A DNA stretch of 64,000 nucleotides from Spirochaetia bacterium (GTDB lineage: Bacteria; Spirochaetota; Spirochaetia; Treponematales; Rectinemataceae): assembly GCA_029975555.1 (NCBI GenBank), contig JARKOY010000079.1, forward strand, positions 1 to 64,000, in the 5' to 3' direction. Position numbers and translations under genes: made by a program. The notes under the pieces are model-generated. The model saw only the letters and a program-made list of their open reading frames with translations, did no database searches and was not told the DNA's origin. How positions within the stretch are numbered: the first letter of the stretch is position 1; each line of letters begins with the position of its first letter. Positions 1 through 64,000 of the stretch are shown one piece after another.

Positions 1-218
1 TCAGAGTATCTGCGCGAGGATCGTGTGAAGGGGATGCATTTGTGCTGCATTCTGTTGTTGTTCTTTTGTGCGGTTTTGGAGTCCCTGTGTGGTCATGTGT
101 TGTGAGAGAGAAAAAATGAAGCGATCACGCGTATTCTTAACTGTATTCCTAAAGAACTGGGAAATTTATAACCGACTATTATAAGAATCGATATCCGGCG
201 GAGCGGACGTCTGAACTT
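1..218. other. No recognisable gene at window start
   Basis: AT-richer stretch downstream of the PIN-toxin stop. It holds only a 22-codon reading frame (from about 116) with no family resemblance. It may be decayed accessory DNA; I see no terminator or repeat in it. Confidence 0.4.
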
Positions 219-629
219 CTATCTGTTTTTTAGAAAATCGTCCGGCAACACTGCTTTAACCGGTGAATCGCCAAAGTCCTTAACGTTCCGGGTGATGATG
301 CATTCCATCTTGCCGCGCCTGGCGCACGCGGCGATCAGAGCGTCCTCATAATCCGCCATGGGCAGCTCCAGCGCCTTTTCGCAGTCGGAACCGGTAACGT
401 CAAGGATGCTGAATATTTTTATCAGCTTGAAGATTTCCTGCCTGCACCGTTCATTGTCGTGCAGGTACCTGTGAAGAAGGTAATAGATGTCCGTAATGGA
501 GCTTGCGGTTATATGCGCATTTATTTTTTCTTCGGCGGCCATAATGAAAAGTTGTTGCGCGGCTTCGGCAAAATGGGAACGCGAAAGCATGGCGTCCAAA
601 ATGACGTTTGTGTCAATCAATACGTTCAT
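219..629 (-). CDS. PIN-domain toxin (VapC-like ribonuclease)
   Basis: A 136-residue PIN-domain protein, the probable RNase toxin of a type II toxin-antitoxin pair. It opens with MNVLIDTNVILD, and the acidic residues expected of a metal-dependent nuclease are visible at D6, D96 (YEDALIAA) and D119 (TRNVKDF). The length is normal for the family. Its ATG lies inside the 3' end of the upstream antitoxin gene (17-nt overlap), so the two are co-transcribed and probably translationally coupled. Base composition is more AT-rich than the metabolic genes further on, consistent with acquisition by transfer. The RNA target cannot be read from the sequence. Confidence 0.88.
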   Translation of the reverse strand: MNVLIDTNVILDAMLSRSHFAEAAQQLFIMAAEEKINAHITASSITDIYYLLHRYLHDNERCRQEIFKLIKIFSILDVTGSDCEKALELPMADYEDALIAACARRGKMECIITRNVKDFGDSPVKAVLPDDFLKNR

Positions 630-840
630 GGCGGCTTAAGCGCTCCTCTCTCGCCTGCTCCAATGAAGCGTCGGCGGGCAGTATGCCGAACAGGGACTTT
701 GCCATTTCGACCTTGTCCTGTTTGGTGTTTGTAAGCTTGGCGATGCTTTTGCCGTTTTTGGTGATATATATGTCCTCTTTGGACGCAAGGACAAGATACT
801 TGCCGATATTGTTCTTAAACTCAGTTGCAGTTATTTGCAT
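613..840 (-). CDS. Phd/YefM-family antitoxin
   Basis: A 75-residue antitoxin that begins MQITATEFKNNIGKYL, a typical Phd/YefM N-terminal DNA-binding fold, followed by a short charged tail expected to wrap the PIN toxin. The ORF track starts seven codons earlier, but AGGAGG sits 7 nt before the ATG at 840, so that start is preferred. It is first in a two-gene operon with the overlapping toxin. The operator/promoter just upstream (861-916) implies autoregulation by the antitoxin or the toxin-antitoxin complex. Confidence 0.88.
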   Translation of the reverse strand: MQITATEFKNNIGKYLVLASKEDIYITKNGKSIAKLTNTKQDKVEMAKSLFGILPADASLEQAREERLSRHERID

Positions 841-860
841 GGCTGAAACCTCCTTGTGCA

Positions 861-916
861 AATAATATTGTTATATTTCCCAATATTATTGTATGTAAAT
901 AGTTCGAATATGTCAA
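861..916 (-). promoter_or_regulatory. Promoter and palindromic operator of the first TA operon
   Basis: On the minus strand TTGACA (916-911), a 17-nt spacer and TACAAT (893-888) form a near-consensus sigma-70 promoter. A perfect inverted repeat, AATAATATTG (861-870) / CAATATTATT (881-890) with a 10-nt spacer, overlaps the -10 and start region. A further AATAATATT half-site lies at 929-937, upstream of the -35. This is the expected layout for autorepression by the antitoxin. Confidence 0.8.
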
Positions 917-1001
917 CATAAATCGCACAATAATATTCTGTTAATCGTACGGTATGGCGATCAAACTCTCCGGTGGATCCTAAATTCCCTTCAAATTGTA
1001 A

Positions 1002-1270
1002 CTAGTCGACGAGAGCTGAATCCATATTCAAGAGCTCCAAGATTTCTCGCGGCAGCTTCGTGATCTCAGGTGGTTGATCGGAGTCCCTTCGATCAGCGTC
1101 AGATACCGCGCCGACGCGGAGCCGTTCTTTCATGCGGTAGGAGGCGGCTTTCAGGCTGAAGACCTGCGCATGGTGTAAGAGCCGGTCGAGCATCGCGGCG
1201 GGGACCGCCTCATCTGACATAAGCTCTGCCCATTTGGAAAATGGCTTGATAGAGCGCTTCCTGCTTTCGA
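1002..1270 (-). pseudogene. 3' remnant of IS21-family istB
   Basis: In one minus-strand frame the sequence reads RKRSIKPFSKWAELMSDEAVPAAMLDRLLHHAQVFSLKAASYRMKE, the characteristic C-terminal part of IstB, the AAA ATPase helper of IS21-family transposition. Only about 85 residues remain. The frame runs into a stop near 1318, and the Walker motifs, the istA transposase and the terminal repeats are all missing, so this is a dead fragment. The last 30 residues do not look like IstB and may be read-through into neighbouring DNA. It marks a former insertion between the first TA pair and the exporter operon. Confidence 0.75.
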
Positions 1271-1325
1271 TACGGCCAATCTCAGGCTGCCGATATCCTT
1301 GACATAATGGTCCTTACCCGATGTG

Positions 1326-1366
1326 TTGACCTCCGAGGGCGCCACTGGTACATTGTGTATCGATAC
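1326..1366 (+). promoter_or_regulatory. Promoter of the NatAB-like exporter operon with a palindrome
   Basis: TTGACC (1326-1331), a 17-nt spacer and TACATT (1349-1354) make a plausible sigma-70 promoter. GTATCGATAC (1357-1366), a perfect 10-bp palindrome, sits at the expected transcription start and could bind a repressor. An AGGAGG ribosome-binding site follows at 1381-1386. Confidence 0.5.
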
Positions 1367-1392
1367 TTGTGTGTCGATAGAGGAGGCCGATT

Positions 1393-2298
1393 ACGATAAC
1401 GGTCGAGCATATCTACAAAGCCTACTCGAGCGTGCAGGCGGTGTCTGGCCTCTCCTTCGAGGCAAGGCCCGGGGAGATTTTCGGCCTGATCGGCCCCAAC
1501 GGGGCGGGTAAGTCGACTACGATACGCATGATCATGAACATCATCGCCCCGGATTCCGGCACGATCCGCTTCGACGGCGCTCCCCTCTCGGAGGCCGACA
1601 AGGACCGGATCGGCTATCTTCCTGAAGAGCGGGGTCTGTACAAGAAGGCGAAGCTGGGCGAGGTCCTGGAGTACCTGGCTGCTATCAAAGGGGCAAAGCC
1701 CGCCCTCTACCGCCCTTCCATCGACGCATGGCTTGAGCGCTTCGGGCTCTCCGAGTGGAAGAACCGCAAAGTGCAGGAGCTCTCCAAAGGCATGGCCCAG
1801 AAGGCGCAGTTCATCGCGGCGGTCGCCCACAACCCTTCGGTGGTCTTCTTCGACGAGCCCTTCTCGGGTCTCGATCCTCTGGCGCAGGACGAGCTCCTCG
1901 CCGTCATGGTCGAGCTCAAACAGAAGGGAGTGACGGTCCTCTTCTCCACCCACATCATGGAACACGCCGAGAAGATCTGCGAGCGCATCCTCCTCATCAA
2001 CAAAGGGAAGGAAGTGGTTTACGGCTCCTTGGCCGACATCAAGGCACGGTATGGCCGCAATGCGGTTCAGCTTGAGTTCGACGGAGACGCAGCCTTTGTG
2101 GCGGACCTCGATTGTGTCGAGTCGGTGGTGTCCTATCCGCGCTGGATAGAAGTCGAGCTGAAGGAGGGCGCCGATTCGGATGCGCTCTTCAGGGCGCTCG
2201 CGGGTCGGCTCAGGGTGCGGCGCTTCGAGACGGTGGCACCCTCGCTGCACAAGATCTTCGTCCGACTCGTCGGCGGGGAGGATGCACAGCATGTCTAG
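1393..2298 (+). CDS. ABC transporter ATP-binding protein (NatA-like exporter ATPase)
   Basis: Cytoplasmic ATPase of an ABC-2-type exporter. It has Walker A GPNGAGKST, the signature-like LSKGMAQK, Walker B VVFFDEPFSGLD and the H-loop STHIMEH, then a C-terminal domain common in Na+/drug efflux ATPases. The ORF track starts at GTG 1432, but coding similarity runs further upstream (ITVEHIYKAYSSVQAV). AGGAGG lies exactly 6 nt before codon ACG at 1393, so the ancestral start was most likely ATG at 1393, now ACG. No in-frame ATG, GTG or TTG lies between the stop at 1378 and 1432. The permease gene overlaps the 3' end by 8 nt. The substrate is unknown. Confidence 0.85.
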   Translation, partial: TITVEHIYKAYSSVQAVSGLSFEARPGEIFGLIGPNGAGKSTTIRMIMNIIAPDSGTIRFDGAPLSEADKDRIGYLPEERGLYKKAKLGEVLEYLAAIKGAKPALYRPSIDAWLERFGLSEWKNRKVQELSKGMAQKAQFIAAVAHNPSVVFFDEPFSGLDPLAQDELLAVMVELKQKGVTVLFSTHIMEHAEKICERILLINKGKEVVYGSLADIKARYGRNAVQLEFDGDAAFVADLDCVESVVSYPRWIEVELKEGADSDALFRALAGRLRVRRFETVAPSLHKIFVRLVGGEDAQHV

Positions 2299-3526
2299 GC
2301 TTAGGCACGTAATCCGCCACGAGTTCAGGCTCACCGCGGCGAACAAGACTTTCGTCATCCTCACTATCATCGGGCCCTTTCTCATCTTCGCCGTCACCGT
2401 GCTGCCCTCGCTTTTGACCCAGTCGCCAGGCGCCGTAGCTTCGGGCAAGCCTCTCGCCCTCTTCGGCGCGCCACCTGCGGTCGAGCAGGCCCTCGCGGCA
2501 GCTTTCTCCGGCATGGGCATCGAGGTGGAGCATGTCGACGACGCCGCGGCCGCCAAGGACTCGGTGCTGGACGGCTCCCGGATAGCATTCCTCTTCCTCG
2601 AGGCCGGGTGGCCTGACGGCGGCAAGGCCGTCTGGTACTCCAAGAGCGGTGCCGAAATAGCGCTCTACAGCGCGGCCTCCGCCGTCCTCGAAGCGACGGC
2701 GCGCGAAGCCCGCATCGTGGAGAGCGGCGTCGACCCGGCACTGGTCGCCAAGGTTCTCTCCCCGCCCTCCTTCGAAGTCATCAAGCTCGACAAGAGAGGA
2801 GTGGAGAAAGCGGGCGGCAACAATGCATTCGTCGAAGTGCTCTTGACCGCCCTCGTTTTCGTCATGCTCATCTACATGACGGTCTTACTCTACGGCCAGA
2901 TGATCGGTCGCTCGGTCGTCACCGAAAAGACATCGAAAACTGTGGAGATCATGCTCTCCAGCGTGAAGAGCCGGGACCTCATGTTCGGAAAGATTCTGGG
3001 CCTTGGCCTCGCCAGTCTTCTGCAGTACGCGGTGTGGATATCCATGGCCTTTCTCCTCAAGCGCCTTGTGGGCCCTCTTCTGGGGCTTTCCCTCCCGGTG
3101 GGCATCTCGACCGACAACCTGGTCTGGCTCGTCGTCTTCTTCATCCTCGCCTTCTTCCTCTACGCTTCGGCCTATGCGGCCCTGGGAGCGGCGAGCGAGG
3201 ACGAGCAGCACCTGGGACAGATGGCCTGGCCTCTCATCATGTTTCTCATGGTGCCCCTCGTCATGATCAGCGCGCTCGTGACAAACCCGGATTCCACGCT
3301 GGTGGTGGTACTCTCTCTCTTTCCGCTCACAAGCCCCCTCGTCATGTTCGTCCGCGTCCTCGTCTCATCGCCTCCGGTCTGGCAGCTAGCCCTCTGCATC
3401 GCGCTCCTCATCGCGGCGGTAGCGGGCACGGCCATCCTCGCAGCCAAGATATTCCGCGTGGGCATCTTGATGACGGGCAAGCGGCCCACGCTGAAAGAGG
3501 TGCTGCGCTGGGTGACGGTGCAGTGA
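2291..3526 (+). CDS. ABC-2 family transporter permease (NatB-like)
   Basis: A 411-residue membrane partner of the preceding ATPase. The first helix is near residues 20-45 (TFVILTIIGPFLIFAVTVL), a large soluble domain follows, and a cluster of about five helices occupies the C-terminal half (from FVEVLLTALVFVMLIYMTVLLYG), the NatB/ABC-2 layout. The track's longer start at 2180 lies inside the ATPase gene. ATG at 2291 overlaps the ATPase stop and gives a sensible N-terminus (MSRLRHVIRHEF). It probably exports ions, lipids or a toxic compound; nothing in the sequence fixes which. Confidence 0.88.
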   Translation: MSRLRHVIRHEFRLTAANKTFVILTIIGPFLIFAVTVLPSLLTQSPGAVASGKPLALFGAPPAVEQALAAAFSGMGIEVEHVDDAAAAKDSVLDGSRIAFLFLEAGWPDGGKAVWYSKSGAEIALYSAASAVLEATAREARIVESGVDPALVAKVLSPPSFEVIKLDKRGVEKAGGNNAFVEVLLTALVFVMLIYMTVLLYGQMIGRSVVTEKTSKTVEIMLSSVKSRDLMFGKILGLGLASLLQYAVWISMAFLLKRLVGPLLGLSLPVGISTDNLVWLVVFFILAFFLYASAYAALGAASEDEQHLGQMAWPLIMFLMVPLVMISALVTNPDSTLVVVLSLFPLTSPLVMFVRVLVSSPPVWQLALCIALLIAAVAGTAILAAKIFRVGILMTGKRPTLKEVLRWVTVQ

Positions 3527-3718
3527 GCGGGGCTGCGTAGCCTCACCAGAGAGGCGGCATAGGCTCGTGCGAAACTTCCTCCTTCAAGAGCCCCTTGGAA
3601 TTCCAGATTTGGTTGTATCATAATTTTTTGACGCGATGTCCCGCTCAGACAAGGACTACGCTAAGCTCATCTCAGACCTCACACCCAGGTTAGAGGAGTG
3701 CTCCCTAAGAAAAAATAC

Positions 3719-3762
3719 TTGTCGTTTATCTGATATAAGTATACACTATAAAGTGTATACTT
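3719..3762 (+). promoter_or_regulatory. Promoter and operator of the second TA operon
   Basis: A perfect inverted repeat with 11-bp arms, AAGTATACACT (3737-3747) and AGTGTATACTT (3752-3762), separated by ATAA. A -35-like TTGTCG (3719-3724) with a 17-nt spacer places the -10 TACACT (3742-3747) inside the left arm, so a bound antitoxin would block RNA polymerase. Confidence 0.7.
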
Positions 3763-3776
3763 TACGAGGTAAGCGT

Positions 3777-4016
3777 ATGAAAGTAACCACGAAAGAACTC
3801 CGCATGCAGCCTGGGAAAATTATCGATTATGTTGTCAAAGGGCGAGAAGTCATTATCACCTACCGAGGGAAATCACTCGCTAAAATAGTTCCTTTCAAAA
3901 AAGAGGTCTTATCCCCTCAAGAAAATGAAACTATTTTCGGCATGTGGAAAGCCCATTCTCTTGAAAAAACCGTTGAAGAACAAGTGCGGGAACTCAGAAA
4001 AGGGAGGAGCTTTTGA
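3777..4016 (+). CDS. Phd/YefM-family antitoxin
   Basis: A 79-residue antitoxin, MKVTTKELRMQPGKIIDYVVKGREVIITYRGKSLAKIVPF, matching the Phd/YefM fold. The C-terminal 40 residues form the likely toxin-binding tail. The track begins at 3636, but ATG 3777 follows GAGGT at good spacing and lies just after the palindromic operator, so the longer form is rejected. The stop codon overlaps the toxin start by 4 nt, giving translational coupling. The AT-rich composition contrasts with the exporter upstream. Confidence 0.87.
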   Translation: MKVTTKELRMQPGKIIDYVVKGREVIITYRGKSLAKIVPFKKEVLSPQENETIFGMWKAHSLEKTVEEQVRELRKGRSF

Positions 4017-4402
4017 TTATTGACACCGATGTCCTCATTTGGTACCTCCGCGGCAATGAAAAGGCAAAGAAAGTCGTAGAGGATGCAATCCCTTTCTCAA
4101 TATCTGCCGTCACGTATATGGAACTGATTCAGGGTATGAAAGACAAAGAAGAATATCGACGTTTTCAGAAGTGGATGCAACGGTGGAATACCGACATAAT
4201 CCATATAGATAGTGATATTTCCTCAAGAGCTGTGTTTTATATTCAGGAATACGCGTTAAGTCATGCGATATATTTAGCTGATGCCTTGATAGCAGCAACT
4301 GTCGTACAAATAGGAGAGACGCTCCTGACGGCAAATGACAAACATTATAAATTCATCCCAAACATCAAGTGCAAGAAGTTCGAACCTGAAAAAAATGCAT
4401 AA
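4013..4402 (+). CDS. VapC-type PIN-domain toxin
   Basis: A 129-residue PIN ribonuclease with the classic acidic site: D4 (MIIDTDVLIWYL), E37 (TYMELIQG), D90 (YLADALIAA) and D109 (TANDKHY). This is a textbook VapC arrangement, and all catalytic residues are intact. Translation probably starts at TTG 4013, preceded by GGGAGGAG and overlapping the antitoxin stop. Together with the upstream antitoxin it forms a complete, apparently functional toxin-antitoxin operon. It is only distantly similar to the PIN protein at 219-629, so the two pairs are separate acquisitions. Confidence 0.9.
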   Translation: MIIDTDVLIWYLRGNEKAKKVVEDAIPFSISAVTYMELIQGMKDKEEYRRFQKWMQRWNTDIIHIDSDISSRAVFYIQEYALSHAIYLADALIAATVVQIGETLLTANDKHYKFIPNIKCKKFEPEKNA

Positions 4403-4438
4403 AGGCTGTCCGCAGCCGAGCCCCTAAAATAAACCAAC

Positions 4439-4467
4439 TTGACACTGATTATGTGTGCACATATAGT
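4439..4467 (+). promoter_or_regulatory. Strong sigma-70 promoter of a broken antitoxin gene
   Basis: TTGACA (4439-4444), a 17-nt spacer and TATAGT (4462-4467) are close to consensus. The inverted repeat TATGTG/CACATA (4450-4463) sits in the spacer and -10. It originally drove the antitoxin fragment at 4489 and now points directly at the GH4 gene with no visible terminator between them. Confidence 0.65.
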
Positions 4468-4488
4468 GGGGGCATATAAATAAGAGAC

Positions 4489-4575
4489 ATGAAGAACATT
4501 ACCCTCTCAATGGATGAAAAAGTTTTTAAGGCCGGACGAGAATATGCTCGAAGGCACAATATATCATTCAATATT
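4489..4575 (+). pseudogene. Truncated antitoxin N-terminus
   Basis: The first 28 or so codons, MKNITLSMDEKVFKAGREYARRHNISFN, look like the start of a small ribbon-helix-helix-type antitoxin (the VapB/DUF6364 style, normally about 75-90 residues). The resemblance then stops abruptly, and the frame continues into sequence belonging to the next gene. No PIN toxin follows. I infer a deletion or recombination junction near 4575 that fused the promoter and 5' end of a third TA module to the glycosidase locus. The 136-aa track ORF (4489-4899) is therefore not a real protein. Confidence 0.6.
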
Positions 4576-4684
4576 TACACAACAAGTTGTCTGACACTCG
4601 CCTTGAGCCGGCCCGGCAGGCAATTGGGAGCTCACGGATACGCTCTGGCAGTGCTGGCGCAAAAGCCTGGAAAGGAAAACGCAG

Positions 4685-6097
4685 ATGAATGCAGATTTGA
4701 CTATCGCGTACATTGGGGGTGGCTCGCGGGGATGGGCTTGGACGCTCATGAGCGATTTGGCAATGGAAGAGTCGCTGCGCGGCGTGGTGCGGCTCTACGA
4801 CATCGACAGGCAGGCGGCCGAGACGAATGCGCGCATAGGGAATGCGCTGTTGCCGCGGCCCGATGTGGTGGGCAAATGGCGCTACGAAGTGGCGGATAAT
4901 CTTGAAAGTGCACTGCGCGGCGCTGATTTCGTGATTGCATCGATTCTTCCCGGCACATTCGCCGAAATGGCTTCCGATGTCCATGCGCCGGAGCAGTACG
5001 GCATCTATCAGTCCGTGGGCGACACGACGGGGCCCGGTGGATTGGTGAGGGCGCTGCGCACCATTCCCATGTACGAGGAAATCGCAAGGGCGATCCGCGA
5101 CTATTGCCCCAACGCGTGGGTCATCAACTACACGAACCCCATGGCGCTCTGCGTGCGCACGCTCTATGAGGTCTTTCCGGGCATCAAAGCGATCGGCTGC
5201 TGCCACGAGGTTTTCGGCACCCGCAAGCTGCTTGCGGCGATGGTGCGGGAGCGGCTGGGAGCTGCGCGGACCTCGGGTGCGCAGGAGGAAATCCCCGGCG
5301 CGAGCGGCGCCACCATGCAGGACATCGAAGTCAATGTGCTGGGCGTGAACCACTTCACCTGGCTCGACAAGGCATCGTACGGCCCGCTCGACCTCTTTCC
5401 TCACTATGCGGCCTTCGTCGAGGAGCACTTCGAATCGGGCTACGAGGGGGTCGAGAGCCAAAGCTGGCTCAACTCCTATTTCGCCTCGTGCGAGCGGGTC
5501 AAGTTCGATCTTTTCCGCCGCTACGGGCTCATCGCCGCGGCGGGAGACCGACACCTGGCCGAGTTCATGCCCGGAACAATGTACCTTCGCGATCCTGCCA
5601 CGGTCCGCTCGTGGAAGTTCACGCTGACGCCCGTCTCGTGGCGCATTGAAAACGCCGAAGCGCTGAAGCAGAAGGCGGCCCGCTACGCATCCGGAAAAGA
5701 ACCATTCGAGCTGAAACGTTCGGGAGAAGAAGGTGTAAAGCTCATAAAGGCGCTCTGCGGCCTCGGCTCGTTCGTCACCAACGTCAACCTGCCCAATCGA
5801 GGGCAAATCGACGGCCTTCCTGCGGAATCTGTCGTAGAGACCAACGCGCTCTTCTCGCGCGATTCGGTGCGCCCAGTCCATGCGGGGAGGCTCCCTCCAC
5901 AGATCGAGCAGCTCGTGGCGCCGCACGCCATCGCCCAGGATATAATTCTGAGGGCTGCCTTGACCAGGAACGCATGGGCCGCCTTCCCTGCATTCCTGCA
6001 CGATCCGCTGATGACCGCAGGGCCCGCGGAAGCAGAGGCGCTCTATGCGCAGATGCTGAAGGCGACGGCGAAGTATTTGCCCGGCTATGCACTCTGA
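4685..6097 (+). CDS. GH4 glycosidase, probable alpha-galacturonidase (LplD-like)
   Basis: A 470-residue NAD(+)- and divalent-metal-dependent family 4 glycoside hydrolase acting in the cytoplasm. The N-terminal Rossmann motif is IAYIGGGSRGWAW, with LYDID closing the cofactor fold. NYTNPMAL and CHEV (C173-V176) carry substrate and metal ligands, and GVNHFTW follows. GH4 subfamilies differ in the Cys-His motif, and CHEV is the version described for alpha-galacturonidases such as Bacillus LplD, which supports a pectic substrate. There is no signal peptide. GGAAAGG precedes the ATG. It is convergent with a sugar ABC operon from which it is separated by a terminator. An alternative is another GH4 alpha-glycosidase. 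Confidence 0.85.
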   Translation: MNADLTIAYIGGGSRGWAWTLMSDLAMEESLRGVVRLYDIDRQAAETNARIGNALLPRPDVVGKWRYEVADNLESALRGADFVIASILPGTFAEMASDVHAPEQYGIYQSVGDTTGPGGLVRALRTIPMYEEIARAIRDYCPNAWVINYTNPMALCVRTLYEVFPGIKAIGCCHEVFGTRKLLAAMVRERLGAARTSGAQEEIPGASGATMQDIEVNVLGVNHFTWLDKASYGPLDLFPHYAAFVEEHFESGYEGVESQSWLNSYFASCERVKFDLFRRYGLIAAAGDRHLAEFMPGTMYLRDPATVRSWKFTLTPVSWRIENAEALKQKAARYASGKEPFELKRSGEEGVKLIKALCGLGSFVTNVNLPNRGQIDGLPAESVVETNALFSRDSVRPVHAGRLPPQIEQLVAPHAIAQDIILRAALTRNAWAAFPAFLHDPLMTAGPAEAEALYAQMLKATAKYLPGYAL

Positions 6098-6130
6098 GGT
6101 TGCGTTTTGAATACGGCGGCGCGCCCGCAT

Positions 6131-6195
6131 GCAAAAACAACGGCGCGCCGATCGCCAGAGCCGCTCTGGCAATCGGGCGCGCCGCCTTACTTTTT
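6131..6195. terminator. Bidirectional intrinsic terminator
   Basis: A very stable hairpin, GGCGCGCCGAT-GCCAGAG (6142-6160) paired with CTCTGGC-ATCGGGCGCGCC (ending 6183). It is followed by TTACTTTTT on the plus side and preceded by CAAAAAC, which gives U-runs in both directions. It separates the convergent GH4 and binding-protein genes. Confidence 0.75.
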
Positions 6196-6212
6196 CCAGC
6201 GATACCGCTGCG

Positions 6213-7466
6213 CTATTTCTTGATCAGCCGCACGATCAAATCGTGAATCTGTTGTCCGCCTGCTGCCGGCGAGATCTGGCCGAAAGCGACTTTCTGATAG
6301 ATGAGAAAGAGCGTACTGTTGAATTCGGTGTCGTTCGGCACATGGTCTGTTTCCTTTGAAGAGTGGGGCCCCGAGACATTCAGGTACTCGAGCACTTTGC
6401 GGTCATTGACATTGGTAGAGCCCGCTGCGCGCGCCGTCGCGGATGCCGAGGCGCCTCGGTCGTTGCCGAGGACCTTCGCGGCCTCTGGGCTGTTCACGAG
6501 AAAGTTGATGAATTTGACCGCCAGTTCAGGGTTCTTGGAGTTCTTGTTCACGGTGTAGAACTGACTCGGAGCCTGCCAGAGCGCTTTGGTAGCCGCGGCG
6601 CCCGGAAACTCGATGAGCTCGAGCTCGTCTTTGGTTGCAGCCTGGTATCCGGCGAGCTGGTTCGTCCAGATGAATCCAATCGCCGCCTTGCCGGCAATGA
6701 GCATCGAGGTGTCGGCGTTCGTCTCGGCATAGCCTGCCGCCACATCCGGCGGTGGAATAAGCCCGTTGTCGCGGTAGTCCTTGAACAGCTCAAGGTATTT
6801 CTGCGCAGCGGCCGCAGTCACCGCCGTCGAATTGGTCGCCGCGTTGTACAGCGGTGTACCATTGTAGCGCGTCCAGTAGCCGAAGGGGGTAGAGTTGGAC
6901 GAAAGGGCACCGATATCCTGCATCGGATACACTCCGGCGGGGAGCTTCGACTTGAGGGACACGAGGTACGCGCGGAACTCGGCGTAGGTCATCGAAACTT
7001 TGGGAAAGGGAGCTCCAACTCGCTGCAGAAGAGACTTGTTGTACACCAAAGCAGGCATGGTGACACCGGTGGAAACACCGTAGAGGTGCCCGTCGATGGT
7101 GCCGGACTCAATTGCGCTCGGGTCGATCACCGAGGTGTTGAGTATGGTACCGACATACTTGTCCAGCGGCAGCAGCACCCCTCTTTTTACGTAATCGTTG
7201 ATGTTGCCGCCCATCTGGATGATGTCGGGCCCGCTTCCGCCGGCAATCTGCGTGTCGACCTTGTTGAAGTGATCGCCGGTGCCACCCGACACTTCAGGGT
7301 TGACGGCAATTCCTGGATTGGCCGCCATAAAGAGATCGATAGCCTGCTGGCTTCTCTTTATGCGGGACTCGCTGCCCCAGTACGCCCAACGGAGCGTGAC
7401 GGTCTGCGCAAAGACCGCAGCGGCGCACATAAAAAGCACACATGCCACAGATACGGATTTTCTCAT
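6213..7466 (-). CDS. Sugar ABC transporter substrate-binding protein (family 1)
   Basis: A 417-residue periplasmic binding protein of an oligosaccharide importer. The signal peptide MRKSVSVACVLFMCAAAVFA is followed by TVTLRWAYWGSESRIKRSQQAIDLFMAANPGI, a typical family 1 solute-binding N-terminus. GPDIIQMGG and the hinge-region sequences fit as well. The track starts 33 codons earlier. ATG 7466 is preferred because AGGAGG lies just upstream and the signal peptide then starts correctly. Last gene of the malF-malG-binding-protein operon on the minus strand. With the CHEV glycosidase next door, the likely ligand is a pectin-derived oligosaccharide (inference). Confidence 0.9.
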   Translation of the reverse strand: MRKSVSVACVLFMCAAAVFAQTVTLRWAYWGSESRIKRSQQAIDLFMAANPGIAVNPEVSGGTGDHFNKVDTQIAGGSGPDIIQMGGNINDYVKRGVLLPLDKYVGTILNTSVIDPSAIESGTIDGHLYGVSTGVTMPALVYNKSLLQRVGAPFPKVSMTYAEFRAYLVSLKSKLPAGVYPMQDIGALSSNSTPFGYWTRYNGTPLYNAATNSTAVTAAAAQKYLELFKDYRDNGLIPPPDVAAGYAETNADTSMLIAGKAAIGFIWTNQLAGYQAATKDELELIEFPGAAATKALWQAPSQFYTVNKNSKNPELAVKFINFLVNSPEAAKVLGNDRGASASATARAAGSTNVNDRKVLEYLNVSGPHSSKETDHVPNDTEFNSTLFLIYQKVAFGQISPAAGGQQIHDLIVRLIKK

Positions 7467-7497
7467 TCTGAACCTCCTCTCTTGATATGCAATATGT

Positions 7498-8346
7498 CTA
7501 TCCTTTGAGACCCGTAGTCGTAATTCCTTGCACAAAATATTTCTGCAGCGAGAAAAACAGAACAAAACAAGGGACCAGCGAGAGCACCGCCATGGCGAAC
7601 ATCGGGCCCCACGACGACATGCCGGAAGAATCCACGAAGAGCCTCAGCCCCATGGGAACCGTGTACTTGGCCGGAGAATTTAGATACAGAAGTTGATTGA
7701 AGAAATCATCCCAGGTCCAGAGAAAGGTAAACAGTACGGTCGTGATGAGGGCCGGCATGGTGAGCGGCATGACAATCCTCATATAAATGCCGAATTTGCC
7801 GCAGCCGTCGATCAACGCAGATTCGTCCAATTCCTTGGGCAGGCTGCGGATGAACTGCACGAGAAGAAAAATGAAGAACGCGTCCGTCGCGAAGAACTTC
7901 GGCACCACCAGGGGCAGAAAGGTATCGATCCAGCCCAGAGATCGGAACATTATGTAGCGAGGAATGGTGGTGACGTGGGTCGGCAGCATCAGGGTCAGCA
8001 TCATGACGGCGAACCAGAATTTCCTGCCCACGAAGCGGAGACGCGCGAAGGCGTAGGCCGTAAGCGAGCAGAAGATGACGTTGGCGATGACAGACAGGCC
8101 GCAAATGATGAAAGAATTTTTGAAAAACGTCGCGAAGCCGACGATACCGATCCCTTTCCAGCCCTGCACGTAGTTCTGCAGGGTAAAAGTTTTAGGAATC
8201 AGCGAGGGGTCGGAGAAGATCGTGTTGCTCTCCTTGAAGGACGCAGCGACGAGCCAGACCACGGGATACAGCATTCCCACTCCCAACACGAGGATGATGA
8301 CATTGGAGATGGCCGCACGTATCAGCCCTGCACTTCGCTTTTTCAT
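7498..8346 (-). CDS. Carbohydrate ABC transporter permease (MalG-like)
   Basis: A 282-residue inner-membrane permease with about six transmembrane helices. The first is IISNVIILVLGVGMLYPVVWL-like, and the EAA coupling loop is DESALIDGCGKFGIYMRIVMPLTMPAL near the middle of the C-terminal half. It ends in QKYFVQGITTTGLKG, typical of MalG/CUT1 permeases. Its ATG overlaps the stop of the MalF-like gene by 4 nt, and the binding-protein gene follows after 31 nt. No ATPase is encoded here; CUT1 systems often share one MsmX/UgpC-type ATPase encoded elsewhere. Confidence 0.93.
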   Translation of the reverse strand: MKKRSAGLIRAAISNVIILVLGVGMLYPVVWLVAASFKESNTIFSDPSLIPKTFTLQNYVQGWKGIGIVGFATFFKNSFIICGLSVIANVIFCSLTAYAFARLRFVGRKFWFAVMMLTLMLPTHVTTIPRYIMFRSLGWIDTFLPLVVPKFFATDAFFIFLLVQFIRSLPKELDESALIDGCGKFGIYMRIVMPLTMPALITTVLFTFLWTWDDFFNQLLYLNSPAKYTVPMGLRLFVDSSGMSSWGPMFAMAVLSLVPCFVLFFSLQKYFVQGITTTGLKG

Positions 8347-9269
8347 TCGCCGCTCCCGTAACTCACCAATGAACCGGACACCTTGAACGCCAACGCTGTC
8401 AGGGCTGCTATGATGATGAGCAGTACCCAGGCCATTGCCGACGCATAGCCCATTTCAGAAAAACCGAATCCTTTCAGGTAAAGATAGAGGCTGTAGAACA
8501 TGGTCGAATCTAGCGGCCCTCCCTGTCCGCCGGAAACGATGTATGCCTGGGTAAAAGACTGAAAGGCGCTGATCATCTGCATGACCAGGTTAAAGAAGAT
8601 GATCGGCGACAGGCTCGGCAGCGTGATGGCGAAGAACTGCTTGACTTTTCCTGCCCCGTCCACGCTCGATGCTTCGTAGTATTCTTTGGGAATCTGTTTG
8701 AGTCCGGCGAGGAAAATGATCATCGGAGAGCCGAACTGCCACACCGACAGCAATATCAGCGTATAGAGGGCATATTTGGGATTCGATATCCACGCCGGAG
8801 GATTGAGGTGAAAGGCGCTGCGAAGTATGGTGTTCAGCACTCCGTCCCCTGCAAAAAGCCTCCGCCAGAGCACCGCGATGGCCACCGATCCACCTAGAAG
8901 CGTGGGAATATAGTAGAGCGTCCGATAAAAAGGAATCAGCTTCAGCCTCTGATTCATCAGCATGGCCACAGCCAGCGCGAACGCCAGCTTGAGAGGCACG
9001 GAGATGAACACAAACCGAAACGTGACAAGTAATGAATTGAGGAATCGCTCGTCCCGAGGGAACTGCTCGTTCCCTATGAACATGATGAAGTAATTGCGCA
9101 GTCCGACCCATTTGGGAGGCTGAAGTATGTTGAATTCCGTAAAGGACAGGTACAAGGAATAGAGCATAGGATAGAGCGTCAACAGAAAAAAACCGAGGAG
9201 CCACGGCGTAAGGAAGGCGTACGATGAAAGGTTTTCCCGAATCGCCCTCGTCCTGGCTTTTTTGTTCAT
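8343..9269 (-). CDS. Carbohydrate ABC transporter permease (MalF-like)
   Basis: A 308-residue permease, the first gene of the importer operon. It has six predicted helices beginning with SYAFLTPWLLGFFLLTLYPMLYSLYLSFTEF, a CUT1 signature, and the EAA loop YYEASSVDGAGKVKQFFAITLPSLSPI. The track start at 9320 adds 17 residues. ATG 9269 (MNKKARTRAIREN) is preceded by GGGAGGG and gives the usual short cytoplasmic N-terminus. Divergent from the GH43-like gene across a 238-bp intergenic region, which probably holds both promoters. Confidence 0.92.
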   Translation of the reverse strand: MNKKARTRAIRENLSSYAFLTPWLLGFFLLTLYPMLYSLYLSFTEFNILQPPKWVGLRNYFIMFIGNEQFPRDERFLNSLLVTFRFVFISVPLKLAFALAVAMLMNQRLKLIPFYRTLYYIPTLLGGSVAIAVLWRRLFAGDGVLNTILRSAFHLNPPAWISNPKYALYTLILLSVWQFGSPMIIFLAGLKQIPKEYYEASSVDGAGKVKQFFAITLPSLSPIIFFNLVMQMISAFQSFTQAYIVSGGQGGPLDSTMFYSLYLYLKGFGFSEMGYASAMAWVLLIIIAALTALAFKVSGSLVSYGSGE

Positions 9270-9507
9270 CCATCCCTCCCTGACAGATAGACGACCCCAT
9301 CCGCACCTGCTGTAAATCAATAAATTGCGTATTAAAGTATATGCAACTTTTTCAGAAACACCATGTGGAATATTGACAAAATATATCTGTTATTGACATC
9401 CCTCTGACATTGCGCAGCTCCAATAGAGCGCGAAGTGGGCTATACTCTTTCACAAGAGCGAGAGTTCCCAAGGACTTCGGACAAATATAATGGCCAAAGG
9501 AACAACC
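9270..9507. promoter_or_regulatory. Divergent intergenic region of the pectic-sugar locus
   Basis: AT-rich spacer between the divergent importer and GH43-like genes. It contains two direct TATTGACA repeats (about 9371 and 9392), a TATACT at 9441-9446 facing plus, and TATACT on minus at 9341-9336. I cannot pair confident -35 elements, so the exact promoters are uncertain. No regulator gene is adjacent. Confidence 0.35.
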
Positions 9508-10401
9508 ATGAAACGAGGGACAATTGCGATTCGGGACCCTTTTGTGCTCGTAGAGCAAGAAGAGAAAAAATATTATCTCTACGGGACGACAGATGTTGAC
9601 CCATGGAAACAGCCGGGAATCGGTTTCGATGTCTATGTGAGTTCGGATCTGGAGAACTGGGACGGGCCGTACCCCGCATTCCGCCCCAAGGCCGGCTTCT
9701 GGGGCACGCACAATTTCTGGGCACCGGAAGTCTATCGATACCGAGACTCGTATTATATGTTCGCCAGCTTCAAGGCGCCAGGGTACGAGCGGGCGACGCA
9801 GATACTGCGCGCCGACAGCCCTCTGGGCCCCTTCGACGTGCACTCGGCCGGGCCGGTGACCCCTCCCGGATGGGAATGCCTCGACGGAACTTTCTGGGTA
9901 GAGGGCGGCCAGCCGTGGCTCATCTTTTCGCACGAGTGGGTGCAAGTGAACGACGGCGAAATCTGGGCGATTCCTCTGTCGCCGGACCTCAGGCGAACAA
10001 CAGGAGAGCCGAGGCTACTCTTCCGCGGCTCTGCGGGAGCATGGACAAAAGGCTTACCGCGGCGGGATGGCAGCGGCCTTGAGGATGCCCGCGTCACCGA
10101 CGGCCCCTTTGTGTACCAAGCGGACCAGAAAAATCTATTTCTGCTGTGGTCGAGCATCGGTAGGTCGGGATACGCCCTGGGGGTGGCGCGCTCCGAATCG
10201 GGTCGAATCGAAGGCCCGTGGAGGCAGCAGGCAAAACCTCTCTTAGAGGAAGGTCGGGGGCACGGCATGATTTTTCAGACCTTTGATGGCAGGACCTATA
10301 TTGCGTATCATTATCCCAACGATACTCCCCATGAGCGCTTCCATTTTAGAGAGGTTGTCCAAGAAGGAGCGTGGCTCGCGCTGAGAGGAGAGGAGCTGTA
10401 G
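9508..10401 (+). CDS. GH43-like glycoside hydrolase (arabinanase/xylosidase family)
   Basis: A 297-residue five-bladed beta-propeller-type enzyme. IRDPFVLVEQEEKKYYLYGTTD near the N-terminus carries the expected catalytic-base Asp. FWAPEVYRYRDSYYMFAS and DGPFVYQADQKNLFLLWSS are recognisable GH43/GH32-clan repeats. The position that is often EGPF in GH43 is DGPF here. There is no signal peptide, so it acts on imported oligosaccharides, plausibly trimming arabinose from pectic side chains. The track ATG at 9490 has no ribosome-binding site; AAAGGA before ATG 9508 is better. The next gene begins 3 nt after its stop, so the two form an operon. Confidence 0.78.
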   Translation: MKRGTIAIRDPFVLVEQEEKKYYLYGTTDVDPWKQPGIGFDVYVSSDLENWDGPYPAFRPKAGFWGTHNFWAPEVYRYRDSYYMFASFKAPGYERATQILRADSPLGPFDVHSAGPVTPPGWECLDGTFWVEGGQPWLIFSHEWVQVNDGEIWAIPLSPDLRRTTGEPRLLFRGSAGAWTKGLPRRDGSGLEDARVTDGPFVYQADQKNLFLLWSSIGRSGYALGVARSESGRIEGPWRQQAKPLLEEGRGHGMIFQTFDGRTYIAYHYPNDTPHERFHFREVVQEGAWLALRGEEL

Positions 10402-10404
10402 ACC

Positions 10405-12549
10405 ATGGCGATCGACCGGTACGCGCTCGTAAGGCGCCACAATCCAGTGCTCCACGCGGCCGACCCTTTCTCCCCGCTTTCGGTGGGGAATGGAGAATTC
10501 GCGTTTACTGCAGATATCACGGGTTTGCAGAGTTTTCTTCCAAAGGAACTCGGCGCGACGCCCCTGTGCACCATGGCGCAGTGGGGATTCCATTCCTATC
10601 CTGCAACAGAAGGCTTTGCACGCGATCCTACTCGCTTCAGGCGCAGTTATTTCGATGCAGAGAGGGGAACCGGCGGGTATATGACCGACCCAGTGGGTCA
10701 GGAAAGGCTGTACCACGAGCTTCGCGTCAATCCCCACAGGCTCAACCTCGGAAGAATAGGTTTTATATTCGAGGGGAAAGAACTCTCCGCAGCGCAGGTC
10801 GGCGATATCGAGCAGATTCTGGACCTCTGGAGCGGGGAACTGCAAAGCTCATTTTTGTACAGAGCCTTTCCGGTGCAGGTGCTCACGCTCTGCCATCCAA
10901 AAAAGGATACGGTAGGCATCCGCATCCAGTCGCCGCTCCTCGCCCAGGGTAACCTCAAGGTGCAGCTCTCCTTCCCCTATGGGTCTCACGAAATGGACGC
11001 CTCCGATTGGCGTTCAGAGGACCGCCACGAGACCCGCGTGCTCGGCGAGGTAGAGAAGACAAAGGTGTCGCTGCTGCGAATCCTCGATGAGGATCGCTAC
11101 TATGTGAATGCCTCGGTGCATGAAGGCGAGCACTCCCACATCGAGAGGACGGGGCGGCATGCGTTCGAATTCGTAGCCTCAGGGCCTTTTTTGGAGATAG
11201 TGATCTGCTTTTCTGCCAAAGAAATAAAGGAAGATTTGCCCTCGTTCCGGGAAATCCAGAATGCGGCGCAGCGATTCTGGGAAGAATTCTGGTCCTCAGG
11301 AGGCGCCGTGGAACTCGCCGACAGCAAGGACTCGCGGGCGTGGGAGCTTGAGCGGCGCATTGTCCTGTCTCGCTACCTCACCGCCATCCAGTGCGCAGGT
11401 TCATATCCTCCGGCGGAGACCGGCCTGACCTGCAACAGCTGGTATGGCAAGTTCCACCTGGAAATGCACTACTGGCATGCGGCCCACTTCGTCCCCTGGG
11501 GAAAACCGGCGCTCTTCGAGCGGAGCTTCGGCTGGTACAGGAGCATCCTCGAATCTGCACGACGGCGGGCAGAGGAACAGGGCTACGCGGGTGCCCGCTG
11601 GCCCAAAATGACCGATCCTTCGGGCAGGGACAGCCCATCCCCCATCGGCCCCCTCCTCTGCTGGCAGCAACCTCATCCCATCATGTACGCGGAACTGCTG
11701 CGCAGGGCCTATCCGGAGCGCTCCATCCGTACCGAATATGCGGATATCGTGGCGGCCACCGCCGAGTTCATGGCGAGCTTTCCACGGTGGAACGAGTTGA
11801 AACAACGCTTTGAATTGGGACCACCGCTGATCCCCGTGCAGGAGAATCACCGGCCGGAGCAGACGCTCAATCCACCCTTTGAACTCGAATATTGGCGGTG
11901 GGGGCTCTCGACCGCAATCGACTGGATGCGTACTCTGGGCCGATCCGTACCACAAAAATGGAAACAAGTCCTCGCGCACCTTGCGCCGCTTCCTCTGGAC
12001 CCGCTGTGGAAGATATACCTCGCCCACGAGGCTTGTCCCTCGACCTACGAAGCATTCGCCGAGGACCACCCTGCGATGCTCTTCCCCCTAGGGGTGCTCC
12101 CGGGGCTCTCCGTCCATAAAGAATATATGTCCCGGAGCCTCGACGCAGTCCTCCGTAGGTGGAATCGGGAATCTCTCTGGGGCTGGGATTTCCCCGCGAT
12201 GGCCATGACCGCGGCCAGACTGGGCAGAACCCACGATGCAGTGGACATCCTCTTGATGGAAACCCCCAAGAACACTTACAGGCCGAACGGCCACAATCCG
12301 CAACTGCCGCGAACCGATCTTCCGGTGTATCTGCCCGGCAATGGGGCGCTCCTTCTGGCCATCGCGCTCATGGTGGGCGGGTGGGGACAAGGCGAAATCA
12401 CAGAAACTCAGACAGGCGTCTCGTTGAGCTCGGTGGAGCAGATGCCAACAGCCGTGCGCTCCTCTGAAAGCACGCACGCCTGCGCTCCAGGCTTTCCGGA
12501 CGACGGAAGCTGGACCGTACAGGCAGAAGGTATCAGCTCCTTGCCGTGA
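10405..12549 (+). CDS. Large glycosidase-like protein, (alpha/alpha)6 type, function unassigned
   Basis: A 714-residue cytoplasmic protein directly after the GH43-like gene, with GGAGAGGAG upstream. The N-terminal part (RHNPVLHAADPFSPLSVGNGEFAFTADITG) and the C-terminal part, rich in Trp and aromatic clusters (WYGKFHLEMHYWHAAH, EYWRWGLSTAIDW), resemble proteins annotated as GH65-like or six-hairpin glycosidases: a beta-sandwich followed by a helical barrel. The acidic residues in HLEMHYWH and ELEYWRWG are candidate catalytic positions. Substrate unknown; context suggests pectin or rhamnogalacturonan fragments. It could be a non-catalytic relative, and I am unsure of the family number. Confidence 0.6.
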   Translation: MAIDRYALVRRHNPVLHAADPFSPLSVGNGEFAFTADITGLQSFLPKELGATPLCTMAQWGFHSYPATEGFARDPTRFRRSYFDAERGTGGYMTDPVGQERLYHELRVNPHRLNLGRIGFIFEGKELSAAQVGDIEQILDLWSGELQSSFLYRAFPVQVLTLCHPKKDTVGIRIQSPLLAQGNLKVQLSFPYGSHEMDASDWRSEDRHETRVLGEVEKTKVSLLRILDEDRYYVNASVHEGEHSHIERTGRHAFEFVASGPFLEIVICFSAKEIKEDLPSFREIQNAAQRFWEEFWSSGGAVELADSKDSRAWELERRIVLSRYLTAIQCAGSYPPAETGLTCNSWYGKFHLEMHYWHAAHFVPWGKPALFERSFGWYRSILESARRRAEEQGYAGARWPKMTDPSGRDSPSPIGPLLCWQQPHPIMYAELLRRAYPERSIRTEYADIVAATAEFMASFPRWNELKQRFELGPPLIPVQENHRPEQTLNPPFELEYWRWGLSTAIDWMRTLGRSVPQKWKQVLAHLAPLPLDPLWKIYLAHEACPSTYEAFAEDHPAMLFPLGVLPGLSVHKEYMSRSLDAVLRRWNRESLWGWDFPAMAMTAARLGRTHDAVDILLMETPKNTYRPNGHNPQLPRTDLPVYLPGNGALLLAIALMVGGWGQGEITETQTGVSLSSVEQMPTAVRSSESTHACAPGFPDDGSWTVQAEGISSLP

Positions 12550-12690
12550 ACGACGCAGAGCGGGTAGAGAACGGTGCAAAAATCTCAAGTGCTGTAGTAA
12601 AATAAAGGGCCTGTGCGACTACAATGTTTCCGAGTCTGAAGATGGCAAGACCTGAACTAAAAAGTCATATCTATTCCCTAGGAGGATGAG

Positions 12691-13116
12691 ATGTCGACGA
12701 CAGACAACATCGAATTGCGTGACAGAAATGTGTATCCCGACGCTAATGTCCTTAAAGGAATACTCGGTCGATCGTATACAGCATATTGTAAGCTGCTGGC
12801 CCTCTTCGACAAGAATAATCTGGAATACACGTGGAAATATTACACCGATGCGAAAGCATGGCTGTGTAAAGTACAGAAAAAAGAAAGAACGATTGTCTGG
12901 ATGTCCGCATGGAAGGGCTATATAAAAGCAACTATCTATGTCCCGCAGAAATATATCGAAGACATGTATACACTCGACCTGTGCGAGGCGACAAAAGAGA
13001 ACATTCGGCGGACACAAAATACTGGGTCATCAAAGCCCTGCATCTTTGAAATGCACGACGCCGATGTGCCGGACGATTTCATTACCATTATGGAGTTCAA
13101 GATAATTTCAAAGTGA
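12691..13116 (+). CDS. DUF3788 family protein
   Basis: A 141-residue protein matching the DUF3788 pattern: LRDRNVYPDANVLKGILGRSYTAYCKLLALF, then WKYYTDAKAWLCKVQKKERTIVWMSAWKGYIKATIYVPQKYIEDM. Function unknown; the family is small, soluble and scattered among anaerobes. TAGGAGGATGAG provides a strong ribosome-binding site for ATG 12691. Base composition is AT-richer than its neighbours, so it may be a recent acquisition. Its 3' end overlaps the end of the convergent radical SAM gene by 9 nt. Confidence 0.82.
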   Translation: MSTTDNIELRDRNVYPDANVLKGILGRSYTAYCKLLALFDKNNLEYTWKYYTDAKAWLCKVQKKERTIVWMSAWKGYIKATIYVPQKYIEDMYTLDLCEATKENIRRTQNTGSSKPCIFEMHDADVPDDFITIMEFKIISK

Positions 13117-14241
13117 ATCCATTCCGCCGCGATCCTCTCCGTTTCTCGGCTGATGGTCTTCTTCCTTTCCAGAGCACATCCCCAGCGACGCGATCCAACC
13201 ACCCCGGTTCCAAAGCGCGCAGCCACCTTTCGTCTCGGTCAGCTCGCCGTGCCGCTGTCTGATGGCGGCGAGCATCGGCGAAGACAAGGCCTCTTCGAGC
13301 GAGTCGACTGCGGCGCTTCTGTCGGAGAAGGGCGCAAAGGGACAGGCCTCGATCCTCCCCTCGGGCGAAAGGTGCACGAAGCCCCTGCCCGCCGCAAGAC
13401 AGCCGCCGTACGCTTCCTCGTCTCCCGGCAGTATGACCACGGGAAAGGGCAGACCAGAAAAGCGCGCTGCCTCGTTGAGGCGTGCCCTCTGCTCAAGGCT
13501 GAGGACGAGACTTTCAGTGCCGGAAGAAACAGGCACATACTCTACAAGAAAGAGCACGGAAATTTTCAAGGAGGCGAGTCTCTCGAGGAATTCGAGATCG
13601 AGGGCGATATCGGCGTTTTCCGAGGTCAGAGTCAGGGACGCGCCGAACATGATCCGACGCCGAGCCATCTCGTTCATCCAGCCCTGGGCGGCAGCATGAA
13701 CGCCGGGGCCGCGCCTTCCATCTGTGTGCCTCTCGTCGCCTTCAATGCTGAGTATGGGCACAATCGAGCCCTTGGACGCAAGGTCGAGAAGCGCATCGTC
13801 GATCAGCGTGCCGTTCGTGAAGAGCGGAAGGAGCATCCCCCTGAAGCTTGCGGTGCGCTCGACGAGGCTACGCCGCAGCAACGGCTCACCACCAGCAAGA
13901 AAAATAGAGCTTACGCCGAGCTCATTCGCCTCTTCAAAGAGGGCCATAAAACGATCGTCAGAGAGTTCGGGGGATGTGGCGTCCGAACCGGCTGGCCGCA
14001 ACGCCTGGGAATAGCACCCCTTACAGCTCAGATTGCAGCGCCTCGTCAGGCTGGCGATGAGAATGGGCGGCACCACGAGGCCTCGCATCTCCGCCGCCTT
14101 TCTGCGCTTCGCCTGTCTGCGCTGAAAGAGAACAGCCTCGGCAAGGCGAAGGGGGTGCAGCTTTCCCGCCGTGCCCGACTTCGCCGCCTCGAAAAAATCC
14201 GACATGCGGATATCGAAGAGGTCCCTAGGTTCAAAGCTCAT
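13108..14241 (-). CDS. Radical SAM protein with SPASM-like C-terminal region
   Basis: A 377-residue radical SAM enzyme. The [4Fe-4S]/SAM-binding motif CNLSCKGC lies in LIASLTRRCNLSCKGCYSQAL, and FLAGGEPLLR supplies the Gly-Gly-Glu SAM contact. The C-terminal region (GGCLAAGRGFVHLSPEGRIEACPFAPF) holds further cysteines of the sort found in SPASM or twitch domains that bind auxiliary clusters. The start at 14241 (MSFEPRDLFDIRM) is chosen for its AAGGA site over the track's 14295. Likely roles are peptide or heme-related maturation, but no precursor peptide is visible nearby. Confidence 0.8.
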   Translation of the reverse strand: MSFEPRDLFDIRMSDFFEAAKSGTAGKLHPLRLAEAVLFQRRQAKRRKAAEMRGLVVPPILIASLTRRCNLSCKGCYSQALRPAGSDATSPELSDDRFMALFEEANELGVSSIFLAGGEPLLRRSLVERTASFRGMLLPLFTNGTLIDDALLDLASKGSIVPILSIEGDERHTDGRRGPGVHAAAQGWMNEMARRRIMFGASLTLTSENADIALDLEFLERLASLKISVLFLVEYVPVSSGTESLVLSLEQRARLNEAARFSGLPFPVVILPGDEEAYGGCLAAGRGFVHLSPEGRIEACPFAPFSDRSAAVDSLEEALSSPMLAAIRQRHGELTETKGGCALWNRGGWIASLGMCSGKEEDHQPRNGEDRGGMDSL

Positions 14242-14549
14242 AGTATTCCTTCGCACAGCGGGCCGGGTGACCTTCTGCGGGCGGATAGTATGCATCTGTG
14301 ATGCCTCTCGTCCACGCGCTGGTCGACTCTCTCTGGCCAGCCAACTATAGCGAACTTAAACATTTAGAAGAAGAGGGGTAAAGCGATGAGCCGGCCGCGC
14401 ATAAATACGACAAATCGGCATTCATAATATCAAAAAATCCGCAACTATGCTGCGGATTTTTGCAGATTTTCCGCAGAAGAGGTGCGGAATTGGCCAGCCC
14501 AGCACAACGCACATGTTTCATGCGAGGTATGGAACCATATATTTCGGCC
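14242..14549. other. Intergenic region carrying the left copy of the direct repeat
   Basis: About 300 bp between the radical SAM start and the ATPase stop. Apart from the 66-bp repeat (14434-14499) I see only a probable promoter region for the radical SAM gene. The short ORFs crossing it are shadows. Confidence 0.4.
14434..14499. repeat. 66-bp direct repeat, left copy
   Basis: It shares 61 of 66 positions with 15714-15779 in the same orientation. It contains a perfect hairpin, AAAATCCGCA-actatgc-TGCGGATTTT, followed by a second weaker TTCCGCA/TGCGGAA pair, and ends TTGGCCAGCC. It sits about 50 bp beyond the stop of the ATPase gene. Confidence 0.85.
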
Positions 14550-15689
14550 TCAGCCGGCGTAAACATTCCGCCACAGCCTGAAGAGAAATTCCTTCACTGG
14601 CAGAATTTCGACGCCTTCGGAAAGGCGCGGCTCCGGCGCCTGGCACACAAGGATACGGTGCTTGAAGTCGTTTTCATCGCTAATCGCCCTAAGCCCTTTC
14701 AGGTGACGGCGATCGGGTAGCTCAGTAGCTTTGACTTCGACTGCAATCTCATTTCCGATAACGAAGTCTACTTCTTTATTGTCCTGAGTCCGCCAGAAGC
14801 TCAGAGGTCGATCGTCGCGAGTGTAGTCGAGCCATGCACGGAGCTCACAGTAGATGAAGTGCTCGAGCGCCTTCCCATATTCCTCCGTTCCTGGCGCCAT
14901 CTCGCGAATTCCCGCGAGGGCGTTTCTCACACCCACATCGAAGAAATAGAACTTACCCGCAGAGGCCGGCTTCCGCTTTTTGCCACCCCTCCAGGGCTCC
15001 AATACTTCACCGATCAAGGTGTCGGAAAGAATGTAAAAATATTCGCGAACCGTCCTCGATGGGACCGCAGCATCCGAGCCCCACGTCTCGTAATTCACCT
15101 GTTCCCCCGAAAAAAGTGCCGCGCTGTGCAAAAACCTCGCAAATGCATCGAGCTTTCTCGCCGCGCCTTCGGCGGCGATCTCCTCCTGAAGATAGGCCCC
15201 ACAATAAGCCTTCAGATCATCCCACGGATCATCAGAGTCATAGATGGCTGGTAAGGTTCCAAATCTGAGCACCCGTTCAAGGTCATAGTCACCGATCTCT
15301 GCAGAGACAAGGGGATGCAGGTGCAACACACGCGCCCTTCCGCCGAGAAGATTGACGCCTCCGCGGCGAAGCTTTCTCGCGCTCGATCCCGTCAAAATGA
15401 ATCGCAGGTGCCTGTCTTCGATGAGAGAATGAACTTCATCCAGCAACCCGGGGAGTTTCTGAATCTCATCGATGATCACCGTATTCTCAGCAGCCAGAGG
15501 CTCGAGTTCCTCCCGCAAGATCGAAGGCCTCAGCGACAACCTCAGAAACGTGTCGGAACGCAGAAGATCATAATATCTGGCATTCGGAAATTTCTTCCTG
15601 AGAAGATAGGTTTTACCGGTGAGCCGCGGGCCGAAGAGAAACACTGACTTGTCTTCTCGACCAATTTCGAGTTTTCGGGCATAGTCCAT
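14550..15689 (-). CDS. AAA ATPase with C-terminal DUF4143 (nuclease-like) domain
   Basis: About 379 residues. The Walker A motif FLFGPRLTGKTYLL lies near the N-terminus, Walker B-like NTVIIDEIQKLPG follows, then FILTGSSARKLRRGGVNLLGGRA. The C-terminal DUF4143 domain includes KEVDFVIGNEIAVEVKAT, an E/D-x-K arrangement like restriction-endonuclease folds. Function is unknown; the family is amplified in many anaerobes and archaea and is often suspected of being mobile or TA-like. The start is uncertain: MDYARKLEIGRED (15689) looks like the family N-terminus, while 15713 abuts the upstream repeat. No good ribosome-binding site is seen for either. The gene is bracketed by 66-bp direct repeats. Confidence 0.82.
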   Translation of the reverse strand: MDYARKLEIGREDKSVFLFGPRLTGKTYLLRKKFPNARYYDLLRSDTFLRLSLRPSILREELEPLAAENTVIIDEIQKLPGLLDEVHSLIEDRHLRFILTGSSARKLRRGGVNLLGGRARVLHLHPLVSAEIGDYDLERVLRFGTLPAIYDSDDPWDDLKAYCGAYLQEEIAAEGAARKLDAFARFLHSAALFSGEQVNYETWGSDAAVPSRTVREYFYILSDTLIGEVLEPWRGGKKRKPASAGKFYFFDVGVRNALAGIREMAPGTEEYGKALEHFIYCELRAWLDYTRDDRPLSFWRTQDNKEVDFVIGNEIAVEVKATELPDRRHLKGLRAISDENDFKHRILVCQAPEPRLSEGVEILPVKEFLFRLWRNVYAG

Positions 15690-16072
15690 GAACATAGTAT
15701 ATGCGAAATTCATAAAATCCGCAACTATGCTGCGGATTTTTTCCAATTTTCCGCAGGACAGGTGCGGAATTGGCCAGCCGCCTTCCGGGTGTCGATTCCA
15801 CACGCGCTGCCCTCACTCATTCGATCTCTGCAGACAACAGGAACCTCTCCTCAAGGATGTCGGCGGCGGGCATCTCTGCGCCTGTCACGCGATATAGGTC
15901 GGGGTGCGCAGGCCTCTGCGCACGACCGTCTATGCATGCAGCGCTACGGACATCTCTGTGTGTGCTGTGCGGCGTGGCCCGAAGAATGCGGGCATCCTGC
16001 GCGGGCTCAAGCTGTGAGGGAACGGCGACATTACAGTATAATTGTCCTGATATCACGAGGGAGAGGGTCTGT
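15690..16072. other. Intergenic region with right repeat copy and DUF72 promoter
   Basis: It contains the right 66-bp repeat, then about 290 bp without a credible gene. A perfect -10 TATAAT lies at 16037-16042 but with a poor -35; it probably serves the DUF72 gene, whose GGGAGAGGG ribosome-binding site follows. Confidence 0.4.
15714..15779. repeat. 66-bp direct repeat, right copy
   Basis: Same unit as 14434-14499, offset by exactly 1280 bp, with five mismatches clustered in the spacer parts while the hairpin AAAATCCGCA/TGCGGATTTT is conserved. It lies immediately upstream of the ATPase reading frame, so the gene lies entirely between two same-orientation copies. Confidence 0.85.
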
Positions 16073-16918
16073 ATGCACAAGGTACTCGTCGGCACATCGG
16101 GTTGGAACTACGAGGGCTGGAAGGGCTCTTTCTATCCGGAGAAGCTGCCCAGGACAAAGTGGCTCGAATACTATACCCGTAACTTCCAGACCATCGAAGT
16201 CAACGCCACCTTCTACCACGAGATGAGGAAATCCACCTACAAAAAATGGAGGGAAGGGACGCCGGACGGCTTCTGCTGGGCGGTGAAGGCCAACCGCTTC
16301 ATCACCCACATCAAGCGACTCCGCGATGTGGCAGAGCCCCTCAAGCGCTTCTTCGGGTCTGCAAGCGTTCTGGGCGACAAGCTGGGGCCCGTGCTTTTTC
16401 AACTTCCTCCGTCCCTCGGCTTCGACAGAGCCGTGCTGGAGGAATTCTGCGCCAGTCTGCACGATGCCGCCCGGTCGAGCGCCGGCCTTCCCGAAGGTGT
16501 GCGCTGCGCCATAGAGCCGAGACATGAGAGCTGGATGCAGGACGAGGCGCTCGCCTGCCTGCGGGAGCTCGGCTTCGGCTTCTGCATTTCCGACACAGGA
16601 GGGCGCTACCCCTATACAGAGGCCGTCACGTCGGACTTCGCCTACATCCGCCTGCACGGTCCCACGACGCTCTACGCCTCATCGTATTCCGGGCCCGAAC
16701 TTGAGCGCTGGGCCGCGCGCATCGCAGCGCTCGACAAGGATGCCTACATCTACTTCGACAACAGCGTCATGGCCTATGCCCCGACCAATGCGCTCGAATT
16801 GAAAAGACTCGCAGAAAAAATCGAAACACTGAGAGCTTCACTCCGAACAGCGCCCAACCAGAAAACATCGGAGGCGCGACCAGACCCGACTCATGACAAA
16901 ACTGCGCCGCCACGGTGA
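16073..16918 (+). CDS. DUF72 family protein (YecE-like)
   Basis: A 281-residue TIM-barrel-like DUF72 protein. VLVGTSGWNYEGWKGSFYPEKLP at the start, YYTRNFQTIEVNATFYHEM and the C-terminal DAYIYFDNSVMAYAPTNALEL are diagnostic of the family. The biochemical role is unknown; a nuclease or phosphoesterase-like activity has been suspected from the fold. The track runs upstream to 15770, but the family N-terminus begins at ATG 16073 with GGGAGAGGG before it. It ends 8 nt from the convergent D-LDH gene. The last 30 residues are a low-complexity, hydrophilic extension. Confidence 0.88.
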   Translation: MHKVLVGTSGWNYEGWKGSFYPEKLPRTKWLEYYTRNFQTIEVNATFYHEMRKSTYKKWREGTPDGFCWAVKANRFITHIKRLRDVAEPLKRFFGSASVLGDKLGPVLFQLPPSLGFDRAVLEEFCASLHDAARSSAGLPEGVRCAIEPRHESWMQDEALACLRELGFGFCISDTGGRYPYTEAVTSDFAYIRLHGPTTLYASSYSGPELERWAARIAALDKDAYIYFDNSVMAYAPTNALELKRLAEKIETLRASLRTAPNQKTSEARPDPTHDKTAPPR

Positions 16919-16925
16919 TTCTACT

Positions 16926-18017
16926 TTACGACCTATCGTTCCAGCAGAATTCGTCCCCCTTCTTTGTACATCCAGAGGCCTTCCCGAAAGCCGTGCACTT
17001 ATAGCAGATTTCGTTCGGCGCCTTTTTCTCGATGGCCCAGAGCCGAATATTGTCGAGAGTCACCCGCGCGATCTCACTCAAGGCCTCTTCCGTCAGAAAA
17101 GCCTGATGCGCAGTCAAGAGCACGTTGGGCAACTGAAGGAGGCGTGCGAGCACGTCGTCTCTGATCGGGGCGAGCGACCAGTCCTCGAAGAAGTATTCAT
17201 CCTCTTCCTCGTAGACGTCGAGCCCTGCTCCGCGTATTCTGCCTTCGACCAGCGCCTCGATGAGCGCCTTGGTGTCGATGAGTGCACCGCGGCCGGTGTT
17301 GATGAGGATGACGTCCTTTTTCATCATCGCGAGGCTCTCGGCATTGATCATGTGATGATTTTCCGGCGTCAGCGGACAGTGCAAGCTGATGACATCCGAT
17401 TCGCGGTACAGTTCCTCGCGGCTGACATACCGAGCTCCGATGCTCTCCGCAAAAGCCTGATCAGGATACGGGTCGTTCAGGAGAAGCTTCATGCCGTATC
17501 CATGTAAAATTGACGCCAGGATTCTGCCAATTTTCCCCGTGCCGATGATACCGGCGGTCCTGCCGTACAGGTCGCGACCGATCAGTCCGTTCAGCGCGAA
17601 ATTCCCGTCCCGAGTCCGATTGTACGCGAAGTGAATCCGTCGATTCAGCGTCTGCAACAGGGCCACCGCATGCTCCGCCACGGCGTGGGGCGAATAGGCC
17701 GGCACCCGCACGACATGAATTTTCTGCCACACTGCTTCGAGATCGACATTGTTGTAGCCGGCGCAACGCAGCGCGATCAGTTTCACACCGCCGCGGGCGA
17801 GCACATCCACCGTCCCCCTGTCGACGGCATCGTTGACGAAGACGCATACGACCTCGTGTCCGGAGGCAAGACTCGCCGTCGCTGCGTTCAGCTTTCCCTC
17901 AAAAAAATCAAACTGAAAATCGATCTCCGAGAATGCCGCGGCATCTGCGGCCCGAAGAAAATACTCCTTGTCGTAAGGTTTGGTGTCAAAAAAGGCCACC
18001 TTGATTGTCCGGTTCAT
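16926..18017 (-). CDS. ldhA: D-lactate dehydrogenase (2-hydroxyacid dehydrogenase)
   Basis: A 363-residue NAD-dependent enzyme reducing pyruvate to D-lactate in fermentation. RCAGYNNVDLEA supplies the substrate-binding Arg region. GIIGTGKIGRILA is the NAD-binding glycine motif. The catalytic Arg lies in LINTGRGALID, Glu in DVYEEEDEYF and His in NVLLTAHQAFLT. A 30-residue C-terminal extension (NEICYKCTAFGKASGCTKKGDEFCW) contains four cysteines and is not needed for the fold. GAGGAG precedes the ATG. Monocistronic. A related 2-hydroxyacid dehydrogenase is possible, but length and motifs favour D-LDH. Confidence 0.88.
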   Translation of the reverse strand: MNRTIKVAFFDTKPYDKEYFLRAADAAAFSEIDFQFDFFEGKLNAATASLASGHEVVCVFVNDAVDRGTVDVLARGGVKLIALRCAGYNNVDLEAVWQKIHVVRVPAYSPHAVAEHAVALLQTLNRRIHFAYNRTRDGNFALNGLIGRDLYGRTAGIIGTGKIGRILASILHGYGMKLLLNDPYPDQAFAESIGARYVSREELYRESDVISLHCPLTPENHHMINAESLAMMKKDVILINTGRGALIDTKALIEALVEGRIRGAGLDVYEEEDEYFFEDWSLAPIRDDVLARLLQLPNVLLTAHQAFLTEEALSEIARVTLDNIRLWAIEKKAPNEICYKCTAFGKASGCTKKGDEFCWNDRS

Positions 18018-18306
18018 TATCGACTCCTCAATACGTCCTATAATGTAATGGAATTTTTAGAAACGCCCAAATACCTCAGTACATCATCCCCAGCAGCCAC
18101 AATCGTAATTTGGCGTCAACAAGATTTTCCTTCTTCAACCCTCAGGTTACATTTCCCCATGATCGTCATGAGCTTGCATCGTCACAAGTATATCGCGAGC
18201 GCATGTATCCTGGCCTCTGAGAGTCGCCTCCGCACGGGCTGCTCGCCGAAGCGGCGCTGCAATCGCAATGGGAGAGAGTATTACGCTTTATCATTACTTT
18301 GTTGTT

Positions 18307-18341
18307 CACCGATATATCGGTATCAAAAACCGAATATTCGG
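18307..18341. promoter_or_regulatory. Twin 14-bp palindromes, probable activator sites for dps
   Basis: ACCGATATATCGGT (18307-18320) and ACCGAATATTCGGT (18328-18341) are both perfect palindromes with the same ACCGA/TCGGT ends. Their centres are 21 bp apart, i.e. two DNA turns on the same helix face. They lie 130-160 bp upstream of a sigma-54 promoter, the usual place for enhancer-binding-protein sites. Confidence 0.7.
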
Positions 18342-18468
18342 TATTCGGTGGACAAAAAGCGCAGCGGCGAGTGCAAAGGAGCACGAAAAAGGCTTCGCCG
18401 AAACAGAACAACAACGTATTTTTATTCATTACAATAAAATGAGAAGAACGATCGCAAAATAGAAAATA

Positions 18469-18485
18469 TTGGCACGAATTTTGCT
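18469..18485 (+). promoter_or_regulatory. Sigma-54 (RpoN) promoter of dps
   Basis: TTGGCACG-AATT-TTGCT matches the -24/-12 consensus YTGGCACGrNNNTTGCW at every constrained position, with GG and GC 12 nt apart. The predicted start is near 18496, leaving a leader of about 28 nt that contains the AAGGAG ribosome-binding site. No comparable sigma-70 promoter is evident. Confidence 0.75.
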
Positions 18486-18524
18486 TTCTTATAAATAGAA
18501 CTAAAAATACCAAGGAGAATCACT

Positions 18525-18965
18525 ATGAGTACAAAGATCAATGAACGCCTTTCAAACCACGTGGCCGACCTGGCCGCCGTATTCTTCAAACTCCACGATT
18601 ACCACTGGCACGTCCGGGGTCCACGCTTCAAAACCATCCACGAGCTGACCGAGTCCTACTACGATGACATCAACGAGGTGCTGGATGCCGTGGCGGAACG
18701 GCTGGTACAGCGGGGCGGCGTTGCTCCAGCGAGCCTCAAGACCTATATGGACAAGACCAAGATCGCGGTTCCGGAGAAGGGCAGCTACACGGACGAGGAG
18801 GTCGTCGCCGGCGTCAAGGCCGACTTCGAGTATCTGCTCAAGGAATTCAAGGAAACCCGCCGGCTTGCGGCTGAGGAAGACGACGCGGCGACCGACAACC
18901 TCTTTGCCGACTACATCACCGATCTGGAAAAGAAAATCTGGATGCTCCGCGCCACCCTCGGCTAA
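18525..18965 (+). CDS. dps: Dps family ferritin-like DNA-protection protein
   Basis: A 146-residue Dps/NapA protein. It forms dodecamers that oxidise and store iron using peroxide, protecting DNA. The inter-subunit ferroxidase centre is visible in KLHDYHWHVRGPRFKTIHELTESYYDDINEVLDAVAERL (His, Asp and Glu ligands). Length is normal. AAGGAG lies 7 nt before the ATG. Its promoter appears to be RpoN-dependent, which is unusual for dps and suggests activation by a signal-responsive enhancer-binding protein. A stem-loop follows the stop codon. Confidence 0.93.
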   Translation: MSTKINERLSNHVADLAAVFFKLHDYHWHVRGPRFKTIHELTESYYDDINEVLDAVAERLVQRGGVAPASLKTYMDKTKIAVPEKGSYTDEEVVAGVKADFEYLLKEFKETRRLAAEEDDAATDNLFADYITDLEKKIWMLRATLG

Positions 18966-18982
18966 AGAAAATCACCACGCAG

Positions 18983-19019
18983 GGGCCCTTCGGCGGACTC
19001 GAAGTTCGCGGGAGGGCCC
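18983..19019. terminator. Hairpin between convergent dps and ftsK
   Basis: GGGCCCT (18983-18989) pairs with AGGGCCC (19013-19019), with an inner GCGGAC/GTTCGC stem. The U-runs are poor on both strands, so it may be a weak or factor-assisted terminator shared by the convergent genes. Confidence 0.45.
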
Positions 19020-21512
19020 TCATTCATCATTGTCAGGATCATTCTCTCCCACAGCGTGCACACCACCTCCGTCGAACATGTCCGGATTTCGCAGCACGTC
19101 CCTGGGCTTGGAGCCCTGGGCAGGGCCGACGATGCCTTTTTCTTCCATCATCTCGACGAGCCGGGCCGCGCGGTTGAAGCCGATCTTGAGGCGGCGCTGG
19201 ATGTAGCTGACTGAAGCCTTGCCCTGCTGAAGCACGATCTCGAGGGCCTTCTGGAAAAGGGGGTCGCTGCCGTCCTCATCGAAGAGGCTTGGCTCGTCGG
19301 TTTCCTCTTCATCTATGAATATCTCTTCGTCGATGTACTCGGGTTCGCCCAAAGTCTTGACGTGGGCAACGACGCGCTCCACCTCTTCCTCGGAGACGAA
19401 GGCGCCCTGCATGCGGACGGGGAAGGGATCCTGAGCGCCGGAGAAGAGCATGTCGCCGCGCCCCAGAAGTTTTTCGGCGCCCACCATGTCGATGATGGTG
19501 CGGCTGTCGAATTTGCTCGCGACCATGAAGGCGATGCGCGAGGGAATGTTGGCCTTTATGAGGCCTGTAATGACATCGATGCTGGGACGCTGGGTCGCGA
19601 GGACGAGGTGGATACCCACGGCGCGGGCCATGGCGGCGAGGCGCGCGAGGGTGGACTCGAGTTCCTTGCCGGTGGTCTGCATGAGATCGGCGAATTCGTC
19701 GATGATGACGACGATGTAAGGCAGTTTTTCCTGTGCGAGGTTGCGCTCGCGGACGCGTCGGTTGTACGAGCGGATGTCGCGCACGCCGAGGCTGTCGAGC
19801 ATGGAGTAGCGGCGCTCCATCTCGCAGATGCAGTACTGAAGCGCCTGGAAGGCCTTCTTGGCCTCGGTGACGACAGGCGTCATGAGGTGGGGTATGTCGT
19901 TGTAGAGTTTGAGCTCGACGATCTTGGGGTCGATGAGGAGAAGCTTCACTTCTTCGGGCGTACGCTTGTAAAGAATCGAGAGGATGATCGAGTTGACGCA
20001 GACGGACTTGCCTGAGCCGGTGGCGCCCGCAATGAGCAGGTGGGGCATCTGGGTGAGGTCGACGAGCTGGACTTCACCGGTGATATCCTTGCCGAGGGCC
20101 ACAGGGATTTCCATCTTGGTCTGACGGAAAAGCTCGCTCTCGATCAGTTCGCGCAGGGAGACGATGGAACGGCGTTCGTTCGGCACCTCGATGCCTACGG
20201 CGTGCTTTCCGGGGATGGGCGCGACGATGCGCACGCTGGAGGCGGCGAGCCTGAGCGCGATGTTGTCGCTCAGGTTGGTGATCTTTGAGATTTTGACGCC
20301 GTGCGCGGGCAGAATTTCGAACATGGTGATCACAGGCCCTTTGCGGATGCCGGTCACTTCCGCCTCGATGCCGAATTCGGCGAGAGTCTCCTTCAACACG
20401 CCGGCGCTGGCTCGGGTCTTGTCGTCGATGATCCAGTACTGGCCGTCGGGGTAGGTGTTGAGCAGCCCGTCGATGGGCACATGGTAGGTTTTGGCCGCCT
20501 TGCGCTCGAGGATGCGCTCGACGATGGCGCGTTTGGGCTCTTCGCCGGGCTGCGCAGGGCGCGCCGGGGGGACGGAAGTGAAGGAGATACCGCCGGCGTC
20601 GAGTGTAGAAGAAGGCACCTGAGCTGCCGGAGATTCGCCTTGCCGGGATGGCTCGCGAGCCTGAACGGTGCTCCGTCCAGCCGTGCCGAGCGCCGACAGA
20701 TCGGAAGCGGGCGCCGTGCTGGCCCCAGCCGTCCATTCGGCCGTACCCTGAGCCGCCACTGCCTTCTCTTCGGACTTAAGTGGATCGGGAGGAGGCACTT
20801 CGGGGATATTGAGCGAAACATCCTTTTTCGCGAGGGCCTCTGCGCGCGCAAGACGAGCTTCCTCTTTCCGCTTGCGCCGTTCTTCTCGTTTCATCGAAGC
20901 GTTCTTCAAAAAGATCGCCAACCTCTGCCCAAAGCCTTGCGCCTCTCCATTCTTTTTCTTCTCTGCGCGGGTCTTGATGTAGCCATTTGCCTTGAGCCAC
21001 TCCGAGAGTTTCATGTAACCTGCGATCACCACCACGAGGCTCGCGGCACACAGAAAGCCCAGGGCCGCATACAGCGAAGAGAGCCCTACCTTCGCCATCG
21101 CGGGGTGGTTTTCGAAGAATGCTCCAGGGTTGCTCGACAGGCGCGCGAACCCCGTCACCACGACAAAAGGGAGGGCGGAAATGCCCAAAAGATAGGTCAA
21201 GCGTGGACAGAACTTGGGCACGAACGCGAGGCCAGCCGCCCAGAACAACCACAGGGGCAGATAATAGGCCGCCCACGAAAACACGCTCAAAAGAATCCTG
21301 CCTGGCACCACGAGCGGTTTCCAGATTCCAGGAAAATGCGTCCACAACAGCATGGACAGGAGCGCCACGCCCCCCGCGGTCGTAAACAAGAGCGCCACAA
21401 TGCCTCGGACGCTCTTCAGAGAGGAACGCGAGGCCGAAGCGCGGCGCACTGTTTTTCTTGCGACGACGACCGAGGCTTTGGGCTGAGGTTTTTTCTTTGC
21501 TTCCATGGGCAC
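19020..21512 (-). CDS. ftsK: DNA translocase FtsK/SpoIIIE
   Basis: An 830-residue septal DNA pump that segregates chromosome termini. Four N-terminal membrane helices occupy roughly residues 35-185 (first VRGIVALLFTTAGGVALLSM). A charged linker follows, then the motor domain with Walker A GATGSGKSVCVNS (about residue 495) and Walker B YIVVIIDEFADLM. A C-terminal winged-helix gamma domain (DPLFQKALEIVLQQGKASVSYIQRRLKIGFNRAARLVEMMEEKGIV) recognises orienting sequences. AGGA is spaced 5 nt from GTG 21512; ATG 21506 is the alternative start. Monocistronic, convergent with dps. Confidence 0.95.
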   Translation of the reverse strand: MPMEAKKKPQPKASVVVARKTVRRASASRSSLKSVRGIVALLFTTAGGVALLSMLLWTHFPGIWKPLVVPGRILLSVFSWAAYYLPLWLFWAAGLAFVPKFCPRLTYLLGISALPFVVVTGFARLSSNPGAFFENHPAMAKVGLSSLYAALGFLCAASLVVVIAGYMKLSEWLKANGYIKTRAEKKKNGEAQGFGQRLAIFLKNASMKREERRKRKEEARLARAEALAKKDVSLNIPEVPPPDPLKSEEKAVAAQGTAEWTAGASTAPASDLSALGTAGRSTVQAREPSRQGESPAAQVPSSTLDAGGISFTSVPPARPAQPGEEPKRAIVERILERKAAKTYHVPIDGLLNTYPDGQYWIIDDKTRASAGVLKETLAEFGIEAEVTGIRKGPVITMFEILPAHGVKISKITNLSDNIALRLAASSVRIVAPIPGKHAVGIEVPNERRSIVSLRELIESELFRQTKMEIPVALGKDITGEVQLVDLTQMPHLLIAGATGSGKSVCVNSIILSILYKRTPEEVKLLLIDPKIVELKLYNDIPHLMTPVVTEAKKAFQALQYCICEMERRYSMLDSLGVRDIRSYNRRVRERNLAQEKLPYIVVIIDEFADLMQTTGKELESTLARLAAMARAVGIHLVLATQRPSIDVITGLIKANIPSRIAFMVASKFDSRTIIDMVGAEKLLGRGDMLFSGAQDPFPVRMQGAFVSEEEVERVVAHVKTLGEPEYIDEEIFIDEEETDEPSLFDEDGSDPLFQKALEIVLQQGKASVSYIQRRLKIGFNRAARLVEMMEEKGIVGPAQGSKPRDVLRNPDMFDGGGVHAVGENDPDNDE

Positions 21513-21777
21513 ACCAATCCTGCTTTATTATCGGCATTTTCAGGCCTGGGCGTTACGGAGGACAGAGAGTATCTGCCACAATTTGCGTAAAGCTGAGATC
21601 CACATCAAGGCATAGAAAAAGACTTTTTTGAGGCCCGGGAGAACACGAATTTTACTTATTTTTCACAATTTGGTTCACTACTCCATTGCCGCGCAAGAGA
21701 ATGATACATTATACTTGTTCGGCCTGAAGGATGTCCGCAATCGCAGCTCCATCCTCAATCTCAAACAAGGAAACGAT

Positions 21778-22311
21778 ATGGAAATCAGAAAAGACCGCGT
21801 GGTCACCATCGATTATTCTCTCCGCGACGATACGGGAAGGCTCATCGATTCATCCGAAGGAGCCGAGCCCCTCGTGTACCTTCATGGGAATGAAAATATT
21901 ATTCCGGGGCTCGAAAAAGAGCTCGAAGGCAAGAATCCCGGCGACTCTATCGTGTGCAGCATAGCACCCGAAGACGCCTACGGCGACCGAGACGAGGCCC
22001 TCGTGTTCAAGGTCCAAAAAAAAGACTTCGGCGAGAACGTCGAGGTCGCACCTGGCATGCAGTTCGAGGCGCACGGGGAGAACGGTGTCCAGATCGTCAC
22101 GGTAGTCAAGATCGATGGCGAGGATGTCACGCTCGATGCGAACCATCCGCTCGCCGGAGAGACCCTTCATTTCGACGTGAAGGTCGTCGATGTCCGCGAA
22201 GCGACCCCCGATGAGCTCGAGCACGGGCATGTACATGGAAAGCACGACGAGTGCGGCGAGGACTGCGATTGTGGTGACGATTGCGACTGTGACGAAGACT
22301 GCTGCAGCTGA
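21778..22311 (+). CDS. slyD: FKBP-type peptidyl-prolyl isomerase, SlyD-like
   Basis: A 177-residue cytoplasmic folding catalyst. The FKBP core (VVTIDYSLRDDTGRLIDSSEGAEPLVYLHGNENIIPGLEKELEG) is interrupted by the SlyD insert-in-flap chaperone domain (roughly 70-125). A metal-binding tail, HGHVHGKHDECGEDCDCGDDCDCDEDCCS, is rich in His, Cys and Asp like the SlyD tail that delivers nickel to hydrogenase maturation. The track starts at 21628, but AAGGAAA before ATG 21778 and the family N-terminus favour MEIRKDRVV. The Asp-Cys repeats are more regular than in enteric SlyD. Confidence 0.92.
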   Translation: MEIRKDRVVTIDYSLRDDTGRLIDSSEGAEPLVYLHGNENIIPGLEKELEGKNPGDSIVCSIAPEDAYGDRDEALVFKVQKKDFGENVEVAPGMQFEAHGENGVQIVTVVKIDGEDVTLDANHPLAGETLHFDVKVVDVREATPDELEHGHVHGKHDECGEDCDCGDDCDCDEDCCS

Positions 22312-22350
22312 TCTGAATTTTCGATATTGTTTCTTCAATGATGGACATGT

Positions 22351-22743
22351 ATGAAATTATTTGCAAAACTGCATGTCCGATGGCTTGACATTGTGATTTT
22401 CGGTCTGGCCGTCGCCTTGGTGTTGGGAACATTTTTTCTGGTTCTAAATCGCCAAAGTGGTACTCGTTATGTCCATATAACGGGAGAAAGCGGAGAATGG
22501 ATCGCCCCCCTCGACAAAGAGGCTGAATACGAGGTGCCGGGGCCGCTCGGCACCACTGTGGTCCACATTCACGACGGAAAGGTGGCGATAGAAGATTCCC
22601 CCTGCAGAAACAAGATATGCATCCTGAGCGGTGCTATTTCCGAACCTGGACAATGGTTGGCGTGCCTTCCAAATCAGGTGTTCGTGCGCATTACAAGCAG
22701 CGAGAGTAACGATGAAGGGAGTGTCGATGCAGGTGTTTTCTAG
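22351..22743 (+). CDS. NusG domain II-containing membrane-anchored protein
   Basis: A 130-residue protein with one N-terminal helix (about residues 12-33, WLDIVIFGLAVALVLGTFFLVL) and an extracytoplasmic NusG-II-like beta domain containing SPCRNKICILSGAISEPGQWLACLPNQVFV. The three-cysteine pattern is typical of the family. This family is regularly found next to Gx (HepS-like) transporter genes and sometimes near RnfC/quinone-linked systems. Here its 3' end overlaps the Gx gene start by 17 nt, so the two products probably work together. Function unproven. Confidence 0.85.
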   Translation: MKLFAKLHVRWLDIVIFGLAVALVLGTFFLVLNRQSGTRYVHITGESGEWIAPLDKEAEYEVPGPLGTTVVHIHDGKVAIEDSPCRNKICILSGAISEPGQWLACLPNQVFVRITSSESNDEGSVDAGVF

Positions 22744-24091
22744 CGCTTCGAGCGAAGATTTTCGATCGCGCTTCGCGAATCGTTCAGATCTGACGGCGCT
22801 GCTGGCGGCGTTTTGCTTCTTTCTTTCCGCCATCGAATACATGCTGCCGAAGCCCCTGCCTTTCATGCGGCTCGGCATCGCGAATCTGCCGATACTGCTG
22901 GCAGTAGATTTTTTGCCTTTTAAGTGGTTTCTTGTGCTGGCCGCCGCAAAAGTGATCGGGATGAGCATCATATCGGGAACACTCTTTTCCTACGTAGCGC
23001 TGTTCAGCCTTGCAGGGACGATGGTCGCGGCGCTCGTGATGCGCGGGATCAGACGACTCGGCAGAGATTCGATCTCGCTGATCGGCGTTTCGATCGCAGG
23101 AGCCGTGATGTCGAACGCCATGCAGATGTTGATCGCACGCTTCGTCATCTTCGGCGAAGTCGCATGGCTGATTGCCCCGCTGTTTTTGCTGACGGGGCTC
23201 ATCACCGGGACAGCGATGGGTTTTTTCGCCGAATATTTTGTCGAGCATTCGAACTGGTATGCGTGCGCGACGGGCGCTTCGGAGGTAATGGATGCCGAAG
23301 GTGAGGGCGGTGTAGACCAAGAACCAGGCCGCACAGACAGAGGCTTGGCCGCTATGCCTACGAAGGCTGGAACAGACACCGCTTCAGAACAGGCAGACGC
23401 GCGTCGCCCAGCGGGACAGCTCGGCGCAAAAAACAAAAGACGAGCTGCGCGGCGCCAGCGCTATGAATCGCTGCTGGAGCCATGGATGGCAGCCGTGCTA
23501 GGCGTCGTGATCGCCGTAGTCTTTCTGCTGCAGCAAGGAATCTTCGTCAAAACACTGTTCCTTCTTCTGTTTATTTTCTGGACCTGGCTTGCGGGTAAAC
23601 GGTTTTCGCTGATTTCGACGCTGCTCGTGACGGTGGGGATCGTCGCGACGAATCTGCTCATTCCCTCGGGGCGTGTGCTGTTCAGGCTCGGACCAATCGT
23701 CATCACCGAAATGGCGCTCAGAGAAGGTCTTTCCAAGGCGCTCACCTTTGAGGGGCTCATGTACCTTTCCAAGGCGGCCATCATGCCGGGGCTTCACTTC
23801 CCTGGAAAGTTCGGCGCCATCATCGCGCAGGCTTTTCAGTATTACGACCGAGTCATCGAGTATCGCGGCAAGGTGCACGCAAAAACGATCGTCCGCGACA
23901 TCGATGTGCTGCTGCAAAAAGTCTGGCTGAGCCCGAAGCTTGTGGGAGAGCCTTCAGAGCAGATAGGCCAGGCCGCCAGCATGGTTTTCCCTTCAATGCA
24001 ATCCCGCACCCGCAGGTCCGTAGTATTTGTTCTCATTGTTGTTATTATAGTTGGTTGTATCCTCGGCGCGGCAAGGGCGACCGGCCTCTGA
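22727..24091 (+). CDS. Gx transporter family protein fused to a second polytopic domain
   Basis: 454 residues. Residues 1-175 or so match Gx/heptaprenyl-diphosphate-synthase-component-I-like membrane proteins (ALLAAFCFFLSAIEYMLPKPLPFMRLGIANLPILLAV), which resemble substrate-binding S-components of ECF importers. A hydrophilic linker of about 75 residues follows. A second domain then has several helices (WMAAVLGVVIAVVFLLQQGIFVKTLFLLLFIFWTWLAGKRFS) and a last helix, reminiscent of an EcfT/CbiQ scaffold. If so, S and T parts are fused and the ATPase lies elsewhere. ATG 22727 is preceded by AAGGGAG. The fusion interpretation is inference. Confidence 0.75.
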   Translation: MQVFSSASSEDFRSRFANRSDLTALLAAFCFFLSAIEYMLPKPLPFMRLGIANLPILLAVDFLPFKWFLVLAAAKVIGMSIISGTLFSYVALFSLAGTMVAALVMRGIRRLGRDSISLIGVSIAGAVMSNAMQMLIARFVIFGEVAWLIAPLFLLTGLITGTAMGFFAEYFVEHSNWYACATGASEVMDAEGEGGVDQEPGRTDRGLAAMPTKAGTDTASEQADARRPAGQLGAKNKRRAARRQRYESLLEPWMAAVLGVVIAVVFLLQQGIFVKTLFLLLFIFWTWLAGKRFSLISTLLVTVGIVATNLLIPSGRVLFRLGPIVITEMALREGLSKALTFEGLMYLSKAAIMPGLHFPGKFGAIIAQAFQYYDRVIEYRGKVHAKTIVRDIDVLLQKVWLSPKLVGEPSEQIGQAASMVFPSMQSRTRRSVVFVLIVVIIVGCILGAARATGL

Positions 24092-24178
24092 GCCATAGTT
24101 TTGACACCTCGAGGCTCGACGTCGCCCTTGGCATCACCCCTCGCTTTTCCAAAGCCCGCTTTTATTCTATGATACATC

Positions 24179-24218
24179 GAATAATCGAGGCATATTCTTC
24201 TTCCGATATCGATTATTC
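24179..24218 (+). promoter_or_regulatory. Inverted repeat in the leader of the decarboxylase operon
   Basis: GAATAATCG (24179-24187) and CGATTATTC (24210-24218) are perfect 9-bp complements around a 22-nt loop. The right arm lies immediately upstream of the ribosome-binding site GAGGTCACC. It could be an operator or an RNA hairpin affecting translation of the beta subunit. A possible -10 (TATGAT) lies just upstream, near 24168. Confidence 0.45.
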
Positions 24219-24229
24219 TTGAGGTCACC

Positions 24230-25471
24230 ATGACACTTCAGTCCGTTCTGGATCTGTTTCAGGGCGTAGGGACACTGTTTGCCGTAGATCCCGGCATGGC
24301 CGTTGCTCGGATCGGTCTCATCTTCTTGGGCATCTTTCTCGTGTATCTTGGCAAAAAGGGCACGCTCGAGCCCCTGCTCATGATTCCCATGGGCCTAGGC
24401 ATGAGTACCGTCAACGCTGCGGTGATGTTCTTCGATCCCCTTGGTCTGCACAATGGGCTGGGGACGCTCTTTGTCGAATCCGCGGCGGGCGCGACGCCGG
24501 ACGCCATACGCAACGCGGCAGACCTCATGAGCATCCTCCAGATCGACTTTCTGCAGCCGATCTACACCTTCATGTTTTCGAACGGTTTGATCGCCTGTCT
24601 GGTGTTCATCGGGATCGGAAGTCTTCTGGACGTGGGCTTTGTGATGATCCATCCTTTCATCAGCATGTTCCTGGCGCTCTGTGCCGAGCTTGGAACGATC
24701 CTCGTCCTTCCGATCGCCCAGCTCTTCGGTTTCACGGCGAAGCAGGCGGCGGCCATCGCAATGGTCGGCGGCGCGGACGGGCCCATGGTGCTCTTCACCA
24801 GCCTTAAGCTCGCCCCGGAGCTCTTCGTGCCGATCGCGGTGGTGGCGTACCTGTACCTCGGCCTCACGTACGGTGGCTATCCCTACCTCATCAAACTGAT
24901 GGTGCCCAAACAAATACGGGGCATCGCAATGCCGCAGCAGAACTATGACATCAACGTCTCGTCGTTCCAGAAACTCATGTTCGCGGTGATCGTCAACACT
25001 ATTCTTTCGCTGCTTTTCCCTGTGGCCGCACCGCTCTTCTTCTCTCTGTTTTTGGGCATTGCGATCCGAGAATCCGGCATCAAGGCGTTTCAGGACTTGG
25101 TGTCGAACACCATTCTGTACACGGCGACGCTGTTTCTGGGGCTGACCCTGGGCATTCTGTGCGAGGCGAGTGTCATCCTCGATCCTAAGGTGTTGCCGCT
25201 TTTGCTCTTGGGCATGCTCGCCCTGCTTCTCTCAGGAATAGGAGGGCTCATCGGAGGTTACATCCTCTATTTCTTCAAGAACGGGGCTTTCAATCCGGTC
25301 ATCGGCATTGCGGGAGTGTCCTGTGTGCCGAGCACGGCAAAGGTCGCCCAAAAAAGTGTCTCCAAGGTCAATCCTCAGGCGATGATCATGCAGTATGCGC
25401 TCGGCGCGAACATTTCAGGGGTAATTACGACTGCGATCATCGCGGCCATCTATGTGACGCTGTTGAAGTGA
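24230..25471 (+). CDS. Sodium-translocating decarboxylase beta subunit (OadB-like)
   Basis: A 413-residue integral membrane subunit that couples decarboxylation of a biotin-bound carboxyl group to Na+ export. It has about ten hydrophobic segments. The diagnostic regions are FIGIGSLLDVGFVMIHPFISMFLALCAELGTILVLPIAQLFGF, IAMVGGADGPMVLFTSLKLAPELF and NPVIGIAGVSCVPSTAKVAQK, which hold the conserved Asp, Ser and Asn of the ion path. First gene of a four-gene operon with gamma, carboxyltransferase/biotin and a small membrane protein. The substrate (oxaloacetate, malonate or methylmalonyl-CoA) cannot be told from this subunit. Confidence 0.93.
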   Translation: MTLQSVLDLFQGVGTLFAVDPGMAVARIGLIFLGIFLVYLGKKGTLEPLLMIPMGLGMSTVNAAVMFFDPLGLHNGLGTLFVESAAGATPDAIRNAADLMSILQIDFLQPIYTFMFSNGLIACLVFIGIGSLLDVGFVMIHPFISMFLALCAELGTILVLPIAQLFGFTAKQAAAIAMVGGADGPMVLFTSLKLAPELFVPIAVVAYLYLGLTYGGYPYLIKLMVPKQIRGIAMPQQNYDINVSSFQKLMFAVIVNTILSLLFPVAAPLFFSLFLGIAIRESGIKAFQDLVSNTILYTATLFLGLTLGILCEASVILDPKVLPLLLLGMLALLLSGIGGLIGGYILYFFKNGAFNPVIGIAGVSCVPSTAKVAQKSVSKVNPQAMIMQYALGANISGVITTAIIAAIYVTLLK

Positions 25472-25484
25472 CAGGAGGCCGGCC

Positions 25485-25784
25485 ATGATGGAGGTTCAGA
25501 TTCTGATCGCGGCGGTGCTTGTCGGGATGCTCTTTGTCCTTGCCCGTATTTCCTGGACGCTGAAAGGAATTCTCGATGTTCTTTCACGAGAGAAGGTTGT
25601 CGCTGCGGCGTCGGATATGCCAGCTAGAAAGTCAACCGCAGAAAAATCGGCCGGGGGCCCAGAAAGTGCCTCGGTCCAGACGCATCCTGCCATCGCCCAT
25701 GACGACCTGCAGGACATCGCCGCAGTCATTGCGGTCGCAGCGCGGGCGACCCTTCGGGGCAGATCAAAATCGGCAGTATCCTGA
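25485..25784 (+). CDS. Decarboxylase gamma subunit (OadG-like)
   Basis: A 99-residue protein with one N-terminal helix (IAAVLVGMLFVLARISWTLKGILDVL) and a hydrophilic tail, as in OadG, which tethers the carboxyltransferase to the membrane beta subunit. The tail ends in ISVAVAAR-like AAVIAVAARATLRGR, the usual gamma C-terminal motif. GGAGG lies 6 nt before ATG 25485; a second ATG follows directly. It sits between beta and the biotin subunit with 13-14-nt gaps. Confidence 0.8.
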   Translation: MMEVQILIAAVLVGMLFVLARISWTLKGILDVLSREKVVAAASDMPARKSTAEKSAGGPESASVQTHPAIAHDDLQDIAAVIAVAARATLRGRSKSAVS

Positions 25785-25798
25785 GAGAGGAACGTCAT

Positions 25799-27931
25799 AT
25801 GAAGAAAATAGATTTCATGCTGACCGCATTCAGAGACGGACTTCAGTCCGCCTACGGCGCGCGGGTCTTCTCGAAAGATTATCTGCCGCTCGTCAAAGCC
25901 TGCGCGGAGGCTGGCATTATCCACTTCGAATCTGGCGGAGGAGCGCTCTTTCAGTCCTCTTTTTTCTACTGCAACGAAAATGCCTTCGATGTCATGGACG
26001 GCTTTAGGCAGGCGGCAGGCCCTGACGCCACGCTGCAGACGCTCGCAAGGGGCATCAATGTCGTAGGTCTTGACAGCCAGAGTTCGGACGTCATCAGGCT
26101 CCACGCGCAGCTCTTCAAGCGCTACGGCGTCACGACCATCAGGAACTTCGACGCCCTGAACGACGTACAGAATCTCATCTTCAGCGGCAAGTGCATCGTG
26201 GAGGCCGGCCTCCGACACGAAATCGCCATCACAATGATGGACTTACCTCCCGGATCGCCCGCGACCCACACGTCCGAGTTTTATCTCGGCGTACTTAGGC
26301 AGGTACTCGACGCCGATATCCCCTATCACTCACTGTGCTTCAAAGATGCGACTGGAACCGTGCGTCCCCGCATGGTCTACGACACGATAAAGGCCGCCCG
26401 CAAACTGCTGGGGCAAGATGCCAGAATCGTGTTCCACACGCACGACACGGCGGGGACCGGAACTCTGTGCTACATGAGTGCCATCGAGGCAGGAGTCGAC
26501 CAGGTAGACCTCTCCATGGCCCCGCTTTCGGGAGGAACCTGTCAGCCGGACATCGTGACGCTCTGGCACGCGCTGCGAGGTTCCGATTATACGCTGGATA
26601 TCGACATCCACAAGATCATCGTGCTCGAAGAGATGCTGAAGGAGGCTCTAGCGGACTACATGCTTCCTCCGGAAGCAACGCGGATCGAACCTCTCATCCC
26701 TTTCTTTCCAATGCCGGGAGGGGCTCTCACCGTCAACACACAGATGCTCCGCGACAACAAGATGTTGGACAAATACCCTGAAGTCATCGCTGCAATGGGA
26801 GAGGTGGTGGCGAAAGGCGGCTTCGGCACGGCAGTGACACCGGTCAGTCAGTTCTATTTTCAGCAGGCATACAACAACGTCGTCTATGGGCCATGGAAAC
26901 GCATCGCCGAAGGATACGGGAAAATGGTGCTCGGATACTTTGGAAAGACACCTCTCCCTCCCGATCCTGAGGTGCAGCGCATCGCGGAGCAACAGCTGGG
27001 ACTTGCGCCCACGACCGAAAGTCCACTCTCCCTGAACGACCGCAATCCGACGAAGGGCCTCGCCGCGGCGGCCGCTATGCTTGAAACGGCTGGCATCGAA
27101 AAGACGGACGAAAACCTGTTTATCGCCGCCACGTGCCTCGACAAGGGTATTCTTTTTCTAAAAGGCAAGGCCGTGCCCCACGTGCGCAAGATATCGGATA
27201 CTGTGCGGCATGAAGAACCCGAGACCTCTTCCAAACCTGTAGATTCGCTCACCGTCACGCTCGGCAACAAGGCCTACGCGGTAAAATTCGATAAAAACAT
27301 GGTGATCGTCAACGGTACCGCCTACGATTTTCAGGTGAAAGAAGGCATCGACGCCGAAGCTGTGGCAAAAACCGCGACCCTGCCCAAGACGGCCGAATTG
27401 CCCGCCGTGAGCGAGACGCATTTTGTTGAGTCCCCTCTTTCGGGGAGAGTGGTGAAGGTTCAGAAAAAAGCTGGCGACAAAGTTGCCGTCGGAGAGACAG
27501 TAGTCATCATCGATTCGATGAACATCGAGGTGCCTCTTAATTCTCCTTATTCCGGCATCATCCAGTCGGTATTCGTCCTGCAGGGCGACATGCTTGAAGC
27601 AGGGACGGCGCTCTATCGCGTCAATACCATCGCGCATGGGACAGTCGATACTGTGGCGCGGGCGGCCGAGGCGCTGACCGCCCAACAAAAACTGCCCGGC
27701 ACCGAAGCGGAGGCGCTTACCCAAATTATCTCGCCGATCGCCGGCCTCGTATTGCGCATCTACAAGGAACCGGGCGAAACTATCATCGCAGGCGAATCTC
27801 TCCTCGTCATGGAATCGATGAAAATGGAAAGACCTGTGAACAGCGTGGTTTCCGGTACAATCGAACGGCTGGCCGTGAAACAGGGCGATCAGATCGAAGC
27901 AGGCCAGGTGCTTGCAATCGTGCGCCAATAA
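25799..27931 (+). CDS. Carboxyltransferase/biotin subunit with two biotinyl domains (OadA-like)
   Basis: 710 residues. The N-terminal HMGL-like TIM barrel is the carboxyltransferase: D13 in FRDGLQS, K182 in SLCFKDATGT (the lysine expected to be carbamylated) and H213/H215 in FHTHDTAGTG (metal ligands). A conserved PYC/OadA linker follows to about 480. Two biotinyl domains then occur in tandem. The second has the canonical MESMKME with biotin-acceptor K675. The first reads IDSMNIE, with N575 where the lysine should be, so it cannot carry biotin. The barrel motif RDGLQSAYGAR also departs from the usual RDxHQSxxATR. The carboxyl donor is unassigned. Confidence 0.88.
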   Translation: MKKIDFMLTAFRDGLQSAYGARVFSKDYLPLVKACAEAGIIHFESGGGALFQSSFFYCNENAFDVMDGFRQAAGPDATLQTLARGINVVGLDSQSSDVIRLHAQLFKRYGVTTIRNFDALNDVQNLIFSGKCIVEAGLRHEIAITMMDLPPGSPATHTSEFYLGVLRQVLDADIPYHSLCFKDATGTVRPRMVYDTIKAARKLLGQDARIVFHTHDTAGTGTLCYMSAIEAGVDQVDLSMAPLSGGTCQPDIVTLWHALRGSDYTLDIDIHKIIVLEEMLKEALADYMLPPEATRIEPLIPFFPMPGGALTVNTQMLRDNKMLDKYPEVIAAMGEVVAKGGFGTAVTPVSQFYFQQAYNNVVYGPWKRIAEGYGKMVLGYFGKTPLPPDPEVQRIAEQQLGLAPTTESPLSLNDRNPTKGLAAAAAMLETAGIEKTDENLFIAATCLDKGILFLKGKAVPHVRKISDTVRHEEPETSSKPVDSLTVTLGNKAYAVKFDKNMVIVNGTAYDFQVKEGIDAEAVAKTATLPKTAELPAVSETHFVESPLSGRVVKVQKKAGDKVAVGETVVIIDSMNIEVPLNSPYSGIIQSVFVLQGDMLEAGTALYRVNTIAHGTVDTVARAAEALTAQQKLPGTEAEALTQIISPIAGLVLRIYKEPGETIIAGESLLVMESMKMERPVNSVVSGTIERLAVKQGDQIEAGQVLAIVRQ

Positions 27932-27954
27932 CCTCGCCTGAGAGAAGGTAAACC

Positions 27955-28101
27955 ATGAATCGATCAGGACTAGGGCTTGCGCTCCTCACGTATGGAATTG
28001 CCGCCGTCATCTCCATGTTCACCGCCGCGATCATCGCGTTGATGGTGAAATTGATCAAATGGAAAAATAAGCTGGCTTTAAAAAAGCGGCGGAAGGAATA
28101 G
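27955..28101 (+). CDS. 48-aa single-helix membrane protein in the decarboxylase operon
   Basis: Too short for the ORF track. AGAAGG precedes ATG 27955, 23 nt after the biotin subunit. The product, MNRSGLGLALLTYGIAAVISMF..., has one long helix (about 6-34) and a strongly basic tail (KWKNKLALKKRRKE), so the tail should stay in the cytoplasm. Its position suggests an accessory subunit of the sodium pump or a membrane tether. I know of no named family for it. Confidence 0.6.
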   Translation: MNRSGLGLALLTYGIAAVISMFTAAIIALMVKLIKWKNKLALKKRRKE

Positions 28102-28329
28102 AGTGTCCGCGGCAGGGCTCAGGAACGACCTAGAAGCCTCATCAGCCTGCGCTTCGCTTGAGACCTCGCGGATGCCTCGGTCACAAAGAAAATGGGATTG
28201 TCCAAATTTGCGGACAATCCCAGCCTCCTTGAACGACACGCCGCTCCCGGAGAAGTCGGGACATAGAAATTTAGCGCGTTATTCGAGAGAATATTTTAGT
28301 ACTGAATTTGGCCGTTGGCAAGCATTTTT
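28102..28329. other. Intergenic region between decarboxylase operon and leuS
   Basis: No gene seen in these 228 bp. It contains the hairpin terminator at 28185-28222 and otherwise nothing I recognise. Confidence 0.4.
28185..28222 (-). terminator. Intrinsic terminator of leuS
   Basis: The perfect stem TGGGATTGTCC/GGACAATCCCA (28193-28222) is followed, when read on the minus strand, by TTTTCTTTG. It ends leftward transcription from leuS. The stem may also help end the rightward decarboxylase operon, although no U-run exists in that direction. Confidence 0.72.
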
Positions 28330-30759
28330 TCACCGCACCACAAAGCTGACGAGCTTGTCCTGGACGGCTATCGCCTTGACGATCTCCTTTCCCGAAAGCC
28401 ATTCCGGGATCTTCTCCGCGCGTTTCGCCATCTCGATGAGCTTTTCTTTGGATGTACCTGCGGGCGCGGTGAACTTGCTGCGGACCTTCCCGTTCACCTG
28501 CACGACGATCTCCTTCTCGTCGTCGCAGGTGAGTTCTTCGCGGTAGGCGGGCCAGGGAGCCTTCGAAACCGAGCCTTCATGACCAAGCTTCTCCCAGAGC
28601 TCTTCGCCGAGGTGCGGCGCATAGGGCGCGAGGAGGAGCACAAAGGGTTCCCATGCTGCGCGCGGGATAGTCTCGAGCTTCGACAACTCGTTCGAGTAGA
28701 TCATCATCTGCGAAATGGCCGTATTGAAGTTCAGTGTGGCCGTGTCGTTCGTCACCTTTTTGATGGTCTTGTGGAGGAGCTTCTCAATCTCGGGGGCCAA
28801 GGGTTCCTCGACGAGGGGGCGTTCGGAGATCGCCCATATGCGTTCGAGGAAGCGCGAAACGCCTACCAGGCCGGCCGTCGACCAAGGCTTAGAAACCTCA
28901 AGGGGTCCCATGAACATCTCGTAGACGCGCATGGCGTCGGCGCCATAATTTTCGACGATATCGTCGGGATTGATGACGTTGCCGCGGCTTTTCGACATCT
29001 TTTGATTGTCCTCGCCCAGGATCATGCCCTGGTTCACGAGGCGCATGAATGGCTCGTCGGTGTTCACCAGGCCCAGGTCATAGAGGACCTTGTGCCAGAA
29101 GCGGCTGTACAGGAGGTGCAGAACCGCGTGCTCGGCGCCCCCCACGTACAGATCGACGGGCATCCAGTAGTCGATTTTGGAGCGATCGGCCAACGCGTTG
29201 GGGTTTTTAGGATCGAGGTAGCGCAGGTAGTACCAGCAGGAACCGGCCCACTGGGGCATGGTGTTGGTCTCGCGCTTGGCGGGGCCGCCGCAGCGGGGAC
29301 AGGTGGTGTTGACCCATTCGGAAATGGCTGCGAGCGGGGATTCGCCCGTGCCGGTCGGGGTGTAGGATTTCACCTCGGGCAGGGCGAGAGGGAGGCTTTC
29401 CTCTGGAAGAGGCACGATGCCGCACCTGTCGCAGTGGACGACGGGGATGGGTTCGCCCCAGTAGCGCTGGCGGCTGAAGAGCCAGTCGCGGAGTTTGTAG
29501 TTGACGGTCTTCTTGCCGATGCCGCGCTCCTCGAGCCACTCCGAGATGCGGGCAATGCACTGGGCGGTGGGAAGGCCATCGAATTGGCCCGAATTCACCG
29601 CAATGCCCTCCGCCTCGTTGCAGGCTTCCGGTTCCCTGTCGAAGGGGCCGGTTTCGCCGGGCCTGGCCACCACCTGGATGATAGGCAGCTTGAATTTCTT
29701 GGCAAAATCCCAGTCGCGCGCGTCGTGGGCAGGAACGGCCATGATCGCACCGGTCCCGTAGGAGATGAGGACGTAGTCGCTGATCCATATGGGTATGCGC
29801 GCGCCGTTGACGGGATTGATGGCGTAGGCGCCCGTGAAGACGCCGGTCTTATCCTTTGCAAGATCGGTGCGCTCCAGGTCGCTCTTGGCTGCAGCCTCTT
29901 CGATGTAGGCCTCGACGGCTGCGCGATGCTCCGGGGTGGTTATGTGAGGCACAAAGGGATGCTCCGGCGCCAGGACCATGTAGGTCGCGCCGAAGAGCGT
30001 GTCGGGGCGCGTCGTGTAAATCTCCAGCGCCTCGTCGTATCCTTCGATTTTAAAAAACACCGATGCGCCTTCGGATCTGCCGATCCAGTTTCGCTGCATG
30101 AGCTTTATGGGTTCGGGCCAGTCGAGTTTGTCGAGATCGGCCAAGAGGCGCTCGGCGTACGCGGTGATCTTGAGCACCCACTGACGGATGCGCTTGCGGA
30201 CGACTTTTGTCCCACAGCGATCGCAATGTCCCTCCTTGACCTCCTCGTTGGCGAGTCCGGTCTTACAGGACGGGCACCAGTTGATGGGCATCTCGGCCTC
30301 GTAGGCGAGGCCCTTCTTGAAGAGCTGGAGGAATATCCACTGCGTCCACTTGTAGTATTCAGGATCGCAGGTGATCACTTCGCGAGACCAATCGTACGAG
30401 AAGCCGAGCGATTTGATCTGCGTACGAAATCGATCGATGTTCGCGTAGGTCGTCACTGCGGGGTGCGTGCCGGTCTGAATTGCATAGTTTTCAGCCGGAA
30501 GCCCGAAGGCGTCGAAACCCATGGGATGCAGGACATTGTAGCCGTTCATCCGCAGATAGCGGCAATAGATATCCGTGGCGGTGTAGCCTTCGGGGTGTCC
30601 GACGTGCAGCCCTGCGCCCGAAGGATAGGGAAACATGTCGAGCACATAGCGACGTTTTTCCTTTGGAAAATGCTCATCTTCGACCGCGCGGAAAGTCTGC
30701 TCGTCCTCCCAGCGCTTCTGCCACTTCTTCTCGATGTCCTTGAACGGATACTTCGCCAT
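28330..30759 (-). CDS. leuS: Leucyl-tRNA synthetase
   Basis: An 809-residue class I aminoacyl-tRNA synthetase charging tRNA-Leu. The HIGH-type motif is in [17 protein letters not shown] near residue 45, and [14 protein letters not shown] lies near 570. The CP1 editing domain sits between ([20 protein letters not shown]), with zinc-ribbon cysteines [22 protein letters not shown] and CDRCG/CPRCGG. The C-terminal end carries the usual anticodon-binding helices and small ubiquitin-like region. GGGAG precedes ATG 30759. It lies 47 nt after the pgs operon, and read-through transcription is possible. Confidence 0.97.
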
Positions 30760-30806
30760 GATCTATCTCCCGATGCAATGGTCAAATCTATGTATTGCTA
30801 TGGATA

Positions 30807-32027
30807 CTATCCAAGAGGCTTTCGGATGGCAAGGGCTGCACCTGCGAGCAACAAGCCCAGCACCAGCGGCCACGCGGGCTTTTTTGGGGTGTGCGTGACC
30901 TCGAAGGGGATCGGCGCCTTTGGATTGCCGTCCACGGCGATCCCACTCTGGATCGCGAGGCCCTTTATGTTGAGGAAGTGCAGGACAGGAATACCACGCG
31001 CAAGGTAGTAGCCGAGGAGTCCATCACCTGCGTCGACAGATGCCCTTTCCGGGGTGGCTATCGGAGCTGCGCTGAGCTGTTTGGTCGACTGCGCGCGGCT
31101 GTTCCATGCCGGAGAGAGAATGAGGCCGGGCTTGCGCGTGAGCGAAACCTGCCCGGTGCCGATATTGACATCCGCCCCGCCGATGTTCACGAAGGCCCTG
31201 ACAGGGCCTGCTTTTTCGTATACTTCGAGGTGGGACAAAAAAGAGGCTTCGAAGCTTTCGCCGCCGATGAAGGGTACATGCAAACTACTGGCAGTACGGC
31301 GCGCGTAGCGGGCGAGATCGTCGCTCGGCTCGAGCCGGTAGAGGGAAGAAATGCCTCGGTCGCCGTCACCTCCAGGAGAAATCGCCGCAGGCATGTAGGG
31401 CAGCACAGCGGCATCTCTGCAGATAGCCATCATTTCGGCATTGCTCAAGCCCTCGATGTTCGCGCCGTACTCAGAAGCACCGAGGGACGTGATGACGACA
31501 GGCTCGACGCCCGTCTCCGCACAGGCCGAAAGCACGGCGAGCAGAATGCCGGGGAAAGACCCCGAAGAGCCGACGGCGATTCTGTCGCCCGGCCTCAGTC
31601 CAAGCTCGTGGAAATAGCGCACGAAAAGGGCGGCAAAGGAGGTGCTCGTCGCTGTCCGCTTGGCGACGATATCGCCGATCGTGGTGGTCAGCATGCTCGA
31701 TTCGGCGCCGATGAGACCAGTCCGATAGGGATCCAACGCCGGGTCAATCGGGATACCGAGCAGTCGGCGCTTGTCTGCGACAGCTTCCTCCGCGCGGGCC
31801 ATTCGCAGGGCAGCGCGGCGCATTGCATCTACGGAAGGATGTGGGACTTCGCGCGTAAAAAGCGAGGAAGCCGCAATGCCAAGGGCGAGCGCCCCAAGCG
31901 CCACAAGAACGCGCAGAAACGTGAATTGCTCTCGAAGATGTCGGCGGCGACCGCTGCACCACGTGCGGCGAGCGTGTGTCTGACGATCATCTCCAGAAAC
32001 CCGAAACGATGTCGCAGATTGGTTCAT
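30807..32027 (-). CDS. pgsW: Poly-gamma-glutamate system protein PgsW
   Basis: A 406-residue protein of the poly-gamma-glutamate system family. An N-terminal membrane helix lies around 36-58 (LRVLVALGALALGIAASSLF). A large soluble domain contains GDRIAVGSSGSFPGILLAVLSACAETGVEPVVITSLGASEYGANIEG, and a final C-terminal helix (WPLVLGLLLAGAALAI) ends the protein. This family is known mainly from pgs clusters of spirochaetes and a few other bacteria; its role (assembly or chain handling) is not established. Third gene of pgsB-pgsC-pgsW, starting 10 nt after pgsC. Confidence 0.82.
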   Translation of the reverse strand: MNQSATSFRVSGDDRQTHARRTWCSGRRRHLREQFTFLRVLVALGALALGIAASSLFTREVPHPSVDAMRRAALRMARAEEAVADKRRLLGIPIDPALDPYRTGLIGAESSMLTTTIGDIVAKRTATSTSFAALFVRYFHELGLRPGDRIAVGSSGSFPGILLAVLSACAETGVEPVVITSLGASEYGANIEGLSNAEMMAICRDAAVLPYMPAAISPGGDGDRGISSLYRLEPSDDLARYARRTASSLHVPFIGGESFEASFLSHLEVYEKAGPVRAFVNIGGADVNIGTGQVSLTRKPGLILSPAWNSRAQSTKQLSAAPIATPERASVDAGDGLLGYYLARGIPVLHFLNIKGLAIQSGIAVDGNPKAPIPFEVTHTPKKPAWPLVLGLLLAGAALAIRKPLG

Positions 32028-32037
32028 CAGCCCAGCC

Positions 32038-32469
32038 TCAGCGTGCCACGAGCATGAGCACAGTGCGCGTCGCCAGGGTAATTACGGCACTCGCGAGGAG
32101 TGTTCTCCACGGCCCCTGTTTCCACGAATCGTTCGCGATGAGCCCCGGCACGACGTAGCCGATCGCGCGCATCTCAGGTGTGCCGACAAAGAGCCATCCG
32201 GTGAACGCGTCCAGAAGCGCGCCGGCCAAGATTCCTGTAAGTATGAAGGCCATGAATCGCCGCCGACCGAAGAGAATCGTGACGCGCGACAGGAGCTTCA
32301 CCACTAGAAGCGCGAGCATCGCGGCGGTCCAGGTCATGAGAATGCGCAGCGGCTGATCGACATAGAGCGCGAGGTAGCCAGGCGCCACAAGACCTCCGGA
32401 GAGCCACCCCGTCGCCTCGCCGAAGAGAAAGCCGAACACAATCGAAACGACGATCGAGACAGCAGCCAC
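32038..32469 (-). CDS. pgsC: Poly-gamma-glutamate biosynthesis protein PgsC/CapC
   Basis: A 143-residue integral membrane protein with about five helices. VVSIVFGFLFGEATGWLSGGLVAPGYLALYVDQPLRI is diagnostic of CapC, and GYVVPGLIANDSWKQGPWRTLLASAVITLATR closes it. The track starts at 32571 inside pgsB. GTG 32469, preceded by GGGGGGAGGA, gives the family N-terminus and shares one base with the pgsB stop (ATAGTG), a classic coupled junction. PgsC partners PgsB in the membrane ligase that polymerises glutamate. Confidence 0.9.
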   Translation of the reverse strand: MAAVSIVVSIVFGFLFGEATGWLSGGLVAPGYLALYVDQPLRILMTWTAAMLALLVVKLLSRVTILFGRRRFMAFILTGILAGALLDAFTGWLFVGTPEMRAIGYVVPGLIANDSWKQGPWRTLLASAVITLATRTVLMLVAR

Positions 32470-33902
32470 TATGTCCTCCCCCCGCTCGAGGCGCGCAACG
32501 CATCGAGCGATGCGGTCAGTGCCATTCCCGGCCCCCTTATATTGCCCGCGCAGAGTAAATCGATGCCACAAGGCCTGCGCGGAAGCATCTCGAGCGCAGT
32601 CTCGAGCACAGACTCCACGCGCGATTCCGAAGGCCGCAGCACGCGCACTGGCGCACTTCGAAGCCGGGGTGCAGGCCTCGGCTCGCCCGAAAGCGCTGCC
32701 TCACTCAGGGTATCCTTCACAAGTCGCCGCGCGAGCCATCTGCTCATCCCGAACACGATAACCGCGTCGGCGTCGATTCCCTCCGCGATCTCGGCGAGCT
32801 GCAATGCGCGCCACGAACGATCGTCGCGGTGGTTGAACACAAGAATGCGGGTGCGCCGATCTTCCGCGCGGGCATTCGAATCGGCTGGTGCAGCGCGCTG
32901 GTCTACGACAGCTCTCCGGCTCGCGGTCGCCTCTGGGCCCGCGGCCGCTTCCTGGCCATGGACAGCCTCTTGAAAGGACTCCTTTAGCCTATCCAAGCTC
33001 GCCACCTCTCTACGCCACAGTGTGAGTGTCGACTGAGCGTCGTTTGCAGCAAACGCGTTCACCGCGCGCACCTTCACGCCCTGCCATTCAAACTCGACAG
33101 ATGCGCACACGCCGGGATCAGGTTGAATCTTGAGCATGCCACGCAGCGCCACCTCGCGCTGCACACCGCATTCCTCGCACACTGCAAGCGCGAGCGCGAG
33201 GTTCTCAGCAAACATCGGGTACCCGAAGCGCGCACACCACGAACGCACAACCTCATCCGCGCTCACAAACTTCGATGCGCTCGTAGGCGCAGAACCCCTC
33301 CTGCCGAGCAACGCACCGTTTGTTGAGCTGCGGCCTTGCCCCGCGCGCTCGAAAATTGCCTTCAATTCTTCATCTAAGCCTTCGGTACCAACAAAGACCT
33401 GCCCCCGCTCCGGCACCGACAGCGCGAGGATCTCCGCGATCTGGCTGAGTTCCACACCCATCGTATCCCTGTGGTCTGCCCTCACATTCGTGATGACCCC
33501 AATAGTCGAGCGCGCGAGCCGATGCTCGAGCGTCCAGATGGTTTCGGGCTGAATCGCCATGCACTCGGCCACGATCGCCTGCGCACCCAGACCGACAGAC
33601 CGCTGCACGAACCACCTGTGCTCCATGATCGTTGCGCCATGACGCCTTCGGATCGGCTCTTCCGAAAGATCAGGGAGAATAAGACGCGCGGCCGATCCAG
33701 TGGTCTTCGCGCACACGCGCAGCCCACTCTCCGCCAAACCTGCAGCAATGAGCCGTGTTACAGTCGACTTTCCGCGCGTCCCATTCACGAGTATGCGAAT
33801 GGGAATCTTTTCGAGTCGAGACATGTGGATTCGATATTCCGCGATGCCAGCGACCACAAGCAGCGCGCTCACCGCGACGACAAAAAGAATCACCTGCTTC
33901 AA
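32469..33902 (-). CDS. pgsB: Poly-gamma-glutamate synthase PgsB/CapB
   Basis: A 477-residue ATP-dependent amide ligase related to Mur ligases, polymerising glutamate through the gamma-carboxyl. An N-terminal membrane helix (residues 3-21) is followed by the P-loop RILVNGTRGKSTVTRLIAAGL. The central domain has EHRWFVQRSVGLGAQAIVAECMAIQPE and ITNVRADHRDTMG, both CapB signatures. An Ala/Glu/Arg-rich insert (about 315-350, QEAAAGPEATASRR) is unusual. The start is TTG 33902, close behind a small GGAGCA site; GTG three codons later is an alternative. No pgsA/capA is present nearby. Confidence 0.9.
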   Translation of the reverse strand: MKQVILFVVAVSALLVVAGIAEYRIHMSRLEKIPIRILVNGTRGKSTVTRLIAAGLAESGLRVCAKTTGSAARLILPDLSEEPIRRRHGATIMEHRWFVQRSVGLGAQAIVAECMAIQPETIWTLEHRLARSTIGVITNVRADHRDTMGVELSQIAEILALSVPERGQVFVGTEGLDEELKAIFERAGQGRSSTNGALLGRRGSAPTSASKFVSADEVVRSWCARFGYPMFAENLALALAVCEECGVQREVALRGMLKIQPDPGVCASVEFEWQGVKVRAVNAFAANDAQSTLTLWRREVASLDRLKESFQEAVHGQEAAAGPEATASRRAVVDQRAAPADSNARAEDRRTRILVFNHRDDRSWRALQLAEIAEGIDADAVIVFGMSRWLARRLVKDTLSEAALSGEPRPAPRLRSAPVRVLRPSESRVESVLETALEMLPRRPCGIDLLCAGNIRGPGMALTASLDALRASSGGRT

Positions 33903-33922
33903 TGCTCCGTTGGAGCAATATC

Positions 33923-34087
33923 TTACTTCGATTTTCCCCGATTGGCGACAGCCTCCGCGGCAGCCTTCACCGCGTTCTCATTCTCATCGACGCCTTTCGG
34001 GCTGAGATCGACATCGGTCCAGCCGGTAAATCGATTCTCGCGGTTCCACTCACTCTCGCCGTGTCGCACGAGCACAAGCGTGTACAT
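33923..34087 (-). pseudogene. gpmA: 5' fragment of gpmA (phosphoglycerate mutase)
   Basis: Begins with a good ribosome-binding site (GGAGGGAG) and [35 protein letters not shown], unmistakably the first 35 residues of 2,3-bisphosphoglycerate-dependent phosphoglycerate mutase with its catalytic His in RHGE. The resemblance then ends; about 19 unrelated residues lead to a stop. The full enzyme has about 250 residues. What remains may be translated as a 54-residue peptide but cannot be an enzyme. It lies 20 nt upstream of pgsB, so its promoter and ribosome-binding site may now serve the pgs operon. Confidence 0.78.
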
Positions 34088-34277
34088 CCAATCTCCCTCC
34101 GCGTACCGCATCCGCGCGCACAGGACATATAACGCGCTTTCCCAGCACTGATGAACCTCGTAAATTATACGAAAAACATAATAATCCTTCAAATCGCCCC
34201 CAACCCTCTGGCACGAGATCGAAAAATCAGAGTCCACGCAGCAAGGCGACTCTTGGATAAGCATCTGCCTCGAGCCC

Positions 34278-34306
34278 TTGTATTTATTTAATTATCTTTA
34301 TATAAA
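34278..34306 (+). promoter_or_regulatory. Promoter of the CoA-disulfide-reductase fusion gene
   Basis: TTGTAT (34278-34283), a 17-nt spacer and TATAAA (34301-34306) in a very AT-rich stretch. AAGAGGAG lies before the ATG. The region 34088-34349 otherwise holds only the divergent gpmA/pgs control region. Confidence 0.6.
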
Positions 34307-34349
34307 TATATCTATATAAACTGATCTGATTTACAAGAGGAGAATTCGA

Positions 34350-36911
34350 ATGGCACGGTACATCATCGTAGGCGGCGTGGCAGGTGGAGCCTCCACCGCC
34401 GCGCGGCTCCGCAGGCTCGACGAGCATGCAGAGATCGTTCTCTTTGAGCGCGGGCCGCACATAAGCTACGCCAACTGTGGCCTGCCCTATTACGCGGGCG
34501 ACACGATCAAAGAACGCGAGCGTCTCTTTGTCATGACGCCAGAGAAGTTCAAAGCATGGCTCAATGTCGATGTGCGCGTCCGCACCGAAGTGACCGCCAT
34601 CGACCGCGGGGCAAAGAAGATTCAGGCCCGCGAACAGGATACCGGCCGCGAATACTCGCTCGAGTACGACGCGCTCGTGCTGTCGCCGGGCGCGGATCCC
34701 ATTAAACCGCCCATTCCCGGCATCGACGATCCTCGAATATTCACGCTCCGCTCCGTAGCCGACATCGATCGCATAAAAGAGTACCTCGACACAAGGCGCC
34801 CGGAACGGACCATTATGGTCGGCGGAGGCTTCATCGGCCTCGAAATGGCCGAAAACCTGCACGCGCGCGGATCCTTCGTCACCATCGTCGAGGCGCTCGA
34901 TCAGGTCATGAATCCCATCGATTTCGAGATGGCGGCGCTCGTCCACCAACACCTTAAACAGAAGAATGTCGAGCTCTACCTGAGCTCCGCGGTATCAAAA
35001 TTCGAGCAGGCCGGCTCGCGGGTCATCGCGGTCCTCGCCGACGGCACGCGTCTCGACGCCGACATGATCGTGCTTTCGATCGGGGTTCGCCCCGAAACAG
35101 GCATTGCCAAAGCCGCCGGGCTCGAAACAACGCCGAACGGCGCAATTCTTGTCAACGAAAACCTGCAGACGAGCGATCCTTCCATTTACGCCCTGGGCGA
35201 CGCCATCGCTTTTCCACACCCCGTGCTCGGCATGGCGATGCCCGTGCCGCTCGCTGGCCCCGCGAACAAACAGGCGCGCGTCGTCGCGGACAACATTGCC
35301 AGAGGCCCCGGAACACGAAAGTGGCGCGGCGCCATCGGCACATCGATCGCCAAGGTCTTCGACATCACCGCGGCCGCAGCCGGCGTCGCCGAAAAACTCC
35401 TCAAAAAGAACAACATCCCCTGCATGTCGATCATCACCCACGGTTCGAGCCACGCAGGCTATTATCCCGGCGCCCAGCCGCTCACCATCAAGACCATTTT
35501 CACGCCCGACGGGACGCTCCTCGGCGCGCAGGTCGTCGGCTACGACGGGGTGGACAAGCGGATCGACCTGATCGCCGATTACATACGCCGTAAGGCAAAG
35601 GTAACGGAGCTCGGCGAGATCGAGCACGCCTACGCACCCCCCTTCTCCAGCGCCAAGGATCCCGTCAACATTGCCGGAATGGTGGCCGAAAACGTGCTCG
35701 CAGGTTTGAGCCGTCATCTGCAGTGGCACGAGGTGAAGGCCTTCCAGGAAAAGGGTGGCTTCGTACTCGATGTGCGCACTCCAGAAGAGTTCTCCCTCGG
35801 CGCCATCCACGGCGCAGCGAACATTCCTCTCGACGCCCTGCGGCAGCGGCTCGCCGAAATTCCCCGCGACCGAGAAGTGCTGATATACTGCGGCGTCGGC
35901 CTCCGAGGGTATCTCTCGGAGCGGATTCTCAGACAAAACGGGTGGACGGCGGTCTACAATCTTTCAGGAGGCTACAAGACGTGGGAGATTGCCACTGAAC
36001 CCCAGTCCCACAAGGGCATTTACAGGCCGGGCCTCGCAGGCCTCCAGTCCAGCATGGCCAAGGGCTCCCAGGAACTTCTGCACACGACCTTCGCGGAAGG
36101 CTCCGGCATGCCCGAATCGCTCGCCGCGAAGCGCCAGACTGTCGTCCAGGTCGACGCCTGCGGTCTGCAGTGCCCCGGCCCCATCATGCGCCTCAAGACC
36201 GAAATCGACAAACTACCGGAAGGCGGCCGCGTGGTCATACGCGCGACCGACCCAGGCTTCGTCCGCGACGCGGGAGCCTGGTGCAAGGTCACCGGCAATC
36301 TCCTCATCTCGATGGAGGAATCGAACGGCACGTACACCGCGATGATCGAGAAGACAGTGAAGCAGAGCGCCATGGCCTTGACACAGGCAGCAGCGGCCGC
36401 AGGAGTGGCGCCCGGGAGTGCCCTCTTCATCCAGATGACGCCCAAAGGCGCGACCATCATCGTGTTCTCGAACGACTTCGATCGCGCCCTGGCGAGCTTT
36501 GTGCTCGCAAACGGTGCGGCGGCCGCTGGCAAAGAGGTCACCATGTTCTTCACATTCTGGGGGCTCTCGGTCATCCGCAAGCCCGACGCACCGCACGTCG
36601 TCAAAGACTTCATGGGCAGGATGTTCGGCATGATGCTGCCCAAGCACGCAGGCGGCCTCTCCCTTTCCCACATGAATTTCGGCGGCCTCGGACCGAAGAT
36701 GATGAAGTCGCGCATGAAAGCCAAGCGCGTCGACATGCTCGAAACCATGATCGCGCAGGCCCGCCAGGCAGGCGTCCGTCTCATCGCATGCCAGATGTCG
36801 ATGGACATCATGGGAGTCAAGCGAGAAGAGCTGCTCGACGGCGTGGAGATCGGGGGTGTCGCGACCTACATGGAAGCCGCGAGCAGCGCCGGCATCAACC
36901 TATTCATCTAA
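34350..36911 (+). CDS. CoA-disulfide reductase-like flavoprotein fused to rhodanese, TusA and DsrE-like domains
   Basis: 853 residues in four parts. Residues 1-445 or so are an FAD/NAD(P)H pyridine-nucleotide-disulfide oxidoreductase with GGVAGGASTAARLRR and the single active Cys C43 (SYANCGLPYY), as in CoA-disulfide/persulfide reductases. Residues about 460-560 are a rhodanese with C514 (YCGVGLRG). About 595-670 is a TusA domain with C604 and C608 (DACGLQCPGP). About 685-853 is a DsrE/F-like (DsrE2) domain. The chain can plausibly receive, relay and reduce persulfide sulfur within one polypeptide. All expected cysteines of the first three parts are present. Monocistronic. Confidence 0.92.
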   Translation: MARYIIVGGVAGGASTAARLRRLDEHAEIVLFERGPHISYANCGLPYYAGDTIKERERLFVMTPEKFKAWLNVDVRVRTEVTAIDRGAKKIQAREQDTGREYSLEYDALVLSPGADPIKPPIPGIDDPRIFTLRSVADIDRIKEYLDTRRPERTIMVGGGFIGLEMAENLHARGSFVTIVEALDQVMNPIDFEMAALVHQHLKQKNVELYLSSAVSKFEQAGSRVIAVLADGTRLDADMIVLSIGVRPETGIAKAAGLETTPNGAILVNENLQTSDPSIYALGDAIAFPHPVLGMAMPVPLAGPANKQARVVADNIARGPGTRKWRGAIGTSIAKVFDITAAAAGVAEKLLKKNNIPCMSIITHGSSHAGYYPGAQPLTIKTIFTPDGTLLGAQVVGYDGVDKRIDLIADYIRRKAKVTELGEIEHAYAPPFSSAKDPVNIAGMVAENVLAGLSRHLQWHEVKAFQEKGGFVLDVRTPEEFSLGAIHGAANIPLDALRQRLAEIPRDREVLIYCGVGLRGYLSERILRQNGWTAVYNLSGGYKTWEIATEPQSHKGIYRPGLAGLQSSMAKGSQELLHTTFAEGSGMPESLAAKRQTVVQVDACGLQCPGPIMRLKTEIDKLPEGGRVVIRATDPGFVRDAGAWCKVTGNLLISMEESNGTYTAMIEKTVKQSAMALTQAAAAAGVAPGSALFIQMTPKGATIIVFSNDFDRALASFVLANGAAAAGKEVTMFFTFWGLSVIRKPDAPHVVKDFMGRMFGMMLPKHAGGLSLSHMNFGGLGPKMMKSRMKAKRVDMLETMIAQARQAGVRLIACQMSMDIMGVKREELLDGVEIGGVATYMEAASSAGINLFI

Positions 36912-36924
36912 AAAAGCCAACGCT

Positions 36925-36958
36925 CGCACAGGCGCCGCTTCCAAGTGGCGCTTGTGCG
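36925..36958. terminator. Hairpin between convergent genes
   Basis: A 14-bp stem with two G-U pairs, CGCACAGGCGCCGC/GTGGCGCTTGTGCG, and the loop TTCCAA. On the minus strand a T-run (TTTTTT) follows about 10 nt later; on plus there is none. Probably ends the M81 peptidase transcript and may also serve the fusion gene. Confidence 0.5.
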
Positions 36959-37006
36959 GAATGCGATCACGAGTCGTACTGAAAAACAACGACCTTTGAA
37001 CATTTT

Positions 37007-38488
37007 CTAGTCTGGTTCGTAGGCCATTTCGAGATCGATCGGGTACATAGGCCTGCGTATCCGCCTGTAGGGAATGGACTCCAGCACCTCGTTCGAGCAT
37101 CCTTTCGAGGTGGCGAGGATAGCCTTGGCTGCGATCTCGCTGAAGCAGGCTTCGAGGTAGCCGAGCTTTACGACGACCAGGCAATAATCCCTCGGGTCCA
37201 CGCCGAGCGCAGGCAAGAGTTCCTCGTCGCCGAAGCCGATGTGCTTCGAGGTAAGGACGAGCACCATGTTTCGATGACCGACCAACACGAGGTCTGAGTT
37301 GTAGGGGCCATAGTTCCGTACGATCCTGAGCACCTTGACACTGAGGGGAATCCGCTTTCCGTTCACCTTGTCCCAGGTTCCGCCGACCTCGATATCGAGT
37401 GAGCTTCCCTCGCCCGCGGCGATGCAGGCTGCCGTAGCGCGCGCGTCGTAGAAGCCCGAGTAAAGAAGAGGAGTCGGCAGCTTGTCCACCGTCGTCATCT
37501 CCGCCACGATGCACTCGAGCAGCTCCGTCGAATCGCCCGTCGAGCCCGCCGTCGGGTTGTCGCCCGAGTCGGAGACGAAGACAGGCTTCATCCCTTCATG
37601 GAGCACAGCCCTGAACGCGACCTTCATGGCGGTCTTGCTGTCGTAGTGTTCGCACCTGAAGTCGAACTCGGCGCGGCGCCGCCAGAACTCTCTGGCGATG
37701 CGCGCGGCGACCTCATCTGCAGTGCGAGGATCGTCGAGGGTCGTCACGAGTACGGTGACGGCCTCGTGCTCATCGTCGGCCCACGGAAAGCCAAGAAGCA
37801 GAGAGGCAGCGAGCACTCCCTGCTCCTTTTCTGCAGCCCTGCACGCATTGAGGAGGCTTTTCATGGGCTCGGCCGCAGATTCGGACTTCTCTCCCGCAAT
37901 GAGCATAGGCACCGTGCGGGCCCTCGTCGTCAGGCGCCGTTTCTCCTTGATGGAGCGAAGGAGCATGGACGCAGCCAGCGCGCCCGTCTCGCGGCAATCG
38001 ACATGTGGAGCCGTCTTGTATCCCACAAACCCATCCGCGCAGGCCAGCATCGTGTCGGTGATGGTGGCGTGCATGTCGAGGGCCACCGTCAGCGGAACTT
38101 CGGGCAGGATATTTCTGATTGCCGACAGAATGTCCCCTTCTGCGCAACCAAGCCCTTTGACCTTCATAGAGCCGTGGAGCGCGAGGCATATCCCATCTAC
38201 AGGGCCTGCTGCGACGGCTGCTCTAATCCGTTCGAGCATCTCCGCTTTGATCCGATAATAGAACTCGTCGGACACGACGCCGTTGGGCACTGCCCTCGCA
38301 AGCACCGTTGGCACGATCTCGCAGTCCGCCTCCCGAAGGGCCTCGATGATGCCTGTCGAAGAATAGTATGGGAGCAGACCCTTTTCGAGGATCTCCTGGC
38401 CATGAAACACGACAAAGTCGTCCTCTCCGGTGATAATTGGGTTCAGTGTGTTGGACTCGTGGTTCATCCCCCCTATAATTATACGCAT
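37007..38488 (-). CDS. M81 family metallopeptidase (MlrC-like)
   Basis: 493 residues of the M81/MlrC family, named after microcystinase C. The N-terminus MRIIIGGMNHESNTLNP and the block GICLALHGSMKVKGLGCAEGDILSAIRNILPEVPLTVALDMHATITDTMLACADGFVGYKTAPHVDCRETG contain the His/Asp/Glu residues thought to bind zinc. The C-terminal MlrC domain includes FVSDSGDNPTAGSTGDSTELL. Natural substrates of most members are unknown; in sugar-utilisation loci they may act on amides or modified sugars. AAGGAGGAG precedes the ATG. It probably forms an operon with the CBM9-like gene 54 nt upstream. Confidence 0.88.
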   Translation of the reverse strand: MRIIIGGMNHESNTLNPIITGEDDFVVFHGQEILEKGLLPYYSSTGIIEALREADCEIVPTVLARAVPNGVVSDEFYYRIKAEMLERIRAAVAAGPVDGICLALHGSMKVKGLGCAEGDILSAIRNILPEVPLTVALDMHATITDTMLACADGFVGYKTAPHVDCRETGALAASMLLRSIKEKRRLTTRARTVPMLIAGEKSESAAEPMKSLLNACRAAEKEQGVLAASLLLGFPWADDEHEAVTVLVTTLDDPRTADEVAARIAREFWRRRAEFDFRCEHYDSKTAMKVAFRAVLHEGMKPVFVSDSGDNPTAGSTGDSTELLECIVAEMTTVDKLPTPLLYSGFYDARATAACIAAGEGSSLDIEVGGTWDKVNGKRIPLSVKVLRIVRNYGPYNSDLVLVGHRNMVLVLTSKHIGFGDEELLPALGVDPRDYCLVVVKLGYLEACFSEIAAKAILATSKGCSNEVLESIPYRRIRRPMYPIDLEMAYEPD

Positions 38489-38542
38489 TGTCTTGCTCCT
38501 CCTTACCTTGGCGGGGGAATCCCCCGATTGTATTTCGTTGTA

Positions 38543-39388
38543 TCAATCCGCATGCCGCCCCATCTCAGGCGGGTCCTCGCTGAAGTGCAGATAAGAGAAG
38601 CACTCAGGAAGATGGGAATCATAAACTCCGTGTTCGTTCAATGCCCAGCCGATAGGATCCTGGAGCTTTTTCCCATTGTACTGGAGCGATTCGAAGCGGA
38701 AGAACGCGGCACGCAACATCTCTCCATTTTTCGGGGGAAATTGCCTGTCCGCAAAAAGCCCGCGCATACCATCCCACGGAAAGGCGATCTCCACGGTCCA
38801 TCCCCGATCCACAACAGATGGATCGTTGATGGCCCCGTCCACGCGCACGGCCGTCTTCAAGCCCGGAAAATCCCAGTCCATGAACGCCCATCGCTTTCCC
38901 CGTGGATGCTTGCCGTGCCTGGTGCCGTCCTGGAAACCGCTCAGGACATCGACCTCGCGGGTATAGAGATCGAACTCAGGCTTATCGAAGCGGCTGCCGC
39001 GCCTGAGGGCACTCTGGTACACGAAGAAAACCTCGTACACAGTGTTGAACGCGTTTATTTCTAATTCGTAATAGCAATCCTCTCCGGCGATGAAGACTTC
39101 CACGTCGTTGTCGAACCATATATAAGAATCGCGCTTCGTCAGGCTTGCGCGCACCTGCGGCTCCTCGAGCCAGAACCCGACGTAGAGGGCTCTGTCGTCC
39201 CAGAGGGCTGCCATACGGGTGTCGAGCAAGGCCGGTTCTCCGGTCACGAGGTCGACAAAGCGCCTCGAGCGCGGGGCATCTTTCCAGGCCGGCTTCGAGA
39301 GGTCGCCATCGACTTCGATCGGGCGCGTCGCACGGTGACAGGTATAGTGAGCGAGCCTGTCCTCGCCCACGCCATAAGGTTCGTTCAT
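38543..39388 (-). CDS. CBM9-like carbohydrate-binding protein
   Basis: 281 residues resembling carbohydrate-binding family 9-like (DUF1083-type) proteins: IEVDGDLSKPAWKDAPRSRRFVDLVTG, then AALWDDRALYVGFWLEEPQVRASLTKRDSYIWFDNDVEVFI, and WTVEIAFPWDGM near the C-terminus. These are beta-sandwich sugar-binding folds. No signal peptide or lipobox is seen, which is odd for a binding module and implies a cytoplasmic role or a misassigned start. GGGAGAG precedes the ATG. Divergent from the ROK regulator across a region with two possible operators. Confidence 0.8.
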   Translation of the reverse strand: MNEPYGVGEDRLAHYTCHRATRPIEVDGDLSKPAWKDAPRSRRFVDLVTGEPALLDTRMAALWDDRALYVGFWLEEPQVRASLTKRDSYIWFDNDVEVFIAGEDCYYELEINAFNTVYEVFFVYQSALRRGSRFDKPEFDLYTREVDVLSGFQDGTRHGKHPRGKRWAFMDWDFPGLKTAVRVDGAINDPSVVDRGWTVEIAFPWDGMRGLFADRQFPPKNGEMLRAAFFRFESLQYNGKKLQDPIGWALNEHGVYDSHLPECFSYLHFSEDPPEMGRHAD

Positions 39389-39476
39389 GGGCCTCTCCCT
39401 ATCTCAATATGAAATTCGGTATGAAACATGCGGCTGCACGGGAGCCGTCCGAGCGTCATTCTGCACCAGAGACCTC

Positions 39477-39539
39477 TTGTGAGTCAAGCACAATTGCGGC
39501 AATTTGTTTGTTGACTTTACAAACTATCTGAAGTATACT
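39477..39539. promoter_or_regulatory. Divergent promoter region with two ROK-type operator candidates
   Basis: Two inverted repeats with the same 7-nt spacer: TTGTG-AGTCAAG-CACAA (39477-39493) and GTTTGT-TGACTTT-ACAAAC (39506-39524). The second overlaps the -35 TTGACT (39511-39516) of a good plus-strand promoter with TATACT at 39534-39539 (17-nt spacer). The first contains TTGACT on the minus strand, the likely -35 of the CBM9-like gene. This suggests autoregulation and co-regulation by the ROK protein. Confidence 0.65.
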
Positions 39540-39560
39540 ACGGGCAACGTTGAGGTTTCG

Positions 39561-40760
39561 ATGAAAAGACTAGGCATTCCGCAGTACCTCGACGGCCGCA
39601 CCGGAGACAAAACGCTCAGCAAGGCCGTCAACCGCGCGCTCCTGCTTCACCTGCTTCGGGAAAAAGGGGCTTGCTCGCGCGCATCGCTCGCGAAGGACAG
39701 CGGGCTCAATAAAGTGACGGTCTCTTCACAGATCGCCGAACTCATCGAGCTCGGCATCGTCAAAGAGATCGGCGTCGGGGCATCGGAACTCGGCCGCAAG
39801 CCCATCATGCTCGAGATCGCAGGAGAAGCGGGCTACGCTTTGGGCCTGTCGATTTCGACAACCGGCCTTTTCGTCGTGGCGATGGATGCGGCTGGCAAAA
39901 TAGACCGCAGCGACTTTTTCCCTATCGAGGTGCACACGCCCGAGGCGGTGATCGACGCCATCGTGTCGGTGACCCGGAACGCGAAGAGGCGATACCGCCA
40001 GGCAAAATTTGGGCTTTTCGGAATTGGGATCGCCGTGCCTGGAACCATCGACCAAGGCACGAGGCGAGTCGTCTGCTCGGCGAAGCTCGGGTGGGAGGAC
40101 GTGCCGTTCAGTGAGGACCTTGCGAAGGTCTTTGGAGGAATTTTGCACGTAGGCAACGACGCCACCTTGGCTACAATCGCAGAGCACGAGCTCAATGCGC
40201 CCGAAGCCGACGACTTCGTGTGCCTGCTCATCGACGAGGGCATCGGGTCCGGCGCATACATCAACGGTGCGATCCACTACGGACACAACGGGCAGTTCGG
40301 CGAAGTGGGACACATGACCGTCGTCCACGACGGACTCCGCTGCCCCTGCGGCAACACCGGCTGCTGGGACCTCTATGGATCCGAGCTCGCGCTGAGGCAG
40401 GCGCTGGGCACTGCGCGGGGCGGCAAGATTCCAGACGCCGAGGAACTTTTGACCCTCGCGGCTTCTCCGCCGGACTGGAGCCAAGAGGCCTTTTCGAACT
40501 TCGTCGACTACCTCATATCCGGCATCGTCAGCATCATGAACGCAATGGCGCCATCGATGCTCGTCATCAACTGCGCGGTGCTCAGCGCATCTCCCGCGAT
40601 GTTCGAGGCGGTTAAAGCGGGCGTAGCTTCGCGAGCCCTCGCACACACCCACGTTTGCGAGATCAGGCTTTCCTCGCTTGGAAAGACGGCCCCCGCCATC
40701 GGCGCCGCAATGGCGGCCAAGGACCGCTTCTTCGAGGGGCTCATCGTAAACGAAACCTAA
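39561..40760 (+). CDS. ROK family transcriptional regulator (NagC/XylR type)
   Basis: A 399-residue sugar-responsive repressor. The N-terminal winged helix-turn-helix lies about residues 20-80 (SKAVNRALLLHLLREKGACSRASLAKDSGLNKVTVSSQIAELIELGIV). A ROK kinase-like domain follows with FGIGIAVPGTID, HVGNDATLATIAEHEL and the zinc motif CPCGNTGCW. The track begins at 39504, but GAGG before ATG 39561 and the promoter at 39511-39539 exclude the longer start. It is followed in the same direction by a binding protein and two permeases, which it probably controls together with the divergent CBM9-like/M81 genes. Confidence 0.92.
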   Translation: MKRLGIPQYLDGRTGDKTLSKAVNRALLLHLLREKGACSRASLAKDSGLNKVTVSSQIAELIELGIVKEIGVGASELGRKPIMLEIAGEAGYALGLSISTTGLFVVAMDAAGKIDRSDFFPIEVHTPEAVIDAIVSVTRNAKRRYRQAKFGLFGIGIAVPGTIDQGTRRVVCSAKLGWEDVPFSEDLAKVFGGILHVGNDATLATIAEHELNAPEADDFVCLLIDEGIGSGAYINGAIHYGHNGQFGEVGHMTVVHDGLRCPCGNTGCWDLYGSELALRQALGTARGGKIPDAEELLTLAASPPDWSQEAFSNFVDYLISGIVSIMNAMAPSMLVINCAVLSASPAMFEAVKAGVASRALAHTHVCEIRLSSLGKTAPAIGAAMAAKDRFFEGLIVNET

Positions 40761-40816
40761 AAAGAGGCCCACACGATCCACATCGTAAGGATCGATACAA
40801 TATAAGAGGAGGTTTT

Positions 40817-42118
40817 ATGAAAATCTGCAAGAAGGTGTTCATCGCTGCCCTCGTCGCTCTGGCGACCATGGGCCTCGGCGCGCAGACTTCGTCGTCCGGC
40901 GCTCCCGTCACGCTGACGGTGTACATGCAGAACGACTTAGCCAATCCGCAGTCGGCCTACTGGCCGGTCACTGTGGAAGCGTTCCAGAAGAAGTACCCGA
41001 ACATCAAGCTCGAGTTCGAATACGTGTCCGGCGAAGAATTCCACCAGAAATTCCAGGCCATGGCCGCAAGTGGAGACATCCCTGACCTTTTCACCTGCTA
41101 CGCAGGCGCCCGCTCCGGGTACATACTCGACCGAGGCATGGTCAAGGACCTCAGGCCCTATCTAACCGAAAGCTTCAAGAAGCAGTACAATCCAGCCATC
41201 TGGCAACCCCAGGGGCCGAACGGCGAGATCTACATCATCTCTCCGAACATGGCGGTCTGCACCGTCGTCTACATCAACACGAAGCTCCAGAAGCAGCTCG
41301 GCCTTTCGACCCCGAAGACCCTCGACGAGATGATCGCTCAGGTGCCGAAGATCCGGGCCGCGGGCCTTACCCCCCTCGCCTTTGGAAACAAAGCCCAGTG
41401 GCAGGCCCAGTCTCTCTGCCTCTCTATGCTCGTGGACCGCATGGGCGGAACTGCGTGGTTCGACAAGGCGATGAAAGGCACTGCCAAGTTCACCGACAAG
41501 CCCTTCGTGGATGCAATCGCCGTCATCAAGAAGATGGTCGACACGAAGCTCTTCCCTGCAGGCGTCAACCAGCTCGAAGGCCCCCAGGCATGGGGTGAGT
41601 TCGTCCAGGGCAAGGCCGTCTATCTCCTCGACGCCGGCTGGCGCATCTCTGCCCTCAAGGCCGCCGCTAACCCTGCCGACTACGCCAACTACGCCGTCAT
41701 GGCCTTTCCTGCCGTGGCCGGGGAGGTCAACCACGGCTCAAGCGCAGCGACGCTGGGCGAGGCTCTCGCCATGAACACAAAGCTCTCCGGCGCGAAGGCC
41801 GATGCAGCGTGGAAATTCCTTTCCTTTATCTATGGACAGGAAGGCTGCGAAATACTCATGAAGTACGGCACCGTCCCGACCTACAAGCTCGACTACTCCA
41901 AATTCGAGATCGACTCCCTCACCAGGCAGTACATCGACCTGATCAACAGCCAGACAATGGGCTACGTGATCGACGCCAAGATGGACAGCGAGGGCGTAAA
42001 CAACATTCTCAACCCCGGGCTCCAGGCGGTCATGATGGGAACCAAGACGCCTGCCCAGCTCGCGGCCGAATACGAGGCATGGGTCGCTGCGAACGACTCG
42101 AATCGCCGCAAAAAATAG
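40817..42118 (+). CDS. Sugar ABC transporter substrate-binding protein (family 1)
   Basis: A 433-residue periplasmic binding protein. The signal peptide MKICKKVFIAALVALATMGLGAQ is followed by VTLTVYMQNDLANPQSAYWPVTVEAFQKKYPNIKLEFEYVSGEEFHQKFQAMAASGDIPDLF, a standard family 1 N-terminus. AGAGGAGG precedes ATG 40817; the longer track ORF is an overlap with the ROK gene. First structural gene of the ROK-controlled importer, followed by a stable hairpin that probably sets its higher expression over the permeases. Ligand unknown. Confidence 0.93.
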   Translation: MKICKKVFIAALVALATMGLGAQTSSSGAPVTLTVYMQNDLANPQSAYWPVTVEAFQKKYPNIKLEFEYVSGEEFHQKFQAMAASGDIPDLFTCYAGARSGYILDRGMVKDLRPYLTESFKKQYNPAIWQPQGPNGEIYIISPNMAVCTVVYINTKLQKQLGLSTPKTLDEMIAQVPKIRAAGLTPLAFGNKAQWQAQSLCLSMLVDRMGGTAWFDKAMKGTAKFTDKPFVDAIAVIKKMVDTKLFPAGVNQLEGPQAWGEFVQGKAVYLLDAGWRISALKAAANPADYANYAVMAFPAVAGEVNHGSSAATLGEALAMNTKLSGAKADAAWKFLSFIYGQEGCEILMKYGTVPTYKLDYSKFEIDSLTRQYIDLINSQTMGYVIDAKMDSEGVNNILNPGLQAVMMGTKTPAQLAAEYEAWVAANDSNRRKK

Positions 42119-42142
42119 GAATCTCTTCCCTTTCATGATGGG

Positions 42143-42170
42143 CGGGCAGGGCGCGTGTGCGCTCTGCCCG
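42143..42170 (+). terminator. Intercistronic hairpin between binding protein and permeases
   Basis: The 12-bp stem CGGGCAGGGCGC/GCGCTCTGCCCG has the loop GTGT and lies 30 nt before the permease start. It has no U-run, so partial attenuation or mRNA protection (as in other binding-protein operons) is more likely than full termination. Confidence 0.65.
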
Positions 42171-42199
42171 TTCATTCGAAATCTCACAGGAGGCCCGAG

Positions 42200-43081
42200 G
42201 TGGTCAACGCACGATCGAAACGACGCAGTTATCTGAGCTTCGTATTACCAGCCTTCGTCATATACGCGGCCATAATGGTCTTCCCCTTGGTGTTCACCTT
42301 GGGGCTCAGTTTCACGAAATGGAAAGGCTACGGCCCAATCGAGTTCGTAGGATTTCAAAACTACGCGAGGCTGCTCTCCGATCCGGTCTTCCACATCGGT
42401 CTCAGAAACAACGTGCTCATCGTGCTCATTTCGGTTTTCGGACAGATCCCCCTCGGGCTTCTGCTCGCCTACATGCTCCACCGCCGCATGGTGAAAGGCG
42501 CAAAACTCTTCGAAATACTAATTTTTCTGCCGATCACGATCTCCTCGGTGATTGTCGCTCAGCTGTGGAACCGCGTCTTCTCGCCCGTCGGAATTTTGCC
42601 GACCATTGTGCGCCAGCTCACGGGCAACCACGACTACATCATGACGATTTTCGAGAACAAGGACTTCGCCTTCGTACCGATCATGTTTGTGCTCCTCTGG
42701 CAGCACACGAGCCTCTACATGGTAATCTTCCTCGCCAATCTCCAGCGTATCCCGGACTCGGTGATCGAGGCTGCAAAGATGGAAGGGGCGAGCGAGGGCA
42801 TCATATTCCGTAAGATTATCGTGCCGATCCTCGCTCCGGTCGTCTTCATAAACTCGATCCTCGCAATTTCTGGCAGCTTCAAGAGCTTCGACCTCATCTA
42901 CTCGATGACGGGGGGCGGACCTGCCCACCTCACCGAAGTGATGGCCGTCTACATGTACAACACGACCTTCGTGTTCCAGAACTACGGCTACGGGAGCGCG
43001 ATCTCGATCGTGATAATCCTCTTCATCGTCGCGGCCATCATGCTCACCAAAGCCGCGACCAACAAACTCAACATGGTGTAG
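42200..43081 (+). CDS. Carbohydrate ABC transporter permease (MalF-like)
   Basis: A 293-residue CUT1 permease with six helices starting SYLSFVLPAFVIYAAIMVFPLVFTLGLSFTKWKG. The EAA loop is VIEAAKMEGASEGIIFRKIIVPILAPVVF. GTG 42200 is favoured over the track start at 42155: AGGAGG lies 6 nt before it and the N-terminus becomes the usual short basic segment (VNARSKRRS). Partner of the MalG-like permease 9 nt downstream. No ATPase gene in the operon. Confidence 0.92.
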   Translation: MVNARSKRRSYLSFVLPAFVIYAAIMVFPLVFTLGLSFTKWKGYGPIEFVGFQNYARLLSDPVFHIGLRNNVLIVLISVFGQIPLGLLLAYMLHRRMVKGAKLFEILIFLPITISSVIVAQLWNRVFSPVGILPTIVRQLTGNHDYIMTIFENKDFAFVPIMFVLLWQHTSLYMVIFLANLQRIPDSVIEAAKMEGASEGIIFRKIIVPILAPVVFINSILAISGSFKSFDLIYSMTGGGPAHLTEVMAVYMYNTTFVFQNYGYGSAISIVIILFIVAAIMLTKAATNKLNMV

Positions 43082-43090
43082 GAGGCCGGC

Positions 43091-43939
43091 ATGCAGTATC
43101 GATCGCGTCTAGCAATAGCACCCCTTCATTGGAGGATTTCAGCCTACATCATCATGGTGCTTTTCACCCTGATCACTGTCTTTCCCCTGGTCTGGCTCGG
43201 CTACTCCTCCCTCAAGCCGAACGCGGAGATCGTACAGCACCCTCTTGCCCTGCCGCAGGCGCCCTCGTTCGACAACTACGTCCGCGCGTGGACCATGGGG
43301 GGATTGGGAACGGCCCTCGAAAATAGTCTGATCTACACAGGCATCGCCACCGTGTCGACGCTTTTTCTTGCGCTGGCCGCTGCCTTCGGCCTTGCGAAAT
43401 TCCCGTTCAAGAGCGCAAAGTTCTTCACCTGGGCCTTCTCCGTGGGGCTCATGTTGACAGTCCACGCCGTCATCGTTCCTCTGTTCCTCGCCGAAGTCCG
43501 CATCGGGCTCATCAACACGCGCCTTGGCGTCATCCTGCCCTATGTGGCCTTCGACCTCCCCATGTCGATCCTCATCGCGCTCTCGTATGTGAAGGGCATT
43601 CCCGACGCGCTCATCGAATCGGCAGAGATCGACGGGGCGAAGTACCGGCAGATATTCTGGTCCCTGATCGTGCCTCTCTCTGCGCCGGTGGCCGCAACTA
43701 TGGCGATTCTTTCCTTCCTACGGCATTGGAATGAGTTTCTCTTCGTATTCATCTTCACGACGAAGAAGGCGCTGAAGAGCCTCCCCGTGGCGATCACTCA
43801 GTTCGCCGGCAGACAGAACATCGAGTACGGCCTGCAGTACGCCTCGCTCGTCATCGGTATCATGCCCATGATCCTGTTCTACATGCTGTTCCATAGACAG
43901 CTCGTGAAAGGCTTCGGGGAAGGGGCCCTAAAAGAATAA
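43091..43939 (+). CDS. Carbohydrate ABC transporter permease (MalG-like)
   Basis: A 282-residue CUT1 permease with six helices (first ISAYIIMVLFTLITVFPLVWLGYSSLK). The EAA loop is LIESAEIDGAKYRQIFWSLIVPLSAPV, and it ends in FHRQLVKGFGEGALKE, the MalG-type C-terminus. TAGGAGGCC is well placed before ATG 43091. Last gene of the ROK-linked importer operon. The operon would rely on a shared MsmX-type ATPase encoded outside this window. Confidence 0.93.
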   Translation: MQYRSRLAIAPLHWRISAYIIMVLFTLITVFPLVWLGYSSLKPNAEIVQHPLALPQAPSFDNYVRAWTMGGLGTALENSLIYTGIATVSTLFLALAAAFGLAKFPFKSAKFFTWAFSVGLMLTVHAVIVPLFLAEVRIGLINTRLGVILPYVAFDLPMSILIALSYVKGIPDALIESAEIDGAKYRQIFWSLIVPLSAPVAATMAILSFLRHWNEFLFVFIFTTKKALKSLPVAITQFAGRQNIEYGLQYASLVIGIMPMILFYMLFHRQLVKGFGEGALKE

Positions 43940-43984
43940 TTTCTTAAAGAAATAACCCGGGCCCCAGGCTCCCCTGTCTTTTTT
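43922..43984 (+). terminator. Putative terminator of the ROK-linked importer operon
   Basis: GGGGCCC (43922-43928) pairs with GGGCCCC (43959-43965), enclosing the inner hairpin ATTTCTT/AAGAAAT. TGTCTTTTTTCG begins about 11 nt after the outer stem. The spacing is not ideal, so this is a moderate call for a shared convergent terminator. Confidence 0.4.
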
Positions 43985-44009
43985 CGAACAAAAGCGGCGC
44001 TAGGCCGCG

Positions 44010-44528
44010 TCACGGGCTCGGCGGCGGCGCCCCCTCGGCCCCTCCAGGCACGTCCCCAAGGCTCTGGAAGCTCATTTCTCCGGCAGGAGGACCCGACTCC
44101 TGGGCCTCCTCGATCTGCTCTGCCACGGTAAAAGGCTCGATCCATGGCTCGATGCCAGCGACCAGTTTCGGCACCGATATGATCATCATGTCGCTCCAGA
44201 GGGGGACAGTGAATGTCTTCTCGATGGTGCTGTTGTCGTCAAAAATGTTTATTTTAATGGTATGCTTCTGCCCCTGGACCAGCGCCTTGTCGCGGTCTCC
44301 AGGGTAATATTCCGAAGATTCCTGTTTATCTATCGAGACTTCCATGCCGTTGATGGCGCGGTACGAGCCGTCGGCCGCATCCTTGTTGTCGATGAGAATC
44401 GTGTGCCGCCTGCCTGAATAAATCATCAGCACCATGATCAGCACATAGACAATCAGCAAAGCGCCCCGAATGAGCAGACGGCGGGTTTTTGTGTTCGAAG
44501 CGCCTTTTGCATTTGCAGTACCGTTCAT
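44010..44528 (-). CDS. Membrane-anchored conserved protein of the ABC operon (DUF6672-like)
   Basis: 172 residues. A basic N-terminus leads into one helix (RLLIRGALLIVYVLIMVLMIYSG), then an extracytoplasmic beta-rich domain (HTILIDNKDAADGSYRAINGMEVSIDKQESSEYYPGDRDKALVQGQKHTIKINIFD) and a Pro/Gly tail. Proteins of this size and layout recur at the end of spirochaetal DUF3798-type ABC operons; I believe the family is DUF6672 but cannot confirm. The ATG overlaps the upstream permease stop by 4 nt. The 443-aa track ORF over this region is mostly a shadow of the permease. Confidence 0.7.
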   Translation of the reverse strand: MNGTANAKGASNTKTRRLLIRGALLIVYVLIMVLMIYSGRRHTILIDNKDAADGSYRAINGMEVSIDKQESSEYYPGDRDKALVQGQKHTIKINIFDDNSTIEKTFTVPLWSDMMIISVPKLVAGIEPWIEPFTVAEQIEEAQESGPPAGEMSFQSLGDVPGGAEGAPPPSP

Positions 44529-45670
44529 GCCTGTCCCCCATTTCCGACCGCAGTCTCGCCGCTCCTCTTCGCCGGGCTGGCCTGGCTCCCCCGCAACCCA
44601 AGGCGCGCGTCCGCCGCAGCCTTCCTTGTCCTCCACGCGTAGAGCACGAGCGAGAGCGCGATGACCCCATACCCGATGAACTGTCGGAAATATTCGCCGA
44701 TCATCGCCGAGCCGAAGAGCTTCTGCCCCGCGAGCGGCGACACTACAAACATGGCGTGCAGCAGCATGACGCCCACGAACACGTTGGCGATGCTCGCGTG
44801 CGTCACCGAAGCTCCTCCGACGAGGATCGCGGCCACCGCGAAGAATCCCGTCTGATCGTGCGCGTTGTAGGTCGCGAGGTTCCCCATATTCTGGAGGAAG
44901 ATGATCTGTCCCGCGCAGGCGAGCACCGTCGAAATGATGATCGCCACGATGCGCGTCTTTTCGACCGGAATGCCGGCCGCTTCCGCCACTGCCATGTCCT
45001 GGCCCACGGCCCTCATATCCTGCCCCAGCTTCGTCCTCTTGAACCACACCACGAACACGCACAGAAGCGCGATGACGACGAAGGTCACGAGGGGTATCGA
45101 GAACCCGCCCACGCGCAGCATGACGATGTTGTCGAGCGACTGCCGCACCGACTCGAGGTTGAGCGTATTGCGGATGCCGTAGCCCCGCGACAGCACGATG
45201 GCCTTGTTGCCCATCGGGATGACCGAGCCCAGCATGTACATCACGAAGAACTGGTAAATGCCGTTGATGAAGAAAGCCAGGATGTAGCCCGTGACCATCT
45301 CGCGGCCCTTCGCCCTGTTCATGACGAGGCCGCATATCCACCCGAGGAACACCGAAATCGGCAAGCCCACCAGCAGCGCGAACACAAGACCCTGCCAGTT
45401 CGCGATGCCGTAGTTCACAGCGAAGATAAGCCCGATCTGGCCGGCCATCGCGCCCAGCGTCATGCCGAAGTTCAGCCCCATGCCTGCGTAGATCGGCAGG
45501 AGGAGCGCCAGGACGAGGAAGGAGTTACGCCCCAACCTCGTGATGATTTCCTGCAGAATATACTTGACCGAGAGGCCCGAAGGTGGAATCGCGGCCAGCG
45601 TGATGATGACGAAAATGATGACGACTGCATATCGCGAGAACAACGTAGAAAGTTTTTTCCGTGCGCTCAT
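44525..45670 (-). CDS. ABC transporter permease (RbsC/BPD_transp_2 type)
   Basis: A 381-residue polytopic permease with eight to ten helices. YAGMGLNFGMTLGAMAGQIGLIFAVNYG, FKRTKLGQDMRAVGQDMAVAEAAGIPVEKTRIVAIIISTVLA and GFFAVAAILVGGASVTHASIANVFVG are typical of the branched RbsC/BMP-type permease family for simple sugars or nucleosides. It overlaps the neighbouring permease by 4 nt on one side and the small membrane protein on the other, so translation is coupled through the operon. The hydrophilic tail is Ala/Gly-rich. Confidence 0.9.
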   Translation of the reverse strand: MSARKKLSTLFSRYAVVIIFVIITLAAIPPSGLSVKYILQEIITRLGRNSFLVLALLLPIYAGMGLNFGMTLGAMAGQIGLIFAVNYGIANWQGLVFALLVGLPISVFLGWICGLVMNRAKGREMVTGYILAFFINGIYQFFVMYMLGSVIPMGNKAIVLSRGYGIRNTLNLESVRQSLDNIVMLRVGGFSIPLVTFVVIALLCVFVVWFKRTKLGQDMRAVGQDMAVAEAAGIPVEKTRIVAIIISTVLACAGQIIFLQNMGNLATYNAHDQTGFFAVAAILVGGASVTHASIANVFVGVMLLHAMFVVSPLAGQKLFGSAMIGEYFRQFIGYGVIALSLVLYAWRTRKAAADARLGLRGSQASPAKRSGETAVGNGGQA

Positions 45671-46710
45671 TTTGACACCTTTATCTTGCGCGTGAGCGCG
45701 TAGAGAATCATGCCGTTCGATACGATAATCCGTATGACTTCCGACATATCAGTCTGTAACAGCGAGTTGATCACCGAGGGCGTCATGGTCAGAAGCCCTT
45801 GGAACAGAATGGTCCCCACGAGCACATTCACCATGCTCGCCTTATTGATGCTCGCCCCTCCGATGAGGATCGCGGCGACCGCGGGGAACACCATCGGGCT
45901 GGGCGCCGTATAGAGCTGGATGAAGCCGAAGCTCTGCTCGTACACGATGATCCCCACAGCCCCCAAAAAGGTCGAGATGATGACGGAGATCGTGCGCATC
46001 TTGTCGACGTCCACGCCGGAAGCGCGCGCGAAGTCGGGGTTGGACCCCACCGCCGTCATGGCCGTGCCGGTCTTCGTGCGCAAAAACAGCCACATAAGGA
46101 AGGCGAACAGCGCGACGAACAATAGAAGCCCCGTCGGAAACACGAAGAACTCGCCTATTTTGATCGCCAGAAAGTCGTTCAGTATGTGCAGCCAGTAGTT
46201 TTCGACCGAAATGGTGGTCCTAAGGCCCTTGCCCGCGTAGCCCCAGACCATCGTCGGGTTGCTGTAGGGCAGGACAAGCCACATGATGCACATGAACATG
46301 ATGAACGAGAAGCCCACGTACATCGCGATGGTCATCTCCTCGCCCTTCACCTTATTGAGGAGTTTGGCGTAGAACCAGCCGAAAACAATCGAAAACGGCG
46401 CAGCCAGCACGATTGCGCCCAAAAAGCCCAGCATCCCATGCAGCTCGAGCTGCAGCGAGAGCGTCGCGCCCAGAAGCCCGGACACCAGGCCCAGCGCAAG
46501 GCCGAAGTTGAGGCCGCAGCCCGATTGGATCATCGGCACCATCGCCAACACCATGATGGCGTTCTGCCCAAAGCGATTTAGCACATCGGAAATCGACGCG
46601 TCGAGTCGGACGCGGACGAAGGGCGCCATGATGAACAGCCCCACCAAAAAGAAGAATATGATGATGCGGGGCCATCCGAAGTCCTGAATGAATGTCTTAA
46701 GATTACGCAT
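45667..46710 (-). CDS. ABC transporter permease (RbsC/BPD_transp_2 type)
   Basis: A 347-residue homologue of the next permease: IQSGCGLNFGLALGLVSGLLGATLSL and FLRTKTGTAMTAVGSNPDFARASGVDVDKMRTISVIISTFLGAVGI align with it, so the pair probably forms a heterodimeric channel. The track start at 46752 lies inside the ATPase gene. ATG 46710 (MRNLKTFIQDFGWPRIII) has GGAGGAGG upstream and overlaps the ATPase end by 8 nt. Confidence 0.9.
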   Translation of the reverse strand: MRNLKTFIQDFGWPRIIIFFFLVGLFIMAPFVRVRLDASISDVLNRFGQNAIMVLAMVPMIQSGCGLNFGLALGLVSGLLGATLSLQLELHGMLGFLGAIVLAAPFSIVFGWFYAKLLNKVKGEEMTIAMYVGFSFIMFMCIMWLVLPYSNPTMVWGYAGKGLRTTISVENYWLHILNDFLAIKIGEFFVFPTGLLLFVALFAFLMWLFLRTKTGTAMTAVGSNPDFARASGVDVDKMRTISVIISTFLGAVGIIVYEQSFGFIQLYTAPSPMVFPAVAAILIGGASINKASMVNVLVGTILFQGLLTMTPSVINSLLQTDMSEVIRIIVSNGMILYALTRKIKVSK

Positions 46711-48304
46711 TGACGGCCTCCTCCGCAGTGGCACCCGACATGAGTAGACCAAATTCGGAGATATCCGCTGTCGGCGGCAAGATGCCAGCGATTCTCCCTT
46801 CGTCGACGATGGCGATGCGGTCGCAGATCGAACGCAGCTCCTCGAGCTCGCTCGACACCATGACGATGGTCGTCCCGAAGTCGCGGTTGTAGTGGTGCAG
46901 CGTGTCGAGCACGAGCTTCTTCGCGCCCACGTCGATGCCCCGCGTCGGCTCCGACACGAACATCAGCCGCGGTTTGATCGCAAACGCCTTTGCGAGGCAG
47001 ACTTTCTGCTGATTGCCGCCGGAAAGCTCCTTGGCCTTCTGCTTCGTGCTCGTGCACTTGATGTCGAGAAGCTTCACGTATTCCTGGCAGAGTGCCTCCA
47101 TCGCCTTCTCGTCTCGCTGGGAAAAGAGGCCGAAGAGCACCTTCTTTAGGTACTGTCCATGCACCTGTATGGCGGTGAAGGCGATGTTCCATTCGAGGCT
47201 CTCGTCGAGGAGGAGTCCTACCCCACGCCTGTCCTCCGAGACAAAGGCCATCCCCATCGCGAGGGCCTTTGCCGGAGCATTGAGGGGCACGGCCTCGCCG
47301 TCGAGGGATACCTCGCCGCCGGCCGGGAACAGCCCCATGATGCCGTTAGGAATGCCGAGCTTGCCCTGTCCTGCCAATCCCCCGATGCCGAATATCTCCC
47401 CCTGCCGCACCTCAAAGGACACATCGCGCACGGTCTCGCCGGGCATGTCGACCCACAGGTGTTGCACGGTGAATACGGTCTTCGCAAAACTCCGCGCCTC
47501 TGAGTGCCGTCCGCCTTCGCCGAGCGAGCGACCGACCATCCAGGAGGCGACGTCGCGCAGACTGATGTTCTCGTTGACCGTATCCTTGACGACGTGGCCG
47601 TCGCGGAGCACGACGACGCGGTTCGCGATGGCCAAGACTTCCTGAAGGCGGTGAGAAATAAAGATAATCGCGATACCTTCCGAAGCGAGGCGCCTGAGGG
47701 TCTCGAGCAGCACCTCGGCCTCAGATTCGGTGAGGACCGCGGTTGGTTCGTCGAGGATGAGGATGCGCGTCTGTTCGCGGTCGATTTCTCGAGCGATTTC
47801 GGTGAATTGCTTGTGGCCCACCGGCATCTCGGAGACCAGCATGTCGGGGTCGAGCTCCACGCCGAGCTTGGCGATCGCCTTTCTGGCCCGCTCGCGCATC
47901 TTGTCGCGCAGAAGCACGCTCATGCGGTCGCCGAAGACATCGTTGAGGATGCTCGGGCGCATGGATTCGCGGTTGAGCACGATATTTTCAGTCGTGGTGA
48001 AGCCGGGGATGAGGCTGAATTCCTGATGGACCATGCCGAGGCCAGCATCGAGGGCATCGAAGGGGCTCGAAAAATGAACCTCAGCCCCTCCGATCTTGAT
48101 GCTGCCCTGAAACCCTCCGGTCTCCATGATGACGGGCATGCCGAAAAGAATGCGCATGAGCGTGGTCTTCCCTGCCCCGTTTTCTCCCACGAGGCCCAAG
48201 ATCTCGCCCTCATGGAGATCGAAGCTCACGTCATGCAAAACGACGTTTCCATAAAAATCTTTGGAAACATGTTCGATGGAAAGAAGAGGTCTTCCATTCG
48301 TCAT
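46703..48304 (-). CDS. Double-domain sugar ABC transporter ATPase (RbsA/MglA type)
   Basis: 533 residues containing two ABC cassettes. The N-terminal one has Walker A VGENGAGKTT and Walker B ILILDEPTAVL, but its signature is MPVGHKQFTEI rather than LSxGQ. The C-terminal one has a degenerate P-loop (GIGGLAGQGKLGI), as usual for the family, with the intact signature LSGGNQQKVCLAKA and SEPTRGID. Each composite ATP site therefore combines a good and a poor half. It energises the two RbsC-type permeases downstream. It lies after the binding-protein gene, separated by a strong terminator-like hairpin. Confidence 0.92.
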   Translation of the reverse strand: MTNGRPLLSIEHVSKDFYGNVVLHDVSFDLHEGEILGLVGENGAGKTTLMRILFGMPVIMETGGFQGSIKIGGAEVHFSSPFDALDAGLGMVHQEFSLIPGFTTTENIVLNRESMRPSILNDVFGDRMSVLLRDKMRERARKAIAKLGVELDPDMLVSEMPVGHKQFTEIAREIDREQTRILILDEPTAVLTESEAEVLLETLRRLASEGIAIIFISHRLQEVLAIANRVVVLRDGHVVKDTVNENISLRDVASWMVGRSLGEGGRHSEARSFAKTVFTVQHLWVDMPGETVRDVSFEVRQGEIFGIGGLAGQGKLGIPNGIMGLFPAGGEVSLDGEAVPLNAPAKALAMGMAFVSEDRRGVGLLLDESLEWNIAFTAIQVHGQYLKKVLFGLFSQRDEKAMEALCQEYVKLLDIKCTSTKQKAKELSGGNQQKVCLAKAFAIKPRLMFVSEPTRGIDVGAKKLVLDTLHHYNRDFGTTIVMVSSELEELRSICDRIAIVDEGRIAGILPPTADISEFGLLMSGATAEEAVNA

Positions 48305-48399
48305 AATAATTCCATGGTAAAAGGGTTTACGAAAAAATAACCCGTATCCCGACGACGCCTGAATACGGGCCGGAATGCGCCGCCACCTTCGGCGGCCTC

Positions 48400-48441
48400 A
48401 GAAAAGAGAAAAGAGGGGCCGCCCACATCGTGGACAGCCCC
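48400..48441 (-). terminator. Hairpin terminator/attenuator after the DUF3798 binding protein
   Basis: Read on the minus strand, GGGGCTGTCCAC-GAT-GTGGGCGGCCCC forms a 12-bp stem (two G-U pairs) followed by TCTTTTCTCTTTT. It lies between the binding-protein stop (48452) and the ATPase. It should end most transcripts, leaving reduced read-through into the membrane genes. Confidence 0.75.
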
Positions 48442-48451
48442 ACAGGCACGT

Positions 48452-49654
48452 TTAATTGTGCATCTTGATGGTGTAGTACTTCTCGGGGACCTTCTGCTGC
48501 GTGGTCGGCAAAAAGCCTTTGCCGAAGATGTAGGTGTCCATGTAGATGAGGATCTGGTTCTTCGCGCGCACGCCCGTACCCATGTCGACATAGTAGGCGC
48601 CGTTCCACTTTGCTCCCGGCGTGTACTTGCCGAGCGCCTCGAATACTTCCTTCATGCTGTCTTTCTTGGCCTTACCTTCGATGACTCTCTTCGCGAATTC
48701 GCCGAGACCAGCGGTGAGGGTGTATCCGTAGGAATATGCCCAGGTTCCGAAGCGGCCTGCGCCGCCCTTTGCGACGACGGCGGCCTCAACTTTCTTGAGG
48801 ATGGCGGGGAAATCGCCCGCTTCCTTGGAGAGGTCGAGCCCGAGTGCGCCAGGATAGCCCATGAGCGGGGATGGAAGGTCTGCTTCCACAAAGATGCCGC
48901 CGTACGCGAGCAGCTGCTTGAGGAGCGGCTCGGTGTGGGCGTCGTTCGTGCAGAAGAAGGCGGTGTTTTTCCCATACTTCTGGACCCACTGCGGAACCTT
49001 CTCGAGGATGAACTGCTGGGCGCCCGCAACGCCGACGTCGGAGGTCGGGTCTGGAGCGGTCTCAAAGTAGAAATTCAAGCCCAGGTCCTTGCATGCCTGC
49101 TCCATAATCGCGCGGCGGCGGCCGAGCGACTCATAGCTCATGTGGCGGGGGAAGGAGATGTGCACGAAGTTCTTCGCGCCGAGCTGCTTGGCTGCCCAGA
49201 TGATGGTGTAGCCGCGCGAGACGAAGTCGGCGGAAAGCGCAAGGTCAGCGGCTCCCTGGATGACGAGCGGGTCCTCATGCGGTTCGCCCGCAAGGAGGAG
49301 AATGTCCGGTCTCTTTGCGCGCACGCGCTTGAACGCTTCCGCAGTGCCGGGAATCGACTGGTTGATGACGATCGCCTTCATGAGCGGGTCGTCCGCAAGC
49401 GCGACGACGTTGGAAATATACGTCTCCTGCTGCGACATGAAGTCGTCAGGATACGTAATGTGCTGGATCATGCCGCCATCTTTGACGTTGCCATATTCCT
49501 TGATCAGCTGTTCGGCGCCGCGCAGGTCGTCCTCAGACTGAGAGACCGTGCCGGTCACCACGCCGATATGGAATTTGGCCTTGGCCTGGGCGAATACATC
49601 GGCCCCAACCACGAGGAAGGCAAGCACGAGCATCGCTGCTACGAACTTTTTCAT
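48452..49654 (-). CDS. DUF3798 periplasmic substrate-binding protein
   Basis: A 400-residue secreted protein. The signal peptide MKKFVAAMLVLAFLVVGADVFA is followed by KFHIGVVTGTVSQSEDDLRGAEQLIKEYGNVKDGGMIQHITYPDDFMSQQETYISNVVALADDP, the DUF3798 family, whose fold resembles sugar-binding proteins of the LacI/RbsB class. Its position ahead of an RbsA-type ATPase and two RbsC-type permeases makes it their receptor. AAAGGAGG precedes ATG 49654. Ligand unknown; the family lacks a characterised substrate as far as I know. Confidence 0.9.
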   Translation of the reverse strand: MKKFVAAMLVLAFLVVGADVFAQAKAKFHIGVVTGTVSQSEDDLRGAEQLIKEYGNVKDGGMIQHITYPDDFMSQQETYISNVVALADDPLMKAIVINQSIPGTAEAFKRVRAKRPDILLLAGEPHEDPLVIQGAADLALSADFVSRGYTIIWAAKQLGAKNFVHISFPRHMSYESLGRRRAIMEQACKDLGLNFYFETAPDPTSDVGVAGAQQFILEKVPQWVQKYGKNTAFFCTNDAHTEPLLKQLLAYGGIFVEADLPSPLMGYPGALGLDLSKEAGDFPAILKKVEAAVVAKGGAGRFGTWAYSYGYTLTAGLGEFAKRVIEGKAKKDSMKEVFEALGKYTPGAKWNGAYYVDMGTGVRAKNQILIYMDTYIFGKGFLPTTQQKVPEKYYTIKMHN

Positions 49655-49686
49655 AGAACCTCCTTTGTAATAGATAATGCGAAATT

Positions 49687-49714
49687 ATTGTACACTCTTC
49701 CAAGCGCCCGTCAA
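49687..49714 (-). promoter_or_regulatory. Promoter of the DUF3798 ABC operon
   Basis: Minus-strand TTGACG (49714-49709), a 16-nt spacer and TACAAT (49692-49687). It lies 33 nt before the ATG, so the leader is short. Confidence 0.65.
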
Positions 49715-49764
49715 GTATTCCTCGGGACTTTCCACTGCACGCCTTGGCAGGTACAATAGAATTG

Positions 49765-51123
49765 ATGCAATTTTCCCGAAAACGCTTTGTGGCCGAACTG
49801 TACTATTATTCGAACCAATTCGTCCTCTTTTTCGTCATGATCATATCCCTGACCTCAGGGTCGTGGAAAAATGCGCTCGTCTCCTCGCTCATCGTGCTGG
49901 CATTCATGCTCATCCAGACGAGCCTTTTGACCCTGCAGGGGCACATCCCTATATTGAGGATACTGTATTCGTTCATCACGGCGGCAGGGTACTCGATTCT
50001 GCGCACGACGCTCTCCGATACGTCCTTCACCGAAACGGCAAACATGCTCCTGTGGGGATCCTCGATCTACATCGCCATCTTTCAGACGCTGTCGATGGTG
50101 TTTCGCAGGCCGTTTCTGAAGCGGCTCTCCGAAATGGCCCTCTCGCTGGGTTCGGCGCTCATCTTCATCCTGTTCTATGCGTATCTGGACCTGCGCATCT
50201 CGGTGAACGCTTCTTTTGTGAAGGGCGAGATCGATGCGGCGACGATGGCCGAGGCGCTGCGCATTCAATCCTTCCCCGCCGTGTTCCAGAAATTCATCCG
50301 CGCGCCGCAGCATTTGTTCGCGCTCTTCGGCGTCATTTCCTTCGATTTTCTGCTGCTGGTGGCGCGGATGAGGGCCATCACCTTGGAGCACAGGCTCACG
50401 CGGATCATCGAGATGCCGCAGGAGGCAAAACGTATCATCGACGCCTCACGACAGAAGTCCGAGGGCGAAGATTCCGAAGATTCTAAGGCGAGTTCTGGTC
50501 TAGGTCGGCAACCTCCAAGCACCGAAGCTTCCGAAGCTCTGCCGGTGCGAACTCCCACGGCCTTCTTCGTGACCGTTGTTTCCTCGGACATCATCGGCTT
50601 CACGGACCTCTCCGAACAGCTGGGCCGCACCGAAGCCACGGCCCTGCTCAACCGCTACTACGCACTCTGGACGCAGTGCGCGGGGAGCTACGGCGGAAGG
50701 ATCGCCTCGCTTTCGGCGGACACCGTGGTCACGGTGTACGGCCTCGTCGACGCCGAGCGGAGCGCGGACCGAGCCCTCAACGCGGCGTACGCCTTCCTTG
50801 AAGAGCTGGAGGGCTTAAAAGAGGACATGGTTGTGCAGTCGCTGCCGAACGACATAAAAGTGTCGATTGGCATCCATTCGGGATTCGTCACCGCCGCACT
50901 CCTCGGCCCGCCGGGCCAGCAGAGCATGAACTTCTACGGCGACACCATCGCGATCGCAGCAAGACTCGACTCGCTCTGCCGCGAGTTTCACCAGAGCCTC
51001 CTCGTGAGCCACGCGACATATCGGCGGCTGTCTCTGGAGAGCCAGGTGACGCTCGAACGATTCAGTGAAGCACTGCTCCGCAAGAGCACGCGTCCAATGC
51101 CGCTCTACACGAAAAAACCATAA
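49765..51123 (+). CDS. Membrane protein with degenerate class III adenylate/guanylate cyclase domain
   Basis: About 452 residues. Six hydrophobic segments occupy residues 1-200 (QFVLFFVMIISLTSGSW, ALVSSLIVLAFMLIQTSLL and others). A linker and a class III cyclase domain (about 265-440) follow. Metal-binding aspartates are visible in SSDIIGFTDLSEQLG and SLSADTVVTVYG, and an Arg in AIAARLDSLC. However, the substrate lysine before the second Asp is Ser, and the transition-state Asn of the GDTVNLAAR motif is Ala (GDTIAIAAR). It may be a nucleotide sensor rather than a cyclase. The start is uncertain: ATG 49765 follows -10 TACAAT by only 7 nt. Confidence 0.8.
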   Translation: MQFSRKRFVAELYYYSNQFVLFFVMIISLTSGSWKNALVSSLIVLAFMLIQTSLLTLQGHIPILRILYSFITAAGYSILRTTLSDTSFTETANMLLWGSSIYIAIFQTLSMVFRRPFLKRLSEMALSLGSALIFILFYAYLDLRISVNASFVKGEIDAATMAEALRIQSFPAVFQKFIRAPQHLFALFGVISFDFLLLVARMRAITLEHRLTRIIEMPQEAKRIIDASRQKSEGEDSEDSKASSGLGRQPPSTEASEALPVRTPTAFFVTVVSSDIIGFTDLSEQLGRTEATALLNRYYALWTQCAGSYGGRIASLSADTVVTVYGLVDAERSADRALNAAYAFLEELEGLKEDMVVQSLPNDIKVSIGIHSGFVTAALLGPPGQQSMNFYGDTIAIAARLDSLCREFHQSLLVSHATYRRLSLESQVTLERFSEALLRKSTRPMPLYTKKP

Positions 51124-51136
51124 CCGGAGTGATAAC

Positions 51137-51904
51137 GTGTCCAAGAAATCAGCCAAAAATCAGAGTTTTGCCTTCTCTTCGATCATGGGCGGGGCGATCC
51201 TCGCCGCAATGCTTCTCATGGCCACCTCGTGTTCCGGAAACCTCGACGCCACCCTGAGAGGGGACGGCTCTGTCCGCGCGGCGGTCCGGCTCAATGTTCC
51301 CGAAGCACTGAGCGGACGGGTGCGACAGTTCGTAGGCCTCGGCTCGCGCGAGCCACTCTTCAGCCCCGAGGCGGTGAGGAATCAGTTTGTGGGGCGCACG
51401 AGCATCAATCTCGTCGACGTATCTTCACCCACTCCCGACATCCTCACTTCCGTGGTCTGGGTGCAGAACATCGACTCGCTCATCGCGGACACAAGCCTCG
51501 TGCCCCAAGGCATGATTCAATACAGAAAAATATCTGCGCAAGGCACGGCACCCGCAATGCGCGAACTCTCGGTGAAGCTCTCGAGAGACAATGCGCCCTA
51601 CATGCTCAAACTCTTTCCGGGCATCGACAGGCGCATCATCGACAGCCTCAGCCCGCCGGCGCTCGAGCCCGACCCTGTCTCGGCCGACGAATATCGGCTC
51701 AACCTCGAACAGGTCATCATAGGAAAGAAAAATATGCCCGCCTTCGACGCCTGTTCAGTCGAGATCGCGATCACCGTGCCGAAGGCGATTGTGTCGGCAT
51801 CGGGGGGCAGCTTCTCGGGACCGGTCTTCCGCGCGAAGCTGCCGCTCTTCGGCCTGCTGACGCTGGAAAAGCCGATCACGTTTTCGATGCGCTGGCCGGA
51901 GTAG
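51137..51904 (+). CDS. Putative lipoprotein
   Basis: A 255-residue protein. A basic N-terminus and a hydrophobic stretch end in the lipobox LLMATSC, so it should be lipid-modified at that Cys and exported. The mature part has no motif I recognise; it appears mixed alpha/beta with two hydrophobic strands at the C-terminus (FRAKLPLFGLLTLEKPITFSMRWPE). GTG 51137, with GGAG upstream, begins 13 nt after the cyclase-like gene. The track start at 51065 lies inside that gene. Co-transcription with the cyclase-like gene is likely. Confidence 0.75.
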   Translation: MSKKSAKNQSFAFSSIMGGAILAAMLLMATSCSGNLDATLRGDGSVRAAVRLNVPEALSGRVRQFVGLGSREPLFSPEAVRNQFVGRTSINLVDVSSPTPDILTSVVWVQNIDSLIADTSLVPQGMIQYRKISAQGTAPAMRELSVKLSRDNAPYMLKLFPGIDRRIIDSLSPPALEPDPVSADEYRLNLEQVIIGKKNMPAFDACSVEIAITVPKAIVSASGGSFSGPVFRAKLPLFGLLTLEKPITFSMRWPE

Positions 51905-52057
51905 CGAAGGAAGTCGGTACAATTCAGCCGGCGGGCTCGATGGGGCGCGGCGCTCGGCCGGGGTGCACAATGAGGCACGCTCGGCGGCGTGCATCCTTTG
52001 GCCGGGCCACCGGTTTTTCCTGGCGCGGCCTTCTCTGTGCCCGCGCCTGTGGCAAAA

Positions 52058-53026
52058 TCAATCGGCCGCCGGACGTGCCGAATGCCGCCCCTTGTACACG
52101 CTCCAAGCCCTTCCCGCGTGAAAGGATCGCCTGATCTCTTCAAAAAGCGCCCGCGCCGCGCCGCGCGGGTACCATTGCGCCAAAAAACCGAGGAGCGGCG
52201 CGAGCCCCGGAATCTCCGAAGAGAGCGCAGCGCCGCACATCGTCTCGTCGGTATCGGCGTCCGGCCGCGGCGGCACAGGGAGGGCATCTTGCCCCAATTC
52301 TCGTCCGGGCCCAAGCGCTTCCCAAGCCCGAAGCATTGCGGCGAGGCCGGACCTCATGTCGGCGACAAGGCGTCCCTCTTCGATCTCCAGCGTCGATGCC
52401 CTGCGCCCGATGTGCTCGGGCACATGGGCGTCCGAGCCTGATATCACGCAGTGCCGCCCGCAGAGTGCTGCGTCGGGGTCGGCGCTCATGGCCTCCACTG
52501 CGTCGTATTCGCCCTCTGGCAGGAATCCGAGCTGGCTGTAGACCGAAAACTGCGGGCGGTCGACGTGCGCCGGAATGACGAGGGCGCCTGCCTCCGCCGC
52601 GAGCTCCGCGAAAAAACTGAAGGACTGCCGCAGCGCGTTTCCGTACCAGACCGTGGGCATGGCGAGAATGTGCTCTTCGAGGTCGACCACGACTTGGTCT
52701 CCGAACTGACCTGGCGCTACTTCCATTTGGGGCAGATACGGAAACACCCTGTCGCTGAAGGCCAGAGCCGAAAGCGGATCGGGAAAGATGGCGAGAAGGT
52801 GCGCCTCTTCGAAGGGGTTTATCTCGAGGCCGAACAGGGGGATGAGCCCGGCGCGCGCGCAGGCGATTGCGAAGGCGGGTGCATTGAGCGCGCTGTTGTG
52901 GTCGGTGAGGGCGAAGAGGTCGAGGCCTTTGCGCGCGGCGCGCGCGGCCATGGCCGAAGGAGAATTCTCGAGGCTGGCGCAGGGACTGAGGCAGGAATGA
53001 TTGTGAAAATCGAAGGTCAAAATCAT
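52058..53026 (-). CDS. PHP-domain metal-dependent phosphoesterase
   Basis: A 322-residue PHP-domain protein. The first metal motif is FDFHNHSCLSPC (an HxH variant), LFALTDHNSA gives the TDH motif, LFGLEINPF the Glu, ALVIPAHVDRP the His and ISGSDAHVPEHIG the final Asp-His. The complete set suggests an active trinuclear phosphoesterase; the substrate (nucleotide, histidinol-type or other phosphate) is unknown. The C-terminal 100 residues are Ala/Pro/Arg-rich and poorly conserved. Just downstream of the DRTGG protein, 12 nt apart, so in one operon. Confidence 0.85.
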   Translation of the reverse strand: MILTFDFHNHSCLSPCASLENSPSAMAARAARKGLDLFALTDHNSALNAPAFAIACARAGLIPLFGLEINPFEEAHLLAIFPDPLSALAFSDRVFPYLPQMEVAPGQFGDQVVVDLEEHILAMPTVWYGNALRQSFSFFAELAAEAGALVIPAHVDRPQFSVYSQLGFLPEGEYDAVEAMSADPDAALCGRHCVISGSDAHVPEHIGRRASTLEIEEGRLVADMRSGLAAMLRAWEALGPGRELGQDALPVPPRPDADTDETMCGAALSSEIPGLAPLLGFLAQWYPRGAARALFEEIRRSFHAGRAWSVYKGRHSARPAAD

Positions 53027-53038
53027 GGCCCGGCCGGA

Positions 53039-53389
53039 CTACGCCCGCACGGAGTTCGCAGAGTGCAAGGCCTGCCAGAGCCGGCCCGACACCTCGAATT
53101 GGCTGAGCGCGGTTCTTACTACGCCGATCCGCGCCTGTGCGGCCGCCTCGATCATGTCATCGACGACCGGCCGACTGTTGCAGAGAATGATGAGCGATAT
53201 GTCGACGACCGTAGCTACTGCGACGGTATTCTTGTGCGCCTGAATGGTGACGAGCACCGATGAGTCTCTGCCATGTGCGAGCACATCGGAAAGAAGGTCC
53301 GAAGTATAGATGCCCTTTACCTCGACATCGTCAAAATCCCCCTGAAGTACCTCGACGGGGATCAGTTCGGAGATATTTTTGGTCGTCAT
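53039..53389 (-). CDS. DRTGG domain protein
   Basis: A 116-residue protein consisting of one DRTGG-like domain: VKGIYTSDLLSDVLAHGRDSSVLVTIQAHKNTVAVATVVDISLIILCNSRPVVDDMIEAAAQARIGVVRT. DRTGG domains are nucleotide- or small-ligand-sensing modules related to the N-terminus of HPr kinase. Small stand-alone versions commonly accompany PHP and anti-sigma/hydrogenase genes in clostridia and spirochaetes. AGGAGTGAGG is the ribosome-binding site, immediately preceded by a strong 14-bp stem-loop. Confidence 0.85.
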   Translation of the reverse strand: MTTKNISELIPVEVLQGDFDDVEVKGIYTSDLLSDVLAHGRDSSVLVTIQAHKNTVAVATVVDISLIILCNSRPVVDDMIEAAAQARIGVVRTALSQFEVSGRLWQALHSANSVRA

Positions 53390-53407
53390 GAGCCCTCACT
53401 CCTTTTT

Positions 53408-53455
53408 CCGAGGCCAGCATGCGTCATGCTGGCCTCGGCGATTGCTTGCAGTATA
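53408..53455 (-). promoter_or_regulatory. 5'-terminal stem-loop and -10 element of the DRTGG/PHP operon
   Basis: CCGAGGCCAGCATG/CATGCTGGCCTCGG (arms 53408-53421 and 53425-53438, loop 3 nt) is a perfect 14-bp hairpin. On the minus strand a TATACT -10 (53455-53450) would start RNA within a few bases of the hairpin, which ends just before AAAAAGGAG. It therefore probably caps the mRNA 5' end. No U-run, so not a terminator. Confidence 0.6.
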
Positions 53456-53555
53456 GCGGTCATGTGTGATTCAATAAAGACGGAACGATTGGAGGGCGCG
53501 ACGGACGCTATCGCCCAAAAAAAATGCGCCGAATTTTCAACAATAAGGCAGACCC

Positions 53556-54353
53556 ATGATCGAACTGCGCAACATTTCTAAAACCTACGCGAGAAGCGGC
53601 ACAAAGGCCGTCGATTCCCTCACGCTTCGAATCCCCGACGGCGTCATCTATGGATTTCTCGGCCCGAACGGAGCGGGAAAGACGACGACGATACGCATCA
53701 TGACGGGCGCGATTGCCGCAGACACAGGCAGCGTGCTCATCGACGGCATCGACCTCGACAAAAACCCCATCGACGCCAAACGGCGGTTCGGCCTCGTGCC
53801 CGACACGCCCGATATGTTCAGCAGGCTCAGGGCGTACGAATACCTAAACTTCGTCGCGGACGTGTACAGAGTCCCTTCCGCGGAGAGAGCTTCGGCCATC
53901 GAAAAGCTCGCCGCACGCTTCGAGCTCAGCGACGTGCTCAAATCGCCCATCGGCAGCATGAGCCGTGGCATGCGCATGAAGCTCAATCTCATCGCGAGCC
54001 TCATCCCTGCCCCCCACAACTGGATCCTCGACGAACCGATCGTAGGGCTCGATCCCCATTCGGCCTTCGCGCTCAAAGAACTCATGCGGAAACACGCGGC
54101 AGCAGGCGGGACAGTCTTCTTTTCCACCCACGTCATGGAAGTGGCCGAGCGGCTCTGTGACGAGCTTGCGATCATCAACAGAGGAAAACTGATTTTTACG
54201 GGCAACCTCGAGGCCCTGAGGGAACTCCGCGAATCGCGCGGCGCCAAGGCGGGCACTGGTGAGGCGAATGCCCCTGCGGCCGAAGCGAGCGAAGAGAGCC
54301 TCGAGGCACTCTTCCTCGCTCTCGTGGAAGACAGCGAGGAACCCATGCCATGA
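53556..54353 (+). CDS. ABC transporter ATP-binding protein (exporter type)
   Basis: 265 residues. Walker A FLGPNGAGKTTTIRIM, signature-like MSRGMRMKLNLIASL, Walker B NWILDEPIVGLDPHS and H-loop FSTHVMEVAERL. It belongs to the DrrA/CcmA-like ABC-2 exporter ATPases. The C-terminal 25 residues are Ala/Glu-rich. Translationally coupled to the following permease (ATGA overlap). Substrate unknown. Confidence 0.9.
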   Translation: MIELRNISKTYARSGTKAVDSLTLRIPDGVIYGFLGPNGAGKTTTIRIMTGAIAADTGSVLIDGIDLDKNPIDAKRRFGLVPDTPDMFSRLRAYEYLNFVADVYRVPSAERASAIEKLAARFELSDVLKSPIGSMSRGMRMKLNLIASLIPAPHNWILDEPIVGLDPHSAFALKELMRKHAAAGGTVFFSTHVMEVAERLCDELAIINRGKLIFTGNLEALRELRESRGAKAGTGEANAPAAEASEESLEALFLALVEDSEEPMP

Positions 54354-56035
54354 GCGAGCGCACTATGTCGCCATTCATGGCGCTTCTGGTCATAAATCTC
54401 AAATCGGTGTTCTCTTTCCACGTGCCGGACAAAAAGGAGCTGGCCTCTCCAAGAGCGCTCCTCAAAACCTTCGGCTGGATTGTGCTCGCGATCTTCCTTC
54501 TCGCCGACTTCGGTGCTCTGTTCGCGATGATGGACATCGGCATATACGACGCGCTCGAGCCCCTCGGCATGCAGTCGCTCATGCTCCTGTATGCGACAGT
54601 GACCTCGTCGGTCCTCGTCTTTCTCTTCGCGTTCATCACTGCCCTTTCGCTTTTTTCGAGCGCGCAGTACGAGGCACTCTTCCTCACCATGCCGTTCAAG
54701 CCAACTTCTCTGCTGATCGGAAGAATGGCGACGGTCTATGCGATCGAAGCGCCCATGGCCTTTCTGGTGATGGGCATCGCTTCGGCAGTCTACGGGATCA
54801 AGGGCCACCCCAGGCTCGATTTTTACTTCTATATGCTCTTCAACGCGCTCGCCATGCCCCTTGCGCCGCTTGCAATCTCCTATGCGGTGCTCGTGCCGCT
54901 CATGAGCGCCTCGCGGTGGCTCCGCAGAAAGAATGCGCTTCTGTATATAGGGGGATTCGTGGGATTGGCCATCGCGCTCGGATTCAACTACTACCTCCAG
55001 ACAATGCTGGCCCGCGTCAAAGATCCGGCGCTGCTTCAAAAAATGTTCGTGCAAAACCAGCTGAACATCGCGAAGCTTGCAGATTGGTGGCCGCCCGCGT
55101 GGCTCACGATGCAGGCGATTATCAAGAGCTCCGCGCTCGCTGCCATCGCCGCAACCCTCGCGAACCTCGGTCTGGGCGTCGCCCTGGCGGCGGCAGTGGC
55201 CTTCCTCTTCGGCAGAAAATATGCAAGGATCCTCGCGAGCTTCGGCGAGACGCATGCAGTTAAAGGAAGGCTCAACCAGGTCCAGATCGGTTCCCTCTTC
55301 AGGGCGCATCCGGTCTTCTTCTCCCTTGTCCAGCGCGAACTGCGGCTCATGAACCGCGAACCGGTGTATCTTTTGAACGGACCCTTCGTGATCCTGCTGC
55401 TTCCTGTCATTTTCGCGCTCACCTTCATTGCACAGGGCGACGAAATGCGCAATGCAGTGGCCCAGATCCGCCCTTATCTGACGGGTCCGGCCGAGTACCT
55501 CATCCCTGCGGGCTTGGGAATATTCCTCGCCACCGCGACGAGCATCGCCTGCACCGCCTTCTCTCGCGACGCGAAATCGCTGTCCTTTCTGAAGTCGCTG
55601 CCCTTGAAACCGCACCACATCATCGCGGCGAAGCTTGCGCACGCGCTCATATTCGCGGTTCTGGGCATCGCGCTCGGCACGGTCGGCGGGGCCATCATGC
55701 TCAGAACCGACGCCCTGGACACAATTGTCGCGCTTCTGCTTTCCATATTCGGCGCGCTCGCGCTCAACATGGCAGGACTCGTGCTCGACACGTTCTGGCC
55801 GCGGCTTTCGTGGGAAAACCCGATGTCCGCACTCAAGCGCAATCCAAACGCGATGATCGCGATTCTCGGCTCTATGGGGCTGATCGCAGGACTCGGCGCT
55901 TTGGCAGCATCCTTGCCCTCGGCAAAATACACTTTCGCCGTTTTGTATGGCACAGCATTCGTGGCCGCGTGTGTCTCGCTCGGCCTCTTGCTGTTCCGCG
56001 CCGGGCCCAAAAAACTGCGCCAAATGGAGCCTTAG
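54350..56035 (+). CDS. ABC exporter permease (putative ABC_tran_2/ABC-exporter family)
   Basis: A 561-residue membrane protein with about twelve hydrophobic segments in two halves, split by a cytoplasmic stretch (around KYARILASFGETHAVKGRLNQVQIGSLFRAHPVFFSLVQRELRLMNREPVYLLNGP). This is the layout of large putative ABC exporter permeases in Firmicutes and spirochaetes. FSSAQYEALFLTMPFKPTSLLIGRM and SRDAKSLSFLKSLPLKPHHIIAAKLAHALIF are paired repeats suggesting internal duplication. Partner of the preceding ATPase. The stop overlaps the convergent resolvase-like gene by 4 nt. Confidence 0.85.
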   Translation: MSERTMSPFMALLVINLKSVFSFHVPDKKELASPRALLKTFGWIVLAIFLLADFGALFAMMDIGIYDALEPLGMQSLMLLYATVTSSVLVFLFAFITALSLFSSAQYEALFLTMPFKPTSLLIGRMATVYAIEAPMAFLVMGIASAVYGIKGHPRLDFYFYMLFNALAMPLAPLAISYAVLVPLMSASRWLRRKNALLYIGGFVGLAIALGFNYYLQTMLARVKDPALLQKMFVQNQLNIAKLADWWPPAWLTMQAIIKSSALAAIAATLANLGLGVALAAAVAFLFGRKYARILASFGETHAVKGRLNQVQIGSLFRAHPVFFSLVQRELRLMNREPVYLLNGPFVILLLPVIFALTFIAQGDEMRNAVAQIRPYLTGPAEYLIPAGLGIFLATATSIACTAFSRDAKSLSFLKSLPLKPHHIIAAKLAHALIFAVLGIALGTVGGAIMLRTDALDTIVALLLSIFGALALNMAGLVLDTFWPRLSWENPMSALKRNPNAMIAILGSMGLIAGLGALAASLPSAKYTFAVLYGTAFVAACVSLGLLLFRAGPKKLRQMEP

Positions 56036-56508
56036 GCTTCCTCTTCGATCCGGTATTCGACCCAGCGCACTCGCCCCTGGACGATCGCGTCGCGGACGCT
56101 CCGCTCTACTGAACTCAGGGACGAACGCCCTGTTTTGACTTCTATGAACACGATTTCGCGCACCGCGCCTTCGTCAGCACCGCAAAATGCCACAAAATCC
56201 ACAGGCTTGCCGACAAACCGGGCGTCTGAAGGGTTGACCGGAAAATCCGGCAGCCACGGCGCGATCTGTTCCGATATCTGTCCCGAGAGTACCGACCTCG
56301 ATCGCTCCACCGCATCTTTCCTGGCCAACTCGACCCGCTCACGCTCGGTGAGCTCCGCTTCAAGTCGCCCCTGATTTTTTCCGGCTCTATATGCCAGCAC
56401 CCCGGCAATACAAACCACCGCCACAAGGACAACCACCACAGCCAAGAGCCACGGCGCAAACGGCGACGGCTGCGCCAGCATTCCAAAACTGTTCATATGT
56501 TCAAGCAT
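56032..56508 (-). CDS. Holliday junction resolvase-like endonuclease-related protein
   Basis: 158 residues. An N-terminal membrane helix (WLLAVVVVLVAVVCIAGVLAY) is followed by a coiled, charged segment and a nuclease-like domain: LPDFPVNPSDARFVGKPVDFVAFCG, then REIVFIEVKTGRSSLSSVERSVRDAIVQGRVRWVEYRI. The D...E-x-K pattern (PVDFVAF / FIEVKTG) is the restriction-endonuclease-fold active site. The family is annotated as endonuclease related to archaeal Holliday resolvase. Membrane anchoring is odd for a DNA enzyme. AAGG precedes ATG 56508. Confidence 0.85.
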   Translation of the reverse strand: MLEHMNSFGMLAQPSPFAPWLLAVVVVLVAVVCIAGVLAYRAGKNQGRLEAELTERERVELARKDAVERSRSVLSGQISEQIAPWLPDFPVNPSDARFVGKPVDFVAFCGADEGAVREIVFIEVKTGRSSLSSVERSVRDAIVQGRVRWVEYRIEEEA

Positions 56509-56655
56509 AAACGCTGCCTTCTTTTAAGAAAAGCCGCCGATGCCGGTGCGCCGCGCCGATTTCATGTGCGCTGGGAGTTTGCAACAGTGAATCCGAACGT
56601 ATATGATGAAATAAAGATACGACTATCGTAGCGCATCCAAATAGGAGGGCTAAAA

Positions 56656-56988
56656 ATGCGTATTTTCTACGTGATCCTTTTGATCGTCCTGGTCATCGCC
56701 GCGGTAGTGTTTGCAGTGCAGAACAGCGCGCCCATCACCGTCACCTTCCTAGGCCTGTCTGCGAACGCATCCATGTCCATCGTGCTCGTCATTACCTTTG
56801 CGGCAGGGATACTGCTCGGCATGTCCCTGCTGCTCCCCTCGGTGTGGAAGCGGATGCGGGCGCTTTCGTCCCTAAAGAAACAAGCGCGCGAAAGCAGCTC
56901 CGCAGAGACGCAGCCCCCGTCTCCGACCGAAGCCCCCACGGATAAAAAAGCCCCTCAGGAGAAACCGCCGGCCGACCGCGCACCATGA
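56656..56988 (+). CDS. LapA family membrane protein (DUF1049)
   Basis: 110 residues with two helices, IFYVILLIVLVIAAVVFAVQNSAPITVTFLGLS and SIVLVITFAAGILLGMSLLLPSVWKRMRAL, then a hydrophilic Pro/Lys tail. AVQN...PV-x-FLG between the helices is the LapA signature. LapA proteins act with LapB to assemble envelope components in Gram-negatives; elsewhere the role is unclear. GGAGGGC precedes the ATG. Monocistronic, with a hairpin after the stop. Confidence 0.85.
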   Translation: MRIFYVILLIVLVIAAVVFAVQNSAPITVTFLGLSANASMSIVLVITFAAGILLGMSLLLPSVWKRMRALSSLKKQARESSSAETQPPSPTEAPTDKKAPQEKPPADRAP

Positions 56989-57002
56989 CCGCACAAAGAC
57001 GC

Positions 57003-57042
57003 AAAAAAGAGGCTGCCTGAGCCATAGACCTCAGGCAGCCTC
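57003..57042. terminator. Bidirectional hairpin terminator
   Basis: The perfect 13-bp stem GAGGCTGCCTGAG/CTCAGGCAGCCTC (57009-57042) has an 8-nt loop. On the minus strand it is followed by TTTTTTGC, a good terminator for the DUF2892 gene; the plus-strand U-run is weak. Confidence 0.75.
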
Positions 57043-57083
57043 TTGAAGACCCGGATCCCCTGTGCATGAGTCCGAGCGCGGCA

Positions 57084-57320
57084 CTACTTGGTTTCTTTGT
57101 CTTTGCTCGGCTCTTTGTCTTTGGTGGGGCAGGTAGAAATGCCGAGCACCTTGTAGACAGGGCAGAAGGAAATCGCGCTCGTAATGGCAAGGATTACCGC
57201 GATAATTCCAAGAATCCAGCCCCAGGCCCCATGCAAAACGCCGGTCAAGATGAGAATCGCGATTACAATTGCAACAATGAGGCGAATCGTCTTGTCGTTC
57301 TTTCCAACATTCTTTGCCAT
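57084..57320 (-). CDS. DUF2892 family membrane protein
   Basis: A 78-residue protein with two helices (IRLIVAIVIAILILTGVLHG and WGWILGIIAVILAITSAISFCPVYKVLGIST). MAKNVGKNDKTIRLIVA and CPVYKVLGISTC are the DUF2892 hallmarks, a domain also found fused to rhodaneses (YgaP), so a sulfur-related role is possible for the Cys pair. GGAGG precedes ATG 57320. The charged tail is a repeated KDKEPSKDKETK. Confidence 0.9.
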   Translation of the reverse strand: MAKNVGKNDKTIRLIVAIVIAILILTGVLHGAWGWILGIIAVILAITSAISFCPVYKVLGISTCPTKDKEPSKDKETK

Positions 57321-57401
57321 TGTATTCCTCCGCGAACATCTAAGATATTACTTTTCAAAATATACAAAAAAATCACCAAATTTCAAAATTTGCCGGCCTC
57401 T

Positions 57402-57430
57402 GGGACAAAGGGCCGCGCTCCCATTATACT
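57402..57430 (+). promoter_or_regulatory. Promoter of ygiQ, probably giving a leaderless mRNA
   Basis: GGGACA (57402-57407), a 17-nt spacer and TATACT (57425-57430). The ATG is only 8 nt beyond the -10, and no ribosome-binding site is visible, so transcription should start at or within a base or two of the start codon. Confidence 0.55.
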
Positions 57431-57438
57431 GAATCAAT

Positions 57439-59364
57439 ATGGATTTTCTCGTAGCCTCGCCGCAGGACCTGCGCCGCAGAAACTGGAGACCTGGCAGCCT
57501 GGACGCCGTCATCGTCACAGGCGACGCCTACGTCGATCATCCGTCGTTTGGAACCGCACTGATAGGCAGGCTCCTCGAGGCGCACGGGTACCGCGTCGGA
57601 ATCTTGAGTCGCCCCGATCCGGACGATCCGGAAGTATTTCGCATGTTCGGAAGGCCGAGGCTCGCCTTCCTCGTCACCGCAGGCGCCCTCGATTCGATGG
57701 TCTGTTCATATACTGCGAACAAAAAACCGCGGGCAGCAGACGAATTCGCCCCGGGCGGAGACCGCTCACTCTGCATGGCGGCGGACGGAACGATCGGCAA
57801 GAGCAGACTCGGTCGCATCAACGCGCGCCCAGACCGCGCGACGATTGTGTACTCAACCTTGTGCAGACAGGCCTACAAGGGAGTGCCGGTCATCCTCGGC
57901 GGAATCGAGGCCTCCCTGCGGCGTCTCGCCCACTACGACTACTGGTCCGACACGGTGCGCCGTTCGGTACTCCTCGACGCGAAGGCGGACCTGCTCATCT
58001 ACGGCATGGGGGAGCGGCAGATTCTGGAGACGATGTGGCGGCTCAAGGCTGCCGCCGAAGCGGGGCAAAAGCCCGATCTCCGGGGCATCAGAGGCACAGT
58101 CTGGGCGGTCCACGCATCGCGCCTGGTGGAAGCCGAACTCGACGGATCCAAGGCCGCCGTCACAGCAGCCGCGTCGAAAGGCGCAGGCGCCGCCAGCGCA
58201 CTGATGCTCCCTTCCTACGACACGATACGGCCAGACACTGAAGAAGGTCGCCGAGCCTTTGCGGCGTCGTTCAGAATTCAGTACTACAATACGGACCCAT
58301 GGACGGCAAAACGGCTCATCGAGCCATGCGGCGACCGATTCGTCGTTCAAGAACCTCCTGAGTTTCCTCTTCCCCGCGAGGAGCTCGACGAAGTCTACGC
58401 CCTTCCATTTCGCCGCGAGTGGCACCCTATGTACCACCAGTTTGGCGGCGTGCCGGCCCTCGCCGAGGTAAAATTTTCGCTCGTATCCTCGCGAGGCTGC
58501 TTCGGCGGCTGCTCATTCTGCGCCCTCACTTTTCACGAGGGCCGCGTCGTCACCTCGCGCAGCATCGAGTCCATCGTCCATGAAGCCAGAAAACTCACCC
58601 AAATGCCCGACTTCAAAGGCTACATCCACGACGTCGGAGGCCCCACCGCCAACTTCCGCGCCCCCGCATGCGAGAAAATGGCCAAACACGGTGCCTGCGG
58701 CGACCGGCGCTGTTTGGCCCCACGCCCCTGCCCAAACCTCGACGTCGATCACCGCGAATACCGCGAACTGTTGCGGCGGCTGCGGAGTCTGCCCGGCGTC
58801 AAACGCGTGTTCATACGCTCCGGCATCCGTTACGACTACCTCATGCTCGACGAGGACCGAGGCTTTTTCAGCGATCTGATCCAGTACCACATCTCGGGTC
58901 AGCTCAAAGTCGCCCCCGAACACGCCTCGAGCAGCGTCCTCGAGCTCATGGGCAAGCCCCCGCTCGAAACCTTCAACCGCTTCGCCGAAGAGTATTTCCG
59001 CCTCAGCGAGAAATTCGGCAAAAAACAATACCTGATCCCCTATTTCATCTCCGGGCACCCCGGCTCCACGCTGAAGGACGCCCTCGAACTTGCGCTCTAC
59101 CTCAAGCGCTTCGGCTTCGTGCCCGATCAGGTCCAGGATTTTTACCCAACCCCCGGCACGCTCTCCATCGCCATGTGGAGAACCCGCATGAACCCCCTCG
59201 ACGGCACACCGGTCTACATACCGCGCAGCGCAAAAGAACGGGCGCTCCAGCGAGCTCTTCTCCAGTTTTCGAAACCACAAAACCGCGCCGCCGTGCGGGA
59301 GGCACTCCAACTCCTGGGGCGGACGGACTTAATCGGAAAAGGGAAAGACTGCCTTATTATATAA
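57439..59364 (+). CDS. YgiQ family radical SAM protein
   Basis: A 641-residue radical SAM protein of the UPF0313/YgiQ family. The N-terminal part (DAVIVTGDAYVDHPSFGTALIGRLLEAHGYRVGILSRPD) is a cobalamin-binding-like Rossmann fold. The SAM cluster motif is CFGGCSFCALTFHEGR. FKGYIHDVGGPTANF and later Cys (CGDRRCLAPRPCPNL) are family-specific, and the region KRFGFVPDQVQDFYPTPGTLSIAMWRT closes the barrel. Function is still unknown in general. No ribosome-binding site precedes ATG 57439, consistent with leaderless translation. Confidence 0.92.
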   Translation: MDFLVASPQDLRRRNWRPGSLDAVIVTGDAYVDHPSFGTALIGRLLEAHGYRVGILSRPDPDDPEVFRMFGRPRLAFLVTAGALDSMVCSYTANKKPRAADEFAPGGDRSLCMAADGTIGKSRLGRINARPDRATIVYSTLCRQAYKGVPVILGGIEASLRRLAHYDYWSDTVRRSVLLDAKADLLIYGMGERQILETMWRLKAAAEAGQKPDLRGIRGTVWAVHASRLVEAELDGSKAAVTAAASKGAGAASALMLPSYDTIRPDTEEGRRAFAASFRIQYYNTDPWTAKRLIEPCGDRFVVQEPPEFPLPREELDEVYALPFRREWHPMYHQFGGVPALAEVKFSLVSSRGCFGGCSFCALTFHEGRVVTSRSIESIVHEARKLTQMPDFKGYIHDVGGPTANFRAPACEKMAKHGACGDRRCLAPRPCPNLDVDHREYRELLRRLRSLPGVKRVFIRSGIRYDYLMLDEDRGFFSDLIQYHISGQLKVAPEHASSSVLELMGKPPLETFNRFAEEYFRLSEKFGKKQYLIPYFISGHPGSTLKDALELALYLKRFGFVPDQVQDFYPTPGTLSIAMWRTRMNPLDGTPVYIPRSAKERALQRALLQFSKPQNRAAVREALQLLGRTDLIGKGKDCLII

Positions 59365-59715
59365 CAGAATAATTTTACATTTTTCAACTTGACATGGTAT
59401 ATTAGGGTATTTATAATAACTTCAATTATAATAATCACATAAAAACTTTATCAAAAAGGAGGTGCACAGAGAGGGACAAGCAAGATATAACCACGATCGA
59501 CTCACAAGAGCCGGAGGGAAGTCTTTATGTATTCAGAAATAGATTCGAAAAAACAATTTGCAGAGTCTCGGTATTGAAAATCACAAGAAAACACACGGAG
59601 CTGTTCAAGAAGTTAGACATCCCCTTTCCTCTTGGCATATTTCTTTGAGATTCAGGATGTGTGGCTGCCATAAAAAGATTTTCAATCTCTCTGCAAAAAC
59701 GATGAGGAGGGAAAA
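59365..59715 (+). other. Long leader region of the lipoprotein/subtilase operon
   Basis: A 351-bp region with a consensus promoter at its left end and therefore a 5' leader of about 290 nt. It contains AGGAGG at 59459-59464, followed by no usable start codon, and a 16-codon ORF (MYSEIDSKKQFAESRY, 59527-59577) behind GGAGGGAAG. I recognise no known riboswitch class. Confidence 0.5.
59389..59417 (+). promoter_or_regulatory. Consensus sigma-70 promoter
   Basis: TTGACA (59389-59394), a 17-nt spacer and TATAAT (59412-59417) are both exact consensus hexamers at ideal spacing, so strong constitutive or repressible transcription is expected. It serves the lipoprotein and subtilase genes. Confidence 0.8.
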
Positions 59716-61713
59716 ATGAAAAAGCTTTTCGGGAGATTGATGGTAGTATTGACCCTCACTTCTCTGCTCCTGGCGTGTGTCCAGCCTACCTCGATCAAGT
59801 CATCCGACGCGACCTTAAGTTCCTTGTCCGTCGCGGGGTATTCTTTGGACAAGACGTTCGCGAGCGACGTCACCGCCTATACTGCCGTCGTCGAGAAAAC
59901 AGTCAGCAGCGTGACGATCACTGCTACCGCGAACGATAGCAAGGCAACGGTTTCCTGGAATAAAATTCCGGCCAGTACCACCCTTTCGACGGGCCCAAAC
60001 GTTTTCACGGTGACGGTGACCGCTGAGGATGGAACTACAAAGTCATATACTATCACGATATACAGAGCAAATTCGACCGTAGAAGTCATTGATTCTGTCA
60101 ACGGGAGCAAGGTCGCCGCAGGGGGTAACATTTATGTCTATTCCAACGGAAGCTTGCTCTACAGCGCCGTATTCAGCACGAATCCCCAGCCCATATGGCT
60201 GGGCGAGGGCTCGACCTACACGGTGAAGGCCTCACCCACGGGGCGCGCACAATCCTCGAAAGAGGGCGTAGTCGGTGTCAATGATCTTGCGCTGACGATG
60301 ATCTGTCAGAAATTGGACATGAGCACCTTCCCCGCAGAATCGCCGACCATCGACTCCATAACGTACACGACGGCCTCGGACCCAACAGATGCGAGCGCTG
60401 TCTGGAACACATTGGCCTCGGGAAGCAGCGTCGACTTCTCGACCATGAAGTACATAAAACTCGTTGCGACGGGCAAAGCGGAGATGGACGCCACATCCTG
60501 GGCCGGTTTTGGAATCGAGATGGGCCTTGACCAGACGCCCACCACTTTTTCCGGTATCGCCGCCGACACGACGCTCTCCACCTCGTCGTACAATTCCACC
60601 GCGGGCACATTCACCGGAACTGCGTACTTCGCAACCTCGTGGACCAATATCACGAGCGGCTCGCACACCATCTCCTTCGTCATCTACGATCGCGCCAACA
60701 ACCGCACCGAGAAGAATCTGACGGTGACCAACACGCTCGCCAACACGAGCGGCAGCGACATAAGCGCCTATTATTTCCAGAGCCTTTCGGCAGATCTGCG
60801 CATCTACGGAGTGTCGAGAGAATACTTCAAGACAAAGAAAAGCACCGATTCGCTCACGGGGCTTTCGAGCGGATCAATCTCCTACAGAGCCGCAATAAGC
60901 TTCAAGTTCCAGACCGCGTCCTCCGGGGGCAGTGCCGTGCCGATTCTCGGCTTCACGGTGTATCGCTCAGAGGACAGTGGCGCGACGTGGGAGGCTGTCG
61001 GCACCGTGAACTACGGCGCTCTTTCCACCGGCAGTTCCGGAACACACACCTTCTACGACACCGATTCTCAGCTCACCGAGGGAGTACAATACGAGTATAA
61101 AGTTAAGGTTTTTACCGATGACACGCATACAAACACAAGCGCTATAATGGGCCCGGTCAAATTTTTGCCGGCCTTCACCGCTTCTCTTGTCGCCCCTGCA
61201 AACAAGTCCCCCGCCATCGACGCCGCGAACCTGCCGAACTTCACGTTCACAATCTCAGACTCCAGCCTGTGGAATGCATCGGTGTCGGACCGCTTCTATT
61301 TCTCGCCGGTAATACGAAAAGCGGACGGGACCTATGCGTACGTCGGTTATTTTTACTATAAATTCAACACAAACCAACTTTGCTTTGAATACCCCGGAAA
61401 TAATGGCTGGTACGCATACAGTGTAGCGGCAACCGCATCGCTCATCAGCTTCGATTCGAGCACGGGCACGATCAGCCTGAGCCCAAGCATCTTCAACGCG
61501 GACACCAACTACGCGACCGGCGCCGACCTTGCGCTCGATTCGGGCGTAACGTACTACTGGGACATTTTCGGAAACTACACGGGAAGCTCGAGCACGAACA
61601 CCGCCGCCTACTTCTACAAGACTGGAACAAACTGCGTCTCGCGCTCATACGCCGATGTATATCAGAACGGCCAGGAGACCCTCAACGGCTGGTTCTCCTT
61701 CACGGTGGAATAA
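59716..61713 (+). CDS. Surface lipoprotein with cadherin-like beta-sandwich domain
   Basis: 665 residues. The lipobox LLLAC places the lipidated Cys at residue 21. Residues about 30-115 are a cadherin-like beta-sandwich repeat (LSSLSVAGYSLDKTFASDVTAYTAVVEKTVSSVTITATANDSKATVSW... TKSYTITIYRA). The rest is Ser/Thr-rich beta structure with a fibronectin-III-like segment (GSAVPILGFTVYRSEDSGATWEAVGTVNYG). Probably exposed on the outer membrane, with adhesion or substrate-binding roles. GAGGAGGG precedes the ATG. Co-transcribed with the subtilase 14 nt downstream. Confidence 0.85.
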   Translation: MKKLFGRLMVVLTLTSLLLACVQPTSIKSSDATLSSLSVAGYSLDKTFASDVTAYTAVVEKTVSSVTITATANDSKATVSWNKIPASTTLSTGPNVFTVTVTAEDGTTKSYTITIYRANSTVEVIDSVNGSKVAAGGNIYVYSNGSLLYSAVFSTNPQPIWLGEGSTYTVKASPTGRAQSSKEGVVGVNDLALTMICQKLDMSTFPAESPTIDSITYTTASDPTDASAVWNTLASGSSVDFSTMKYIKLVATGKAEMDATSWAGFGIEMGLDQTPTTFSGIAADTTLSTSSYNSTAGTFTGTAYFATSWTNITSGSHTISFVIYDRANNRTEKNLTVTNTLANTSGSDISAYYFQSLSADLRIYGVSREYFKTKKSTDSLTGLSSGSISYRAAISFKFQTASSGGSAVPILGFTVYRSEDSGATWEAVGTVNYGALSTGSSGTHTFYDTDSQLTEGVQYEYKVKVFTDDTHTNTSAIMGPVKFLPAFTASLVAPANKSPAIDAANLPNFTFTISDSSLWNASVSDRFYFSPVIRKADGTYAYVGYFYYKFNTNQLCFEYPGNNGWYAYSVAATASLISFDSSTGTISLSPSIFNADTNYATGADLALDSGVTYYWDIFGNYTGSSSTNTAAYFYKTGTNCVSRSYADVYQNGQETLNGWFSFTVE

Positions 61714-61727
61714 TGAGGAGAAGCACG

Positions 61728-63872
61728 ATGAAAAAAATAATCACGTTCCTCTCTGCGATTCTGATCTGTATGGCCTTGATAGGCTGCAATCTGTTCGTAA
61801 AGTCCGACGCCACCACATCGGACTCATCCCGATCCATGGCGCCCTACACTATGTTCGAACCGACGAGTGAGGAAGACCTCGCCATTGCCGCGGCCAACGG
61901 GGACGTCAACGCCGGCTACGTCATCGTAAAAGTAGCGTCCGGATTCAACACCGACACCTTCAGAACCTACGGAGCGACCGTCGCTGGACACTTCAGCCTG
62001 AACGGCTCGACCTATTACCGCCTCTACAAGAAAGACGGGGCCGTCAAGCTCGTGGCGCGGCTTCAGAAAACCCCAGGCGTCATCTACGCTCAGCACGAGC
62101 TCCTCTCGAAGATTCCGGAGAACGAAACCTCTTCGGCCTCCGCTGAGGATAGGACAGCGCAGAGCAAAGATGCAGGCGCCATAGCGGCAGTCTTCAACGA
62201 TCCCTACACTTGGGGACGCTTCGGTCACTTCGAGACGACCAAGGCGCTCGACGCGTACACCGCGTATGGAATAGGCACGAACACGGTCTACGTCGTCGAC
62301 ATCGACACCGGTATCAACCGAACGCACGAGGACTTCAACGGCGACAGCGGTCAGATCATCGAATACGCGAAGAGCGCCTTCACCTCGACGGACGGAGGAA
62401 ACACCTTCTCCTTCGTCGGCGACGGGAACCCCTTCGTCGATGTCCCTACCAACGAAAATTGGGATGAAAATGGACACGGCACGCACACGGCAGGCACCAT
62501 CGCGGCCCTCGGCAACAACGGCAAGGGCGTCGCAGGAGTCGCCTGGAAAAATGTCCGCCTCATTTCCTACAAGTGTTTCTCCGACTCGGCAGCCAGCGGC
62601 TCAGGCTCCGACTGGGCAGTCTACGGCGGATTCGCCGATCTCATCAACTGGAAACAGACCAACAATATACATCAGACCATTCCCGTCAACATGTCGCTCG
62701 GCAGCTCCTACGCTGGCTACTTCGAGCTTGACATGATCAATCAGGCGCTGGCCAACGACATCATGGTGATAGCCTCCATGGGCAACAGCGGCTACAATGC
62801 GCCCCAGTATCCTGCGGCCTATTCCGGCGTGCTGGCAGTGGGGGCCACGCGGGCCGACGGATCGAAGGTCCACTTCTCCACGAGCGGAACCTTCATCTCG
62901 GTCTCGGCGCCCGGCTACAACATCTATTCCACCTACAATGAGAACGACCATAGCTACACCGACATGTCAGGGACCTCGATGGCCGCGCCCTTCGTGACGG
63001 GCACCGTCGCGTACCTTCTCACCTTCAACCCCACCCTCACGCCGGACCAAATCCGGACCATCCTTGAGTCCACGGCGACGGACATCGGCGACGATGGATG
63101 GGACGAAGACACCGGCTACGGCTTAGTCAACGTCAAAGCCGCGGCCGCAGTCGTCAATGGAGGGAAAATCCCCACTGCCGGTTCGGTCTACAGCACCAAG
63201 ACGACAAAAATCTACGTGAAGAACAACAACTCGAACTACGATTCGGGCATACCCGGCTATGCATCCGCGGTCGTAGGGCAACCTGTCTATCTCTACAACG
63301 GAAACGGTGAGTTTGTGTATCTGGGCATGACGAACGGTACCGACGGGTCGGTCGACTTCAAGCTGCTCAAACCTGGCTTCTATGTCGCCAAGACGAATTA
63401 TCTCGGCGAAGAACAGGAAAAATCCTTCACGGTGGACAACGCGAGGGACAGGACCATCACGTTCAACTTCGACATCGCCGTGTTGCTCATCCAGACCGTT
63501 CCGAATTTAGCGAAAGATCCTTCCGCATCGACGGGAGCGGACACCATCATCACCCTGTACGACAGCGCAGGCAACACTTTGGCAGGCCCTTATGACAGTG
63601 GCACACTGGATACACTCTCCGTGGCCGGTCTCCAGAGCGGCAAGACCTACAAGATCGGCATAACGCAGTACAACAACACGACAGGGGAATACGGCCTCAA
63701 CGTCGGCTTCAGCGCCGTAAGTTACGTCAATACCACCAATGGCCGCGGCGCAGGTGCCGATGATTCTTTTGAGGACAACGACACCCTCGCCACAGCCGCG
63801 CCGATCACTGTCGGCACCGACTATGGCCTCTACCTGGGCGATGCGGATTACTTCTCGTTCGTGATGCCCTAG
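61728..63872 (+). CDS. Lipoprotein subtilisin-like serine protease (S8)
   Basis: 714 residues. The lipobox LIGC gives lipidation at C20. An inhibitor-I9-like propeptide (AGYVIVKVASGFNTDTFRTYGATVAGHFSLNGSTYYRLY...) precedes the S8 catalytic domain. The triad is D193 (DIDTGI), H250 (GHGTHTAGT) and S417 (GTSMAAPF), with the oxyanion Asn in ASMGNSG. A C-terminal carboxypeptidase-like beta domain follows. The last 40 residues begin a PPC domain (DDSFEDNDTLATAAPITVG...DADYFSF) that stops halfway. GAGGAGAAG supports ATG 61728. A surface-tethered secreted protease is predicted. Confidence 0.93.
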   Translation: MKKIITFLSAILICMALIGCNLFVKSDATTSDSSRSMAPYTMFEPTSEEDLAIAAANGDVNAGYVIVKVASGFNTDTFRTYGATVAGHFSLNGSTYYRLYKKDGAVKLVARLQKTPGVIYAQHELLSKIPENETSSASAEDRTAQSKDAGAIAAVFNDPYTWGRFGHFETTKALDAYTAYGIGTNTVYVVDIDTGINRTHEDFNGDSGQIIEYAKSAFTSTDGGNTFSFVGDGNPFVDVPTNENWDENGHGTHTAGTIAALGNNGKGVAGVAWKNVRLISYKCFSDSAASGSGSDWAVYGGFADLINWKQTNNIHQTIPVNMSLGSSYAGYFELDMINQALANDIMVIASMGNSGYNAPQYPAAYSGVLAVGATRADGSKVHFSTSGTFISVSAPGYNIYSTYNENDHSYTDMSGTSMAAPFVTGTVAYLLTFNPTLTPDQIRTILESTATDIGDDGWDEDTGYGLVNVKAAAAVVNGGKIPTAGSVYSTKTTKIYVKNNNSNYDSGIPGYASAVVGQPVYLYNGNGEFVYLGMTNGTDGSVDFKLLKPGFYVAKTNYLGEEQEKSFTVDNARDRTITFNFDIAVLLIQTVPNLAKDPSASTGADTIITLYDSAGNTLAGPYDSGTLDTLSVAGLQSGKTYKIGITQYNNTTGEYGLNVGFSAVSYVNTTNGRGAGADDSFEDNDTLATAAPITVGTDYGLYLGDADYFSFVMP

Positions 63873-63929
63873 AAGGCCTAGGGATGAAACCGTAATCTAT
63901 TGCAAAAATAAGCGTTGGCTCAGCAAAAA

Positions 63930-63967
63930 AGGCGCCTCGCGGAAGCGGGGCGCCTTGTTTGTTTTTT
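63930..63967 (+). terminator. Intrinsic terminator of the lipoprotein/subtilase operon
   Basis: The stem AGGCGCCTCGC/GCGGGGCGCCT with loop GGAA (63930-63955) is followed by TGTTTGTTTTTT, a textbook Rho-independent terminator 57 nt after the stop codon. Confidence 0.88.
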
Positions 63968-64000
63968 CTAACTCGGTCTTTTTAGGCGCGCGGCGCAGAG

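Follow-up and report, generated by a model that had tools for sequence, protein, structure and literature searches.

The alpha subunit encoded at positions 25799..27931 of the forward strand, within the 64 000 nt window (the whole stretch of DNA analysed), is a carboxyltransferase of 710 aa that bears two biotinyl domains in tandem, the first of which has lost its acceptor lysine. As tandem and triple carriers are themselves common in spirochaete decarboxylases, the new element here is the silencing of domain 1 across an entire clade. It is apparently domain 2, the added copy, that now bears the functional biotin, and we consider it slightly the better bet that domain 1 serves the carrier arm as a spacer or as a docking module, with no catalytic part of its own. 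A literature search on tandem or multiple biotinyl domains found no description under the terms used.

The extent of the alpha subunit follows from its open reading frame (ATG at 25799, stop at 27929-27931), profile matches and an AlphaFold model built on 38 sequences, with a mean pLDDT of 84.8. Residues 1-290 (25799..26668, +) form a TIM-barrel carboxyltransferase of the HMGL-type, as delimited by alignment to transcarboxylase 5S and OadA, and residues 303-491 (26705..27271, +) correspond to the PYC_OADA conserved carboxylase domain (PF02436, 86.3 bits). Structural comparison of the model using Foldseek returned transcarboxylase 5S (1rqb, TMt 0.86) and the Vibrio OAD carboxyltransferase (2nx9, TMt 0.84), with pyruvate carboxylase chains also among the matches. 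Ahead of the carriers lies a small beta region at aa 483-535 (27245..27403, +), modelled by AlphaFold at low to middling confidence as strands over 483-510 and a helix at 519-525; by analogy with OAD (PMC7274780), this probably serves as the association domain, through which gamma is bound.

Biotinyl domain 1 (aa 541-609; 27419..27625, +) and biotinyl domain 2 (aa 641-709; 27719..27925, +), both delimited by Pfam and AlphaFold, are separated by a linker of aa 610-640 (27626..27718, +). The Pfam Biotin_lipoyl model matches two stretches of the protein (96.6 bits in total), with per-domain scores in the whole-genome scan of 50.1 bits for domain 1 and 60.8 bits for domain 2, and the two share 41% identity over 61 aa (E 9e-18). 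In the AlphaFold model both adopt the same six-strand barrel, mostly at a pLDDT of 82-92, and the two acceptor positions occupy equivalent hairpin tips: the turn that bears residue 575 joins strands 567-573 and 576-581, and the one that bears residue 675 joins strands 667-673 and 676-681. Codon 575 (27521..27523, +) reads AAC, placing asparagine in the context DSMNIE, whilst codon 675 (27821..27823, +) reads AAA, placing the biotin acceptor lysine in ESMKME. The preliminary description, which had proposed tandem folds with MNI at Asn575 and MKM at K675, is thus borne out in these respects by Pfam, by the mutual identity of the domains, by AlphaFold and by the codons themselves. Its emphasis on a spacing of exactly 100 residues is not, as the acceptor sites of relatives lie anywhere from about 93 to 125 residues apart (L004 has 100, L005 has 95); the figure is a coincidence, and was rejected as a design feature. 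The oadA model TIGR01108 aligns best to aa 10-604 of the alpha subunit, and therefore domain 1 occupies the canonical carrier position of OadA, with domain 2 being the extra, C-terminal copy.

With regard to the spread of this feature, a species-level genome scan recovered 80 relatives. The family to which the window belongs is represented by 30 genomes, nine of which contain the alpha gene; the domain-1 acceptor site can be read in eight of these, the ninth (L089, on the same contig as L013) ending at a contig edge. Lysine is missing from domain 1 in all eight, being replaced by asparagine in the window and L086, by glycine in five (L092, L007, L088, L090 and L093) and by serine in one (L005), whilst every one of the eight keeps the acceptor lysine of domain 2. 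The conclusion that domain 1 cannot carry biotin at the usual position is supported. Beyond this family, the acceptor lysine is present in homologues wherever the site is readable, and ESMKME stands in both domains of L004, the closest outgroup (71% identical). The preliminary description had named an orthologue with lysine at 575 as a case against it; L004 is literally such an orthologue, but the tree reads the lysine as ancestral and later lost. Many Spirochaetota, and Desulfoluna as well, have biotinyl domains in tandem, whilst homologues from Verrucomicrobiota, Lentisphaerota and Kiritimatiellota have a single one. Five proteins (L020, L133, L137, L139 and L148) possess three tandem biotinyl domains, all with the acceptor lysine, and tandem MKM domains are likewise seen in the ordinary OadA of families from the same order (L094-L100, L103 and L108).

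The lysine-less proteins form one clade, both in a barrel-based tree of 97 rows (SH-aLRT 86) and in a more careful barrel-based tree (88/84), where a single change suffices in 85% of bootstrap trees; this argues for one loss after the tandem duplication, although the clade support of 88/84 behind a single loss is moderate. L004 attaches just outside this clade (100/99), and in a tree of the individual domains its domain 1 groups with the lysine-less first domains (97), which places the duplication before the loss; its domain 2 groups, more weakly, with domain 2 of the window (82). A single loss of lysine following tandem duplication is therefore the history that fits the sequences best. In the same domain tree, L006, L015 and L048/L049 are among the cases where domains cluster by protein or among close relatives, which suggests that tandem carriers originated more than once in spirochaetes, although the tree, with only 69 columns, is indicative on this point and not firm.

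Despite losing its acceptor, domain 1 has not been free to decay. Comparison of the window with L086 (90% identical) yields a dN/dS of 0.038 for domain 1 (bootstrap 0.010-0.098); the values for domain 2 and the barrel are 0.094 and 0.034, with dS near or above 1 making these ratios approximate. A KK.GDK.A.GET stretch and Met574 are invariant across the lysine-less clade, and no deletion of domain 1 was found among readable family members. The low dN/dS and invariant motif show that domain 1 is kept by selection, but this signal alone cannot distinguish a function from the need of a domain held in cis to stay folded. The main rival to a spacer or docking role accordingly sees domain 1 as a passive remnant of the duplication without a function of its own, folded solely because misfolding within a needed protein would be harmful. 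Such a leftover would explain why the acceptor tip has drifted (N, G or S, followed by I, M or V, and then E, Q, S or K) whilst the core was retained, and domain 1 is a little less conserved within the clade than domain 2 (mean pairwise identities of 54% and 58%); moreover, the number of carriers is flexible, varying from one to three among relatives. A dN/dS as low as that of the catalytic barrel, the invariant residues and the failure of any readable family member to discard the domain weigh against this, and we regard it as somewhat unlikely, albeit a serious contender.

A decoy or brake, in which domain 1 occupies the carboxyltransferase or beta site and so tunes turnover, would be in keeping with the retained carrier fold in the AlphaFold model and with the methionine that precedes the acceptor position in all clade members, and finds a parallel in plant BADC, which was initially put forward as an inhibitor (PMC11926652). 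This is decidedly improbable, however, as the drift of the tip residues makes active-site docking less likely, no regulatory signal or partner was found, and the inhibitor model for BADC is itself disputed in favour of a later assembly role (PMC11926652). Biotin saving by scavenging bacteria, with no mechanical role for domain 1, is more doubtful still: no bioB scored above cut-off in any of the 30 family genomes, and the genome of the window has the uptake gene BioY, but bioB is similarly missing above cut-off from L004 and several Sphaerochaeta-type genomes in which both lysines persist. As the absence is common to both kinds of lineage, biotin economy does not explain the loss, and this candidate was set aside since the trait does not track biotin synthesis (bioB, BioY). 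An error of sequencing or assembly at codon 575 would require one base only to turn lysine into asparagine, and the genome is a multi-contig draft; yet seven other family genomes have no lysine at the site, and three different residues occur over the set, which rules this out for practical purposes. The preliminary description had offered a spacer, docking site or decoy altering the reach of the biotin arm. That domain 1 is lysine-less, clade-wide and under purifying selection fits a retained spacer or docking role, whilst the particular role, decoy and reach included, is one that we infer, and no interaction surface on domain 1 could be demonstrated.

The barrel was also said to deviate from OadA in its motif RDGLQSAYGAR. 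This is the local form of a subfamily-wide motif, RDGFQS.(Y/F)G(A/S)R, with RDG(F/L)QS..G.R being common to homologues from Spirochaetota and PVC bacteria, so the deviation is a property of a large subfamily (of 393 genomes sampled in the phylum, 99 have it, and it also occurs in PVC bacteria) and is not peculiar to this protein. The metal ligands, assigned as D, putative carbamyl-K, H and H by alignment to transcarboxylase 5S, are conserved throughout (D13 in 82/82 readable homologues; K182, H213 and H215 in 83/83) and identical in 14 OadA proteins. R84, T347, S350 and Q351 are invariant in both the subfamily and OadA, and the arginine and threonine facing the substrate are retained across the subfamily. 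Three sites do differ (W46G, D52Q and Y91L), with G, Q and L in 83/83 subfamily members and W, D and Y in 14/14 OadA, such that the alpha barrel reads GGGAxFQ and RGxNVVGL where OadA has the active-site motifs WGGATFD and RGQNLLGY. The OadA residues D and Y at 52 and 91 we take to correspond to the biotin-pocket residues D590/Y628 of pyruvate carboxylase. A biotinyl domain with an MKM lysine is present, in the form of domain 2 and K675. The protein scores 330 bits against TIGR01108, the OadA equivalog, far below the cut-off of 756.5 bits. The earlier suggestion of a new substrate is therefore weakly supported: the three substitutions point towards it, whilst the subfamily-wide motif and the invariant metal ligands, arginine and threonine do not. 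From these residues, a substrate other than oxaloacetate is possible.

Upstream of the alpha gene lie two putative partners. The first (24230..25471, +) encodes a beta subunit, an OAD_beta / MadB-like membrane carboxybiotin decarboxylase (PF03977, 357.8 bits), for which the best NCBIfam model is the malonate-type MadB, TIGR03136, at 469 bits and below the cut-off of 596.9 bits. When aligned to Salmonella OAD beta (6iva), for which the essential residues are described (PMC7274780), E40, D203, N311, S382 and N412 correspond to E47, D183, N292, S364 and N394, such that five of six essential Na+/carboxybiotin residues are matched, with R304 lacking a clear counterpart. The second (25485..25784, +), between beta and alpha, encodes a gamma-like small subunit of 99 aa with an N-terminal hydrophobic helix and an Ala-rich C-terminal tail (IAAVIAVAA); it has no match in Pfam or NCBIfam, and similar small proteins occupy the gamma position in relatives. 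Gene neighbourhoods provided no clue to the substrate, the only informative recurrent neighbour being a biotin ligase gene, near the operon in 13 relatives and often adjoining it; other neighbours, judged by eye to be dCMP-deaminase-like, NUDIX-like or Mrp-like, were uninformative in this regard.

The genome of the window also encodes a separate MmdC-type biotin carrier with AMKM and two further OAD_beta genes (G000:C50 and G000:C112), so that several decarboxylase pumps may coexist. At L013 (G015 contig C267), mmdA-like, delta-like and separate biotin carrier genes lie directly upstream of beta-gamma-alpha, an order by which two carboxyltransferases may share one membrane unit. Elsewhere in the window, a long ORF at 22631-24091 apparently joins an ECF-type substrate-binding membrane part to a T-component-like half, and three genes at 30807-33902 (-) resemble a poly-gamma-glutamate synthesis set (PgsB/PgsC/PgsW-like), both as judged by eye. 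An open frame of 897 aa at 28315-31008 (+), antisense to a leuS-like gene (28330-30759, -), is probably spurious and caused by codon bias.

Taken with its neighbours, the alpha gene recalls the three-gene set OadA/OadB/OadG of the OAD Na+ pump from Salmonella, Vibrio and Klebsiella, with which it shares a TIM barrel with D, K, H and H, a PYC_OADA domain, a C-terminal biotinyl domain and a beta subunit containing most of the Na+/decarboxylation residues. It departs from OAD in that beta is nearer to the MadB model, and from OadA in having two biotinyl domains, of which that at the canonical position is lysine-less. Sphaerochaeta-type spirochaetes, Desulfoluna and Treponema-type OadA similarly have tandem, and sometimes triple, carriers on alpha, but all of these keep their lysines, and only the family of the window has lost that of domain 1. 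Two carriers per complex are also known from the glutaconyl-CoA decarboxylase of Clostridium symbiosum, where GcdC1 and GcdC2 both bind biotin (PMC7145394); these, however, are separate subunits serving a carboxyltransferase of another fold family, whereas here two domains reside within alpha. The best precedent for a lysine-less carrier that is kept is plant BADC, which is homologous to BCCP, lacks the biotin motif and contributes to the assembly of acetyl-CoA carboxylase (PMC11926652). Both combine a biotinyl-type fold with a lost acceptor motif, and both are retained beside a biotinylated carrier, in this instance with conservation across a clade; BADC, though, is a separate protein acting in trans with BC and BCCP, whilst domain 1 lies in cis within a decarboxylase alpha subunit, and the likeness is drawn as an analogy with no claim of direct descent.

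In the mechanism that we favour, the beta, gamma and alpha operon would constitute a biotin-dependent Na+-pump decarboxylase, both the activity and the Na+ coupling being predicted. The biotin ligase gene near the operon in relatives, together with BirA and BioY in the genome of the window, speaks for this reading. The alpha barrel would transfer a carboxyl group from a substrate of the 2-oxo-acid type to the biotin on K675, whereupon domain 2 would swing to beta for the carboxybiotin to be decarboxylated and Na+ exported. Domain 1, as a product of tandem duplication whose lysine was presumably lost in a single event in the stem of this spirochaete family, would now sit at the root of the arm as a folded module without catalytic duty, positioning the distal carrier. 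A fuller proposal, unlikely as a whole, would have domain 1 act as an in-cis, BADC-like dock on the alpha association domain, gamma or beta, so that the distal biotin domain stays close to both active sites, in combination with an altered barrel that uses a substrate other than oxaloacetate. For the question of how far the biotin arm of a decarboxylase pump reaches, and by which route it passes between distant active sites, a silenced canonical carrier alongside relatives with one, two or three live domains offers a natural experiment in which the length of the arm and the number of carriers vary. Likewise, the active-site signature of this subfamily, unlike that of OadA, makes its substrate a testable question.
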